Of a stretch of 64,000 nucleotides of DNA, positions 1 through 64,000 are shown in pieces. Source of the DNA: Flectonema sp. DT1601 (lineage: Eukaryota; Euglenozoa; Diplonemea; Diplonemida; Diplonemidae); the NCBI GenBank assembly GCA_964019425.1, contig OZ025830.1, positions 769,501 through 833,500 of the forward strand, written 5' to 3'. Position 1 is the stretch's first letter, and every line of letters starts with the position of its first letter. Below the pieces are notes generated by a model that worked only from the letters and a program-made list of their open reading frames with translations, did not search any database and was not told the origin of the DNA. The position numbers and the translations under genes are program-made.

Positions 1-672
1 CCACCATCGAACTGGACTTCTCCACCGTCCAACTGGACTTCTCCACCATCGAACTGGACTTCTCCACCGTCCAACTGGACTTCTCCGCCATCGAACTGGA
101 CTTCTCCACCGTCCAACTGGACTTCTCCACCATCGAACTGGACTTCTCCACCGTCCAACTGGACTTCTCCGCCATCGAACTGGACTTCTCCACCATCGAA
201 CTGGACTTCTCCGCCATCGAACTGGACTTCTCCACCGTCCAACTGGACTTCTCCGCCATCGAACTGGACTTCTCCACCATCGAACTGGACTTCTCCACCG
301 TCCAACTGGACTTCTCCACCATCGAACTGGACTTCTCCACCGTCCAACTGGACTTCTCCGCCATCGAACTGGACTTCTCCACCATCGAACTGGACTTCTC
401 CGCCATCGAACTGGACTTCTCCACCGTCCAACTGGACTTCTCCGCCATCGAACTGGACTTCTCCACCGTCCAACTGGACTTCTCCGCCATCGAACTGGAC
501 TTCTCCACCGTCCAACTGGACTTCTCCACCGTCCAACTGGACTTCTCCGCCATCGAACTGGACTTCTCCACCATCGAACTGGACTTCTCCACCGTCCAAC
601 TGGACTTCTCCTCCATCGAACTGGACTTCTCCACCATCCAACTGGACTCAAGCTCCATCCAACTCGACTTCG
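1..672 (+). repeat. 21-bp coding tandem repeat, 32 units
   Basis: Perfect 21-base periodicity begins at base 1, so the array probably extends beyond the window. The first 30 units differ only in the first nine bases (CCA/CCG/CCT, CCA/CCG, TCG/TCC), and every variant still encodes Pro-Pro-Ser. The remaining twelve bases (Asn-Trp-Thr-Ser) are constant. The last two units (631-672) are degenerate and grade into unique sequence. Confidence 0.95.
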
Positions 673-1704
673 TTTGAATGTCATGTAAGTCGTGAGGAGC
701 AGGGGAAGTGGACGGAAGAACAACGCATGTATTGTTGCCTTCACAACGGTGTTGGGTGCAAGGCGAACAAGTACCAGATCGACTGCTTCATGTATTCAAA
801 GACGTGGAGTGAGGCTGAGAAGGAATACTGCTGTGTGACTGCTGATATTGGATGTGCTGTTAACTGCTCGGTTGAGAAAGCACTCCTGTCGAAAAAGGAG
901 ATGGCGAGTTGTTGCAACCGAACGGGTCTGCACTGCGATGCGAAGGCTGCTGCTGCTGATGTTGCTGCCGCCGCTGCTCTGGTAGCAGAGGAAGAGGGAA
1001 GCGGTTTCAGACTCAGCTTCCGTGGTGACTGGAAGACCGTGTCACGCAACCCGAAGAGGAAGGTGCAGCTCTTCAGAATGTCACTGATCGCTGCGTCAAG
1101 GACTTTACAGAAAGAGCCGTCGAGCCTGATTGTGACTTACTTGGGATGGAAGAAGCCGGGTGACAAAACCCCGTCAGCTGACGAGATTTCTAAGTGGGGG
1201 TACAATGTGCCTAGTGCTTGGAACGTTGACGACAGCAAGTCAGTTGATGCTGTGAAGGATGCCACTGCCCCTTCACCTATTTCGAAAAGAAGAGCAGTGT
1301 CTGTGTTGGGAGAGACAGTGACTGAGGCGGCAAAGGGTAAGGACGGACTCTTCTTCGATTACTACATCACCGGAAAGGACGTGGACGTGATCAGTGGTGA
1401 GGTTGAGGAGTCGAAGAAGACTGTTTTACAGAATAACAACGAAGGTTACTCACTCATCTTGCCTGGGGCCAGCGTGACTCGCGTAAGTTCCGAAGAAACA
1501 AGTGCACCGTCTTCTTCTTCAAGCAAGGGATGGATCTTTGCTCTTGTTGGATCACTAGTCGGTCTTTGTGCCGTCGGTGGAATGGTTGCCTTGTACCTGA
1601 ACAAAAGGACTAAGAAAGTTGATCAAAATGAGATCTATAGCTTTAATGATTTGAAAGAAATTGAAGCTGTAAAGTTTAGTGAACTTGCAGATGACAAAGT
1701 GTAA
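1..1704 (+). CDS. Surface-type type I membrane glycoprotein with PPSNWTS repeats, 3' part
   Basis: The frame is open from base 1 to the TAA at 1702-1704, so the 5' end and any signal peptide lie outside the window. Bases 1-672 encode 32 copies of a 7-residue unit, PPSNWTS, with the last two diverged (PPSNWTQ, APSNSTS). Each copy holds an N-x-T sequon, so the arm would carry dense N-glycans if secreted. Next come three cysteine modules of pattern CC-x5-GC or close to it (YCCLHNGVGC, YCCVTADIGC, SCCNRTGLHC), an Ala-rich linker, a domain I do not recognise, a Ser-rich stalk, one membrane segment (WIFALVGSLVGLCAVGGMVA) and a short charged tail. The first ATG in this frame is at 727, but the repeat upstream is in frame without a stop and varies only at synonymous sites, so it is coding. 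Surface adhesin or coat protein is an inference. Confidence 0.8.
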   Translation, partial: PPSNWTSPPSNWTSPPSNWTSPPSNWTSPPSNWTSPPSNWTSPPSNWTSPPSNWTSPPSNWTSPPSNWTSPPSNWTSPPSNWTSPPSNWTSPPSNWTSPPSNWTSPPSNWTSPPSNWTSPPSNWTSPPSNWTSPPSNWTSPPSNWTSPPSNWTSPPSNWTSPPSNWTSPPSNWTSPPSNWTSPPSNWTSPPSNWTSPPSNWTSPPSNWTSPPSNWTQAPSNSTSFECHVSREEQGKWTEEQRMYCCLHNGVGCKANKYQIDCFMYSKTWSEAEKEYCCVTADIGCAVNCSVEKALLSKKEMASCCNRTGLHCDAKAAAADVAAAAALVAEEEGSGFRLSFRGDWKTVSRNPKRKVQLFRMSLIAASRTLQKEPSSLIVTYLGWKKPGDKTPSADEISKWGYNVPSAWNVDDSKSVDAVKDATAPSPISKRRAVSVLGETVTEAAKGKDGLFFDYYITGKDVDVISGEVEESKKTVLQNNNEGYSLILPGASVTRVSSEETSAPSSSSSKGWIFALVGSLVGLCAVGGMVALYLNKRTKKVDQNEIYSFNDLKEIEAVKFSELADDKV

Positions 1705-2075
1705 TTGTACCACACGATTATTAACAGCAAGAAGCTATCTCTTATTACCTCTCACTCTGTCTCTCTCTCTCTCTCTTTAGAATGGAATATTACGAAACCA
1801 ATCTTTTCGGATTGGTATTGTAGCTGTACGAACTAGCCAATAGGCGATACTAAAAAGAAGGGATGACTTCTTTGAAGAGAAGTTTATTTGTTTTTTGTTT
1901 AACTCTTTTTTTATTATTTTGAAGTTGCCAAAAAAAAAAAAAAAAAAAAGTGAAGAACACTTTAATTTATTTATTTTACGGTCTTTGATTTTATTTGAAC
2001 TATAGCCAAAAAAAACTTGAGTTTGTTTATTTACGACTTGTTTATAGTTCGTGGAAGCTATTTTTCTTTTTTTAA

Positions 2076-2175
2076 ATGGGTTTGCGTAGTTAGATACGGT
2101 TATTCGATCTTTTTACTGTATCAGCAACGTAATATGTAATGCGATGGACTTCTTTGTCTATCTGTTATAAAAATA
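2076..2175 (+). repeat. Diverged copy of tRNA-like short interspersed repeat (copy D)
   Basis: The right part (about 2116-2175) matches the copy at 41.7 kb: ctgtatcagc, then an A/T-rich spacer, then tggacttcttt and tctatct. The left part aligns loosely, with a TAG...GG box-A-like piece. It is the most degenerate of the four copies and its boundaries are approximate. Confidence 0.5.
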
Positions 2176-2635
2176 TAATCCACTTGAATGGATGTCCGAA
2201 CTACTAGTGCTCTCGCGTCTTTGCAGATTGAACCTGTTTTCTGCAAATAAAGTTTGAAAGTGTTTTTTTTTCTTTTTCATGCAATGCTTTGTTCTTTATG
2301 CTATTCTCTCTCTCTTGTTGGCAAGAGTATTGTCATTGAAGACTTCTTTGTAGTGTGGAGTTTTTATTGTTAACAATCCTTTTTTTCTCAAAGCAGGTCC
2401 GCGAAGTATAGCACTTCTTTCGAGGGTACAGCGACAGGCTAACAATAGTGGTGTTTTATAGTCCCCTGAAAATAATTTTGACCCAAGGGTGTCACTAGAC
2501 GTGACAAGGAAAAGCATTCATAGCAGAGACGCTACTGTTTGTGCACAGAAACATCTTTTCTACGCCAACAGTATTCTTTAGTGTGAATTAGTAGTTTATT
2601 TTATTTATTCAATTCAAACACACAGCCACTGCAAC

Positions 2636-2641
2636 ATGTAA
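2636..2641 (+). promoter_or_regulatory. Start-stop uORF (ATG TAA)
   Basis: ATG followed at once by TAA lies between the candidate acceptor AG (2624-2625) and the PDZ gene's ATG (2675), so it would be kept in the processed leader. Such minimal uORFs hold initiating ribosomes in other eukaryotes. The role here is inferred. Confidence 0.45.
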
Positions 2642-2674
2642 GCGAGGTGGCGGATTGTTGTGATTGTTCACCAG

Positions 2675-4309
2675 ATGACCAGTTTTTCTCCAAAACCCGA
2701 GGATACTGAGATGCCTTCAACTGTAGTGTTACCAACAGCTGTGAATATTGATAAGTATGGCACTCTCATTAAAGAACGGTTTGGTAAGGGCAAGCTGTTC
2801 GCTATCTGCGAGGTTGATAAAGTAACAGGATCAGGTGGGAAGAAAACATACAAAAGGTTGTTGTGTGTTTCAAAGTCGTTTTTATTTGTAGCGCGTATCG
2901 ACGGTAGCCTTTCTCGGGTTATTCGACATTGGACAATTGAAAAGGTACACTACAGACCTCTGCAAGTAGGAGTTGAGTTCATCTTACAGATTAACGAAGA
3001 ATCGACTCTGGTGTTTCGGGATGAGTCACAAGAGCCGTGGAAACTGCTTGAGGTACTCAATAGTTGCAGGTTTTACTTAATGAACTCTCCTGCACCGCTG
3101 CCAATCCAACTGCTACATAATCATGAAGCCGCTAAGCAGCTATACGACTTCAAGAAACGAAAACATCAGAATCCTCGAGAACGTCTTCGTCAGATGAATG
3201 AAGGACCTGGCTTAGCAGAATACGAAGCTAGGACTACTGCTCAGAGAGTAGGATTCATGGATACAATTAGTGACTCTGAGAGTTGTAAAAAGGTGCCTTT
3301 AAATGAGAAAGTGAATCCTGAAGTAAATCCTGAAGTGAATCCTGATATCATAATAAACCTTTCAGATATAAAACAATCAATTGGCTTAGTGATGTCATCT
3401 GACTTGACTATTCTCCACATTGGTAGTGACTCTCCAGCTGAAGTTGCTGGTGCGAGGCGATTCATTGGAGGAAAAGTCATCAGTGTGAACGGTGTAAATG
3501 TTAGCGATTTCGCTACATGTGCCCAACAGAGCAAAGGGTTGCTTGCAATTCCTTTAGTTATAGAGATGCCCCCCTTGGAACCGCATACAGAAACACCAGG
3601 GGAGGAGGAAGTAGTTTTCACAAAGCAGCGTGATGACGACATAGGTATCGAAATAAGAGAAGATATGAACCTCGTACAAGTAGTTCCTGGAAAGCCAGCT
3701 GACTGCTGTGGAATCGGTTCATATCTTCAACGAAAGTTGTTAGCAGTCAACGGATTGAATTTAAAACGAAAACATGACCTCGAGAGGTTTAAAGATGAAA
3801 CATCGCTCGTCTTAACATTTGCTCCTGTCGTCAAATCTAGAAAAAAAGAAAAAAAAAATAAATACAAGAATGATAACTTTTCAGGACGAACAGCATTTGT
3901 TGAACATCAAAGTAACCAACCTTGTTGTTCTCATGTTGTGAGAAATTCTGAGTTGCCTTTTGTTCAACATCGATCTTCGTCTTATGTGAATATAGCGCAA
4001 GATACTCCACCTGGTCAGCTTCTAAGTAGTGGTGGGTTAGATAAAGTGTATTGTAATAAATCAAAGGAATCGTTGACTACTTCGAATAAAGTCATCGATT
4101 CACTATTCCGAATTCAAGAAGGAACTGAAAAACAACTCTTTCAAGTCGTTCAAAGTATTCGATCAACGGAATTTGATGAGCAGCAGCTTCAGAGTCAAAT
4201 TCCACTCGTTCGACTACGTCCACGACGACAAATAGATAATTTTGCATCATTCGAAACGCATCGTCCCATGACGAGACAAGAGAGATCTGCTGTTCGTATA
4301 GCAGTCTAA
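2675..4309 (+). CDS. PH-like and double PDZ-like domain protein
   Basis: 544 residues starting MTSFSPKPEDTE. The ATG at 2675 is preferred; the frame upstream opens only with a GTG at 2660. Residues about 25-135 look like a PH-type module (KTYKRLLCVSKSFLFVARID, then a strand-rich part ending in EPWKLLEVLNSC and helix). Two PDZ-like units follow: about 215-300 (QSIGLVMSSDLTILHIGSDS, then PAEVAG, GGKVISVNGV) and about 315-390 (DDIGIEI, VVPGKPADCCGI, RKLLAVNG). The tail is basic, with a Lys/Arg cluster (SRKKEKKNKYK), and then low-complexity. Units of the form IGLxl-SPAxxAG-IGxxI-VNGv occur in kinetoplastid proteins as I recall. A membrane-cortex scaffold is plausible but inferred. Candidate leader acceptor AG at 2624-2625. 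Confidence 0.75.
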   Translation: MTSFSPKPEDTEMPSTVVLPTAVNIDKYGTLIKERFGKGKLFAICEVDKVTGSGGKKTYKRLLCVSKSFLFVARIDGSLSRVIRHWTIEKVHYRPLQVGVEFILQINEESTLVFRDESQEPWKLLEVLNSCRFYLMNSPAPLPIQLLHNHEAAKQLYDFKKRKHQNPRERLRQMNEGPGLAEYEARTTAQRVGFMDTISDSESCKKVPLNEKVNPEVNPEVNPDIIINLSDIKQSIGLVMSSDLTILHIGSDSPAEVAGARRFIGGKVISVNGVNVSDFATCAQQSKGLLAIPLVIEMPPLEPHTETPGEEEVVFTKQRDDDIGIEIREDMNLVQVVPGKPADCCGIGSYLQRKLLAVNGLNLKRKHDLERFKDETSLVLTFAPVVKSRKKEKKNKYKNDNFSGRTAFVEHQSNQPCCSHVVRNSELPFVQHRSSSYVNIAQDTPPGQLLSSGGLDKVYCNKSKESLTTSNKVIDSLFRIQEGTEKQLFQVVQSIRSTEFDEQQLQSQIPLVRLRPRRQIDNFASFETHRPMTRQERSAVRIAV

Positions 4310-4799
4310 TTCTCTTCTAATTTAATTTATTTCTGTTTTCCGTCTTTTGTGTAGGCTTTCCAAGGTACGTTATCTTCACCTTTGAAGAATCTTTCTTGAG
4401 GAGTCTGTTTTATGTTGGAGGTTGTCTCTATTACAACATAGAGCCATTGCAATGTTTAACATGAGAAGTCTTCCCTCAAAAAAGGTATGAAGAAATGTAC
4501 TCAGACAGTTTCCAACGTAAGTTCGGAGGGCGTGATCCCCGAGCCCTTGGAGTAGGTCTCTATAAAAACAATTTTATTTATGTTAATTAAGTCTGTGATG
4601 AAATGTGTTGAATTTCCGTTGTTTCAAAACTTTTCACATTATTTTGTCTTCTTCTTCTTCTTCTTTTTTTTTTTTTTTTAAAGATTTTTCTTTTTTTTTT
4701 TAGCAATTAAAGCGTTATCAATACGCTATATGAAAAAAAGTTTTTAAATTTTTGGTTAAGTCAGAAATTATATTTCGTTGTCACTAACAGTACTCTCCA
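4310..4799. other. Intergenic between PDZ and PX genes
   Basis: A/T-rich spacer with a (CTT)n then poly-T tract at 4651-4680 and further T-runs to 4702, followed by a candidate acceptor CACTAACAG ending at 4790, nine bases before the PX gene's ATG. No other feature seen. Confidence 0.6.
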
Positions 4800-6206
4800 A
4801 TGATGGATTTGCATGTGACGGTCACAAACCCGAGAACAACTTCTGGATATGGAGTTTATGACGTGCGGTTATCAGGTCACGGCGTCGAAGTGACTTCGAT
4901 TCGTCGATTTACTGAATTCTATTTAGCAATATGCGCTGTGCGAACACGTTTTGGAAAAATACCACTTCCGCCACCAAAAAAACGATTTGGAAACAATTCT
5001 ATTGCTCTCCTGAAGGACAGATGTGCTCAATTTCAGAAGTGTTTGATCCTAATACTAAACGACAAGAGATCACGTACCCACCCTAAGTTCAGAGAGTTAA
5101 TTGGGTATTTTGAATGGAAAGAACGAGTATTAGCATTATCACAAATAAAACAAATTGTACTAAGGGGAATATTCAGGGGATGGGCATACCTTGCAGTGAG
5201 TTTAGAACACAAGAGATCAAACACTAAGCTCACACGTGAAGTAGAAGATTCAAGAGCTTTAGTCAGATCAGTTCGACGGATAACAGGAGCCAGCAGCTCT
5301 GAACCAGTTAGCTCGTTGGCGCACAGGATGACATCAGAATTTGAGAATTTAGACAGAAAAAGTAAAGTAGAAGGCAGCAGAGCATCAAGCACTGAAAGCA
5401 GCGTGATGGACCTTTGTTCTGAAATGTTTGATGAGTACTGTGAGTCTGCAGGGAAAGCTCTAATTATACTCCGAAGTGGGATTGTTAAACTTAAAGATGA
5501 CCGAGAAGCTGACAGTAAAAGAGTCTCTGAAAGTGATTCAAAGTTAAAAGTAATCGACGAGCTCATATCCGTCGCCAAAAGTATCCGAAGCAGCGGAAAC
5601 ATCGTACCTGAAGACGCACTCTTTATAATACAAGAAGAACTAGTTAACGTTAAGAACGAATTGAGGGAATTGAAAACGAAAGCTGAGCTTGATTCATCCG
5701 TCACAGAACCATCGACACTTGATATTCATGAGGTATCAAAACAATTAGCACTAAATCTCGGTATTACAGCCAATAATAGATTTAGTATCGCAAAGGCTGT
5801 AATAACATCGTACAGTGAGAAGGGAAAGACTGCTGTTTTGTATTCTATCGAAGTTATTTCAACTACTGATGGAGAGAAGTGGATTGTCAGGCGAAGATAC
5901 AACAGCTTTAGTGAGATGCGTGACAGACTTGGTGATTCAGCAAAAGGGATTTCATTTCCAAACAGTATTCTAGTTAAGAGTAGAAAGAAGAGAATGGAAC
6001 AGCTAAACACGTTCTTAGCTGCCATGGTCGAACGTGCTAGAAGAGGAGACAGCAAGATTGCTGCTGAGGTCTCATCATTTTTAACAAATGATTTTGAAAA
6101 AGCTGAAGAAGGATACGAATCTGACGACTCGTATGACTCTTGTAACGGAAGTGTGAGTGCCAGATCACCTCCAAGTATGGCACCAAGCAGTCCTCGAAAT
6201 GACTAA
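4800..6206 (+). CDS. Double PX-domain protein
   Basis: 468 residues. Residues 1-110 form a PX domain: TSGYGVYDVRLSG, IRRFTEFYLAICAVRTRF and PLPPPKKRFG correspond to the RRxxxF and Pro-rich loop. The middle, about 130-310, is helical and charged and is probably coiled coil. A second PX domain spans about 330-445: AVLYSIEVIS, WIVRRRYNSFSEMRD, ISFPN, then helices. The tail is acidic and Ser-rich. PX domains bind phosphoinositides, mainly PI3P on endosomes. Two PX domains around a coiled coil suggest a sorting-nexin-like membrane adaptor, although I see no BAR signature I could vouch for. Start chosen at the ATG 4800, nine bases after the acceptor AG at 4789-4790; a second ATG follows directly. 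Confidence 0.85.
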   Translation: MMDLHVTVTNPRTTSGYGVYDVRLSGHGVEVTSIRRFTEFYLAICAVRTRFGKIPLPPPKKRFGNNSIALLKDRCAQFQKCLILILNDKRSRTHPKFRELIGYFEWKERVLALSQIKQIVLRGIFRGWAYLAVSLEHKRSNTKLTREVEDSRALVRSVRRITGASSSEPVSSLAHRMTSEFENLDRKSKVEGSRASSTESSVMDLCSEMFDEYCESAGKALIILRSGIVKLKDDREADSKRVSESDSKLKVIDELISVAKSIRSSGNIVPEDALFIIQEELVNVKNELRELKTKAELDSSVTEPSTLDIHEVSKQLALNLGITANNRFSIAKAVITSYSEKGKTAVLYSIEVISTTDGEKWIVRRRYNSFSEMRDRLGDSAKGISFPNSILVKSRKKRMEQLNTFLAAMVERARRGDSKIAAEVSSFLTNDFEKAEEGYESDDSYDSCNGSVSARSPPSMAPSSPRND

Positions 6207-7270
6207 TAAAGTATGCTGATATGCTGTAGATGTTATTCTTCAGTCTGTTTTGTATTTTCTTTTTATAAACAGTGCCAGTTTTCTTAACTCGAATCGGAAA
6301 ACTCATTCACCTAACGATCTCAAAAAAAATGTTTGACAGCTACTTAAAATCGTTAGTGTTGTATGTAGTTTGTTAACACTATTGTTAAGCCTGCGTGGTG
6401 TAATGTCCTACCAACTAAATTGTTCCTTTTTTTTTTAATTTATTTATTTATTTTTATATCTGTTTCGACATAGAGTAGGCTTCTAGTATTAGTGCGTGAA
6501 TACTCCCATTCGGAACTTTTATAAATGTTTGCCGATAAAGACAACTTGTCGTTGTCAGCTATTGCCATCCCTTCGTATCGCCTTCTGCTGGATTGCAGTT
6601 AATGTGGTGTGTTGTCCGAGTTTCCACCTTGTCTTCTTCTTTTTGTTTCTTATATGCTTGCTTTTTATTTGTCCAATTTTTGGTTGTTGATTGGCAATCT
6701 GTGTTGAAAAAGGAAGGGAAAAAAAAAAAAAAAACCGATTCGGATTAGCCTTGTATTTCATTGAACGCAAGTGTCAGACTCCTCCCCCCAACCTCCTCGC
6801 CCATGGCGGTTGCGGCGGGGGATACGGCACTTTGTGTTTTGCATGCGGTTCCCAGTTTCTGAAATGTTTCTGCTGACTGTCCAGCAGCAAATCTCCCGGA
6901 CTCAGCCCGTCATTGCCGTCTGAAACGCGTTCCTCCACTTGTCGGCCAGGTACAGTCCCGTGCCCGCCCCAAGTGGAAGGGATCTGACTTCGTCTTCGAC
7001 GGCCTAAGGCCTGCTGGGGTGATAGATGGGGCTGGCCGATAACGGTATTTGGGTTGACTCCTGGCAGAGTTTTTTCGTTGCACGGGAAAATAAATTGTGA
7101 CCATAAGAAATAACGGCTAATCTAGTTTCTTCTCCGACTCTGTCGGTACTAAAAAAAAAAAGTATGCGAAACACTTATCGTGTTTGTTACTCAAATCAGA
7201 TTAATAGGAACAACTAATAATTATTTATTAAGAATTATATTTTATCAGCTACTTGCTTGAACTCAATAAA
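6207..7270. other. Intergenic with a G/C-richer block
   Basis: A/T-rich DNA with T- and A-runs (6427-6455, 6720-6734) surrounds a distinctly G/C-richer block at about 6776-7080. That block carries no frame I recognise and may be a decayed insertion. The candidate acceptor of the next gene (TATTTTATCAG) ends at 7248. Confidence 0.5.
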
Positions 7271-7505
7271 ATGACTGAGATCTACAGCATGACATCTTCT
7301 GATGTTTCGTATCAGATTGGAGTGTGGTCATCCGTCGCATTGGTGTTGGCACTCTTGGGTGCTATCAAAATGGTTTGTTATTGTATTCTACTGGATTATT
7401 ATTTTAGGGAGAAAAAATAATAATAATTAAAAAAAACAGGTTGGATCTATCGATTACTCAAAAGATATTCTTATCATCACTACAAACAATGAGAAGGTCG
7501 AATAA
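7271..7505 (+). CDS. Small membrane protein resembling the C-terminus of V-ATPase accessory proteins (ATP6AP2/Voa1 type)
   Basis: Two exons, 7271-7372 and 7440-7505, give 55 residues. The phase-0 intron is 7373-7439 (GTTTGT...AACAG), matching the donor style of the other introns here. The protein has a short head with MTSSDVSYQ, one membrane segment (IGVWSSVALVLALLGAIKM) and a tail VGSIDYSKDILIITT. A single TM followed by a Met/Ile-Asp-Tyr-Ser-x-Asp-x-Ile motif recalls the end of ATP6AP2 (renin receptor) and yeast Voa1, which sit in the V-ATPase Vo ring. Unlike those, there is no large lumenal domain. Candidate leader acceptor AG at 7247-7248, 22 bases before the ATG. The exon structure is well supported; the family link is tentative. 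Confidence 0.6.
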
Positions 7506-7671
7506 GATTTCGATGGACGTTCTTGCAACTGTTTTTCTGCGTTTCGGAGATCTTTTATTTCTAACTGTCTGTGTAAGTTATTTCCTTGGAATTTAAGTGT
7601 ACTGACCAACCTGGTGGAATGACCTGGTTCTGGCATAGCTCGTGTGTACTATTCCGTAAGTTTTTTTTTTT

Positions 7672-7703
<32 letters not shown>

Positions 7704-8009
7704 CATTCTTTTTTTTTTAAATAGGGAGAAAAAAAAAGTATATGGAAAAATGCAAAAAAAAAAAAAAAAAAATTTTAAAAAAAAAAAAAGAGAAAAGGAC
7801 CAAGGAAAACCAGTGTGCGACCAAGTGACTACAATAGCACTTCACGTCTATTCAGCTGGTTTATTCCCATCCCTACCCCATAAGTCCGACAAAGTCCCTT
7901 CCCTTTTCACGTGTTTCGCTCAGCTGTTGGCATCGTCTAGTTGTGATGAGGTTCTCAGATCTGCGAAAACAATTCGATCTTCTTAATCTTTTACAGCACC
8001 TGCTGCAAG
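7506..8009. other. Intergenic, homopolymer-rich
   Basis: Long T-runs at 7661-7718 are followed by A-runs at 7756-7790, which together could form a hairpin. The candidate acceptor TCTTTTACAG ends at 7996. No gene seen. Confidence 0.6.
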
Positions 8010-10435
8010 ATGCTATCGGCAGGTCGCACTGTTCGTAGGAGTGCGAGGAGATGGAGTCTTAGAGCTCGTGAAGAAGTAGACGTCCAGGGAATTATCGAAT
8101 CACTTCGATCACTACCAGCTGCTCAACAAACTGATCGATTCCCTGAAAGAGGACATCGCGGAGCTGTCAAAGGAAGTGATACTATTAAATGTGATGCAGA
8201 TGCCGGATTTTATTTAGAATGGAAATTTAAGAAGCAACACAACGATTCTTACAGAGTTGTTGTACAAAACAGAAATCAAATGTATCGTTTGATTGCGAGG
8301 TTTCGAAGGCAAGGTCTTGCCGGAGAAGAAGTCTTCACCGTTGGTATTAAATACTTTGCACAACTAACAATGGGTGCGAGAGCCCATGCTATCTTTGACA
8401 TGGCTTTAGAGGATGGTGTTAGACCAAACAGTAGAATGTATGGACATTTATTAACAGCGTATGGAAAATCTGGTGATTGGAAAATGGTTCATCACTTACT
8501 TAGTCAAATGTTGAGAAATCAAGTTACACCAACAACTGGAGACTTTAACTCAATCATGAGAGCCCATTCAAGGGCTGGTAATAAAAGAGAAGTCCTTGAG
8601 ATTTTAAGTATCACAAATACAATATTCCCACCAGATCTACTGTCATGGAACGTAATAATGTCAAATACAACTTCTTGTAGAGAAGCAATGTTATTATTTA
8701 GTGACATGAGAGAGTCTGGTATCGTTCCAGAAACTCGTTTGATCTGTTCGATCCTTGACTCCTGTGTTAATGGAGGTGAGATAAACAGCGCTGAAAGCAT
8801 CCTGAGATTAGCTGAAAGGCAATGGGGAATTGTTCCTATCGGATCAACATATAATGTTATGATGAATGTCTATCTTGCTCTCGGTGATCATGAAGGAGTT
8901 AAAGAAACATTCTCACGACTCCAACGAGAAGGACACCGACCAAATCGATTCTCATATGGAACTCTTATCAAAAGTTCAGCACTAGCTCGTGACACCCACA
9001 CTGGTAGAGCTGCTTTTATTGAAGCCAACGAGTTTGATTACTCTGGTTCTATTCAGATTAATACTTCTCTAACAGCAGTGTTTGGGTATGCAGGTGATCA
9101 CCAGAACGCACAACGCTGCTGGGAAGGTCGACCTGGAAAAGGACCAGCAGCAAAACGAACAGAACAACAATTAACAAATATAAGAGAGTGTTTTGTGTCC
9201 GCTCGTTTGGGATCCTATCCCCAGAAGTCAATTGGATTGATGGCTGAAAACTTCAGACTCCGAGACCCGAACATGATGACAACAGGAAGTCCTTATATCC
9301 TTCAGTCACTGGTATTAAATTCAGTGGCTCTCCGTGGTTGGGGTGTAAAACCAATATGGAGAATGTTATGCCAAGCTCGAACACCAAAATCAGGTAGTGA
9401 GAGTTCAATGGATACTCGTCGAAGGCAGAAAGGACAACACATCACTACTGATGTTATTCTGTCTGTGGCTATTGCTCTTTGGATAAAAGATCATCCTGTT
9501 GTCGAAAGCAGTTTAATTGAAAAAATAGAAAGAGACCCATGGGCAGGTACTGGCATAGTTCACCTCGACTTACTTGAAGATATATTCGCTCGTGCGTACA
9601 ACAGGGGACCCTCAATGGGTGCGACTATCATCAGTCAGCTTCTTTCATCTTACGCAGCTATTGGGGCGCTAAATCGAGCAATGGTGAGGTTTAAGAAACT
9701 TCTTGAAGGAGATGCTGCGCTCCGTTTAATGTATCCACACGCTACTTCAATGAGGGATATTTATTATTTATCAAAAGATCAATCGAGTGTTGATCTTTGT
9801 AACGATGTCATCACTCGATACCACAACCAAACTCTTTGGAAACTTCCTTCTGCTGAAGTTCTTCAAAAGATTGCTGAGGATGGTTCGAAGCCTTCTGACG
9901 AGACCTTTGCGTTGATCAGAGAAAAGAGAACTAAAGCTCAAACAGTGGCTACCCGTAAGAAAAGGATGGCAGAATCACAAGAAACTGTTCAACCAGAAGG
10001 TGAAGAAAACATCATTGGAATTTCAAATAAGCAACTTCCTCTAATTCTTGAGCGTTTGAACACAGAGAGAGACATACCAAAGGGATCTGAGACGGTTTGT
10101 TATTTTACTACACTTCGTAATATTGTCTGTTAGGTATAATAAAAACAAACAACACCACCAACAACAACAGGTATCATCTCTGCTTCACGAACTTGCAATG
10201 GAAGAATCTCCATCTGGGGGTAAAGTTCCATTTCGTCGAGAGCATAAGCGACACCTCGCAATGTATCTCGAAGGAGTGGTATGTTTTTTAAACTTTACGT
10301 AGTTTATTATTATTTCAATAACTCATTCACCACCAACAGATTGATGGTAAGCTAGAGGACTATTACGTTAAAGAGCTTGCTGGTGAGAAAGAGCAACCAG
10401 ATTCTGACGGATTTTTCAACGACCCTTCTTCCTAG
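8010..10435 (+). CDS. PPR protein, first of a tandem pair
   Basis: Three exons: 8010-10094, 10171-10278, 10340-10435. Introns are phase 0 (GTTTGT...CAACAACAG and GTATGT...CCAACAG), giving 762 residues. The extra exons encode a tail (VSSLLHELAMEE...) also found in the next gene, which confirms the splicing. Helical pairs of about 35 residues from about residue 125 to 345 (VRPNSRMYGHLLTAYGKSGD, VTPTTGDFNSIMRAHSRAGN, GIVPIGSTYNVMMNVYLALGD, GHRPNRFSYGTLIKSSAL) are PPR motifs, so it should bind RNA, typically in mitochondria. The N-terminus (MLSAGRTVRRSARRWSLRAR) is basic and amphipathic like a mitochondrial presequence. Bases 9729-9898 are almost identical to 12755-12924 of the paralog. Candidate acceptor AG at 7995-7996. 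Confidence 0.85.
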
Positions 10436-11053
10436 AAAGCAGTCCCTGCTGGGACTAAGCGGACAGTCTAATTTTAAACAAAAATAATACCAATTGAAGA
10501 ATGGTGTCTTTAGGGGGGAGTACTGTCCAATTCATTTCTTCTAATCTCTCATGGCCTTTTCCGTAGGAAAGATTGCCTCGTGTTTAGTAGTTGAGAGTGA
10601 GGGCTGAGAAGCCAACAAGCAATAACTGATGAATCGCATTAGTTAGTTCATTTTATGTAATTTGATTGAAAGACAGATTTGTACTTTTATCAAAAGACGT
10701 GAGTTGGGTTGCTTAGTAGATTCAGCGTACTTTTGTTTGTTTTTTTTTAGACTCACTCTCGGGACTCAGGCATTGGTGATTCAACGCCGACATTTATCAG
10801 TTTTGTTATTTTCTTTCGTTTATCGATAATTGGCGCATCAAACAGCGTCTTCCGATGGAATGAAATCACTTTGGGAATTAGTTGAGAATCACCCAGTTGG
10901 GTTACTTGATGTTTTCTTCAGCAGCTTCAATCAAATGTCTGCGGTAACAGTACAGGTGGTGTAGATGTGGTGATGATACCAAAGCTAACTCTTTTATGTT
11001 ATTACCTGTTTAGGACTTTAATATTTTTCTATTCAGATCGGAACTTTTTTAAA
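10436..11053. other. Intergenic between the two PPR genes
   Basis: About 620 bases holding the 3' UTR of the first gene and the leader of the second. T-runs end in AG at about 10737-10751, and again just before the second gene (TTTTTCTATTCAG, AG at 11035-11036). No other coding signal; a GTG-started extension from 10967 is not credible. Confidence 0.55.
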
Positions 11054-14038
11054 ATGTTGCGATCAGCGGCTGGTTGCCTCCGCGTTTCGCGGAGGAGTAA
11101 CTCACGGCCGATGCGAGACATCGAAGCAGATAGTATGGTTCAGGCTCTACAGTCATCACCAGCTAATGGAAAGTCACGCAGCAGAGCGAAGCTGACTGAA
11201 AAGACGATAAGAACTGATGCAGACGGTGCGTTCTTTATTAAATGTCACTTCTTAGGAAAGACATCTCGTTGGAATACATACTCCGCAACAGTAGCACTGC
11301 GGAATGACCTCTTCCGAGTTCTCGGAAACTTCCGACGCCAAGGCATAGCTGGTGAAGAAGTGTATACCGCTGCTGTATTGTTCTTTACACAATTACATAT
11401 GGGAGGAAGGGCTCATCGTGTTTTCAATATGGCAATAGAAGACGGTATTAGACCAAACAGTAGGCTGTTTAATTTCCTACTTGGAGCTTACGCTAATGAA
11501 GGGAATTGGGATGAGACTTGTAGGCTTTGGGTTCAAATGGTTCGTAGAGACATCCTTCCGACTCCTCATTCATTTAATCTTTTAATAAGAGCACAGCAAA
11601 GACGTGGAAAAAAAAAAGATGCCTTCGAACTTCTATCTCTACTCACTGATATAATGCAACCGAATTCACAGACTTGGACTATCCTTCTCTCAGCTGCTAC
11701 AACATATGAAGAAGCTACTCTACTGCTTGGTGATATGAGAAAACAAGACCACCTACCAGATAATAGATCTGTGGGTGCTATTCTTGACGCATGTGTGATG
11801 TCGGGAGACATAAACAACGCTGAGGACTTGCTCAGAAGAGCAGAAGCTGAGTGGGGAGTTCCTCTCACTACTGGAACTTTTAATGTACTTCTTAACCTCT
11901 ATAAAGAAATAGGAGATTTAGAAGGAGTTAAAGAATGCATGAGAAGAATGATTGCATCAGGATGTCGACCAGACACTTTAACTTATAATTTATTAGTATC
12001 GATGTGTGGACTGTGTGGGGATACTCATTCAGGAAGAGCAGCTTTTGTAGAAGCAGAGTCATTAGGAATGTCTCGAACCATTCACATGAGTACTGCTATC
12101 ACTGCGGTTTTTGGATATGCGGGTGATCATGAAAACCTCTCTCGATGTTGGGAAAGTCGACCTGGTAGGGGTACTACTGCTAAACGAACAGAACCTCAAC
12201 TTGCAAACATGCGAGAGTGTCACGTAGCATCGAGGTTACTAGCTTATGATAATATTAGTGAAGGATTAATGAAAGAATTCTACAGATTAAGAGATATAGA
12301 TATGACTGATCAGAGTAATCCTTTCTTAGTACAAACACTGGTAAGAAGTTCAGTAGCAATACGAGGTTGGGGTATCAAACCAATATGGAGAATGGTCAAG
12401 CAAGTTAGAAGCCCAAAGGAAAGCGCTCTTGCGATTGATCTTCGAAGACATCAAAAAGTTCTTCACATCACAACTGATTTAATGATTGGTAATGCGATTG
12501 TGTTATGGATTGTTGATCATTGTAATATTACTGAAGATGTTCTTAATAAAATAGAAAGTAATCCTTGGTCTCCAACTGGGATTACTCATTTAGATTTGAT
12601 TGAGGAAATATTCATGAGCGCATTCAACAGAGGTCCTTCTATGGGTGCTGCTCTTGTTGGTCATTTACTCGCATCATATGCGGCATTTGGTATCGTGAAT
12701 AGAGCGATGGTTAGATTTTCTGATCTTCTTGAAGGAAATGCTTCAGTTCGGTGGATGTATCCACACGCTACTTCAATGAGGGAGATTTATTCTTTATCAA
12801 AAGATCAATCGAGTGTTGATCTTTGTAACGATGTCATCACTCGATACCACAACCAAACTCTTTGGAAACTTCCTTCTGCTGAAGTTCTTCAAAATATTGC
12901 TGAGGATGGTTCGAAGCCTTCTGATCAAACTTTTTCTTTAATAAGAGAAAAGAGAAACAGAGCACAGGCAGCTACTCGTCAACTACAAAGAGAAAAAGAT
13001 ATGGTAATTAGACAGATCCCAGGAGAGAAGGAAGGCAAAGAAGACTTTCTAATTGGTATCGTCTCCGATCAAGCTCCTTTCATCTCAGGTAAACTAAACG
13101 CTGTCGACCAGATGCCGATGCCAACTGGGAAAGATACGGTTTGTACTTCCTGTTTATTTATTTCGTAGCCTGTCGTTCGACGGCACTATTTCACTTAAAG
13201 GTTTCTGCCCCTTTCCTCGCCGTAATCCGGACGTTCCATTTGATGGATCGGACTCGCACCGTTGGCGGCGTATATTAACCTCACCTGTTGCCACTTCCGT
13301 GGGATCCATACTCCCTCTTGTCCATGAAAAGCGCGTTACTTGTGTACGACAGAGTATACGAGTACACTTTGCAGATAGAATCCACGGTGTTGGCAACATC
13401 ATTCCGTAAGTCAAGCACGGAATTCTGTAACACGCAACCGTACGATTACATTGGACACCTACATCTGAAATCTCCCAATGACTCTGCTGACGTGTTCCAG
13501 CCCGCTTGCATTCTTCCTGTGGGACCAGTGCTTGTTTTACTGTCTTTTTGTTGTGATCGAATTGCACAATCACAACTTAATTATAATAAAACATCAGCAC
13601 CTCTTTTTATGGCCCATTAGTGATGACTGAATTGATGTGACAGCAGTCCTTTAATTATATTCCTATTGTTTGAAGTGTTATATCTGTTCTTTTTGACTCC
13701 TTGATTCGATGATTTACTTTGTCATAATAACACGACACAACAACACAACAACACACAGGTTACATCTGTTCTTCATCAGCTTGCTAAGAATGAGGGAACA
13801 GCTAACGGACTTCCGAGATTTCGAGAGAAGGGATCTGACATAGATGAACATCTTTTAACTTATTTAGAATCTGTGGTACGTTGTTATCTATTCTTATTCT
13901 CATTCTTATTCTTATTATTTAACAACACAAGAACACAACTCCCAACAGGTTGACGGAAGTCTTCAACAGGTATACAGCGATCTGGGTCATCGAGAAGAGA
14001 GAGACACAGACGGTGAGGAGTTTAATGTGGCTGCTTAG
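11054..14038 (+). CDS. PPR protein, second of a tandem pair
   Basis: Three exons: 11054-13138, 13759-13875, 13949-14038; 763 residues. The first exon is exactly 695 codons, as in the upstream paralog, and all introns are phase 0 at the same places. The first intron is 620 bases (GTTTGT...ACACAG), far longer than the others. The start MLRSAAGCLRVSRRSNSR aligns with the paralog's MLSAGRTVRRSARR and is basic like a mitochondrial presequence. PPR-type helical repeats cover about 125-345 (IRPNSRLFNFLLGAYANEGN, GCRPDTLTYNLLVSMCGLCG). The C-terminal half (AVFGYAGDHENLSRCWESRP, HITTDLMIGNAIVLWIVDH, MYPHATSMREIYSLSKDQSS) is conserved between the pair but unknown to me. Candidate acceptor AG at 11035-11036. 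Confidence 0.85.
13139..13758 (+). other. Unusually long intron (620 nt) with a G/C-richer core
   Basis: The other resolved introns are 60-85 bases; the equivalent intron in the paralog is 76. Here a G/C-richer, unique-looking block occupies about 13165-13610, between T-rich donor-side sequence and the usual A/C-rich end. This fits an insertion into a short ancestral intron. I see no terminal repeats or recognisable coding sequence in it. Confidence 0.6.
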
Positions 14039-14696
14039 TTCGGTGAATATTTTATCATGTGTGTTACACCTGTCTAGCTTAAGAACACTAATCAGTTATG
14101 TGATTGTGTTCATATTGTCTAGCCGTCAGGCTACTGTCTGTCTATTTGTTATATTGTAAAGATAATATTATCTTTTATTTTTTCTTGACCGATCCGAATC
14201 AAAAAAAAGAAAGGGAGAAAAAAAGAAAGAAACATAACTTCTTTGATAAAGTAACCGCTTCGTAGAAGCGAACTGAAAATAAATAAAATAAAAAGAAGTA
14301 TTTTCTCATCTGTTTTGTCTATTAAATTATTGTAGATGTTGTGAAAAAATTATTTTTTGCCCCCCTCCTCTTCATCAGAACACAAATATTTTTCAGTCAA
14401 GTACTTGATATTAATTTTGTTTTTAATACCTAAAGTTGTTACTGTTTTTACATTGTCAAAGTTTCACCCAGGCGCTCAACGCTCTGATACAATACAGAGA
14501 TTTATATTCGTATGAACCTAATCAAACAGTCTTCCCCTCTTCATCAGGCGCTCAACGAGAGCATCCATTAAACAGAAAAAAATAATTTGAAGGGCTACAC
14601 GTCCTGAGACTTTGCTGCGACTGATACTATGAACACGTCTCTGGTTTTAAAAAGATATTTAATTTAATTTTATTATTAACTCAGTGCGTCCATAAG
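14039..14696. other. Intergenic, mostly low complexity
   Basis: Contains a (A,G)-rich run near 14200 and a pair of ggcgctcaac direct repeats at about 14472 and 14548, some 75 bases apart. The acceptor TTATTATTAACTCAG ends at 14684. A frame at 13950-14159 is only a shadow of the last PPR exon. Confidence 0.5.
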
Positions 14697-16433
14697 ATGT
14701 GGTATGACAGACGGAAATCCGTCGCCGCTGGGGTTCGTGAACCAGAGCGAATGAATCACAATCTAGGAGCAGGTGGGCTAGCACACATGCATAACAAACA
14801 GGCTTATCAAGAAGAGCAATATCAAAAAAGAATGGCTCAGGATAGGCACAGAGCAGACTTGGAAAGACAAATTGAAGAAGTCAGACAACGAAGACAAGCT
14901 GATATGATGAGAAAGAGACTCGAAGATGAGGAGTGGGAAAGAAAGAATATCCCCGGCCAGCAACAACAACAACAGCAACAACAACCACAGCAGTATGTTG
15001 CTCCTCGTGCACCTCCACCAAAGAGTGGTGGAGAGGCACCTGTTAGAGCTTTTGCACAAGGAACTCAATACCAGCCTTACCAGGCAGCTGCATCTCCGGC
15101 TTACTCTTCTGGTATCAGTTTTCAAAAACCAGCGCCATTAGCGAATTACAGTAGTGTTCGGGGAGTGGATTTCAGTTCTGCTGCTGGTAAAATAAAACCA
15201 ACTCGAATAGAACCTTTTCATATTAGTCAGAACAGTCCAGCAGGATTTGCTGCAGCGAGGGACTTTTCCGGACCGGAGTCACAACTGTCTTCTATGTTTC
15301 AAGGAGACTATTTGGAACGTCAATTACTTAACAACAGAGCACAGCACTCTTCTGATCAATCTTTGCAAGCAGCAGCTGCAAAGGTAAACAACACAGACAG
15401 CGCAGGAGCGTTATCTCACTATTCTGGTTATGAAACAGCTGTTAACACATCAACACTACTTCCTGATATGAAACAGAATAGAGGACTCGTTATGTCTGAT
15501 TTAAAGTCACACAAAAACAATAACTCTGATCAAGTTAACGGTAATCAATTCAAGTTAAACCTGCAGCCCTTCAATAATGACGTTGATGATAAGTCAGAGA
15601 CTAGATCAGTCTTTGATGTACCACAAATGAGTAGTCGTGAAGTAGAGAAGTCATCACAACCAGAAAGGAGGATATTACCGGCAGAGGCGTTTGAGGGGAT
15701 TTCGTTTCCGGACTTGCTGAGAGAGGCACCGAAAGAGATATCTGAAACAGCAAACAGAACTGTTGGGGAGTTGGAAAATTGTAGTGAGCTGATCCCTCCT
15801 CGAAAGCATCAACCTCAACAGAGTGCTGTGACTCCACGACCCCCAACTTCAGCTTCTGTTCGATCAACTGGAACGGAATACGATAGAAGTTATCCAAAGG
15901 GTTCTATTCGAAATGTTTACTCATCACAAATCCAATCTCCATTTACTGCACCTTCTGTTAATACAATCGGTTCACAGCCAGGATCTCCTGTTTTAGAAAA
16001 TCTAAACAATAGTTGTATCATAAATACAAAAGGAACCGTCTTCGAACTTTGCTCAGAAGATGAAATACGTCGAGGGGGACTCGAACTGATGATTTCCATT
16101 GTAAGTGAAGCGGAGATGGATGAAAATGCAGTTATGGATGACTCAACTGTAGATATGCTGATTCACCTCATGACTGGATCTTTAGGAGGGAGTTCTCTTT
16201 CTTTTAATAATTTGAAAGGTAAGATTATGCCTAAACAGAGTTGGGTCTTTTCATCTGACAGGAGGACTGTTACTTGTAGGTTACAACCTGCTCCTGCATT
16301 TCGTATCTCAGCAGATGAAGTTGTGACTATTACGTTTCCGTTCTCTTCAATTTCTAACACTCGTTGTGAATTATCGAAATCATGTCCAACTACATTTACA
16401 ATTCGGACACTTGACAATGATGGGTGTTTATAG
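14697..16433 (+). CDS. Coiled-coil polyQ protein with C-terminal beta-type domain (CSPP-like N-terminus)
   Basis: 578 residues. Residues about 35-85 form a charged single helix (NKQAYQEEQYQKRMAQDRHR then ADLERQIEEVRQRRQ, MMRKRLEDEEWERK), like the YxxxLxxQIxExxxR repeats of CSPP1/CCDC66-type centrosome and basal-body proteins. A Q9 run follows at about 88-98. Residues 110-440 are low-complexity and presumably disordered. The last 130 residues (GGLELMISIVSEAEMDENAV..., SLGGSSLSFNNLKGKIMPKQ, RTVTCRLQPAPAFRIS, EVVTITFPFSSI) look like a compact beta domain of a type I recall from protist surface and cytoskeletal proteins. Basal-body location is inference. ATG at 14697, 12 bases after the acceptor AG. 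Confidence 0.7.
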   Translation: MWYDRRKSVAAGVREPERMNHNLGAGGLAHMHNKQAYQEEQYQKRMAQDRHRADLERQIEEVRQRRQADMMRKRLEDEEWERKNIPGQQQQQQQQQPQQYVAPRAPPPKSGGEAPVRAFAQGTQYQPYQAAASPAYSSGISFQKPAPLANYSSVRGVDFSSAAGKIKPTRIEPFHISQNSPAGFAAARDFSGPESQLSSMFQGDYLERQLLNNRAQHSSDQSLQAAAAKVNNTDSAGALSHYSGYETAVNTSTLLPDMKQNRGLVMSDLKSHKNNNSDQVNGNQFKLNLQPFNNDVDDKSETRSVFDVPQMSSREVEKSSQPERRILPAEAFEGISFPDLLREAPKEISETANRTVGELENCSELIPPRKHQPQQSAVTPRPPTSASVRSTGTEYDRSYPKGSIRNVYSSQIQSPFTAPSVNTIGSQPGSPVLENLNNSCIINTKGTVFELCSEDEIRRGGLELMISIVSEAEMDENAVMDDSTVDMLIHLMTGSLGGSSLSFNNLKGKIMPKQSWVFSSDRRTVTCRLQPAPAFRISADEVVTITFPFSSISNTRCELSKSCPTTFTIRTLDNDGCL

Positions 16434-17395
16434 CTTAGGTTAGATTCTCTCCTACGATTTAGTGATTGATTTGTTTATTTATAATAATATTAGTGATAAC
16501 TCTCCTGATCAATATAAATACCACAATCTCTGATCACTACCACGTGGGGGGGTGGAGTTCTCTTTTAGGATATACCAGACAACGGGCTCTGGTCTTTTGC
16601 GATATTTACTGCACCCAGAAACGTCTTCGGACGTCCATAAAAAAGCTCCGCCATATTAAAGTGAGTATGAGTTTGAAAACATTTTTTTACTTTTCTTATT
16701 ATTCACGTACATTAATCGTCGTAGTCCCTTTGCTGAGAAGGAAAGGCTGGGTTTCGGAGGAAAGGTTTTTTTTTTTTACTTTTAGCCTGAAACCCCATCG
16801 TGTTTAATGTCCTTGCTATTTATTAATTTATCTTTTGGTGTTTTGATGTACATTTTTATTTGCATTTCCAATCCGAGAGAAAAAAAAAAAAAAGAAAAAA
16901 AAAAAATCTGTTTACTATTTTTGTTACTATAATTTTCCTCTCTGCCTGACTGCGATAATCTTCTTTTAGATTATATTGTTTTGTTTTTATTGAGTTTTGT
17001 TTTTTTTTGATGTGTGTTATCTGTTTTTCTTTATTATGTTTATTAAATATTACGAATGATTAGTATTTCTTATTTTTGTTTAATTCCCACAGGTAGAATA
17101 GGTGAAAGAGAGTGGGAAAAAAAAAAAAAAAAAAACGTTTATATGTGTTGTTTTGTAAAGGTATTTTCTGATTTCTGAATAAGCAGCACCAGTCACCCTA
17201 TGCAAGTGATTCTTTATCTATTATACTGCAACCATTACAAGAGTTATTGAACAAGATCAAAAGGCTCAATTATGTATATATTTTTTCTAAAAATTTACTA
17301 TTCACATTTTTGCTATACAGAAATCTTCCCTCCTCACCTGCCCCATCTTCATCAACAAAACTGTTTTTAAAAAAAGAAGAGTTCATAATCTAAAT
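16434..17395. other. Intergenic
   Basis: A/T-rich with A-runs at 16880-16907 and 17119-17134. A short G/C-richer patch at about 16535-16670 has no recognisable coding content. Acceptor TTTTTGCTATACAG ends at 17320. The 113-residue frame at 16466 has no ATG start and is not supported. Confidence 0.55.
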
Positions 17396-18616
17396 ATGGT
17401 GACTTCAGTTACTGTTGAGGTAGCCATTCCTCATCCGTCAATAGCCGGGTACAGTGAAAGTGAATATTATACCGTACCACGTAGATACTCTTTAAAAGAA
17501 GGATTAGGACAGGGAAGTTATGGATCTGTTGTGAGTGCTCATGATAACCAAACGGGTGATATGGTGGCAATCAAGAAATGCACAACCGTGTTTACAATGG
17601 AAAGACATAACGCGACGCTTAGAGAATTACAACTTCTTAATCATTTCGGTCAGACAACTCATCCTAATTTAGTTAGACTTCGTGATTTCTTTGTAGCTGA
17701 AGGAGAGACAAAGGAAAGTTACGACAGCGTGTATCTAGTGATGGATAGGTATAATAAATCACTTAAAGAGATGTTGAATGACGAAGATTGGATTAATACA
17801 CTTGACATCACTAAACGAGCGACTCTCATACGACAACTTCTAAATGGACTCCATGCGATTCACTCTGCTGGCTTTGTTCACAGAGATATCAAACCTGCCA
17901 ACTTATTAATCAGAGAAGTCGGAGAAGAACTTCAACTTGCAATTTGTGATTTCGGTTCTGGAAGAGCAGCAGGATCAGGAGACGCAACCGTGTTGGTTCA
18001 GGTTACGACAATGAAATACGTTCCTCCAGAAGGACTCCAGCAGGTTATGACTCTGTTGCAAAATAACGGAGCTGATGCTTATCAAATTATCGCACAGGGA
18101 ACACTTCTTCCACTAGAGAAACCTCATGCAGTCGAGATTTGGGGAGTTGGTGTTGTGATGTGGGAATTAATATGCGGAGAACCATTGATACTCGACGTGA
18201 CATCATCACCGCCAGCTATTGTAATGTACTTGGCGGGTGTGATGGGTCCACCTCCAAGGGATATAATAAACCTATTACATCCAACATTACAAGAGACACT
18301 TCGAGGTATTGAAGACGTCACCCTAAGACAAACCCTTGAGACTAATGGTTGTATGGTTGATTCTGAAAACACACTCGGATGTACTGATACGGAATACGAT
18401 ATGCTAAACTGTATGTTGAAGTACGATCCTCAATGTAGAATTAGTATCGATGAAGCCCTAGCACATCCGTACTTTGCGGGTCTTCCTCCTCTCCCACCTC
18501 ATCAAAATGTTAAGCGTTTTCCTAGTGAAACGCCGAGTAATTTATCTACATCTGTTGCTCGTGATTTACTTTGGGAACTTATTGAAAAACAACAACGTGG
18601 AGTTAACGTTTCTTAG
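17396..18616 (+). CDS. Divergent MAPK-like (CMGC) protein kinase
   Basis: 406 residues, essentially one kinase domain. Visible motifs: glycine loop GLGQGSYG at 36-43, VAIKK with the catalytic Lys at 60, HRDIKPANLL with H162 and D164, DFG at 185-187, and a C-lobe ending in LKYDPQCRISIDEALAHPYF, typical of CMGC/MAP kinases. The catalytic residues are all present, so it should be active. Odd points: the activation segment lacks TxY (VLVQVTTMKYVPPEG) and APE is PPE; an insertion of about 35 residues follows (LQQVMTLLQNNGADAYQIIA...) before the conserved VEIWGVGVVMWELICG, where the usual D of DxW is E. Control by an upstream MAPK kinase through TxY is therefore unlikely. Acceptor AG at 17319-17320 with a longer leader (75 bases). 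Confidence 0.85.
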   Translation: MVTSVTVEVAIPHPSIAGYSESEYYTVPRRYSLKEGLGQGSYGSVVSAHDNQTGDMVAIKKCTTVFTMERHNATLRELQLLNHFGQTTHPNLVRLRDFFVAEGETKESYDSVYLVMDRYNKSLKEMLNDEDWINTLDITKRATLIRQLLNGLHAIHSAGFVHRDIKPANLLIREVGEELQLAICDFGSGRAAGSGDATVLVQVTTMKYVPPEGLQQVMTLLQNNGADAYQIIAQGTLLPLEKPHAVEIWGVGVVMWELICGEPLILDVTSSPPAIVMYLAGVMGPPPRDIINLLHPTLQETLRGIEDVTLRQTLETNGCMVDSENTLGCTDTEYDMLNCMLKYDPQCRISIDEALAHPYFAGLPPLPPHQNVKRFPSETPSNLSTSVARDLLWELIEKQQRGVNVS

Positions 18617-19607
18617 AGTCATTTGTAATGGCTTTTAGAATGTATTGAGCCACCCTCCCCGACTCACTTTAGTATTTGAGACTTCGTCTCTCTGGATGAC
18701 CCTCTCTGACAAGCCAGACATAAAATGAGAATTGGAATTTGTGCCAACCTAACTCAGCTTTTCTTTTGAGCCGAGAAGCACGTGTGCTAGAGTGATAGTA
18801 GGTGAGAAACTTACGCACGAAATCATAACCACAAATTGTGAAAGGTCTCACACGTGCTGCCACACTTTTGATTCTTGTTGCAAATAATTTGGTTGAGAGA
18901 ATGGGGGGGGGGGGAAATGAGAGAGACAAGAGAAAAAAAAAAAAAAAAAAAAGAGATAAGAGATAAGAGAGAGAGAGAGAAAAAAAGCGAAAATCGTTTT
19001 AGGGGCAACAATAAAAAAAAGAAATAAAAAGAACGAAAAAAAAAAGTAGAGAAAATCCTGCCTGATTGGATTTCCTTAAAAGAAAAAATAATAAATCTTC
19101 GATAAGAAAAAGAAATAAGTCTGAATCTTAGCATTACCCAGCTATTTCACACACTCAGTCCACTCACGCCCATGAAAAAAAAAAAAGGAACTGCCTGTGA
19201 TGACACAGGTGATGGTGATTAATGGTCCCAAAAAAAACGAAAAAAAATATTTCCCCCTTTTTTGTTTTTTTTATATATTTTTTTTTTTTTTAAAAATAGG
19301 AACTATTTCTTTTGATGAGCTCATCAACTGTCAGTGCATGCAATCAGAGATGACTTGGCAGGATGGGAGGGGGGATGGGAAGAACAGAACAATTATGGTA
19401 CCCCTCTCCCTATTAAAAGATTTAAAATTATTATTTACAAATTACAAAACCACCATTTCTGTAAACCAGACCGAACAGCCACGGACCTTAAGTCTGATTG
19501 GCTTTATACTTAGTGGTGTGTGTGTGGATAATTTCTCTTTTTCTTTTCTTCTTTTCCTTTCACTCACCCCCCACCACCCCTCGTTAACCTTTTTTATTAA
19601 ATTGTGG

Positions 19608-19640
<33 letters not shown>

Positions 19641-19938
19641 GATTACGGGTGTTATCCCATCCCTCCCAAGAGATTGTGATAGTGAAGTCTTATTGAATAA
19701 CTCGATTCTGTAATGTGTGTACGCAGATAAGTTTAGAAACATTAATTATAATGTAAAGTCTTTGAGTCATATGCAGACTGTTTATCAAAGCTAACATTTC
19801 CTTTTAGTCAAACTCGTAACTGACGTGATGCAATATGGATATTTAATTTTTCTTAAATATATACTACAATATTTCAATTCCCCCGTAGAAAGGTAGTGAC
19901 ACTGAAAGCATAACATAGTTGGTTCTATTGCAAAGCTG

Positions 19939-19970
<32 letters not shown>

Positions 19971-20161
19971 AGAAACTATTCGGATTAAAAGCCATTTATT
20001 TCTTATGGTCATATGACTTCTTATTCCCCGTGCGACAGGATTCTGTCTGCGTTCGACGAAATACAAGGCTAATCTGAATGGGTTTTTTTTTTTTTTTGTT
20101 TTGTTTCACCACATGCTGAATAGTTGGTATTTGTGATCTTCTTTTTTCTTAGATTGAGCGT

Positions 20162-20203
<42 letters not shown>

Positions 20204-20931
20204 AGTAAACATCTATTTAGTAATAAAATGCACAACCAGGCATGTTACCTAAGTAAGGTAGCTATGAGAACGCGAAGAATACCAATTATCAAAATCCTCC
20301 CAACATTCAGAATGCCTGTATCGTTCACAAGTAGAGGGAACCAAACCCTGATACTTGTGCTACATTAAATAGGCGTTCCTTTGAGTTGGAAAAAAAAAAA
20401 AAAATCTGATTTTGGCCGGTTTAGGTGGTTCTGTCCTCCGAGATTATACTTTTTTTTTTTTTTTTTTTGAAACAAACGTAGAGGGAACCAAAAAAACGGG
20501 TGGGGGGGGGGGGGGGGAAAAATTACTCAAACGTGAGGATGCCTTCCAGCAGGTTAGGCAACTAGTAACTCAAAAGAGTTGGTAGTCAAGAAAGACTTTT
20601 GTTTGAATTAAAGTATCCTCTTTACCCTCATCAGGGTCATAAGGTTTAAACAATTCAAAGAGAATGAACAAAATTTAAAAAAAAAAAAAAAAAGGAATGA
20701 AATCTGAGGCATTGTTTGTTTGGCACAACTGACGCGCATGCGATGATCGATTTACTTTCATCAAATCTTCATTCACATTTTACACTTACTACTACTACGA
20801 CAGGATTACACATTTAACTATTATTCGTTGCCTTCCTTAGCTGGTGTGAATTTAGTATTTTTTATTTTTATTTTATTTTATTTTATTTTTTGTTAATCAA
20901 AACAGTGTAATGGAAACAAAAGCACCACTTC
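18617..20931. other. Gene-free, homopolymer-rich 2.3 kb
   Basis: Holds many A and T runs (18931-18952, 19606-19639, 19940-19965, 20164-20200), G-runs of 12 (18903-18914) and 16 (20502-20517), and a GATAAGA/GA purine stretch near 18950-18985. The words TAGAGGGAACCAAA occur at 20331 and 20479, about 150 bases apart. Open frames here are translated homopolymers. I see no gene on either strand. A candidate acceptor ends at 20905. Confidence 0.6.
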
Positions 20932-20939
20932 ATGGGTAA
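20910..20939 (+). promoter_or_regulatory. uORF overlapping the PTEN start
   Basis: Nine codons plus TAA, beginning five bases after the candidate acceptor AG (20904-20905). The PTEN ATG (20932) lies inside it in another frame, so ribosomes using the first ATG would skip PTEN's start. This predicts translational damping or leaky scanning, unless the true acceptor lies downstream. Confidence 0.45.
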
Positions 20940-23172
20940 AAAATCCTCGTCGAAAGATGCCGGGAGCCCAAAGGGTGGGAAAATTGCGGCAAAGATGAGA
21001 GGGATGGTGAGTATGAATAAAGTTAGATTTCAGGAAGAGGGTTTCGATCTCGATCTGACTTACATAACTCCTCGTGTGATTGCGATGGGATTTCCAAGTT
21101 TTGGTGCTGAAGCATACTACAGGAACCCTGTCGATAAGGTGGAGCTCTTCTTTAACACTCGTCATAAAGGAAAGTATCGAATTTATAATTTATGTAGCGA
21201 ACGTAAATATGACAAAGATGATCGATTTGATAGAAATTACAAAAGATTTCCGTTTGATGATCACAACGCTCCCGCTCCTATTTCCATCATAACAGAGTTC
21301 GTACGTGACGTTCAAAACTTTCTCGATAAAGACCCCGAAAACGTCGTTGCCATCCACTGCAAAGCTGGCAAGGGAAGAACTGGTGTTTTAGTTGCTACTT
21401 ATTTGATGGCTTCTGAAGCAAAATATCGACAACCTCAACAAGCGTTAAGTCGATTTGCTGAACTCCGAACTAATGATGGCCACGGCGTTACTATTCCTTC
21501 TCAACATCGATACGTTAGATATTATGACAGGATGCTTAATGAGTATAAAGGACTCCCACCTCCTACTATTCCTGTTAAGTTAGAATCGATAACAGTAAAG
21601 GGAGGAAGTTCACAGTGGGATTTATACATAACTGTCTTAGAAGGACCAGATAGAATGGGTTCTGATCAGTCAACACTTTATGACTCTCGTAATCACATTC
21701 CATCTAAACAAGCTAGTCGTGGATCTGGAGCTTATCAATTCGACTTGAGATCGAAAGACGTCGTTCTCAGAGGGGATGTGAAAGTTATATTCTACGCCGC
21801 CCATCGAATCAAAAAAAATGAGCATTTATTTCATTACTGGTTTCACAGTTCATTCATTGAACCAACAACACACACTCTCAAGAAAGAGTTTCTTGACAAG
21901 GCTGCCAAAGATACTAAGCACCAGCAGTTCAAACCAGAGCTCACTGTTTCATTTTCTATTGGAGAACATCGCGAAGAGGGAAGGATGAAGAGGGCGGATT
22001 CGACGTATTACACGGACACAGCGAAAGAGACAGCAGCAGTAGAAAACGTAAAACCTGAAGTGTCTGACAGCAGCAGCAACTGCAGCAGTACCGACGATGA
22101 GGAGGAAGATTCGCCTGCAGCGGAAACCCCAAAACCTGCAGCCGAGTCACCTCCTGCATCACCAGACCAGTTGTCAGCACCCCCTGCATCACCTGAACAA
22201 CAATCACCACCTCAATCAGCTGTGTCTGAAGAACCAACGTCACCAGCCTCTCCACCAGAGACAGATTCTGAACGCAGTCTTCGTGAAATGAGGGAGCGAA
22301 TGGCTGCCCGTGCCCGTGAACGAGAGATCGAAAAAGAGAAGCGCGAGGAGGAGCGAAAGAACCAGGCAGCTGCAAGAGAGGAACGTCTAAAGGCGGAAGC
22401 TGAAAAAAGACAGCGAGAGCGTGAGGAATCAAAAAAGAAGCGGGAAAAGGAACGACAAGAAAGACTTCAGTCGCTGTCACCTCGACTGAAACGAACAACG
22501 GAACCGACTTCTCCCTCAAATATCAGCAGCGCGACAGTCGGATCTCCGACTGCTGTGGAATCAGATTTCCCACAATCTCCAACAACACCAATCGTTGATG
22601 AACCCTCCGCTGAGACGACCAATGATGAGAGTGAAGTTATTCAACAGAGTGAAGTTGAAAACAACGAAACACGAGACAGGGAAAGAGAAGAAGCTCGCCG
22701 TGAAATGGAACAGCGAAAGAGGGAAGAGATGGAGAGATTGGCCGCAACTCAGGCAGCTGCTGAACTTCAACAGCAAGAAGAAGATAAAGCAAAGTCACCA
22801 TCACCAGTATCAGTACCACAGTCACCATCACCAGTATCAGTACCACAGTCACCGTCACCACTATCAGTTCCACTTCCTCAAGTAGTACCCCCGCCCACTA
22901 TCAACTCAACAACTGATGACAGTGACGTTATCGGTCTTGCGATTGGAATCATCAATCGCGTCAAAGCCATCGAAGAAAGCTGCGCAGCCGCCATGAAAAG
23001 ACGAGGCGGTCTCGAGCACGTTAAACGCAACACCGACAACAGCAATAATTGTAAAGACTCTGTTTCTGTTATTGCGCTCTCTCTTCTGCAGAGAAGCGCT
23101 CGTCTGGAGATTGTTTGCCTTCAAGAGAGTGAACACCGAAAACTGAAATCACTTTACAGAATTCCAGTTTAG
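20932..23172 (+). CDS. PTEN: PTEN-type phosphoinositide 3-phosphatase with long charged tail
   Basis: 746 residues. Residues about 25-205 are the PTEN phosphatase domain: KVRFQEEGFDLDLTYITPRV, the PTEN-like YRNPVDKVELFFNTRHKGKY and NLCSERKYD, and the P-loop HCKAGKGRTG with Cys143 and Arg149, identical to human PTEN including both lysines that favour PIP3. A C2 domain follows to about 350 (IPVKLESITVKGG..., LRGDVKVIFYA, FHYWFHSSFI). The remaining ~390 residues are extra: an acidic/Pro-rich part, a long E/R/K helix (about 450-520), a second helix near 590-620 and a SPSPVSVPQ repeat. Removes the 3-phosphate of PIP3, opposing PI3K. Human PTEN is 403 residues, so this tail is unusual. The nearby PX and PH-like genes handle the same lipids, but co-regulation is not implied. 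Confidence 0.92.
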   Translation: MGKKSSSKDAGSPKGGKIAAKMRGMVSMNKVRFQEEGFDLDLTYITPRVIAMGFPSFGAEAYYRNPVDKVELFFNTRHKGKYRIYNLCSERKYDKDDRFDRNYKRFPFDDHNAPAPISIITEFVRDVQNFLDKDPENVVAIHCKAGKGRTGVLVATYLMASEAKYRQPQQALSRFAELRTNDGHGVTIPSQHRYVRYYDRMLNEYKGLPPPTIPVKLESITVKGGSSQWDLYITVLEGPDRMGSDQSTLYDSRNHIPSKQASRGSGAYQFDLRSKDVVLRGDVKVIFYAAHRIKKNEHLFHYWFHSSFIEPTTHTLKKEFLDKAAKDTKHQQFKPELTVSFSIGEHREEGRMKRADSTYYTDTAKETAAVENVKPEVSDSSSNCSSTDDEEEDSPAAETPKPAAESPPASPDQLSAPPASPEQQSPPQSAVSEEPTSPASPPETDSERSLREMRERMAARAREREIEKEKREEERKNQAAAREERLKAEAEKRQREREESKKKREKERQERLQSLSPRLKRTTEPTSPSNISSATVGSPTAVESDFPQSPTTPIVDEPSAETTNDESEVIQQSEVENNETRDREREEARREMEQRKREEMERLAATQAAAELQQQEEDKAKSPSPVSVPQSPSPVSVPQSPSPLSVPLPQVVPPPTINSTTDDSDVIGLAIGIINRVKAIEESCAAAMKRRGGLEHVKRNTDNSNNCKDSVSVIALSLLQRSARLEIVCLQESEHRKLKSLYRIPV

Positions 23173-23912
23173 AGTTCGTTAGGACAGCTCTTCTGCGGCT
23201 GTCTAACGACGTTGTTCCTCTGTCGTTTGGTGTTGAAGGTTTACAACTGTCCTTTAATAAGTTAGAATCTTTTTAAACTCTGTATCGGACCGAACTGAAT
23301 AAAACTTCGAAAGTAAGAAAAAGAAAATTATTTTGTTCAGTAGCTGTATTCTGTATTTCATGTTATGTCTTCCTTCCCCTTTTCTTCCCCCCCAGACTAT
23401 TATTTACTTTCTTGTTCTGAAATTCTTTTTATTTTTTCCCCCTTTTCAAAGTATGGAAATACCCAGCGAGTGCATAAGAACGGCAGCGATCTCAGTTCGA
23501 AAGACTCTCCGACGTGATAATTGATATCGTCAAGTACGGAATCGAAAATAACACAAAAAGAGGTCTGGAATTGATTGCCACGCGTCAATGTTCTCCGCAT
23601 TTGTAAAAAAAAAAAAAAAAATTATTTGCTCGTCGGGTATTCGTTTGTCGAGTATCTGAAAAGAAAAGTATTTTCAAATCCTCACAATTTAAAACAGCGA
23701 GAGGAACGTTTTTTCTTTTCTTGTATGAAAGTTGTCGATTTTTTTTTTTTTTTTTTTTTTTTCAGAACAAATAAACAAAAAAAAAGAAAAGAAAAGAAAA
23801 CGCGGTAGCAACTACTTGAGGTTCCCGTATTCGATTTTTTTTTTTTTTTTTTTTAAATTTATTAATTTGATGATCATAAAAATATTTTGATTTCACCAGA
23901 TGATGAAACAAT
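23173..23912. other. Intergenic, homopolymer-rich
   Basis: 3' UTR of PTEN and leader of the LRR gene. Poly-A at 23606-23620, T-runs at 23740-23762 and 23837-23854, then acceptor TTTGATTTCACCAG ending at 23899. No gene seen. Confidence 0.6.
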
Positions 23913-23992
23913 ATGAATATCGTAATCACCATCTCGGATACGAATTATCCAGACTTGACCTTCAAAGCAAACGACAATACTCTTGTAAGTGA
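23900..23992 (+). promoter_or_regulatory. Out-of-frame upstream ATG reading into the LRR gene
   Basis: If leader splicing uses the AG at 23898-23899, the first ATG of the mRNA is here, directly at the junction. It opens a 30-codon frame ending in TGA that overlaps the main ATG at 23913. Leaky scanning past it would be needed for LRR protein synthesis. Confidence 0.35.
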
Positions 23993-25541
23993 CATTGTTA
24001 ATACCGCAGTAGATAAATGGAGCTTATTACCCGATTCGATTGTGTTGTCACACAGCGGTACATTACTATTGTTAGAAAGTAAATTACTTTCATACAACAT
24101 AGTAGATGGATCAGTGTTGACTACGTTGATGAATTTTGAGGTCTTCACACCGGATAGCCTCTGTGAAGATAGAGTTGAAAAGTACTTTCAAAGTAATCCA
24201 ACCGAAACTTGTTTTATTGACGTCTCTTCGTTAGTCACTAATAATGTTCTGATGTGCGAGGAAATGGAGCTTTCTAAAAATATTAAAAAAATCTCATTCT
24301 TTGGTGGAAGTAACGTAACTGAGATCGGAAACTACTTCTTCTACGATCAGGAGATTGAAGAAATAGATTTAAGTAATCTGAGTAGTGTTAAACAAATAGG
24401 ACATCACTTCTTGGGTAGGTGTCGATGTCTTAAAAACATCAACTTGTCCCCTTTTAGTAGTTTGGAGACACTCGGGGCATTCTTCTTAAGTGAGTGTGAG
24501 TTACTTACAATTATCGATTTATCAACATTAACGAATCTAAAAACAATTAATCAAATGTTTCTTGATGGGTGTCGTTCTCTTCAGAAGGTTAATCTTCAAG
24601 GACTGTCACTGGTCACCGACGTTTCATGTTTTTTTCTCTCAAATTGCGAGAGTTTAGAATTCATCGACTTAAGCCCTCTAACAGGTTTAAGTGGTGTGTT
24701 GGATGCTGGTTTTCTTAGTGGGTGTAAAAACTTAACAAAGCTAGACTTGTCACCCCTCTCAAATATAACTGAAATTTCAATGGAATTCCTAACTCAAAGT
24801 GGCGTCACTGAATTAGACTTATCTCCCTTTGAGAATGTTACTAAAATTGGAAATGGTTTTCTATATGAGTGTCCTTCACTAACTGCTATCGATGTTTCTC
24901 CTCTTCGACAGCTTTCTGTGATACCTTCTGATTTCATATCTGAGTGCCAGTCATTAACGAGTATCAACATCTCAGAATTCAATAACGTCACTGCAATTGG
25001 AAATGCGTTCTTGTTTAACTGCTCATTGCTTTCAGAAATAAATTTAAAGCCTTTTACACAAGTAAAGTTGATTGGTGATTTCTTTTTAGGTGGTTCTGAA
25101 AAGTTAAAACATATTGATTTATCTTCTCTTCACAACGTTGAGAGAGTGAAGAGAGCTTTCCTATTGGATTGTTCGTTAATTACAACACTTAACTTGTCCT
25201 CCTTACAAAGTATTACAAGAATTGGAGGCTTCTTCTTGTCTGGCTGCCTCTCTCTAAAGATTATTGATCTCTCTTCATTCTCTAATGTTATTGATGTCGG
25301 TGAGTTCTTTTTACAAAGTTGTAAACCTGTTGAGCAGCTACAACTATCAGACTTGTCAAGTTTAATGCACATCGGAAACGATTTCTGTTCTGCGAGTCTG
25401 CCTTCGTCAGATGTGATCAGTTTTATTGAGATGGTAAACAGTCGAGCAACGAGTGCGAATTGGGAACGATGTGATTCCACTGTTTCTGAGGAATGTAGTG
25501 AAAGCGATCAGGAAGACTACTCTACTCAAGTTGATAATTAA
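23913..25541 (+). CDS. Ubiquitin-like plus leucine-rich repeat protein
   Basis: 542 residues. Residues 1-75 read like a ubiquitin-type fold (MNIVITISDTNYPDLTFKAN, SDIVNTAVDKWSLLPDSIVL, LLSYNIVDGSVLTTL). From about 125 to 480 come 14 repeats of about 25 residues, consensus FLxxCxxLxxIDLSPLxxVxxIGxx (e.g. FLSGCKNLTKLDLSPLSNIT, FLYECPSLTAIDVSPLRQLS). This is the BspA-like LRR flavour that I recall as abundant in Bodo and other kinetoplastids. The tail is acidic, with no membrane segment or signal peptide. A cytosolic protein-interaction role is inferred; the ubiquitin-like head hints at proteasome or ubiquitin-pathway coupling but lacks a C-terminal GG. Confidence 0.8.
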   Translation: MNIVITISDTNYPDLTFKANDNTLVSDIVNTAVDKWSLLPDSIVLSHSGTLLLLESKLLSYNIVDGSVLTTLMNFEVFTPDSLCEDRVEKYFQSNPTETCFIDVSSLVTNNVLMCEEMELSKNIKKISFFGGSNVTEIGNYFFYDQEIEEIDLSNLSSVKQIGHHFLGRCRCLKNINLSPFSSLETLGAFFLSECELLTIIDLSTLTNLKTINQMFLDGCRSLQKVNLQGLSLVTDVSCFFLSNCESLEFIDLSPLTGLSGVLDAGFLSGCKNLTKLDLSPLSNITEISMEFLTQSGVTELDLSPFENVTKIGNGFLYECPSLTAIDVSPLRQLSVIPSDFISECQSLTSINISEFNNVTAIGNAFLFNCSLLSEINLKPFTQVKLIGDFFLGGSEKLKHIDLSSLHNVERVKRAFLLDCSLITTLNLSSLQSITRIGGFFLSGCLSLKIIDLSSFSNVIDVGEFFLQSCKPVEQLQLSDLSSLMHIGNDFCSASLPSSDVISFIEMVNSRATSANWERCDSTVSEECSESDQEDYSTQVDN

Positions 25542-25816
25542 TTACTCAAATCTATTTCAGCAAACACGTCAGCAGAACGTAACGTTCCCCAGCTCTTCAG
25601 CATTGAACCGTTAGCGTAGCTGTTCTTGTTTATTTTTTTTTTATTATTCCTATTCTTCTACCAACCGAATTCAATACTTTCCCTTTCTTGATCTTCTCTC
25701 TAAGTAATCTCTTTGTAGATTCGTTCCGTTGGTATCCCTCTCACAGTTTGTGTTGTTTAATAATGATAACAAATAACTACTATTCTATTCTTCAGTATCA
25801 TATCATAGAAGAAAGA

Positions 25817-26396
25817 ATGGGTTTGACGGAGACTGAAGTTGAGAGACTCCGATGTAGGTATCCTGATCGACTTCAGATTATGTCAAGAATATCTGAGATT
25901 GATTACCGAAAACAATGGCTATTAAAAACTTATGCGATCGGAGGAGTTTGGGGAGCAGTAGTCGGACTGTTTCCTTTTATGACGATGACAGTCACGTCTC
26001 AATTGAAAAAAGATTCTCATTGGGATGGTTCTGTATCCGTATGGGCGAAGAGTAAGAGACACCGAACTCTAAAACACATGCGTCACATGTTTCTTGGATT
26101 TGGAGTGTCATTCATGTGTTATTATATTCATTGTATTGAAGAGCGTGAGGCTGCTGCTCTTTGGGCAATCAACGCTACTCACATTACCGATGCTAAGCCA
26201 AAGGGAGAAAGGTTTCTTGACAAGTATGTAATTTTAGTTTTATTAAATATTTGGAACATCTTGTGGGGGGAAAAAGAAAAAAAAAAACAAAAAAAAAAAC
26301 AGGCATTTTCCTCTCGCCCAACAAAACAAATATGCCACCGCTGATCAACGTATCGATGTAATTACTGATTGGGAGAACGATAATGCAACCACTTAA
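25817..26396 (+). CDS. Small two-TM membrane protein, unknown
   Basis: Two exons, 25817-26223 and 26303-26396, joined through an AAG codon (phase 2; donor GTATGT, acceptor AACAG); 166 residues. Residues about 35-60 (WLLKTYAIGGVWGAVVGLFP) and about 90-110 (HMFLGFGVSFMCYYIHC) are probable membrane segments. The N-terminus MGLTETEVERLRCRYPDRLQ is charged and has no signal peptide. The second exon gives a polar tail ending in ENDNATT. I do not recognise the family; a mitochondrial inner-membrane protein would fit the size and pattern but is a guess. Candidate acceptor AG at 25794-25795, 21 bases before the ATG, after a long T/C-rich tract. Confidence 0.7.
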
Positions 26397-26924
26397 GTGA
26401 ACTGCATGAGATGTTTGATTTGAAGTAACATAATGGCTGACTAGTTGTTGAAAAGGTACCTCACTTTGGGGTGCCAGCCTACGACTTCAAGTAGCCTTCA
26501 TAATAGGTTTAGGACGAGAGTGTTCTGAAGTACTAAACAACTTCCAGTGAACCTTTTTTATGAAGTAATCTGAATACGGGATATGGTGGATCCCTTCCCG
26601 TTTCCTAATTCCTCATTTTTTTTGTTACAAAAAAAAATAACAAAAAATAACAAAAATACTCTTATCACTTATGGTTGTTTATCTGTTGAGGAACCAGAAT
26701 TCTCTCCGAGAGAATAGAAAAAAAAATGTGGGAAAAAAAAAAACAATGAAAAAAAAAAAAAAAAGAACAAAAACAAAAAGCAACTAGGTTTATTTGCTTT
26801 TTTTTTTTAAACACGTCACGGTTGCTGGTTTAGTTTTTTTCCCCCTTTTTTTTTTTTTTTTTTTCCTAATTCAGATCACAAATGTGATTATAATAATCAT
26901 CTCAGCAGCTACCCGATCCACAAA
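26397..26924. other. Intergenic
   Basis: 3' UTR then A-runs (26718-26764) and T/C-runs (26837-26864), leading to the acceptor TTCCTAATTCAG ending at 26874. No gene seen. Confidence 0.6.
26882..26887 (+). promoter_or_regulatory. Start-stop uORF (ATG TGA)
   Basis: ATG followed at once by TGA, eight bases after the candidate acceptor AG (26873-26874) and before the coiled-coil gene's ATG. Present in the mRNA only if that acceptor, not the later AGs at 26905 or 26908, is used. Confidence 0.35.
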
Positions 26925-28070
26925 ATGACTGATCAGCCAACTACAACTATCGAAATGGATGTCAAGCAAGCAGAAGATAACGCAACAGATATAAAGGAAC
27001 TAACAACCCAAACTGAAACATGGATGGGAAACGGTGCTGACATCGGCTCTCCCATTAGAATTACAAATCAACTATCTCTTGAGATTATGAGTAAAGATTC
27101 AAAAGAGAATTTGAAGACTGATGAGACCCAGATTGGGAATTATTTCAAAAATTTGATTGGAAAAGCGAATTCTCTAAACAACATGAGAGAACACTACGAG
27201 CAGGGAAAAGATTTAACTAATAAAATTGATATCAATAATTGTGCTCAGAAGATTCAACTTATCGAAAATTTCATCACAACTCGAATCCAGCTCGGTGATC
27301 GTCTTGACAAAGACTCTCACAGATTAGAGTTCGAAGAAACTGTTTTAAACCACAGCAGATCTGAAAAACTCTCTCAGCTAAGAAACCTCATGCAAGAAGA
27401 CCTAAAGTTACAGCGTCACCAAGGAGAGGAACGCGCTTTATTAAAGCAACAACTTAAACTAAAAGAGGAAGAAATTTTAAAAACAAAACAAAAAATAACT
27501 TCGGGAGAAAACGAAATAAAAGAACTTCAATCTGAACCTCCGGAACTACTGAAACTGAAATCAGCCAGAAAACAAAATCAAAATGATGTCATCTCAAACA
27601 GAAACTCTATCGAACTATTAGTAAACATAAAACAGCAAAGTATTGAACTGGTCAAACGATTACAGAAATGTGTGGATGACCTCACCATGCAGTGGTACGA
27701 TAAACAGACATCACATTACAAAGAGTCTCTGAAGAACTACAACGACGCTATATCTGTTGCGGTCTCCGCAGCTGATGACGTTAAAAAATATGTAAATGAA
27801 AAATGTTCTGCGAAACAAAAATCAAAACCTAACTACAACTACGACTATCTTGAGAACAAGATCCGAGAACAAGATTGCGATGTTTGGGCTCTTCGTTATG
27901 TTCTTGCAGTCGGTTGCATCGTCGACGGGAAAAAAAATCTTCCTGCTGTCGAGGAAACGATTTTTTCAGAAGTCACACTTCCTCCATCAGTTGAGGAGAT
28001 CAGTCAAGAGATAATAAACAGAATTATAACATTCTCTGAACCTCTCACTGATTCACTTCCACCTTGTTGA
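26925..28070 (+). CDS. Coiled-coil protein, unknown
   Basis: 381 residues. The first 50 are polar and Thr-rich. Residues about 70-300 are helical with long heptad stretches (LNNMREHYEQGKDLTNKIDI, RHQGEERALLKQQLKLKEEE, KTKQKITSGENEIKEL). The end is more globular (DVWALRYVLAVGCIVDGKKN, then VEEISQEIINRIITF). No enzyme motif, membrane segment or signal peptide. A structural role, for instance in the flagellar or cytoskeletal apparatus, is possible but I cannot name a family. Codon use and the acceptor are like the neighbours. Confidence 0.75.
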   Translation: MTDQPTTTIEMDVKQAEDNATDIKELTTQTETWMGNGADIGSPIRITNQLSLEIMSKDSKENLKTDETQIGNYFKNLIGKANSLNNMREHYEQGKDLTNKIDINNCAQKIQLIENFITTRIQLGDRLDKDSHRLEFEETVLNHSRSEKLSQLRNLMQEDLKLQRHQGEERALLKQQLKLKEEEILKTKQKITSGENEIKELQSEPPELLKLKSARKQNQNDVISNRNSIELLVNIKQQSIELVKRLQKCVDDLTMQWYDKQTSHYKESLKNYNDAISVAVSAADDVKKYVNEKCSAKQKSKPNYNYDYLENKIREQDCDVWALRYVLAVGCIVDGKKNLPAVEETIFSEVTLPPSVEEISQEIINRIITFSEPLTDSLPPC

Positions 28071-28481
28071 CGTCAATTCTTTATTTAATTTAATCGTAAC
28101 GTCCGCTATCTGTTTTCCTTCGGCACAGAAATTTCTGAGTCTTACCAACATCTTGGCAGCGCGCAACTTAGCAACCGTATATTTCGGGAGGGAGGGAGTG
28201 GCCGAACAAAAATATTATTTCTTTTTTTTTTTTTTACTGATTCGAATTACAATTTCTTTTAAGTTTTTTTTACATTTCCCCTGCGTTTTTTTATTATTAT
28301 TATTATTTTTTTTTTTGATTCGTTTGAAACAATTTTCCTCTTCCTCATCCTTTCCCCTCTTTTTATTTTCTTTCTTTGATATTAAAGAGGTAGGTGGAGG
28401 AATTACTTCTTTTATTGAGTTTCATGAAGTAGATATTCCAGTTCTGATTTAATCATTATAATAACACAAACAGTACACAAC
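28071..28481. other. Intergenic
   Basis: T-rich with (TTA)n at 28292-28306 and poly-T to 28316. The frame at 28153-28452 is translated T-runs without an ATG start and is rejected. Acceptor CACAAACAG ends at 28473, eight bases before the next ATG. Confidence 0.6.
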
Positions 28482-30092
28482 ATGGAAGAGTATTCTCATG
28501 ATGACTTCACTAGGGCGCTGGAAATGAATGGAAAAGAATCGGAAGTTGGAAAGTTGGGATTTAAACGTGCTGAAGAAGAGAGAGAGAAGAGGCTGCAGGC
28601 CACGAGGAAGAAATGGGAAAAGGGAAACAGCACTAATTCAACAGTTGAGAGCGGAGAGTATTCTCACGAAATGTACATCGAAGCGCTTCGAATGGAAGGA
28701 AAGGCAGCCATCGTAACGCCAGAAACACTTGCCGCTGAGAAGAGTAGAAGTGAAGAAGAACAACTTCGTAAAGACGAAGTATCCTACAAGAAGAAGTCAG
28801 GTATGACCTTTGCTGAACAATGGGAGAAGGAACACGAAGCCGAGGAGGCCGCAGCAGAAAAAGAAATGCGACAGCGAGCGAAGGAAGAAGCAGCTCAAAG
28901 ATCAGCTGACGTCAAAGAGCAAGGTGAGCAACAAAAGTCAACTCCGTCTTCACAAATACTTCCAACTCCTCAGGCAGCTGTTGATAATAAATTATTTGAA
29001 GGACTCGGGCATACCGACACTCGTAACCATCTTCTGTTGTCGGCAGTAAGGCCAGACCAAACTTTTATATCATCAGTTAAAGACCAAGGTCACGCTGTAA
29101 CACTTGCGACCTCACTAGAGGAAACCTCTTTAATTTACTCAACACACAGTAAGCAGTCTACTCCTCAAGGGATTACTTTAAATATTATTCTTTTCGTAGA
29201 AGACTCGAAGGAATTCCATTCTTCAGTTCGTTCTTTCATCGAATTAGTTCAGCGACCAACTGTTGCTGGTAAGCCTCCTGCTGTTATTATTGTTGGTACT
29301 AAAACAGAACAAAAACCTTCTGATGAGTTGATTAGTACTTTCAAAGCAGTCCACAACCCTCCTTACGTTCTTTGCACTTTCAACTTGGAAGTTGCTCTCA
29401 AATTCTTATCCGCAAATAGTAGTGATGTTTCCCTTGATGATGAAATGAGAGTCATTGAAAATTTAGTACCCAGCGGGGATCGAACTTGTGGGGCTAAAGT
29501 ACCATCGCAGACGATAGTGAAGGACGTTGATCATAATTTATCCATGTCAACAGCGAAGCCTGTGACGTGGTTAGAAGTTGGAATGCATTGGATTGGAGAG
29601 TTCGATCTCGACTTATCATGTGTACTTCTCAACTCTAAAGGAGGGAAACAGGGAATGATTTACTTCGCTAACTTAGACTTCGGAGGAAATGTGTTCTCTC
29701 ATTCTGGTGATATGATGACAGCACCAAAAGGAGAAAAGGAATGTATATCAGTTTGTCTTAAGGACGTACCAGAAACAGTCACCAGCATGTATTTTGTTAT
29801 TACTTCGTATAGTGGTGAACCATTTTGTGATGTGTCAGCAATCGACGCATCGATCACTATCGCTGATGAGAACAACACTCGAGAAGTGATGACTCAGTTT
29901 CCTTTAACTGGAAGTGGATCTCACAGAGCGATAGTTCTCTGTAGAGTTTATCGATCAACTAATGGGGTTTGGGGTGTTACTAAAGTTGACATCCCTCACA
30001 GCACAGCAGAGACAGCAAGAGGACTGGTCTCAACTTGTCAAAAACACTTTCGAGAGCATCCTCTCCAAACGTGGGATGCGCCGTATCTCTGA
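28482..30092 (+). CDS. TerD-domain protein with duplicated N-terminal motif
   Basis: 536 residues. The N-terminus carries the same short motif twice: EYSHDDFTRALEMNGKES at about 3-20 and EYSHEMYIEALRMEGKAA at about 59-76. A charged helical region follows to about 165. Residues about 190-310 look like an alpha/beta domain (ITLNIILFVEDSKEFHSSVR, AVIIVGTKTEQKPSDE, PYVLCTFNLEVALKFL) reminiscent of a small GTPase but without a P-loop. Residues about 355-525 are a TerD domain: VGMHWIGEFDLDLSCVLLNS, MIYFANLDFGG, FSHSGD, VTSMYFVITSYSGEPFCDVS, FPLTGSGSHRAIVLCRVYR. TerD domains bind calcium and in bacteria belong to stress and tellurite-resistance systems; eukaryotic copies are known. The acidic Ca ligand sites (FDLDLS) are kept. 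The role here is unknown. Confidence 0.85.
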   Translation: MEEYSHDDFTRALEMNGKESEVGKLGFKRAEEEREKRLQATRKKWEKGNSTNSTVESGEYSHEMYIEALRMEGKAAIVTPETLAAEKSRSEEEQLRKDEVSYKKKSGMTFAEQWEKEHEAEEAAAEKEMRQRAKEEAAQRSADVKEQGEQQKSTPSSQILPTPQAAVDNKLFEGLGHTDTRNHLLLSAVRPDQTFISSVKDQGHAVTLATSLEETSLIYSTHSKQSTPQGITLNIILFVEDSKEFHSSVRSFIELVQRPTVAGKPPAVIIVGTKTEQKPSDELISTFKAVHNPPYVLCTFNLEVALKFLSANSSDVSLDDEMRVIENLVPSGDRTCGAKVPSQTIVKDVDHNLSMSTAKPVTWLEVGMHWIGEFDLDLSCVLLNSKGGKQGMIYFANLDFGGNVFSHSGDMMTAPKGEKECISVCLKDVPETVTSMYFVITSYSGEPFCDVSAIDASITIADENNTREVMTQFPLTGSGSHRAIVLCRVYRSTNGVWGVTKVDIPHSTAETARGLVSTCQKHFREHPLQTWDAPYL

Positions 30093-30508
30093 ATCGAGTT
30101 TCGAGTTTACGATAGCGATCACTGCGATGATCACTTCATATTTTGTTATGTTATTACTTTAAATAGATTTCAGTAACGAATGCTACATTACGAACATACG
30201 TGGAGACTGTCGGCTGAAAAGCTTGGCAACATTCTACTTCAGACTCAAAGGCGGCTAATTCTGTCCTCCTGTCACTGCAACCGCCGCAGTGAATTGCCGC
30301 ACCTGTTTTCGGGAAGCTGCTCTTTTTTATTTTATTTTATTTTTTTGCATATTATTATACTGAAGTAGAATTGCACGCATTCAACACACTCGATAACTCT
30401 CATTTATTATAACAGCAAACCAAACCATCGTATGAACAGCTCGTACTCTAACTACAGACTATAACATGCTAAAGGTTAAATATTATTTAACAACTCAATC
30501 ACAGTTAA
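30093..30508. other. Intergenic
   Basis: Spacer with T-runs (30324-30344) and two candidate acceptors: AACAG at 30411-30415 and ATCACAG ending at 30504, four bases before the next ATG. No gene seen. Confidence 0.55.
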
Positions 30509-33500
30509 ATGTATCGGGTATTACTCTCCTCGAGTTGTATTGCGTTGAGTGTCTTGGGGCAGACAGATCCGCAAATAATTTGCGGAAACGACTTCGCACA
30601 AACTGGTACGAAAGAATTAAACGTCCAGGATATTAGAAAGCAGTTGGAGAATTTCTGTGATGAAGTAACAGATTTTCACAGAAATGGTCATGACTCGGAT
30701 GTTAAAGTTCATTTTGCAACAGATGATGACGTTAAGGGAGAGGCTTTAACTCTAAGTGAGGTTAAGTTCGATTTGTACGCTGAGATGCTCGCATCGAAAT
30801 CAACAGCTATCGAAATACCAAAACTAGACACTCAATGGGTTGAGGGAGTTAAAGAACATTTAGTTGACTTATCAGACCCAGAAGTTAATATAAACCTTGA
30901 TAACATATACGATATTTGGAGAAAACGTGATCTCGAAGGAAGACTTGTCGGGATTCCATTTCAACCAAATCGAATAACAATGTATTACAGAAAGGATTTA
31001 TTTGATAAATATGGTCACACTTGGAATCATGACTCGTGGGAAGTATTTGAGGAGACTCTTCTTGACATTCAAACAAAAGAAAGAGCTGACAGATTATCAA
31101 AAGGTCAGAATGATGACTTTTGGGGATTCACAATCCCAACTGACGACTCATCAAATCGAATGATGTACATGCTCGTCTCTCTCTTATCAGGTCATGATGG
31201 TGGTGGTGTTGTCGAACCTGATGGTCGAGTTACGATAAACAATCCGAAAGCCATTAAAACTATTTCAAGATGGGCCTCATGGTTTGATTCTTCATCTAAA
31301 TATAACATTGTTTCTCCAGAATGCTTTGGTCAGAGTACAAGTGGTGCTACTAACTTCTTTCTCGATGATAAATCCGCTGCGATAATCGTCTGGACGGCTG
31401 GACACTCAGAAAGGATGAATAACAAGATGAAAGAAGACCCTTCCTTTGTAATTCGCACTGCTCCAATTCCTGGTAAGAATGCATCTGGTTGTTCTGGTGA
31501 CTGGTCTCTAGCACTATCTCGTTATGCGAGAGAGAGAGAAGAAGCCCACAGATGGATGAGATTAATAGTTCAGAACGCCAAGAACTTACCAGGTAGACAA
31601 GAACCGATTGACATGAGAGTCAGAAATGATCCAATCCTGTGGGCTGACTACTGTACAAAGAATCCAATTATTTGTAAAGGATTTGAAGAATACCCCGACT
31701 GGTGGTCAAAGTTATCTCACAGACCTTCAATTGGTTGTGGAACACTTTATTCCTCATGTGCACGTACTGTTTACCAACACATGTACTCCGTCTTCCAACT
31801 CGGTGTTGACCCAGCAACTGCTGCAGCAAACATGGAACGAGATCTCAATGTTATGCTTGGTTATTGGGAAGCTTCTTCTTTGTCATCGACTCAAGATGCT
31901 TGGGAGACTGACTCTCGTATTACATTGGTGGTGGTTGCTTCGGTTGGTTTCGTGGTTCTCGCGTTTTTGTTTTTATTTAATCAACATAGATCCAGACACA
32001 TGAGAAAACCAAACCACTTCTCAGCACCCATTGCCGTAGTATTTGCGATTGTTTTGAGTGCAGCGATGGCTGGAGTTCTGTCAGCAGTGATCGTAGAATC
32101 ACACAACACGACTCGATTATTGTCTGATAAGTTAGCTGAAGATATTAGAATTCAATCTCTTAGAAGTGTTCAATATTCAATACAAGGAACTATCGATAGT
32201 TTAGTCGGCTCAACTAGTCGAAAAGCAATTAGCGACTTAGCAGTGGCAAAGATGAAAACTGATTTTGGAAAGATGGGACTCGACCCGAGAACACTGGTCT
32301 TACTTATAGATAGAAACTATCCTTATAATGTACTAGTGAGTTCTGATAAGGTACGACAACCAGAAAGGGTAAGTGTGATTTCAGAATCCGGAACATATAC
32401 TCATTTATATCCCTGGACTGCAGCAATACTCGAAACTATCTCTGATTGGGAAACTCGTGTCATCGACGGTATTCATTTGGAGAAGAACGGAATAGATTCC
32501 AACCTTCTGTCAGTCGACTATTCATCTGCTCAGGGCAGCAGAGATATTTCTTACTTACTGTGCTACATGACTCCGAGTGTTGTTATTCAAGAAGAAGCTG
32601 ATGCATCGATGGAACGATCTCTTAACTTTTCTCTAACTCTATCTGCTGTTGCAATTATCATAATCGTCTCTCTGATTGTGATGTTTACAGCTCCTCTAAT
32701 TGCACTCGCTACTGATATGGAATACGTCAGATTGTTTGAAATGGAAAGAGTGACATCTGCTGCTGGTAATTCAAGGTTCAGGTTCATGACTGAAATATCA
32801 TCACTGCTATTAGGATTTGAGAATATGTGTGAAGTGCTAATCGAGTACAAGGCTTACTTACCAAAAAGTATTTTTGCTGACAGTGACACTGACGTTGATG
32901 AATCGATTGTTAACGGAAGAGTTAATAATTGTGGATCATCACACGTTGTGACTAATCAATCATCACTTTCACAACGATCAGATAGCAGTATCACTGTCAG
33001 TACTAATCACGGTGCTATAAACGTTAGACATAATGTAAGGGTCGGAGTAGATCTCGGTAAACTTCGTACAGCTAGAGGTGCTTGCGTAGTTTTTCAACTT
33101 CGAAATGGAAATTCTATTTTAGCAAAGGCAGATCAGCCTCAAGAAATAGTCAAAACACTTCTTTCAACAATGGAAGAAGCGGCTATCAGACAAAAGGGTG
33201 TTCTACACACACTAAGCGCCAGATCACCAACAGAGTTTTCAATCTCGTGGGGGATTGTTGGACCAGATGTCAGTTGTTGTTACAAAGCTGCGAGGACTGC
33301 TATTCGAATTAGGGATGCTGTCGAATCCTCATCGATATTAATAAAGACATCTGGGAATGATCAGGCGAAGAAGTTACAATTCTCAATGGTTTTATCAGGA
33401 GCTAAATGTAAAGCAGGAAACATGGGAACAACTCACACTCGTGGGTTTGGAATGACAGGTGAGATATGTAATAGTTTAACAATAATGAAGGCCATCGGTG

Positions 33501-33931
33501 ATGACTTCGCCGCCATCTCAAATGTTATTCTGGTTGACCATCCCGCAGCTGAAACACTTCACGACTTTGATATGAGAGCCGTTGAGATTGTTAGAATTCG
33601 TCAAACTGCTCTGCTGTTAAAACAACTTCTTCAAGAAAGCTCAGCTGGTGAAGCTGAAGCTGGTGAATGGATGTATCAAATACAGACAACTCCTTCTCGT
33701 TCTACTCCTTTAGATAAATGTTTTCAAGACTTGCTAGCGGGTGCTAATATCAATGATGTTGTTGAAGAGCTCACGAAATCAATTACTCAAGAAAGAGATA
33801 TTCTAATGAAAGCAATCTCTGATCGATTAGCTCTCAGAGCCAAGAAAGTCAGCATCACTCAAACATACCAAGTTGTGGTTAGTCCTCACTTGTTTGAACA
33901 ACAATCAGAAGAACAGCTCCTCGTTGCTTGA
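30509..33931 (+). CDS. Receptor: bacterial-type solute-binding domain, sensor domain and pseudo-cyclase
   Basis: 1140 residues. Signal peptide 1-17 (MYRVLLSSSCIALSVLGQ). Residues about 25-450 resemble family-1 extracellular solute-binding proteins of sugar ABC importers (GRLVGIPFQPNRITMYYRKD, LFDKYGHTWNHDSWEVFEET, WGFTIPTDDSS, FLDDKSAAIIVW, IPGKNASGCSGDWSLALSRY). TM1 at 471-491, TM2 at about 508-530, a second external domain at about 535-705 (CACHE-like by position), TM3 at about 710-735. Then the RFRFMTEISSLLLGFENM / EYKAYLPKSIF linker common in kinetoplastid cyclase-like receptors, and at about 845-1030 a class III cyclase-like fold (GACVVFQLRNG, AKCKAGNMGTTHTRGFGMTG, EICNSL). Both metal-binding Asp positions look replaced (FxD by FQL; GDxF by SPTEF), so catalysis is unlikely. 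It probably senses a small ligand outside and signals by other means. Confidence 0.75.
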   Translation: MYRVLLSSSCIALSVLGQTDPQIICGNDFAQTGTKELNVQDIRKQLENFCDEVTDFHRNGHDSDVKVHFATDDDVKGEALTLSEVKFDLYAEMLASKSTAIEIPKLDTQWVEGVKEHLVDLSDPEVNINLDNIYDIWRKRDLEGRLVGIPFQPNRITMYYRKDLFDKYGHTWNHDSWEVFEETLLDIQTKERADRLSKGQNDDFWGFTIPTDDSSNRMMYMLVSLLSGHDGGGVVEPDGRVTINNPKAIKTISRWASWFDSSSKYNIVSPECFGQSTSGATNFFLDDKSAAIIVWTAGHSERMNNKMKEDPSFVIRTAPIPGKNASGCSGDWSLALSRYAREREEAHRWMRLIVQNAKNLPGRQEPIDMRVRNDPILWADYCTKNPIICKGFEEYPDWWSKLSHRPSIGCGTLYSSCARTVYQHMYSVFQLGVDPATAAANMERDLNVMLGYWEASSLSSTQDAWETDSRITLVVVASVGFVVLAFLFLFNQHRSRHMRKPNHFSAPIAVVFAIVLSAAMAGVLSAVIVESHNTTRLLSDKLAEDIRIQSLRSVQYSIQGTIDSLVGSTSRKAISDLAVAKMKTDFGKMGLDPRTLVLLIDRNYPYNVLVSSDKVRQPERVSVISESGTYTHLYPWTAAILETISDWETRVIDGIHLEKNGIDSNLLSVDYSSAQGSRDISYLLCYMTPSVVIQEEADASMERSLNFSLTLSAVAIIIIVSLIVMFTAPLIALATDMEYVRLFEMERVTSAAGNSRFRFMTEISSLLLGFENMCEVLIEYKAYLPKSIFADSDTDVDESIVNGRVNNCGSSHVVTNQSSLSQRSDSSITVSTNHGAINVRHNVRVGVDLGKLRTARGACVVFQLRNGNSILAKADQPQEIVKTLLSTMEEAAIRQKGVLHTLSARSPTEFSISWGIVGPDVSCCYKAARTAIRIRDAVESSSILIKTSGNDQAKKLQFSMVLSGAKCKAGNMGTTHTRGFGMTGEICNSLTIMKAIGDDFAAISNVILVDHPAAETLHDFDMRAVEIVRIRQTALLLKQLLQESSAGEAEAGEWMYQIQTTPSRSTPLDKCFQDLLAGANINDVVEELTKSITQERDILMKAISDRLALRAKKVSITQTYQVVVSPHLFEQQSEEQLLVA

Positions 33932-34176
33932 ACCCACTTCATATCAAAGAGATTAGCGGAGAACTTACATTCCGCAAATTGATAATTGTTTAGTTCTTTT
34001 TTTTTTCTTTTTTCTTTCTTTTGTTTTGTTATTCGATGTTGGCTTCGGATCAAAACAAAAAGTTTCCGAAAATCAAACAAAAAAAAATCTACTGAAAAAA
34101 AAAAAAACCAAATCAGTCATTTTAATTAGTAAAAAAAAATAACAACAAAAAAGCAACGAAATCTCTTTTTTAGTAC

Positions 34177-34207
<31 letters not shown>

Positions 34208-34334
34208 CCAAAAAAATATAAAAACATGTTTAACAGTGCTATGTATAATCTGTATTCATATCGGGTGACTTCGTGAGCAGCTTTCTTTTATTATTTATTT
34301 TTATAATCAAACTGCTCTATTGAAATATTAAATC

Positions 34335-34365
<31 letters not shown>

Positions 34366-34463
34366 CTGCGTTGACCACCACCACATCTTCTAATGAAGTA
34401 AGCTACCCATTCATATTGTGAATAGTAACTCTTCGTCAATCATCTTCGTTATGTTTGTGAAGA

Positions 34464-34661
34464 ATGATAATGACTAAACGAGTCTTATGTTCATTCGTGT
34501 GGATAACGACAGCTGTTTATTTGTGTTCTTTGATCTTGTTCTTGTGGTTTGGTGACTTCTTCATTCGCTTGAGTTACTTTTTATGGCTCCTTGTTGTCTA
34601 TGTCCGCATTATCTCTTCTTCTTCTCCTTTTACTACCAGTGAGGAGGAGAACAACCTTTGA
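34464..34661 (+). CDS. Possible small hydrophobic protein (doubtful)
   Basis: 65 residues from ATG (MIMTKRVLCSFVWITTAVYL) with two hydrophobic stretches and an acidic tail (SSPFTTSEEENNL). It lies in a gene-poor stretch and lacks a clean acceptor just upstream. T-rich DNA readily yields hydrophobic frames by chance, so this is kept only as a candidate. Confidence 0.2.
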   Translation: MIMTKRVLCSFVWITTAVYLCSLILFLWFGDFFIRLSYFLWLLVVYVRIISSSSPFTTSEEENNL

Positions 34662-34776
34662 CACGCATTCCCTCACACGAAATCTTACTGGTACTGTGTT
34701 GGTATTTTTTCCTCCCCTGTTTGACCTTTACGCATTCACCTATGTAAGGATGCATTATAATCCTAACAACAGATTA

Positions 34777-34895
34777 AGTCTGCTTACATTACTGTTGCCT
34801 CGTAGCTCTATTGGAGTTAACCCGATGCTCTTTAGTTTGCTGTATCAGCGATTCGTAATACGCAATGTAGGTAGGCTTCTTTATCTATTTATTGT
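34777..34895 (+). repeat. tRNA-like short interspersed repeat (copy A)
   Basis: Bases 34777-34860 match 43459-43542 with one mismatch over 84 bases. Inside is a box-A-like TAGCTCTATTGG and, starting 47 bases downstream of its start, a box-B-like GATTCGTAATA, close to tRNA spacing. The right side continues with the cttctttatctat tail shared by copies B and D. Confidence 0.7.
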
Positions 34896-36710
34896 CTGCT
34901 TTCATATATTTTTTTTTGTTGCAGTCTCTTCTCGTTACTTTATTCTAGTCCTCCTCGTTGTCGGTCTTCTTTGAATTGTTACCCTTCACTTAAATAATGG
35001 TTTTGCTTTCGAAAATATTATTTTTTAAAAAAAAAAAGGAAAATCTTTTTTTTAAAAAAAAAAAATCCGAGGGCGTTGTGTATAATTTTCCATTTTTTAT
35101 AGTGCTTTTTTTTTTTTTTGGGGAGAAAGCATGTCAGCAATGTGTTTTTACAACACATTGCGGTGCATGCCCGTCCTCAGCTTTAAAAAAAATAAATATT
35201 CGTATTGCGTATGACACTACTATGTGAATATGATGCGAATTTGTTGACAATTTTTTTCGTTTCCTCCCCTTTTTTTTTATTTCCTTTGAATGGCATTCAA
35301 AGAAAAAAACTCAACTTTCTTTTTACCAAAATCAATATTTTTTTTAAATCCACAACAAATCCTTTTTTTTTTTTTTTTTTTTTTTTTTGTTTGCTTTTTT
35401 TTTTCCCCCGATAACATCATAAAGGAAAACGAAAAAAAAAAAAAAAAAAAAAAGACAAAAAAAAATTGTCTCTTTTCTATGTGCTTTTTTTTCTAACCTT
35501 TGAGCTGAAAAGTTTGCATTTTTTTTTTTTTTTTGTTCATCTCGACTCTGTTGTGCAGTGATCAATCCCTTTATATTATAACGTGTATCTTTGTGTGGAA
35601 TGTGGCAGGTTCAAGGTTTTCGCTCTTGTTGAGGTTTTGGATGGGAATTTTCTATTCTATGAAAATAAAAAGTTAAAAATTTTCCATTCATTTTTTTTTA
35701 TTGCCGACGACAGCTCATTGTTAAGGTTAAGCGGTGAACACCTCAACTTCTTCCTTTTTTTCCTGCCTTGGGATTAGTGTGAAAATGGATTTCCTCAACA
35801 GTTTCTTATGCGGACTCTGAAAAGAACAGGGAAATGTCAAGGAACGAAAAAAAAAAATATCGAATCTCAACGTCTATTTTTTTTTTTTTTTTTCTACTCA
35901 AAAAAAAAAAAAATCCTAAATCCGACTTTAGTCTCAACGTTTTCAGTTGATAACCTGCAGTATTTATTTATTTATTTATTTGTTTGTTTCGTTTTTTTTT
36001 TTTTGGATTCCAAAGGCAGTCGTGAAGTTCCTTTATACGGCTTGGGGTAGAATGTGTTAATATCTCTGACACAACGGAAACGATACAATGACCAAAATTT
36101 GAAAAAAAAAAAAGTTTCTTTCCTTTTGTTTCCCCCAAAAAGCTACCATCCATTCATCCACACGTTTATATATTTTATTTTATTGTTATTCTTTCCAAGT
36201 GTTTGCTGGCTTTTTATTTTTTTTCAAAAGTCTTCCTTCTTGTATTCAGATTGTTCAATGTAGTGTCCAGTCTGTTCTTTCTGACTAGTTCGTCAGTACT
36301 ACCCCCAAGTGACTTATGACTCCTTGGAGTGCGTACTTTATTATACTAGTATGTTAAGTGTGTTGTTGTTGCTGTTTTTTCCCCTTCTTTTTTTCCTGTC
36401 TTCCATTTCTTTTTTTTTTCATTTTCACCAAAACCTGTTTTACAAAAAAATCATCATGAGCAAGCAAACTGTTTTAAGTCTCAAAAAGATGTTTTATTTA
36501 AGTGAAAACAGAACCGAACCTTTTTTTGCACGACAAAAAAAGGGTTGGGACATTATTAATGAATTTCTGTTTTTGCAAAGTTCAAGAAAATAAAAAAAAG
36601 AAATCTAAAAGAAGGGTAGTGTTTTTTTTTTTTTTTTTTTTTTTTTTGCTTCATTCTATTTTGACTATTTTTTCGAAAATTCGTTTTTTCTCTTCTTTTT
36701 TTTTATAGCA

Positions 36711-39392
36711 TATTATTCTGTCTGTCTCTGGGATTAGATAATGGATCCAGATCGTGTACAAAGGGGGTCCCTCAAGGATCTGTGCTTGGTCCTCTCTTAT
36801 TTCGGATCTTTGTCGACTCCCTGCCAGGTCTAATAAGTGATGCTGATCTCAGTGTTCTGTTTGCTGATGATCTTGCCGTGTTTCTGCAACATGAGAAGAT
36901 AGATGGGATCGAAGCGAAGGGCCTGTCCGTCATCTCTCAGATAGAAGGTTGGATGGTTTCCTCTAAGATGGAGGTAAACATGAAGAAAACAGAGTACGTT
37001 GCCTTTGGTAAGCGCATCTCTGGCTCCGATGTCGAATGGAGTAGGGCACCTCGCTTTTACTTCCCATCGTCTGTTGAAGAGTTACACATGCCTACAGGCT
37101 CTGCCGGTGCTCTCACTGAGAAGCTTTCTCCATCAATAGGGGCAGTTCTGGATCTCGCTGATGCTTTGCTGCCACTGGAGATTGATGGTTACCCGGTGAC
37201 GAGACGTTCTGACTTTGTCCGACTGGCCTGTGCTCGTAAGAGCAAAGAGTTCAGGCTGAAAGCAGCGATCCCGCTGAAACGTGTCAGGAGCGCGAAATAC
37301 CTAGGAGTTATCATTGATGACTCGCTATGCTTCGACGAACAGGTGGATAAGATTGTGAAAACAATTCGAGCTGGTTGCGGTTTACTCAAAATGTTCTCTG
37401 CCTATGAGGTCAAAACTGATACCCTTCGTCAGCTTGTAGATGGTGCAGTGTTATCTCGAGCGTTCTTTGGACTAAAGGCCTTTTCTCCCTTTTTGTCTGA
37501 TGCTCAGATCAAGCGGATCGAAGCGTGCTTGCGTCATCTAAGGATAAGACTCACTGGTTGCTCGTTCTCGACGAAGGATGTGGTGCTCACAGTTGAGTCG
37601 CGAATTCCACCGCTGCAACAAACGATATCTAGGCTCCTTGCCCTAGTTCATGAAGATTTGCTAAGGCGACAACCTGAATGTCCTTCATGGAGGCTGTTTA
37701 ACGGTGGTGAGAAGAAGAGACCATGGCAGACTAGAGTTGAAGCCTGTTCCTCGGAATTTTCTCTGTCAGAGCTTAGGTCCCAGAAAGTTCTGCCACATCA
37801 GTACCCTCCGTGGTCGAAGCATCCTCCTTTGGTTGTAAACACGTCCTGCGGTTATGACAAGACTGACACACCTGAGGAGAAGTATACTGTGGCGATGACG
37901 ACCCTCAATGAACTGCCCCCGTGTGTTGCTGAAGTCTACACTGATGCCTCGGTCTTCCATGACGAGGAGCGGGGATTATTATGTGGGGGGGCTGCTGTTC
38001 TGCTAGTTGCTGGCAAGGTCATTGAGAAGCTCTCCAAGTTCCAACCGTCCCTCACGATTTACAATGCAGAACAACTAGCACTATTGTCAGCCCTTGAACT
38101 ACTAGAGGAGAATCTTCATGTTGTTTCGCATGGCGTGATTCATATTTTCAGTGATTGTCAGTCGGCGCTTGCCTCCCTGCATAGGGGGCCATCCAGGCAG
38201 TCATCATCAACAAATCGTGAGATTTTTGAACGCTCAGTGCTTCTTGATAGGCCGTTGATTTTCCAACATGTCCCATCTCATTGTGGCATTGCAGGGAATG
38301 AACTGGCTGATACACTGGCAAAGAAGGCAGCCTTGCAATCAGTTGACCCTGAACTAACTCCGTATGATTTCAGGATGGCTCAATGTTGTATTAAGAAACA
38401 AGCAAATTGGAAGGCTATGGGTACTGTGGACTCTTCGCATTCATACAGCAAAGCGACTCTAGGATCTGGCCCTCAGCGTTTCCTTCCCTGTCTCAATAGG
38501 GGGCAGGAGGTAGAATTGTCTCGTCTGCGAACCTCTCACCACAGGCTTGTAAAGCTACCGAGGGTCACTGCGGGCTTTAAATGTTGTCTGTTCTGTGGCT
38601 TTCAGGATACCTCAACTGAGCATCTGCTGCTTGAATGCGTTGAGACCAGGGAATTAGTAAAGCAAACCATGAGATTTCCGACACCTGATGATGAGCTATC
38701 TCTGGATATGTTCTTTCGAACCGAATGGCAGCCTTTCACGTTGTTATTGATCAGCAAGCTTGATAATCATCTTAAAGAGTTATCTGACAATCCGTTGTTG
38801 TTGAAGTTTCCGCTTCAGGGTATTTTTGTGAGGAAGAAACTAATCACACACATCGAAAGGAAGACAAGTTTCTCGCTACTGGGTTCTGATGTGAAGAAAT
38901 ATGTTATGGAACTTATTGATAACGCTTATAAAGCTACCGATTTAAATGTTGTTATTGACGACCTTTCTATGGTTAATGTGCTGGTCAATCCTAGCTGGTC
39001 GGAATCCAAGCTTTCTAAGTTCCTCTCTCGCCTAAGTCGCCTCCTGCGAAGTAATCCCCGAGGTAGATAATGAACGTCTCTTTCCTCTAGTGTAATTTCT
39101 TATTTTATTTATTAGTATCATTTCTATTACTTATCATTACTTTATTTCTTATTTTCTGATCTAATGTGGCGTGTTCTCCCTCTCTTTGGCGAAAATTGGC
39201 GTTATCAGCCGTCTCTAACACTGTCTGCTCGCGTGGACGGTGGGTTTAGGTAGTCATTTGTTCCAGGTTATTCTACGTCTCTTATCGTCTGTGAGAGTCT
39301 CACGGTTGCTGGTAGCGATATAACTGTTACTCTGTGAGCTTTTCCTGGCTTTTGGCTTCCTAGGCTTCGTAAATAAATAAATAAATAAATAA
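36711..39392 (+). mobile_element. 5'-truncated LINE (non-LTR retrotransposon), ingi-like with RNase H
   Basis: Starts abruptly after a poly-T tract at about 36711-36722, inside the RT domain just before motif B, as expected for 5' truncation during target-primed insertion. It ends in a (TAAA)n tail (about 39369-39392) after a 300-base 3' UTR. The remaining ORF is uninterrupted. RT plus RNase H plus a CCHC-like C-terminal finger is the layout of the ingi/L1Tc clade of trypanosomes. I see no clear target-site duplication. Confidence 0.85.
36722..39070 (+). CDS. LINE ORF: RT (C-terminal part), RNase H, zinc finger
   Basis: Open for about 780 codons to TAA at 39068-39070, with no start codon because the 5' part is missing. 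RT motifs in order: CTKGVPQGSVLGPLLF (motif B), FADDLAVF (motif C, FADD), MKKTEYVAFG (D), YLGVIIDDSL (E). RNase H follows at about 37930-38330: YTDAS, NAEQLALLSALELL, FSDCQSAL, and HVPSHCGIAGNELAD, so the D-E-D-D set is intact. A terminal finger reads CCLFCGFQDTSTEHLLLEC. Without the endonuclease and RT N-terminus it cannot move itself, but the absence of stops suggests a fairly recent copy. Confidence 0.85.
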   Translation: MSLGLDNGSRSCTKGVPQGSVLGPLLFRIFVDSLPGLISDADLSVLFADDLAVFLQHEKIDGIEAKGLSVISQIEGWMVSSKMEVNMKKTEYVAFGKRISGSDVEWSRAPRFYFPSSVEELHMPTGSAGALTEKLSPSIGAVLDLADALLPLEIDGYPVTRRSDFVRLACARKSKEFRLKAAIPLKRVRSAKYLGVIIDDSLCFDEQVDKIVKTIRAGCGLLKMFSAYEVKTDTLRQLVDGAVLSRAFFGLKAFSPFLSDAQIKRIEACLRHLRIRLTGCSFSTKDVVLTVESRIPPLQQTISRLLALVHEDLLRRQPECPSWRLFNGGEKKRPWQTRVEACSSEFSLSELRSQKVLPHQYPPWSKHPPLVVNTSCGYDKTDTPEEKYTVAMTTLNELPPCVAEVYTDASVFHDEERGLLCGGAAVLLVAGKVIEKLSKFQPSLTIYNAEQLALLSALELLEENLHVVSHGVIHIFSDCQSALASLHRGPSRQSSSTNREIFERSVLLDRPLIFQHVPSHCGIAGNELADTLAKKAALQSVDPELTPYDFRMAQCCIKKQANWKAMGTVDSSHSYSKATLGSGPQRFLPCLNRGQEVELSRLRTSHHRLVKLPRVTAGFKCCLFCGFQDTSTEHLLLECVETRELVKQTMRFPTPDDELSLDMFFRTEWQPFTLLLISKLDNHLKELSDNPLLLKFPLQGIFVRKKLITHIERKTSFSLLGSDVKKYVMELIDNAYKATDLNVVIDDLSMVNVLVNPSWSESKLSKFLSRLSRLLRSNPRGR

Positions 39393-40477
39393 AAAAATAT
39401 TTTTTGCTTTTATATAAGGCACGATGTGATTCGTTGCATACGGTAGGGTACTTCCTCGACAAGCTTTGATTTGTCTGTTCTTATTTCTTTTGACCATTGT
39501 GTCGATAGAAATAGTTAACCTCTCTTGTTTCTGTTTCGATACTGAAGAAGTAGAAGGGACAACGACACTAGTTAGTATTATACATAGCAGGGGTTTTTGT
39601 TTATCCCTTTTTTTGTTAGCCAACGTCAGTCATCCGAGTGCGTTTTCTTTTATTACGAAAATAAAAAAAAACAGAATGGATAGTGGCAGCATGTGTGAAT
39701 GGTTTTTATTTCCTTTTTTACTTTGGTACCTGTTCGTTATTTCAGATTTCATAAAAAAAGAAATAACAACATGAGAATACCAGCCGTCAGTTTCAGCCTC
39801 AGTTTTGAATGAGATTTTCTTAACTCAAGAAAACATAAAACTACCGAATAGACTGAGAACACGGCAGTCCAATAGAGGAGATGAATATGGTTTTCGTTAG
39901 GTGTCTGTAGGAACGAGTTGTTTTCTTTTTTTTTTTTTACTCTCTTCGAAAGTTTTCCCTTTCTTGAGCGTGACTTCTAATGTTTTAGTGTCGTAGTTTT
40001 AAAAATAAAAAGTTTAAAAAAAAAAACTCTTTTGAGGACAATGCGTATTTAGGTTGATAACTTTGCGGTATTTCCTTTATTTTTTTAATATTTTTTTATA
40101 TTTCGGTTTTCTGGGTCGACGGAAGAAAGTCATTATATTCAATAACTGCTGTGAAGATAATTATCATACTACTCCTTATTCAGTCAATTTTAGTAACTGG
40201 TTAAGAGATTTTGTTACGTAAATTTTTTCAGCAATCTGTTTGGTGTACTTAGTCTTTGCTTACCCTTAGAAGCTGGTTTTTTTTTTTTTTTTTTTTTTGG
40301 ACAAGGGAGTTCACTCCTCAATTGTATTGTTAGTTTGGTTTGGATCGGAGTTGTATTTTCTTTCAATAGATGACTTCAGTTTGTGGTCATCGAAGTTGTA
40401 TTTCTTGCGTAACATTTTCGTTCGGATCATCTTTCCTGTAGTGCGAATGTTATTTGATGTTTTCTCTCTCTTTCTCT

Positions 40478-40511
<34 letters not shown>

Positions 40512-41610
40512 TCTTTTTAAAGATTGTAATTACTTTACACAAAGATCACGCCATCTCTTGTGAAAAAAGTGATAGAAATCCTCTCATCGTCACGATACGA
40601 GAATTTTTTTTTTTTTTTTTACCCTTTCCAAATTGATCCCTTAGTACTCTTATCTTCTGTTCTCAAGCGAAATAATAATCTGTCTTTGACTCGATGAATT
40701 GTTTGATGAAAAAATTCTCAGAAATTGATATTTAAAACAAGAAAGGTTTTCCTCTACACGCAGACTACGATACGGTAGCAGTAATCTAAAATTAACTGGA
40801 GTACAGTAGGGTCACACACTGAGATTCGGTAATAATAACCTAGATGACCCTGCTATTGCGTCGATTGTTAGATTTCTGTTTTTTCTTGCATTCGTTTTTT
40901 GTGGTCAGTCGTTACCCCCCAAGTGTAATATAAAAGTAAGTTTTTTTTCGTGTAATTCTTCGTTTTATTTTTTTAAAAAAAATAAAACGTACTTATAGAC
41001 AAGGGGAAAAAAAAAAAAAAAAAAAAAAACAAACACACACACGTTGTACCGGATAAATTCTGGAACGTCTTTCTTTTTTTTTTTTGTACTGAAAGTTTCA
41101 GTGGGAGACTGCACTTCTTCGCAATCTTTCGAAACTCTACCTTAAAATTAAACGCGGTATACGTTAGTTCTTTCCGTGAAATATTTTCGCCATTCCTATT
41201 GTTACAATGAGTACTAATTCCTTCGACTATTGAACCCTGGCAGGGTATTCCCTCACGGCTCTATTTCATAACATCTCTCGGAGAAGTTTTGCTTTCCTTC
41301 TTTTCAACTCTCTTTGGCTGCTCTTATTGTTATTTTTCAAAAAAAAAAAAAAAAAAATAATAACAATAATAATAATTAAAAATAAATAAACTCAGTTTGT
41401 TTGTGTTGTTTAGTTTTTTTTTTTTTTTGAATTATAACAAAAAGTAAAGTTGTTGAATACGCGTTAAGACTAACTAAGATACTTCCAGAGATTGTTTTCT
41501 TTTTTTGTAACCCGCCCAGTACAGGTACCCTATAGTTATCCTCATATCATTTCCTGACAACAAATCGGACAACGTAGAAAGCTGACAATAGGCATACTGT
41601 GTTCATTATG

Positions 41611-41775
41611 CCCCGTCAGCCGAAGCTATAATAAAACAATCCTAATAAGATTTGGGGGTCTAATTGCGTTGCTGTTGCCTCGTAGCTCTAGAGAGTTAAC
41701 CCGATGCTCTGTAGTTTGCTGTATCAGCGATGCACAACATGCAATGTATTGGACTTCCTTATCTATCTATAAATC
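41611..41775 (+). repeat. tRNA-like short interspersed repeat (copy B)
   Basis: Core 41671-41745 matches copies A and C with several changes (box A now TAGCTCTAGAG, box B gone to GATGCACAAC). The right end (tggacttcctt, atctatctat) matches copy D. On the left, ccccgtcagccgaagcta pairs with the same word before copy C, so the element may begin there. Confidence 0.65.
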
Positions 41776-42816
41776 TATTTCCTTAGAACTTACTGATGAA
41801 GGCCTAAATAGGGACGAGTAGTATAAGATTAAGGCTCCTGAAACTACATATTCTATTACCCTTTTGATGTTTAGGAAACTGTGGAAATGAATACTTTTCT
41901 TTTACTAATCTCTACTTTTCTGTTCTAAAATTAATGATAATAACTATTTCGCAGTAAATTAAACAGGTCCCTACCCGGATGAATTCTCCTGACTATGTTT
42001 AAAAAATAAAAAAATAAAAAAACCCCACTAAAATCTATTATCATTATTGTTTTGTAGTATTTCTTGCGCGAAATCATCATGCGGTTGTTTTTCTTATTGC
42101 TGCTGTTACTTTACTTTATTTTGTTTTTATTTATTTATTTATTTTGCTACTTTTTTATTAATATTGCAAGCCCACAGTAGTTAGAAATGACTTTATTCGT
42201 ACCTAAGAAGTGACCCCTTCTGGTAACATTACCTTTAGTCAACGTGTATCATAACTAAATGTTAATTTTTAGTTAACTCTGATACATTGCAGATATTTAA
42301 CTTTTCATAAATATATTCGAAACTTTTCAACTCGTCTAATAAAGAAACTTGGCAAAGGCTACGATGCCTCCTGTTTCATGGGTGACAGTAATTTTTTTTT
42401 TTTTTTTTTTTTTTTTTTGTAAAAAACCTGAAGCTCTTTTCATATCGTATCAGGTTACTCCTCTAGTAAAAAAAAAAGAATCAGCCAAACTTTCGCTTTT
42501 TACTTTTTTTTATTTACTTCACACTTTTTTTGTTTTGTTTGTGGTCACAATCGGTACAAAATCTTAATAAGGAAATAGGTTAAGTTATGCTGCCACGATT
42601 CTTTTTCTAACGAACGGAAATAAAGAATAAAATAAAATAAAATAAAAAACGAAAGACCAGCACAAGTACCCCTGAACCTTAAAACCTGAACCTTAAACGG
42701 CTTCGTAGTCAGGCAGTCCATCAAATACAAGTTTGTTATGATTGATGGTCAGTATACACATTTTCATTATAATTATCAGTATTTATTATTATTTTTTTTA
42801 TGTATAACGGATTTAC

Positions 42817-42840
42817 CCCCTTCCCTCATGAGGGAAGGGG
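42817..42840. other. Perfect 24-base palindrome
   Basis: The half-site CCCCTTCCCTCA is followed directly by its reverse complement, with no spacer. A poly-T stretch follows. It lies in gene-free DNA. Function unknown. Confidence 0.7.
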
Positions 42841-43434
42841 TCTGTTTTTTTTGTATTCTTCTACCTCTCTTTTTTTTTTGTTATATTTCTTTATAGTTTA
42901 TACTTGTGGGGGTAATTCAAAAATAAAAGGGGAGAAAAAAAAAGTAATAAAGGGGAATTAAAAACCCTTCATTCTTCCCCTTTCGAAGGGTACAAGTATG
43001 ATTGTTGCGAGAAAGTTTAGATTAGCACACAGCTTTACACAACTTTAAAAAAAAAAAAAAGGAAATAAACAACCAACCAAATCAACCAACAACTTTCCTT
43101 TTTTTCATTTCCTTATTTGGGAAGACAGGCTTGATAAAGAAACAGAAGGCAAAGATATGTTTTTTTTTTTTGTTCTTTTTTTTTGCTCTCTCTTCTTTCC
43201 GCTTAGCAATTCAAACCCGTGAAAGGGAACGACATTTTTGCTACTAATACTTCGTACCAGTCATCTATTCAGTGGAGTCTCATGGTGTGTGTTAGTCGAT
43301 CGCAGGGAGTTTCTTCCTGCGGCTTGACTTTCCCGACTTCCAATAAACAAAAATCCTGTTTTTCTCTTTTCCCTCTTCCTTTTGTTTTTTAAGTAGTAGA
43401 ATGCTGTGATATATTGTTTCCGTGTTTAGGACAC

Positions 43435-43585
43435 CCCCGTCAGCCACAGCTACCATTGAGTCTGCTTACATTACTGTTGCCTCGTAGCTCTATCGGAGTT
43501 AACCCGATGCTCTTTAGTTTGCTGTATCAGCGATTCGTAATATGAAACGTATGTGGACCCAAAGGACTTCTTTATTAATCAACAA
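43435..43585 (+). repeat. tRNA-like short interspersed repeat (copy C)
   Basis: Bases 43459-43542 match copy A (one mismatch in 84). Box-A-like TAGCTCTATCGG and box-B-like GATTCGTAATA are kept. The left flank ccccgtcagcc matches copy B; the right flank holds ggacttctttat, as in the other copies. Confidence 0.7.
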
Positions 43586-44182
43586 GTGTTTGTTCTCTCG
43601 ATGACAGAACTTGGAGCTTCAAGCTGAGGTCTTTTTTGTTTGGTTTTAGCTCTTATTTGGAAAAGGGGGAAACCAGAATACGATATTTCAGTAAAGCTTC
43701 TTCTCACTTTTCTTTTTTTTATTTATATTTCTTCCCTTCTTCTTATTCTCCTCAAGGAGGGAGGAAGGAGGAAATACAAAACCTCTTTAGAGAGTAACAG
43801 TGACAACATAATTGAGGTAAAAGTCTTATTATCTTACCCGCCAGTGAGAGTCTCACGGATGTGGTATTTTAATGATCAACACCTCTCAGAAAGGTTGAGA
43901 GTGAACACTTAAAAAAAAGATCGTAATTTTCACATCATTGGATATGATCTGGGGCTGGATGTGTCGGAGCTACATACGTAACAGCATTTAGCAAAAATCA
44001 TCAGATCAAAACAGTAGCGACAGGAAGACTTCTATGTTTGCCACAAATCTAATCTATTATGTACGTTGTGTGTTCCCGTTCCGCATTTCGTATTCGAGTT
44101 TTTTTTTTTTTTTTGTTGTTTTTTTTTTTGTTTTTATAATTTTATATAAATCCCTTGTTGAAGAGAATGCTGGGATTGTTTC

Positions 44183-45928
44183 TTAACCCATTAAGGACGG
44201 GGGGTCCACTACAGTGGTTATTTTGAAATTTTATTTTCGCTAAGGGGAAAACCCGGCTAACGCTACCCAGGGGGGGTGTAATCGAGGCCGTTTCGCGACG
44301 AATCTTGGGTGGGATGGCGTGGTTCGCTGTGTTTTTATTCATGAAATTCAAAACTAATAATCAAAATTTTACCACCTAACAAGAAGTTTCGTGTGCCTGT
44401 TGAAATTGATACAAGTTCGGCGTCCTATGAAAGTCTGATGATGATGGATTCTGTATCGGAGTCGTCATCTGACAGCAACACAGCAAAGGTATCAAAGTGG
44501 GGGGGCAAAACCAAGAGAATCCCCAGGGAAAAACGGAAAGGACCTACCCAGAGTGTGAGCGACTTTAATGAAATGAACGAATTGAAGGTATCCAACTCAT
44601 TTTCACTGATCATGTGCTTAAAATGATATTTCGACACACTCTTGCCTACCCGATTGACAAAGAGACGTCCATGAAGTCACTAGAAGTTGGTGAACTGAAA
44701 TGCTTTCTCCGTAATTTCCACACTGCTAACAAACACATTCCTGCTTCTTATGTTCATAGTCTTGTTAAACCCCATAATAATAAAGGGCATTGGGTGACGT
44801 TTGACAATTTCAATTCGTCATACGCATTTCTTGTTTTGATGTTAGCGAAAGGGTTCCACTGTGTTGGAACAGCCTGACGGAACAGAAAGGGAGTTCTGTT
44901 GATGTTACAAAACCGAAGGCTACCCCTGGACCGGGACGACTAAGCAAATCGGAAGTGAAAGAAAGACCGAAGAATCTTTCTGCTTCTTACCTTCAGTCAA
45001 GCACGGCATCCACCATATAAAGTGGAGAGACTCAAAGGATGTGCATCTTTTCAGTACTCTTCCCTTACGTGAGCACTGTGTCGATGTATATCGCTGGATT
45101 AGGAAGAGAAATAAAAAAGAAAAAGTGCCGATCAAACTACCGTGCAAGTAGACAGGTACACCAAAACGATGGGAGGTGTTAACCTGATGGATAGCGTGAA
45201 GGGAAGGGCGAACAGAAACCTTCAAACTAAACGATGGCATCTAAAGGTTTTCGACTACTAGCTGAAAGTTTCAATGTTCAACACGTTTACCCTTCAAAAG
45301 AAATGCGGTAAGGATACTGGTACCTACATACGGTATGTAGAGGAGCTCGCTATGCAACTCGTCAGTGACGGGACGTCGAGAGACAAGACAACCAATACTA
45401 CATCTACTATTGACTCGGGTTCGCACTTTTCACACATGTTCAGCACCACTGAGCACTATCCATCAATATTTGGCGCTGCTAAACAATGTAAGTATCACAA
45501 TACTCGAGTGAGGACTACTTATGGATGCCAGGGGTGTAAGGTTTTTATGTGTCCTGCACCCTGTTTTGGCAAATACCACTTAAATCTTACAAAGGGGAGA
45601 ACATTTGCGTCCCATACCACCACCTCTGTGTCGGGAGGTGCTATCCGGGAAGAATGTACGAAGGGGAAGACCCCTGCACTCACAACAACATCAAAATTGA
45701 AGAGGCGCAGGGGGTCATAAGAACTGAGCTTATTTTTGTCTTTGGTGGTGTTTTCATTTGTTCTGTTCACCCTTTAGGTGGTGAATGTGTGTGTATTTTT
45801 AACGGGCAGGCAATGGCGGTTCACTTTGTCACATCACCTTTCCGAGCCCCCCTACCCCTTTTCCCCGTTAGCTCTTTTTTCAAAAAAAGTCAAAAAACCG
45901 GGTTTTACCCCCGTCCGTAATGGGTTAA
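44183..45928 (+). mobile_element. Decayed piggyBac-type DNA transposon with both ends
   Basis: TTAA at 44183-44186 and 45925-45928 flank inverted ends CCCATTAaGGACGGGGG / CCCATTAcGGACGGGGG (17 bases, one mismatch). A subterminal inverted word AAAACCCGG lies at 44248-44256 and, inverted, at 45898-45906. The element is 1738 bases between the TTAA copies, shorter than typical autonomous piggyBacs. TTAA duplication and CCC-type ends are hallmarks of the superfamily. It sits 260 bases upstream of a coiled-coil gene. Confidence 0.9.
44393..45720 (+). pseudogene. piggyBac transposase remnant
   Basis: Pieces in different frames: an acidic N-terminal part (44393-44626), a core piece with HWVTFDNFNSSYAFLVLMLA and KGFHCVGT (44629-44877), a stretch around 44990-45260 reading VKHGIHHIKWRDSKDVHLFS and later TMGGVNLMDSVKGRANRNLQ / TKRWHLKVFDY, and a C-terminal part (45274-45720) with the cysteine-rich finger CKYHNTRVRTTYGCQGCKVF / MCPAPCFGKYH. 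Order and motifs match piggyBac transposases (DNF, WRDxK, GGVDxMD, Cys-rich end). At least three frame breaks or stops interrupt it, and the region before the DNF motif looks deleted. Non-functional. Confidence 0.85.
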
Positions 45929-46189
45929 TATTAAAAAAAAAAAAAAAAAAAAAATTAGATCATGAAACGTATTTATGTTTCTTGTTTGCTGTTGTTGAAT
46001 TTTATGGGACCTCCCTCAGGGAACCAGACGCGACATGCAACACTCATTACTCTGTTAGTGGATGAGGTACTTTATTAGTTATTTATCTCAAACAGGACTC
46101 TGAAGTAGTAGTCGACAATATCATAACTGGTTTTACGATATCATCGTTTGATTTTATTTAAAACTCTTAACAGGAATTGTCGGTGACGA

Positions 46190-48107
46190 ATGTCTTCACA
46201 TGATGAGCTGACGGGTGAGATTCGGCAGCGGGAATTGAACTGCAGCCTCCTAAAGAATGTATTGGACCACGAGAACATGCTGATGAAGACTTTCCCACAT
46301 TTTATTGATTACTGCAAACAGAGTTTAGAGCAATGGTTTTATGAGGGAAGACAATACTTCAAACATTATGAGAAATCACTAAGCACGAGTTGCGTATCTC
46401 ATTTAGGTGTTGGTGAACTTGCTCGTGTCAGTGGATTAAATTTAACTTCTCGTATGTTAGTTAGTCTCGATGAGGAAGCGAATTTATTTCCCTTGCGGAG
46501 AGTTAGAGATGAGTGTTTTGAATTATCAACCAACCAGATCGTGAAGGGTTCTGTTTTCCCAACATGTCTAATAGCTGAGTGTGAAGCTGTTTCTGATTCT
46601 CTAACAGATCTTCTTGACCTTCTCAAAGAAACAACTGCTAACACTGGTATGTGTTAATTACTGTTTGACGACTGGAATACTTTTAATTACTGTTTTTACT
46701 GATAACACAAATCAAATAACAAACAGAAGCTCTCGCTCACTTTATTAAACCTGTCCTGTCGTCAACATCTGAAATGCTCAGACTTGATAATCCAGCTGAC
46801 GTGTTGTCTGAGGAATCGAAGTATACAAAAATCCTACTCGAAGTTTTGATGGATAAAATAGAATTCTTATTGCAATCGACGTCTGATGGTGAAGTTCAAC
46901 TGGTGGATGAATATTTGGAAGACTGCGCTGACGTACTTCGAAAACTAACAACCAGCGCTGTATCAAAACAAAATATTATTCAAAAATTAAAAACTGAATA
47001 TGAGTCTTTTGGATCTTCAAACGGAAAATCAATTTGGAAACAACTTGAGAACGTCTACGAAGAAACCAATTCGATGAAAAACACCTATCAGATGCTACGA
47101 AGAAGATGTACTGATGACCTTCACAAACTACATGAGGAAATTAGATTGAGAGAAAGAAATGATCAAACTGAAACTGTTAATTGGAAATGTCGTCGAAAAG
47201 AACTTCTGTCTAATCTCACTTCAATTGAATCTGATTTACAAGATAATTGGGTTTTACTTTATAATAATCGATTCACAATACACCTTCCTGAAGCTGTCGT
47301 AACTCAGCAAAACAGAGTCGACAGTCGTCATCATATTGTAAAAGAGTTACTCGATGAGACAACAGGAAGAGAATCAAAGTCTACTAAATATAATCAATTC
47401 TTAGTTGCTGCCAATCATCACAAATCCCGTCTTGAATCGACTTACTTAAATACGAAAGCACTCGTGGAAGGTTTGTATTTGTTTGTTGTTTTCAGTGAGA
47501 TTGCTTACTATAAAAATAACAAATAAAAAACATAGGAATCGGAACAATCGAAAAACTGTGTTGTCGACTGTGTCGTTCACAAAAGAAGTGTCACGAATCG
47601 ATGTTTTCAGAAGTCGATTCCATTTCAATAAAATTATCTCAAGAAAAGTTCGCATACGACAGACGACTTTATCTAATGTTGGCGTTGAGATGTCATCAGA
47701 AGGAGAGTGAAATGAACGTTCTACGTGAGGAAGCAATTCGTCAGAATATGTTATTGGAATTAGCGACAGAGCGACTCGACCCGACTGCTAAGATGCATTC
47801 AGAAGCTTTGAAAGTTCTCAAAGAACAAATATCATCTTCGTATCCTTCTCTCTCTACTCTGCAATCAGAAATATCGAATCTCAACACAACTCTTTATAAT
47901 GATATTAATAATCTCTCAGTTGTTAATTTGTCTGTTGTTCATCCAAAACAAGAACTCGAAAACCTGATTCTACTTCGAACAGAACAAAAGATTGAAATGA
48001 AAGAACATCTTTTGAAGTCTGAAGAAACTCGAATTCAAGCAGAGAGAGAAATGATTAAAAAAATATTCGAAATCAGAAAGAAGAGAGCTGATGACCGAAT
48101 CAAATAA
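46190..48107 (+). CDS. Large coiled-coil protein, unknown
   Basis: Three exons: 46190-46646, 46727-47470, 47536-48107; introns are phase 1 both times (GTATGT...AACAG; GTTTGT...CATAG); 590 residues. The product is almost wholly alpha-helical. It has an N-terminal globular-helical part (ENMLMKTFPHFIDYCKQSLE, FPTCLIAECEAVSDSLTDLL), long heptad segments in exon 2 (DDLHKLHEEIRLRERNDQTE) and a basic C-terminal coil (EREMIKKIFEIRKKRADDRI). No membrane segment or enzyme motif. Such proteins are common in flagellar and basal-body proteomes, but no family is recognised. Acceptor AG at 46172-46173, 16 bases before the ATG. Confidence 0.75.
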
Positions 48108-48359
48108 TCCATCCATGGGTGGTATATTTTATTTTATTTTTTTGTTCTGTTCATCAGTAACTGTTTCTGCAGTCTTCTTTATGTTTATTATGACAGCAAC
48201 TGTTTCTGCAGCATTGGAATTCACCTTGTACTTCAACACTTACACAAGATTTTTTATTTGTTTTTTTTTATATTATGAAATGTTGTAAACAGTGAAAAAG
48301 AGATGTTCCCTCCTTTCTGATTGTACCTTTTTCGTGACAGAGTTTACTTATTTAAAAAA

Positions 48360-49284
48360 ATGGAAATCGATATGGACATTATTAAGAGTTGGTCGTACTC
48401 TTTGTGGAATGCTATCGAAGATAATCTCGTGCCTCATTTAAAAAACTTTGAGAAATATAACACTCTAAGTGATAGGGATCGGGAAGTGGTGACTGAAGGA
48501 ATCATATTAATGATCGGAATTATTGTTATTCACTTATTGATTTATGTGTTCTTGAAACTCAGATACGATCTGAAAGATCCCTTCAGCATGACTGATAATA
48601 TATTTTGTGTATGTCATTTTTTTACATTAAAACTTTCTTTTCTGATGATTACCAACAAGCAACAAACAACAACAGGTTCCATTCACAGCGTGGTTATCGT
48701 ACTTAGCAGTCACCGCATCACACGAGTGTATGGGTGATTTAGAACAGCGTTGGTTTGCTTATTCTTGGAAAATGAAAGCATTCCTCTGGAGTTACGTGAT
48801 AAGATCGATATTCCATATTCCGTACATGTTTTTATGTGAAATGAAGCCGACTACGAGAATATTAATGTGCTTTCACCACATCATATCAGCCGTCTCATAC
48901 TTTGGAGGTGTTTATTACCATCACATGGCGTGTTATGGTGCTCTTGATGGTGTTTGTGAAATCAGTACATTCTTCTTGTCGGTACTATTTCTACTGAAAG
49001 ACTCAAAGATGGACCAGTCGATAGCATACACTGTGTCTGGTGTTTCTTTGTTCTTATCATACATATTCTTTAGGTTAGTTTTATTTCCTTATTGGTTGTT
49101 AATGTTTTATAGAGATGTTACTGAACATCAGGAGTTGACGTGGGACAAGGTTGGTCCTATCCAGAGATACATTTATCCAGTAACTAATGTTATTTTATTA
49201 GTGTTGAGTACTATTTGGATGGTTCCGATTACGAAGGGAATGTTGAAAGCCTTGAGACCAAAACCAAAAGAAAAAGTTCGATAA
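48360..49284 (+). CDS. TLC-domain multi-pass membrane protein
   Basis: Two exons, 48360-48608 and 48676-49284 (phase 0, GTATGT...CAACAACAG); 285 residues. An N-terminal TM (TEGIILMIGIIVIHLLIYVF) is followed by a TLC (TRAM-LAG1-CLN8) domain in exon 2: PFTAWLSYLAVTASHECMGD, then FHHIISAVSYFGGVYYHHMA with the paired histidines, CEISTFFLSVLFLLKD, and a last TM near YPVTNVILLVLSTIWMVPIT. The TLCD4/TMEM56 subgroup fits better than ceramide synthase, as the Lag motif is absent. Probably acts in ER or Golgi lipid handling. The tail KPKEKVR carries lysines near the end, a weak ER-retention hint. Acceptor AG at 48339-48340. Confidence 0.85.
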
Positions 49285-49988
49285 TTTTTTTTTTTTTTTT
49301 TTTTTGATTTTGTGATGTTAGAAATACAACTGCCTTTGTATCAACATTATTGTCGTCCGAAGAGCACACTTTTGTTTTTTAGGATTTTGCTCAACTGTTT
49401 TGGTGCGAGACATCATTCGGTACTTTCTCTAAGCACGTCACGTAAACAAACAACTGCGAAAAAGTAAGAATCAGAAAACATAAATGGGAAAATAAAAAAT
49501 AAAATAAAACCTATAAAAACTCTTTTTTTTTTTTTTTTTTTTGCAAAAGACGAAATATCAAAAAAATTGTGATTCAGTAACCCTTTTTTTTTTGTTATTC
49601 AAATTGCAAAGAGCGATAGCTGTACGCTGCTATCCTGACATCCGTTGATTCTCTCTTTTTGGAATTATGAGAAGAACTTTTGGTGAGCTTGTTGTTGATC
49701 ATTTCGTGTCTGGTAGTAAAATGACATTACTCCAGTTGGTGAGATGAACAACTTTTTATGGTTTGGAACGAACCGAAAACAACGCAGAAGTCTGTGTTGA
49801 AATGAATATTTTTTTTTTTTTGGTTTTTTATTTTTTATTTAAAACCTCCCTCTTAGATATCACAAAAAAGAGAAGTTCATTAATAGGTGTTAGCCAACCC
49901 TCTGATTAACTTTCTGCAGGCCCTCATATTATAAACAAAACACTCACATTTCAACAGCTAATGCTCTCTTAAGGAAGAGTAATACGAA
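49285..49988. other. Intergenic
   Basis: T-runs at 49286-49305, 49524-49542 and 49811-49821 are followed by TTAG/CAACAG acceptors (AG at 49956-49957). No gene on either strand. A 3-codon uORF lies at 49961-49972. Confidence 0.55.
49961..49972 (+). promoter_or_regulatory. Three-codon uORF (Met-Leu-Ser-stop)
   Basis: Begins four bases after the candidate acceptor AG (49956-49957) and ends 16 bases before the main ATG of the histidine-rich gene, so it should be in the mature leader. It could lower initiation or allow reinitiation. Confidence 0.4.
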
Positions 49989-52900
49989 ATGGTCGCATCA
50001 ATGTCGCGAGATGCGATGCTGAGCCAACTTCTGGAGTGGCTGAGCAGCGATGACGAGGAAGCAAAATTACGAAAGAAGTTGAAGAAGGAAAAGAAAAGAG
50101 CTAAAAAAGAAAAGAGAAAGGCTGAAGAGCTTCAGAAAGCAATGACGTTAGAAAGGGAAAGGGAAAGAGAGAGAATTAGAGAAAGAAAAGAGCAATCTGT
50201 TAAGATGCAAGTTGTGAGTAGTGACATTGCGAAGTTAAAACAAACATCACCTGCTCCTTGTCGAGTTTGTGGAAGTCCTTCTGTCTCTCCAGCACCTGTT
50301 CGAATGATATCATCGCCTGATAACAGATCATCATCGATAACAAGAGATACAGTCATAGAGGCGTTGCATAATATTATATCAAATACTGATATCGATTTGA
50401 AGAAGTCTTCGAATATAAGAAATCCACTCAGTGATACCAACAGAGTCCTCGTCTACTCTCCCGTTCTCGGAGCTCATGATGAACCTTACAGGAGATCATT
50501 ATCTCGCGCTCTGTCACCACCACCTGAATTGCCCAGAGAAGAACCAAAAACTGTTTGGGGTAAACTTTATAAAGAAGGCGTCTCTTCAAGTAGGCAAAAG
50601 GTAATCGACAGCAAGAGAAAAGAACTCGAACAGCTCTCCGAAGAACTCACAACTGAACATACCTTCAGACCAGAAACAGGAATGCGAATAGAAGCTGACG
50701 CAAATATTAAAGAACGCCCTGGTCGGATATTTCAGAGTCTTCACAACGACAGTCGAGCACGAAACCGTCGACTTAATAATTTAAAAGCTGTTCGTGACGA
50801 GGAAACAAAACCATCATTCGTACCGAAGGTTAACCCTGTTAAGAAAGGTCTTAAGAATGATAAATGGGAAACAGGTTTCTATCAGAGATTATTTGATGAA
50901 GCAAAAGACAGACAAACAAAACAAAAAGAACTCGAAGAGAAAGCCAAACAAAAAGCAACTCGGAGAAGTACATCGAAAAGTACTGCAGAAAGCCAGAGGA
51001 CGTTCTTAGAAAGAAATGAGAAGTTAGTATTGTCGGGTACTGTAGAAGTTCATTGGATGAAAAGAATATTCGAAACAGCTCGTAAAGCTCTCGGAGGAGC
51101 AACTGCAGAAGGTTGTGAAGTCAGTCAACTCTCAGCATCGCTATCGGAAGATTTAAAAGTTAAAAAAGTAATGACCATCCCAGAGTCTATTTGGGTTAAA
51201 ATGATACCTCGAACAGACTTCGCAGCAATGATTGACTGCATTGACGATTTAGAAGAGGGCACTAGAATAACCTGGTCAGCCTTCTTAGAGCTTTATCACT
51301 CTGAGACAGTTCAGGCCTTTGCAGATCCAGAATGTACTTATAAACCACAATTTGATAAGATTCACAGTAGAAGAATTAGAGATTCCCCGCGAACTCATTC
51401 AATGACACCACAAAAGAGAATCGATGATGGAACTACTCCTCGCAAATCCGCCTCCACTCGAACATCGTCTGCTTCTCGACTTCGAAAAGGAATCGTCGGA
51501 GGAACAACACCGAGCAGGTCTGCGAGTGTACAGAGCCGCTCGAGTTCAATTCCAAAGAAATCAATTTCAGCGCCGAGTCCTCAAAGACCGAAGAGCACTC
51601 CTGCTAGGAAGCCTGAAGTAACAAGGATGACTCAAAAGGGGAAATCCAAAAAGCAACAGCGAGGAGGGATTCACGATATCGCTGACGGTGACGACGATAC
51701 TGACGAAGAGAGAGAGAGATCGAAGACACCCGTTCCAGAGGTTCCCCCAGAGCCAGTTGCGCAACCTGCTCCTGTACCTCAACCTCAACATGATGACGAT
51801 GATGACGACGACGATTTCGAGTCAGTCGAAGACAGTCCGATTCCTGCAAAACCACCAGCTGCTCCAACATCCCCGCCCTCTACCAAACGACTGGTGGGAA
51901 CTTCTCCAGTACCAGTTCCCAGTGTTGCACCTCATCCGACTGGAGTTACACCGACTGAATCAAAAACAACGTTAGCAATCAAAAAAGCTCTCGCCGCTCA
52001 TGGAGCGAACAGTGGACAAGTTCGCCCAGCTGCTGCCGAAGGGGTAAAAAGCTCCGCAAAGGGTGTTGCGGGTCCACTGCGAAGACCGAGGGGTGGAAGA
52101 GGCGCTGGTAAAGATCCAACACCTCCTCCTTCCAGGACGGCGTCACCTGTTGTGTCTCTCGCTGTGTCTGGTTCTACGATACCTCAGATCAATGGACCTG
52201 CTCCTGTTGTTGCTGTTCCTGTTCCTGCTGCTGCTCCTGTTCCTGCTCCTGGTGTTGGTACTCCTCGAAGCATGTCGGGACAGAAATCAGCACCACAGAA
52301 GAGACCAGGTACCCCGGGTAAGCAACCTCTTGTCTCTCCTCATCAACATCATCATCACCACCATCACCATCAACATCATCACCATCATCACCACCACCAG
52401 CAGCAGCACCACCACCACCACCATCATCACCAACAGCAACATCATCACCAGCATCATCAACCAGAGGCGGGACGCCATACAAAGATCCCGTCTGTAGCAC
52501 CTCCATCTCCGAGTAAATCAAAAGCTCCTCCATCTTCCCCTCAGAAGTTTACTCCAACAAACCCCTCCAACGGTACTCGTCAGGGAGAACCATCTCCTCA
52601 TCCTTCGGAGCCGCCTATTCATGTATGTTTCGGGTTGCTTTATTTTCTGTTTTAATAGTTCTTTAGAAACAAACACACAACACACAGGGTCACAAGATTC
52701 CTGTTGGGCCGGTCGTGAAACGTCCCTCCGGAACACCAACTAAGGTATATACCGGGAATCAGCCACATCATCATCATCATCATCATCACCATGCTGGGCT
52801 AAAGTCCCCTAGTCACCATCACCATCACCATCACCAACAGCACCAACACCACCATCACCACCACCACCATAACCAACAGCACCACCATCATCACCACCAC

Positions 52901-53559
52901 CACAACCACCACCACCATCAGTCGCACAGTCAGCCTCCCCCGAGTCAACCTCATCATCAGTATCACCACAATCACTCACACAGTCAGCCACCTCCAAGTC
53001 CCCACGGACATCATCACCACCACCATCACCACAGCCATCACCACCATCACCACCACCACCATCAGCATCAACACAACCATCACCATCACCACCACCACCA
53101 TCAACACCACCACCACCAACATCATCAGAGTCAACAGTCTCAGGTATGAATTAATTTGATTATCTAATCACAATCAGCACACAACAAGCAACACAAACAA
53201 AACAGGGATCTGTCGGTTCTGGTTCTCGTTATGCCGGGTCGGTGAAATCACCGCCTCCTGCCCCTTCTGGTAGCCACCCGGGGACACCGGATCCGAATTA
53301 CGGACATCCCGTGAAGAGTGTTCAAAAGGCACCTCCACGTGCTGTAATGCAAAAGAAGAAGATTCCGATATGTAATCTCTGCAAGAGGGACAAGACGCTG
53401 GTGAAAATCTGTCCAGTTACCCAGCAAGACCACAAAGTAACACCTGGAAGTGATAGGTCAGCTTTGTGTGGATCTTGTGGTAATGATACTCGTGTTGTTC
53501 AAATATGTCCGCAAACAGGTGCTCCTCATAAGACGTATCCTCCTCAAGGATTGCGATGA
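49989..53559 (+). CDS. Histidine-rich scaffold protein with tandem C-terminal zinc modules
   Basis: Three exons: 49989-52622, 52688-53143, 53206-53559 (all phase 0; donors GTATGT, GTATGA); 1147 residues. An N-terminal basic/acidic coil (EEAKLRKKLKKEKKRAKKEK) is followed by a CRVCGSP patch and a region typical of flagellate structural proteins (HTFRPETGMRIEADANIKER, PSFVPKVNP, GFYQRLFDEAKDRQTKQKEL). A disordered Pro/Ser/acidic stretch precedes His-rich runs at the end of exon 1 and through nearly all 152 residues of exon 2. Exon 3 ends with two copies of C-x2-C-x7-8-ICPxT-x3-HK (CNLCKRDKTLVKICPVTQQD HK; CGSCGNDTRVVQICPQTGAP HK), likely zinc-binding. The His tracts suggest metal buffering or condensate formation, which is inference. 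Confidence 0.8.
52340..53135 (+). repeat. (CAY)n histidine microsatellite spanning two exons
   Basis: CAC/CAT runs with a few CAA/CAG and AAC at 52340-52460 (end of exon 1) and 52762-53132 (exon 2), separated by a 65-base intron. The frame is kept throughout and the two codons alternate irregularly, so length change by slippage in multiples of three is expected. Confidence 0.85.
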
Positions 53560-54400
53560 GAATAATAAGATTTGATTAGTGACCTGACAGAGTAACTGAT
53601 TCACTTTAGTTTGTTATTCTCGACTACGGAGATTGCTCTGATTAGTATTCGACAGTGCGATGGATCTTTACAATACCGAAGGAAATTATTGTACTCTGTT
53701 AGTTATTTTATTGTTATTTTTCTTTTTTTTTTTTTTCTCTTTTCTTAATCTCGTGGCTTAACAATTGCCGTGTTGTCAAATTTGGTTCTGTCCCCTCCTG
53801 CTTCCGTAGAAGAACTCGTTTTTCTTTCTTATTTGAAGACCTATTTAATATATGTTTGTTATTGACTTGCATGGCTGCTGTCAACATTTGTATCAAAATA
53901 AAGACTGAAGGTAATCAACCACACAAAACAGAGTCCGTTGGTTGCTAAATTCTGGTTCTACATTTGTTAAATAGAATGATATAGAGGGGTTGATTTTTTT
54001 TATTTATTTTTTTTTATTATTATTATATTGCTTTTTCAAATTCAAATTTCAAAAAAAAAAAAAAAAAAAAAAACTTGTTTTATTAATTAACTGTTAACCC
54101 CCCTAGAAGTAGCATTTGATTTTTTCTTTGAGAAAAATATTAGTGGTTCGGAGTGGTATAGAGTCTCCATTCACATATCGCTATTAGACGTGTAGCTTAT
54201 GATTTCCATGGTAGTGTTTATCGTTTCTCTTATTTTTTTGATAGGAAAAACACCAACGTGAATGGGCAGCGAAAGGCACCGAGGCAAAAGACATTTTTCT
54301 TATCTTTTTTTGTGAAAACGAAAATGATTCTTTTTTTTTTTTTTTTTTTTTTAAAAAAACATCATCCAGGTGATTATTTATATCCAAAAAAACACAAATT
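53560..54400. other. Intergenic
   Basis: 3' UTR of the histidine-rich gene, T-run 53721-53736, (TTA)n and A-run near 54050-54073, T-run 54330-54351, then acceptor CATCATCCAG ending at 54369. The frame on the minus strand (54184-54687) overlaps the next gene antisense and is a shadow. Confidence 0.55.
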
Positions 54401-54936
54401 ATGTTTCTCAGAACTGGAGTCCGTTTAAACACGTCTGTCGTGGAAAAATTTTTTAAGAATTGGGCGGCTGGAGACTTAGAAGCAGCCAAGCAAAGCTTTA
54501 CAGCTGGAGCTGCTGTAGTGTATGGAGGCCCAGAGGCTGTAAAGAAAATTCCATTTACTGGAAAGCAAAGCTCTGACAGCTTTCTTGACGCCTCATCGAA
54601 GGCTCTGAAGATCCACAGCATCACTCCTTCTGATATCCAAGCGAGTGAGAAAGGATTCTTCGCATCAGCTGAAGTCGGTATGCTCAACTCTCTTCAATAG
54701 TGTCGACCACTAGCTTTATTTGTGGAGAGAGGGAAAAAAACCAAAAAAAAAAAAAAAAAACAGAGGCCACTGTTGCCAGAACTGAGAAGAAGACTGCTGT
54801 TCCAGCTCTATTCCACGGTACCTTTACCGATGGAAAGATTGGCAGTTTGACCTGTCGTCCTGAAACTGGAGCCTGGGAAAGGGCTTTCTCCTCCCACGGT
54901 GACGCCGTTAAGGGAACTGAAAACAAATGGGACTAA
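54401..54936 (+). CDS. SnoaL/NTF2-like small protein
   Basis: Two exons, 54401-54677 and 54764-54936 (phase 1; donor GTATGC, acceptor AACAG after an A-run); 149 residues. The sequence VVEKFFKNWAAGDLEAAKQS, then FTAGAAVVYGG, LKIHSITPSDIQAS, FFASAEV, ALFHGTFTDGKIGSLTCRPE, reads as the cone-shaped NTF2/SnoaL fold (helix, W-x-x-G-D turn, then sheet). The N-terminus MFLRTGVRLNTSV is mildly basic and could be a targeting signal. Members range from isomerases to pure binding domains; I see no catalytic His/Asp pair I would defend. The two exon products join mid-sheet, which supports the splice. Confidence 0.75.
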
Positions 54937-55195
54937 ATTAGCACCAATATGAACTACTTCATTTTTTTTTTCTTCTTTTTTTAACACCATTTCCCTTATT
55001 AACTGCGGTAGTAGTCCAGCGCAGCAGGTTGAACGCACTGAGTGAGTGCTGAGTCTTTAATTACTAAACACCTTATTATTTATGAGTGCAGTCTTTATCT
55101 GAGTTATGTTACGAAAATCACTACTACGCTTGTCCGATAACTGTCATTGGTGTCGTTAAGCTACTGGTCGAAGATTGACAGCCACGTTTCCCTAT

Positions 55196-55435
55196 ATGGA
55201 CGTGTTGTTTTTTCTATTTATCTTGCATTCGGGGGAACAGATAGCTGTGAATTTTATTATTATGTTTTTTTATAAAAAAGTCATTGATCAATTTATTGCT
55301 GACTGGTCGCAGCGATTAGCTGCACACAAACACACAACAGATGCAGCACCAACATCGGCGTGGAGCGCACTCAAATGTGATGACCAGTCTTCTTCGATCT
55401 CTGTAGAAGATGACAATAGAAAAGAAAGAAAATAA
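55196..55435 (+). CDS. Possible 79-residue single-TM protein
   Basis: ATG at 55196, 15 bases after a CAG (AG at 55180-55181) that could accept the leader. N-terminal hydrophobic stretches (MDVLFFLFILHSG, VNFIIMFFYKKVI) are followed by a polar tail with ordinary codons (DQFIADWSQRLAAHKHTTDA, ending RKERK). The polar part looks coding, whereas the front is T-rich and may be partly intron or UTR. No family recognised. Confidence 0.4.
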   Translation: MDVLFFLFILHSGEQIAVNFIIMFFYKKVIDQFIADWSQRLAAHKHTTDAAPTSAWSALKCDDQSSSISVEDDNRKERK

Positions 55436-55748
55436 TAACACTGACAATGAAAAAACATATAATTATTATTATTTATTTATTTATTTATTTTTTTTTTAAA
55501 ATATTAAATGAAATCGCTTTGCGTTACTCTCGTTCGATAAAAGATTGATTATACTTCACGACAAGAAAAAAAAAAAAAAAAAAAAGCGAAATATTTTTAT
55601 TTTGCCGTCCTCGAATGCAATGCGGGAATGAAGTCTTTTTGACTTTAATTACTTTAGTTTATCACCCAAAACAGGAATCTGTGTCAATGAGACAATGATT
55701 TTAGACTGCAATACAGACAAGTCATATTAAAGTTCTGCAGCCTGAAGA
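55436..55748. other. Intergenic
   Basis: (TTAT)n and T-run at 55462-55497 and an A-run at 55566-55585. Two candidate acceptors, ACCCAAAACAG (about 55675) and GTTCTGCAG (55732-55740); the latter is eight bases before the next ATG. Confidence 0.5.
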
Positions 55749-56591
55749 ATGGGATGCTGCGAATCACGAGAGGCCAGCAGAGGTCCGTCAGGTGGATATC
55801 GAAAACCCCACGTCAGCATCAAACAACATCAGAAAGAAGAATTAAACATCTGGAAAGGTATTGCAGAGCCAATACAAAAAGAACACAACGAGGACGATGA
55901 TGACAATAAAATATGTGAATCGATATCTACTCCGATCCGTTCACTTCCTGAAGATACGTCACCAGAGGGATCAATTTATTCAGAAGTTAAAGAAGTGAAC
56001 TCAACGCTTAGCGAAAGTCTTCTAAGTGATCAAAAGACAGAGACAGAGACAGAAGTACTTCAGTCCCATCATAGTCTGACTCCAAGGAAGTCAGTAGAGT
56101 CCAATATCGATGTGACTCCTGAAGTTGTTATCGAACTTGTGGAGAGTCAGTTGGCCTCCCTCCGATCGCAGAGTGATGTCGGTTCTCAAATTGATACACA
56201 GCGAACTGAGACAGCTCCTGATGACTTCGTTGAAGCTACTTCACTTCCTCCTCCTGAAGAAGATTCCGAAAGAAATTTAATAAAATCTGAGGAAGCATCT
56301 GACTTCTGTCTTCTTCACTCGGTTGCTAATCGCCGTTCTCTTCTTCTGTCTGAAATGTTCGAATATACAAACCTGTCTGCAGCCAGAGAATCAAAAACAC
56401 CACTTCTTCCTGACGCAAAGACGTTCGGATATCGGCCTTGTAAGACTGTTCCTCGTAAGGGGAAGCGAAAGGGAAGAGTTGTTTGGAGGTTTCCAATTAA
56501 ACCAAATAGTGATCCCGACACTTGCAGTCCGGTAGAAACAAAAGAAGCAAATGACGGTAACTCCGGGAAGTCGATACCAACTGCAACTTGA
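55749..56591 (+). CDS. Acidic protein with MGCC dual-acylation N-terminus
   Basis: 280 residues beginning MGCCESREASRGPSGG: Gly2 for N-myristoylation and Cys3/Cys4 for palmitoylation, a standard flagellar or plasma-membrane anchor in flagellates. The rest is mostly disordered and rich in Ser, Glu and Asp (HNEDDDDNKICES). A helix-prone section (VTPEVVIELVESQLASLRSQ) and a basic, conserved-looking end (FGYRPCKTVPRKGKRKGRVV, then WRFPIK) may bind a partner. No catalytic domain. Predicted to sit on the inner face of a membrane. Start supported by the acceptor AG at 55739-55740. Confidence 0.75.
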   Translation: MGCCESREASRGPSGGYRKPHVSIKQHQKEELNIWKGIAEPIQKEHNEDDDDNKICESISTPIRSLPEDTSPEGSIYSEVKEVNSTLSESLLSDQKTETETEVLQSHHSLTPRKSVESNIDVTPEVVIELVESQLASLRSQSDVGSQIDTQRTETAPDDFVEATSLPPPEEDSERNLIKSEEASDFCLLHSVANRRSLLLSEMFEYTNLSAARESKTPLLPDAKTFGYRPCKTVPRKGKRKGRVVWRFPIKPNSDPDTCSPVETKEANDGNSGKSIPTAT

Positions 56592-57899
56592 GGGAGTGAG
56601 AAAACTCACCATCACAAACCACAAAAAGGATGTTGTTGACATCAACAACAACAACAATACTCCTTAAAGTGATTGTGATGAATCTGGTATTGATATTCAA
56701 CAGTCGGGACAGGTCTCCATCAGGAACGTTCTACGTGACAGATAAAAAATGAGGAGGAATTGATCCCCTGACTACGTTGATGTTGACATTTTATTGAAAG
56801 CAGTTCACAGTTCGAGTCACACTCACTGTTGAAACCTTTGAGAGAATATATAAAAAAAGGAGGAATGGTTCCCCTGTTGTGGTGCTTTTTAAAACTTTGT
56901 ATTATTAACCTGTTGTATTCCTCGCAGCTATTCGAGACAAGTCAGAACCGGAGAGGTTACCCCCCCACTCCTCACCCCGTTCTTGTGGTTCAGGTGAGTG
57001 TTGGTTGTCTTTTTGTTCCATCGCCTGAGCAGAAAGTTTCTCTTCTCAGGATTGCTGTGACGTAAGTCCAGCTGATCATTATTGGGAAGTATGTTCAACT
57101 TCTATTTCAGTTTTGGAACTTATTAGGCTGCCGCAGTTCTCACCTGCCATGGGCGAAGAGCCTCCCTGCGACCTTCTGATTATTTAGAAAGCTGTTTTAT
57201 TCTTTTTTTTTTTTTTTGGAGATACTTTCCCTATTTTTTCAAATTCACTCCGATGACAGGAAAATGTTGAATAACTTATTTTCCTGTTTTTTTTTTTTTT
57301 TTTTTTTTTCCCCGTTCAGCATTTAACTTAATTTAGTCCTCTCTCTCATCTCTGACTTCCTTATTCAGTTGCTGTTAGTTCAGATCGCCGTGTTTTTTTT
57401 TGTTTTTTTTTTTTTGAACTGCCTTCCCTCCTTCCCGTGTTATGGTTTTAGTTCTTTCTTTAGCAGTCCGTCCGAACCAATTGTTTAGTATCAGATCAGA
57501 CAAACAAACGATTCGTTCTTCAGTCTAACGGGACAAGCAAAAGGTTGTATTCTTACACCAGGTGTTGTAAAGGTAATTTTTTTTTTAAAAAAAATTTTTT
57601 TTTTTTTTTCCCGAATGCTGAGATGTTTCACACTAAGAGAGGTGTCATCATCTTCTTCTTGCGTCTACTTGCGCCACCATAATAAAAGTTTTTTGAATAA
57701 TAAAATAGTCTGTCGATGTGAAGGAGCTGCTGACCTCTTCAGACAAAAAAGTTCCATCAAAACATTAAATAGAATGAAGTGGGTGATGATAAAAATTTAT
57801 TTATTAGTCCACAACAGGTGTCTTATGATCGTTTCGTAATGCAGTAGTTACAGTTGAAGGGATTCTTTATATTTTTAACTAATCAGAAACATTAAGAAC
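56592..57899. other. Intergenic 1.3 kb
   Basis: Spacer with a (AAC)n piece near 56643, T-runs at 57204-57219, 57290-57309, 57394-57415 and 57580-57609, and the acceptor TTTTTAACTAATCAG ending at 57886. Short frames at 56829 and 57615 have poor starts or low content. No gene accepted. Confidence 0.55.
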
Positions 57900-60329
57900 A
57901 TGGATGACATTTGTGGTAGGGGTCTACTGGATAAGTTATTTAAAGAGACCTCACAGAAAGCTAACAATGTTTTGTTTTTACATCCGCAGTTGGCTCTTTG
58001 TGGATTAGTTCACACTGTAGATGAAGAAGAAATGATGTTCGGATATTCACACGTCCCTTCTATGAAGAATGTCGTTCAGTTAGCTGCCCATGCGTTAGGA
58101 AGAACTGGAAGACCACAAGCGATAGTAATGAACGGAGGATGGACACCAACTCTAATACAAGCAACCATTGCAAGTATACACGATGCGCTATCTGAAGGAG
58201 CTCCATTGAGGTGGGCGGATTCTTCAGGTGTCAGCCGCTTACAAGCAGTTCTTCACTTGTTGATGTTGTTCAGCACTTTTTCAGGAAAGTACTCATCACT
58301 CGGAATATCAATAACGTTGGCTGCCCCACCTGGAAATTATAAATCTGGAGTTCGGTCTTCGCTATCCACTCTGTGGTTGTACCCAGACCTTCTGACATCT
58401 TTACTACACAGCGGAGAGATGACTTTTATATTAAATATTCCCGTCTTTCAACATCTGTTTGCTGCTCCATCTGATCTGTTGCATGCATTTCTACCAGCAA
58501 GTTTCCTGGCTGAGTACCCTCCGAGAGAGGACTCAACCAGATGGCTTGAGTTTGTTGAGATGTTTTCAGTACTCGGATTTGATGATTTAAATATCGCAGT
58601 AGAAGCTTGTCTACACACTCTGTCTTTGGTGTTGTTGTTACTTGACACGGTGTTCGAACCTGGAAATCCGAGAATGCTTGAAAATATTAACGCAATGGTT
58701 GAGCTGTTAGGATGCAACATCGCCACACTAATCCAAGGACTGAAACCTTACCTAACTCCTGATGGGAGGGTTTCTGGTGGATTCCCAGAAGCAATCTTTT
58801 TAACTCTCCTGGGATGGGTAAGAGATTGTTGCTCAGGACCACTGACTGCCTTTCAATTACCAAAGTGGCCGTTTACTGTTCAAGAGTTGAATGAAATGCA
58901 AAAGAACGAAGTAAATGAAAGTAATTCTGGTGTCTCTGTTGTTGTAATGCCTCAGTCGGCTCCTTCTTTTATAAAAGACATGTTGCCTGAGTGTTTAGCA
59001 CCTGACGTTTTGTTGGCGAATATTGCTGCTGAACATCTTTCTGTTTGGGCTGCGAAAACACTCCTCCCAGAAGATGATGTGAACTGTTGTGGAATTATTA
59101 GCGAATTATTAGCTCAGAAACCATCTCCTCAGGGAGGTACTAAAACAGTTCTCGGATCTTTGTTGGCTGGTGAGTTTTCAGAGTTTCCGGACAATTTAGA
59201 ATTCGCCTCCTTCGACAGAGAACGATCAGTACTTGTTGTACACCACACACATAAGAGTGTTTCATATCCTTTGTTTAGTACTAAGAAACACGCACATCAA
59301 TTAGTTGATGATTTCTTATTTAACCTTGCAAACTTCTTAGCACCTCTTCTAGCTTCTGATGCACTCTTCACTCATCATGTTCCTGTTTATGTTTCTTCAT
59401 CTTCTGGAACACCTGAATTATTTCAGCCACTCGTGTCTTCAAGTGTTGATGATATTGAGAATTCTGTTTTCATGTCTGCTGCCAGACAACTCTTCAGCAT
59501 CGCTAAGGAAGGTTCCCAATCTCCATCTTCATCGAGGGCTGCTAGTGTTCCGAGAAGAATCGGTAAACCTGGGCAGAAGACGCAGAACCGCAGAAAAGAA
59601 GAAGTTGAGGCACAGATAGCGCAGCTTAAGAAAGAGCTAAAGAATCTCGGAGACGGCGAACAGACATCTTCAGCAACTCCTCACAGTGAAAGGAGAAGAA
59701 GATCTCAACAACAGCAGCAGCAGCAACAACAACATCAACAACAGACTGAAGCTACCCGAGGATCTTCACCTAGGTCGAGGTCTCCCCGTCAACATCCGCC
59801 TCCCCAACTTGGAAATGACTTTTCAAATAACAGCGAACAGCACACCAATTCTAATCAACCGCAGCCTGTGAAGTCTTCAAACACCACTTCGAAGTCTTCT
59901 AATCCACTTTCTGGTTCTATGGCGAGTATGGTTCATCTTACTAAGAGTTTTCGATTACGACAAGCCAGCAGTAAAAGAAGTTCCACTCCAACTGCTTCCC
60001 GACAACAAACTCAAGATGAAGCGACTAAGGTCGCATCGATGTACAAAGCTGCTCCTTCTGATGCGAGAATGAGATCGAGATCGAAGCCAAAGCAGCGAAA
60101 TTCGTCTGCGAAGCCAACTGCGAAAACAGCGAAGGGTCGATCCCCTCTGTCAACAATTTCTACGAGAAATCAATCGATTCCAACACATCAGATTCAACTT
60201 ACTAAGGAATCATCTTCTCCAGTTCCTTCGGATGCCTCAGTTCATCCTTTGAAGTCGAGGCCTGTTCCGACAGCTTCGACAGCGGCCTTTACTAAATCAC
60301 ATTGGCAAGACATGATTTCGGGTTTTTAA
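57900..60329 (+). CDS. Myosin-head-like protein with degenerate P-loop and basic Ser-rich tail
   Basis: 809 residues. The first ~500 residues follow the order of a myosin motor: NVLFLHPQLALCGLVHTVDE, then YSHVPSMKNVVQLAAHALGR TGRPQAIVMNGGWTPTLIQA at about 50-88, which parallels the PPHIF..AdxAY / QSIIISGESGAGKTE segment; SGKYSSLGISI near 128-138 parallels NSSRFGKFI; WLEFVEMFSVLGFDDLNIAV and HTLSLVLLLLDTVF parallel the helix pair before switch-2. The Walker A GESGAGKT is replaced by NGGWTPTL, so nucleotide binding is probably lost. From about 545 the protein is basic and low-complexity with a short coil (RRKEEVEAQIAQLKKELKNL), a Q9 run and many SxxR/SP motifs, fitting microtubule or membrane binding. 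The myosin relation is a pattern call made by eye. Confidence 0.6.
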   Translation: MDDICGRGLLDKLFKETSQKANNVLFLHPQLALCGLVHTVDEEEMMFGYSHVPSMKNVVQLAAHALGRTGRPQAIVMNGGWTPTLIQATIASIHDALSEGAPLRWADSSGVSRLQAVLHLLMLFSTFSGKYSSLGISITLAAPPGNYKSGVRSSLSTLWLYPDLLTSLLHSGEMTFILNIPVFQHLFAAPSDLLHAFLPASFLAEYPPREDSTRWLEFVEMFSVLGFDDLNIAVEACLHTLSLVLLLLDTVFEPGNPRMLENINAMVELLGCNIATLIQGLKPYLTPDGRVSGGFPEAIFLTLLGWVRDCCSGPLTAFQLPKWPFTVQELNEMQKNEVNESNSGVSVVVMPQSAPSFIKDMLPECLAPDVLLANIAAEHLSVWAAKTLLPEDDVNCCGIISELLAQKPSPQGGTKTVLGSLLAGEFSEFPDNLEFASFDRERSVLVVHHTHKSVSYPLFSTKKHAHQLVDDFLFNLANFLAPLLASDALFTHHVPVYVSSSSGTPELFQPLVSSSVDDIENSVFMSAARQLFSIAKEGSQSPSSSRAASVPRRIGKPGQKTQNRRKEEVEAQIAQLKKELKNLGDGEQTSSATPHSERRRRSQQQQQQQQQHQQQTEATRGSSPRSRSPRQHPPPQLGNDFSNNSEQHTNSNQPQPVKSSNTTSKSSNPLSGSMASMVHLTKSFRLRQASSKRSSTPTASRQQTQDEATKVASMYKAAPSDARMRSRSKPKQRNSSAKPTAKTAKGRSPLSTISTRNQSIPTHQIQLTKESSSPVPSDASVHPLKSRPVPTASTAAFTKSHWQDMISGF

Positions 60330-60643
60330 GACCAAACTTTCACTTTGCGTTTCCGCATTACATCACCGCCGTTGAAATTAAAACAGCGAACAGACTCTAA
60401 ACAACCCAACTCTCTCCCGATTAGATTACCTGAATGGTTCCCAACATACTAAACTAGATTAGATATAAGTTAATTCTGTTTTTTAAACCAACGAGTCTGT
60501 TTTAGATTAGTGTTTTATAAGTAACTTTTTATTCACTCCACGCACAACATAAATATGTCTTCACTTGCTTTGTTGAGTCTTTTGAGGGATCAAAAAAACG
60601 ACACAAGTTTTTATTTTTATAGTTCATAAAACCAAATATAACA
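60330..60643. other. Intergenic
   Basis: Short A/T-rich spacer; candidate acceptor TTTTTATTTTTATAG ends at 60622, 21 bases before the PARP gene's ATG. Nothing else seen. Confidence 0.6.
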
Positions 60644-61879
60644 ATGCCGGCTAATAAAAAAAGATTGAAATGTGATCCTCAATGGTTTTATAATATCGAT
60701 GGTGGGTGGGAGGAGTTTGCAGAAACTGACGCAGCGATGATTGAAAGGTTGTTTGGATCGAAGAGTAAGGTCGTTGCGACGACAGACTTGTCTTTTAATA
60801 AAAAACATAAAAGTGTTTACGAATTCGATTTCAAGAAAATGAAACAAACAAATAGAGATTCAAACAACACTCGAAAGATTAAACGAGTCGACCCAACAGA
60901 GCAATCTGACTCTGAAGAAGATGACGACAGCGACAGTGATGATGCAGAATACACCTGGGAACATCAGGATAATTTCGGTGTTTGGGTTGCTCTTTATGAC
61001 GAAGACAATGAGTTGGTTGAATCATTGTTTGCTAAGAAGACAAAGAAAGGTCAAACATTTAAAACTAAAGAACTAACATTTAATCAAGGTTATAATTCAC
61101 AATACATCTTTGACTTTGATAATATGACTCAGAGGAATTCAGATTCCGGAACTGTTCGTAACATCCGCCGATCGAAAAATGTTCAACAAGTTTGGAATGT
61201 TAAAAATTACGGAGTGAAGAAAGAGACGCTCTCTAAGAATATGAAACTCTCTGGTGACATACTCGCGACACCCGACACTTGGGATCCAACATCGAAGAAG
61301 TCTCCTGCTGTTGATCTTTTTAAAGTCAGCCCTTCATCAAAAGAGTACACAAATATCGTTCAGCCATTCTTTAAGACGTTTGGACACGGAAAGTCAAAGC
61401 CAACTATCAAGTCTTTGACCAGAATTCAAAATTATCAACTTTGGCCATTTTACGCCCTCAACCGCGACAAAATTGAGAAGAAGAATACGGGAAAGGGAGG
61501 AGCGAATGAAATGTTTTTATTTCATGGAGCCAGAGTAAAACAGAACATGGATGCAATTATTAACTCCGGGTTTGATACTCGAGTTGCTGCTAATGGTTTG
61601 TGTGGAACTGGTACGTACTTTGCTGTGAACTCTTCCTACAGTGATTCTGGTTATGTTTATCGTCACAAAGACGGATCAAAAGAAATGTTAGTATGTCGTG
61701 TTCTTGTTGGGAGGTACACCGTCAAACAAGGAAACGATAGAAGACCACCTCCACTGGATCCTAAAAAACCAAACGATGGGCTTTACGATTCCGTTGTAGA
61801 CACCATCAATCAACCCGTGATGCATGTCGTGTTTTATGATCATCAGGCTGTGCCGGAGTATCTTATTCACTACAATTAG
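60644..61879 (+). CDS. WWE-WWE-PARP: mono-ADP-ribosyltransferase
   Basis: 411 residues. WWE domain 1 at about 9-75 (PQWFYNIDGGWEEFAETDAA, YEFDFKKMKQTN), an acidic linker (EQSDSEEDDDSDSDDAE), WWE domain 2 at about 105-170 (YTWEHQDNFGVWVALYDEDN, YIFDFDNMTQRN), then a PARP catalytic domain from about 215. NAD-binding His294 (FLFHGAR) and Tyr325 (GTYFAVNSSYSDSGYV) are present. The position of the PARP1 glutamate is near M393/H394 (PVMHVVFYDHQA), so there is no Glu. By analogy with PARP10/12/14 this predicts transfer of single ADP-ribose units, not chains. WWE domains bind iso-ADP-ribose in poly-ADP-ribose, so this protein may read one signal and write another. Single exon; acceptor AG at 60621-60622. 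Confidence 0.92.
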   Translation: MPANKKRLKCDPQWFYNIDGGWEEFAETDAAMIERLFGSKSKVVATTDLSFNKKHKSVYEFDFKKMKQTNRDSNNTRKIKRVDPTEQSDSEEDDDSDSDDAEYTWEHQDNFGVWVALYDEDNELVESLFAKKTKKGQTFKTKELTFNQGYNSQYIFDFDNMTQRNSDSGTVRNIRRSKNVQQVWNVKNYGVKKETLSKNMKLSGDILATPDTWDPTSKKSPAVDLFKVSPSSKEYTNIVQPFFKTFGHGKSKPTIKSLTRIQNYQLWPFYALNRDKIEKKNTGKGGANEMFLFHGARVKQNMDAIINSGFDTRVAANGLCGTGTYFAVNSSYSDSGYVYRHKDGSKEMLVCRVLVGRYTVKQGNDRRPPPLDPKKPNDGLYDSVVDTINQPVMHVVFYDHQAVPEYLIHYN

Positions 61880-62428
61880 TCTCACCACTTATCCTTATTT
61901 TATAATTTTCTTTATTTAGTAGTGCACTCAGAGTCTATAGACTCAAAGTGTTATAACAGGCAGTTGAGGTTACTATTGGAATGCTCTTTTCAAAACTGCG
62001 TTAGGGGAAATCGATCATTAACAAACATGATAGGACACTTCACCCACTTATATTTTTATTTATTGTCCTCAAATTTGTTATGGGTTCGATTCTTCCTCAG
62101 TGTTCGGTTCACTCATTGGATGAACGTAAGTCTTTTTATTATTATTAAAGTTCTATTTTTTTTTTTCCCCTCTCCCGTTCTTTCTTTTTTTTTCCTTGAA
62201 AGCAATAACGGATGAACTATTCACAAACATTGAAGAGGTTTCGCGTTGTTGCGATTGTTAAGAGTTAGAGGATGACACTAACCTACTTCTGACAGGTACA
62301 ATAAAACTTCTGCTTTATCTGACTTCATAACTTTATTGTAATTATCTCGTTGGAGATGTTTTTTTTTTTTTTTTTGTTTATTTTGTTAATTTTTTAACTG
62401 CTTCGAAAAATTAGACAGCAGCCCTGAC
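61880..62428. other. Intergenic
   Basis: T-runs at 62156-62167 and 62359-62375 lead to the acceptor AAAATTAGACAG ending at 62418, ten bases before the TPR gene's ATG. A frame at 61922-62215 starts with GTG and is not supported. Confidence 0.55.
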
Positions 62429-63373
62429 ATGACGCAACCTCCTAATCAGGAAGGATTTACTCCTCAACATAGAGCGTGGTTACACAGACCAATACTACTT
62501 CCACGGCAACCTGAAGAGAATAATGAACCCTGGATGGAAGGATTGCAAGGCGCTGATTCTGAATTCCTAAAAATATTTATGGAAGGCAAGAAGCTAATTT
62601 TAAGAGATATCGTTGCGGCGAGGGAGGCTTTTTCAAACGCGTTGTCGAGAGCGAGAGAGTTGGGAAACTCCGACTTGGCGGCATATTCCTTATCGCAGCT
62701 TGGAAATTGCAGCGTTGCAACTGCCAGAGTTCAAGACGCCTTGCGCTGCTATAACGAAGCCAAGGAGTTAAGTAAAGGAAATAATGCCTTGTTATATTTA
62801 TACACACTTGGGGATCTCGCTAAGATACATGGAGCTATTGAAAACTGGGGGCAGGTAATTGAGCATCTGACAGAGCAGTTGGAGATAACCAAAACTGGAT
62901 TAGGAGGAGCAGGGCTGAGGTTCGCTATTCTAGATCGATTGGCAACGGCACACGCCAAGTCGAAGAATTCAGATCAGGCGGAGAAGGCACTAACCGAAAT
63001 GAGAAACTTAGCTGCCCAGAAAGGAGAACACGCACTGGAGGGACTTTGTTTTGAAAAGATAGCCGTACTTCAGTCTCAGATTGGTAATATTGCCAGGGGG
63101 ATTTCAAACTTTGAGAAAGCATCTCAGTGTTCTCTTCGAATGTCAAACTTTCCAAAACACGCGAGTCTACTTCTCTGCTGTTTAGAACTTCATGTTGATG
63201 CCGTCTCTCCGAGAGATTATCACAAACGATTGAAGCAAATTATGAGTCTGCCAGAACCCTGTCGCAGCTCGCCGCAGTTTCTTGAAATACTCCGCAGTTG
63301 TGAACTTGAAATGAACCAAAGGTTAACAGCTGCTGTCACATCATTTCTGGTTTCCTTTGGAGCTACGACTTAG
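62429..63373 (+). CDS. TPR-repeat protein
   Basis: 314 residues. After a polar N-terminus (MTQPPNQEGFTPQHRAWLHR), TPR-like helical pairs run from about 55 to 235: AAREAFSNALSRARELGNSD, AAYSLSQLGNCSVATARVQD ALRCYNEAKEL, LYTLGDLAKIHGAIENWGQV, AILDRLATAHAKSKNSDQAE KALTEMRNLA, CFEKIAVLQSQIGNIARGIS NFEKASQ. The last 70 residues are helical without clear TPR pattern. TPR solenoids bind peptides of partner proteins. Composition resembles LGN/Rapsyn-type and TTC ciliary TPRs, but no named family is certain. Single exon. Confidence 0.8.
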   Translation: MTQPPNQEGFTPQHRAWLHRPILLPRQPEENNEPWMEGLQGADSEFLKIFMEGKKLILRDIVAAREAFSNALSRARELGNSDLAAYSLSQLGNCSVATARVQDALRCYNEAKELSKGNNALLYLYTLGDLAKIHGAIENWGQVIEHLTEQLEITKTGLGGAGLRFAILDRLATAHAKSKNSDQAEKALTEMRNLAAQKGEHALEGLCFEKIAVLQSQIGNIARGISNFEKASQCSLRMSNFPKHASLLLCCLELHVDAVSPRDYHKRLKQIMSLPEPCRSSPQFLEILRSCELEMNQRLTAAVTSFLVSFGATT

Positions 63374-63776
63374 AAACCAACCCGATGTAATCTCTCTTTT
63401 ATTAAACAACTTGTCTGGTACTATTCTTCGTTGCCGTTAGTTTCTTTGTTTTGTAGATTAAGTTCAATTTGGTTCTTCGTTGATCTCTTGCCTAGCAGGT
63501 GATTAGATACGCAGGAGGGATGTTGTGACTTGCCTTTTATTTGGTATTCGTTAGTGGGAATATAATTTCCTGTAGTTGGTCCAATCGGTGTTATTGCACC
63601 AGAAAAAAAAAAAAAAAGTAGCTTTATCATTATGAGGTTGGTACTCCCTTTAGGTTGATTATATAGGGTTCACAACGAAGACAAACCGTGCGGTTTGTGA
63701 TTCCTTTTTAGACTTATTAAGTGAGAGACTTGGCAGATTGGAAATCTCAATTACTTTTGTTTTCAGAAATCTCAAG
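63374..63776. other. Intergenic
   Basis: 3' UTR then spacer with an A-run at 63602-63617; acceptor TTACTTTTGTTTTCAG ends at 63766. Minus-strand frames here lack support. Confidence 0.55.
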
Positions 63777-64000
63777 ATGAAGAGGTGCTTACCTCTGTTG
63801 GGAACTTCCTCCCTTGCGGTGAATGCGCCCTCTACAGCTATTGAAATGAAGGCACCTGACACACCTGTAAACCTCCCTTGGAAGACTAAGGTAACAGGGG
63901 CTCTCTCTCAGGACGTCGGTTCATCGTCTCCGTATCAGGTGACTTTCTCACACCCTTCCAGGAGCTCAAGTATGTTGACCTTTATTAGTAATTATTTCAT
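63777..64000 (+). CDS. Start of a gene running off the window
   Basis: ATG at 63777, ten bases after a strong acceptor (AG at 63765-63766). The frame is open for 74 codons to the window end. It begins MKRCLPLLGTSSLAVNAPST, compatible with a mitochondrial presequence or just a disordered head, then Ser/Pro-rich residues (LSQDVGSSSPYQVTFSHPSR). No domain reached. Confidence rests on position, strand and the acceptor. Confidence 0.55.
   Translation, partial: MKRCLPLLGTSSLAVNAPSTAIEMKAPDTPVNLPWKTKVTGALSQDVGSSSPYQVTFSHPSRSSSMLTFISNYF

Follow-up and report, generated by a model that had tools for sequence, protein, structure and literature searches.

A tandem 21-bp array that reaches into the beginning of a 64,000-nucleotide stretch of contig OZ025830.1 of the diplonemid Flectonema sp. 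DT1601 (hereafter the window; C51:769501-833500 in a genome of 89.5 Mb and 92 contigs) probably encodes the N-glycan-bearing bottlebrush arm of a type I membrane glycoprotein, one of a family in which the arms appear to be interchangeable. Judging from the sequences of its paralogues, selection acts on the pentapeptide P-S-N-W-T, most strictly on its N and T, and the heptapeptide as a whole is not kept.

Gene structure and extent of the array

The window opens inside the array, and its positions 1-672 are the 3' end of a longer one (Table 1). The original prediction had raised the possibility of an upstream in-frame stop or a missing start; both were looked for, and the frame was stop-free up to an in-frame ATG at C51:768544, 957 nt 5' of window base 1. 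The whole ORF of 886 aa holds 77 sequons altogether and encodes, in order, a signal-like start (hydrophobic after the ATG, MHQSKILVFLLTACAAAGQF, and judged by eye from this stretch), 73 N-W-T units (codons 26-536; C51:768619-770151), a Cys-rich region, a membrane-adjacent domain, one transmembrane (TM) segment and a short tail, the part from the Cys-rich region to the tail being referred to here as the anchor. Translation bore out the proposal that the 21-bp array is in frame with a downstream Cys-rich, single-TM protein. It also placed a sequon in every unit of positions 1-672, with the correction that the 32 N-W-T sequons first reported are 31 N-W-T (1-651) and one N-S-T (652-672). TRF applied to positions 1-648 gave a period of 21 with 30.9 copies (score 1051). 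The array region is open in all six reading frames, so that openness by itself proves nothing about the frame; what identifies the frame is that it runs on into the conserved anchor and that the variation falls at third codon positions.

A search of the genome with the unit pattern returned 293 forward and 10 reverse places (9 and 3, respectively, for the controls). Among the 100 matches listed, 72 fell in the C51 array, 19 in the C60 paralogues and 9 elsewhere, and among these the unit is, as far as seen, not a dispersed minisatellite. One 17-mer, CCCCCTTCAAATTGGAC, occurred once each on C5, C18, C24, C25, C33, C34 and C46 among the unit-pattern matches listed, and probably represents a dispersed repeat with no relation to the arm.

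Table 1. Features of the C51 gene (window positions unless a contig position is given)
Feature	Position	Strand	Basis
ATG and remaining 42 units	C51:768544-769500, before window	+	genome contig
(PPSNWTS)n array, 3' 31 of 73 21-bp units, final one PPSNWTQ	1..651	+	translation, TRF
Degenerate end unit APSNSTS, N-S-T sequon retained	652..672	+	translation
Cys-rich membrane-proximal region, di-cysteine modules (CC-x5-GC type)	673..939	+	12-paralogue alignment
Conserved membrane-adjacent domain, predicted ferredoxin-like strand/helix order	991..1491	+	models, low to middling confidence
Single transmembrane segment GWIFALVGSLVGLCAVGGMVALYL	1528..1599	+	hydropathy, model helix
Short cytoplasmic tail, final residue Val	1600..1701	+	translation, 30-member comparison

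Many Cys columns of the Cys-rich region were invariant across the 12 aligned paralogues, and a simple motif count gave two to seven di-Cys modules per anchor. The models of the membrane-adjacent domain were weak (mean pLDDT 58.7 and 56.4), the second model, of the domain alone, bringing no improvement. The window protein has one hydrophobic segment at its C-terminus, where the top hydropathy windows begin at residues 511-513 of the window ORF, and the model helix 288-318 agrees with this TM assignment. All 30 family members compared (L013-L042) end in a hydrophobic residue (I in 22, V in 7, L in 1) over 19 distinct last-30 stretches; such C-terminal residues recall ER-export signals or PDZ ligands. 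When C51 was compared with the 11 C60 copies, the anchor gave dN/dS ratios of 0.33-0.38, which indicates constraint. Among the C60 copies themselves, which are little diverged, the range was 0.22-1.00, and one pair has no synonymous difference; dS between paralogues reached 0.40.

Unit haplotypes and their order in the C51 array

Of the 73 C51 units, 71 read PPSNWTS, the first being APSNWTS and the last PPSNWTQ. Since the protein differs only in these two units, the earlier statement that variation in the main array is all synonymous is true. Variation in the array body is confined to three third-codon positions: three haplotypes cover 70 units (26, 23 and 21 copies), one further synonymous variant (CCT) was found, and the codons for N, W and T show no variation in any of the 73 units, even at synonymous sites. 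As evidence for selection, however, this synonymy within a single array is weak because the array is homogenised; that all three polymorphic sites are third positions has a chance probability of about 0.03 (0.026) by simple counting.

The order of the haplotypes is not random, same-haplotype neighbours being avoided: identical units are adjacent in 4 of 72 cases, against 22.3 in shuffled arrays (z -5.5). Neighbour avoidance was also seen in three of the 11 other paralogues (C60:529k, 533k and 523k; z -2.3 to -3.3), with z between -1.4 and +0.7 in the remaining eight arrays. The longest repeated block in C51 comprises 16 units and is present twice (mean 6.5 and maximum 15 in 500 shuffles), which, together with the neighbour avoidance, fits growth of the array by multi-unit blocks.

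Sequon retention across paralogues

The comparison set consisted of the C51 gene and 11 C60 copies with PSNWT arms (12 genes, 682 units), with units defined in each gene as the longest run of N-x-S/T at a spacing of seven. The sequences compared for C60:523k and C60:529k are cut off at the 5' end, and the NSS unit at the arm-anchor junction in the C60 copies, whose unit window overlaps the anchor, was excluded. Asn and Thr were each found in 682 of 682 units, and the remaining core positions were nearly as stable, with P in 678, S in 674 and W in 673 units (V in seven, L in two), so that non-synonymous departures at P, S and W number four, eight and nine, in 19 units altogether. All seven W-to-V changes lie in the initial PSNVTS unit next to the leader and thus probably reflect one inherited change. 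A 14-residue gap is absent from all 12 arrays; no unit within an array therefore lacks its sequon.

The two spacer residues after T were far more variable, with 11 and 6 amino acids across the 12 paralogues in gene-specific combinations (Ser-Pro, Tyr-Ala, His-Ala/Lys-Ser, Tyr-Pro/His-Ala and others). When alternative codon states were counted per gene, the ratio of synonymous to non-synonymous states was 22:0 for N and T, 70:16 for the five-residue core and 23:86 for the spacer codons, the last being indistinguishable (p 0.16) from the unconstrained expectation of 73% non-synonymous. The 22:0 for N and T does not stand for 22 independent events, since the paralogues are related; counted once per family, the ratios were 3:0 for N and T and 3:22 for the spacer. 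The invariance of N and T, while the spacer varies freely between paralogues, argues that the sequon and not the whole heptapeptide is kept by selection, and homogenisation would give each gene a spacer of its own. P, S and W approach the invariance of N and T, which suggests that something beyond a bare N-x-T is also selected. The original prediction of selection for the peptide during homogenisation consequently stands for the sequon, which appears to be under strong purifying selection, and falls for the unconserved spacer.

The residue at +3 points in the same direction, as Pro at this position hinders N-glycosylation. Eleven amino acids occur at +3, and Pro in none of the 682 units, so that N-x-S/T with neither x nor +3 being Pro is satisfied throughout; Pro does occur at +4 in every one of the 12 genes (268 units), and 38 of the 70 gene-by-codon classes at +3 are one step from Pro. 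Among the 10 genes for which the whole arm was available, its length varied between 22 and 99 units, in agreement with the variable stalk length first proposed, here among paralogues of one genome.

A common anchor with different arms

Searching the genome with the anchor gave 88 matches, and at least 46 loci covered more than 200 of its 343 residues (the 42 shorter matches being omitted from this count), none of them with an internal stop. The 11 C60 copies, ten of them clustered at 498-534 kb and one at 733 kb, were 77-82% identical to C51 in this search. More distant relatives carry other N-sequon arms. The arm of a C16 relative (60% in the anchor) is built from SNWT, NWS and NQT units, and in the partial sequence of this arm all 56 Asn lie in sequons, with Pro at +4 in 54 cases and at +3 in none, and a C27 relative (34% in the anchor) has a partial arm with 15 of its 16 Asn in N-F-T. 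Cys-rich repeat arms were found in the C5, C49 and C85 members, and the C26 member combines Cys-rich repeats with three sequons per unit (arm partial). The C13 member bears a Ser/Thr/Pro arm (SPTSSPPTSSP..) without N-sequons, and a long arm is absent from the portion examined of the C4, C20 and C74 members. As an architecture this is one conserved anchor with arms of several kinds, and the anchor may thus function as a common mount on which arms are interchangeable.

The C13, C20 and C74 members (L026, L029 and L031; minus strand) are interrupted by 94, 209 and 111 nt, respectively, in phase 0 and with GT-AG ends, at a common position 5' of the Cys modules. Removal of these stretches restores the frame, and the transcript-derived protein P0036 is continuous across the junction (..PCEPNPCPDTT..), which makes them likely cis introns. 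A similar interruption site occurs in L028, with a less clear fit.

Alternative explanations

The arm might be selected as a peptide in its own right, for example as a Trp-Pro periodic ligand or adhesive fibre in which the sequon is incidental. The rarity of departures at P, S and W and the aromatic residue (F) retained at X in C27 would be consistent with such a role. We consider it unlikely, as the departures that do occur strike P, S or W and never N or T, the C16 arm trades N-W-T for N-W-S and N-Q-T while keeping every Asn in a sequon, and the PSNWT, C16 and C27 arms all lack Pro at +3.

An O-glycosylated mucin-type stalk, where P, S and T matter and N-W-T is one way of spacing them, is less probable still. 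Arms of Ser/Thr/Pro type without N-sequons do occur on the family anchor, in the C13 member and in P0036, but in the PSNWT genes the spacer S/T is swapped for Y, A, H, K, G or N and the sequon Asn is never lost. A selfish or neutral minisatellite within a gene, whose uniform peptide reflects recent expansion and homogenisation only, would account for the uniform N, W and T codons and the duplicated 16-unit block of C51 and is nevertheless highly improbable, because N and T remain fixed and the spacer unconstrained across paralogues with an anchor dS of up to 0.40.

Proposed function of the arm

Under the preferred reading of an N-glycosylated arm, the pre-protein would enter the ER by its putative signal peptide, and oligosaccharyltransferase (OST) would place N-glycans on the arm Asn residues, seven apart. 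The Cys-rich and membrane-adjacent domains together with the single TM segment would hold the protein at the plasma membrane, where the Pro-rich, closely glycosylated heptads could keep the arm extended as a bottlebrush in the glycocalyx. The repeated blocks and unit numbers suggest that the array gains and loses blocks of whole units, by which the frame would be kept and each gene homogenised. As the paralogue comparison shows, selection purges units in which N or T is lost or Pro arises at +3, and leaves the spacers to drift and become gene-specific. The anchor would serve dozens of genes in this way, including those with other kinds of arm.

Trp at X lowers occupancy at some sequons, and the seven-residue spacing may limit full glycan occupancy. 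With so much P, S and T in the units, the predominant glycans could also be O-linked. Three STT3 genes and one OST48 gene were found in the genome. In passages of a T. brucei study (PMC5724017), sequons with or near acidic residues are assigned to STT3A and others to STT3B, and STT3 is described as the sole identifiable OST subunit, in which T. brucei differs from the present genome with its OST48. Given that an acidic spacer residue occurs in just 2 of the 682 units, STT3B-like transfer is a testable guess.

At full extension a polypeptide spans about 0.3 nm per residue, by which the 511 arm residues of C51 would reach about 150 nm. The cell coat of the prokinetoplastid Papus is 30-35 nm thick according to passages of PMC7859406, and the comparison suggests that the arm might extend only in part, lie flat or occupy a single region of the cell.

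Relatives and resemblance to known systems

A profile of 12 members matched 8 proteins among 5.8 billion, four of them from ENA contigs and identical to family members of this genome. Two matches were EukProt transcripts, P0036 (45%) and P0037 (29%), of which P0036 combines the family anchor with a Met-Ala-Pro/Ser/Thr/Gln arm (MAPGTQS/APSRQS) without N-sequons. P0038 and P0039 have only the di-Cys modules in common with the family, and the PSNWT arm is absent; P0038 resembles it through repeated W...CC-x5-GC modules (profile match 9.4e-42). A single-sequence protein search retrieved only the window's own protein among the best 7997 candidates scored, and the PDB sequence search gave no convincing relative (best match E 0.46). 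Pfam searches of the 12 members at E up to 1 named nine families, none convincing (best 7.9e-4, in one member). A match to the Herpesvirus gp350 C-terminal family (22.5 bits, below the cut-off of 26.4) was rejected as explained by repeat composition. A SEA domain, considered because of the order of elements, was unconfirmed, with no Pfam match at E up to 1 and SEA not named among the matches listed for the weak membrane-domain models.

Transmembrane mucins consist of a repeat arm, a membrane-proximal SEA domain and one TM segment. The family resembles them in its long, variable-number Pro/Ser/Thr-rich arm, its membrane-adjacent domain (ferredoxin-like in weak models), single TM and short tail, and differs in its N-sequons every seven residues, in the di-Cys modules adjoining the arm and in the missing Pfam SEA match; its arm has the P, S and T of O-glycosylated mucin PTS repeats, but the spacer S/T is unconserved. 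Near systems include the membrane-adjacent ferredoxin-like domains of PCDH15 and cadherin-23 and a chain of the dystrophin-glycoprotein complex. Coral galaxin is a di-cysteine repeat protein, and the nine Pfam families named under the same E limit of 1 include no galaxin model. The VSG, procyclin and mucin coats of trypanosomes, which are GPI-anchored, are likewise multigene glycoprotein families of euglenozoan cells; the present family differs in having a TM segment and tail, and none of them was among the nine Pfam families for the 12 members. Bodonin of Bodo saltans, as described in passages of PMC4728078, is also a multicopy euglenozoan family and a predicted glycoprotein, with a repetitive extracellular part rich in Ser, Thr and Asn, but its canonical form averages seven TM helices, against one here. 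Bodonin, DGF-1 and PSA were absent from the 8 profile-search proteins and from the Pfam rows at E up to 1.

Among the open-access papers listed, we found no description of N-sequon repeat arms or of a diplonemid surface family like this one, and little on diplonemid cell-surface proteins; the D. papillatum genome paper (PMC10161547) does not use the terms glycoprotein, glycosylation, adhesin or cell coat in its main text. A family of single-TM proteins with a common anchor, interchangeable arms and a putatively selected N-sequon lattice, and without a Pfam model, would be new. More speculatively, and with less than even confidence, this diplonemid may possess a modular coat in which N-sequon, Cys-rich and Ser/Thr/Pro arms are mounted on one anchor, and in which N-linked brushes (PSNWT, SNWT/S with NQT, and NFT) originated or were re-tuned on more than one occasion. 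On this speculative reading, selection would maintain the sequon lattice and leave spacer and unit number free, giving each gene a brush length and charge of its own, and the family would be the N-linked counterpart of a transmembrane mucin. The 682 repeats constitute a natural experiment within one genome on the residues that a glycan arm needs, and a testable case for N-glycans, besides O-glycans, building long brush-like stalks, for which PSNWT could serve as a marker peptide in glycoproteomics.

Genomic context

The pattern that we take to be the 3' half common to euglenozoan spliced leaders matched 727 places in the genome with at most one mismatch (none for the reversed control), many of them, among the matches listed, in tandem at about 610-623 bp. 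The 39-nt exon (AACCAACGATTCTAAAGCT..TTTATTG, followed by GT) is of diplonemid type and shares its repeat unit with 5S rRNA. The Diplonema exon presumably differs from it by two bases; the Diplonema pattern as assumed had no exact match in the genome, nor had a kinetoplastid-type pattern. In D. papillatum the 39-bp leader is linked to 5S and U2, according to passages of PMC10161547. U2 snRNA was not found in the present repeat unit, a 700-base stretch in which 5S alone reached the Rfam gathering score, and the U2 linkage is a trait of D. papillatum that is not known to define diplonemids. One dispersed spliced-leader exon, at L078 (C3:496581-496680), runs directly into a short leader and ATGGCTGG.., an arrangement that reverse transcription and insertion of a trans-spliced mRNA would be expected to leave; further spliced-leader matches scattered over the genome may be retrogenes of this kind.

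Five minus-strand ORFs of at least 170 residues were found in the window, each overlapped by a longer plus-strand ORF, and the genes are intron-poor. A PARP at positions 60623-61876 matched EukProt proteins at 71, 57 and 43% as well as those of Bodo saltans (39%) and Neobodo designis (34%), and grouped with two EukProt rows in a tree, which does not discriminate between diplonemid and kinetoplastid. A kinetoplastid or bodonid host, which the one-strand, intron-poor genes and the Bodo and Neobodo matches first suggested, was rejected in favour of a diplonemid on the strength of the spliced leader, the OST48 gene and the likely introns. In the PDB the PPR neighbours matched mostly plant and designed proteins, along with a trypanosome assembly factor (E 5e-4), and were uninformative about taxonomy. 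On C51, 5' of the gene (L009:2994-9749), two long ORFs resemble a non-LTR retrotransposon, the second having GDVERNPGP close to its start, presumably a 2A-like motif. Within the window, a 1140-aa ORF at 30509-33928 contains an extracellular solute-binding domain of bacterial type (SBP_bac_1, 39.4 bits) that might serve a receptor as its sensor, and an ORF with reverse transcriptase and RNase H at 36665-39067 belongs to a retroelement.
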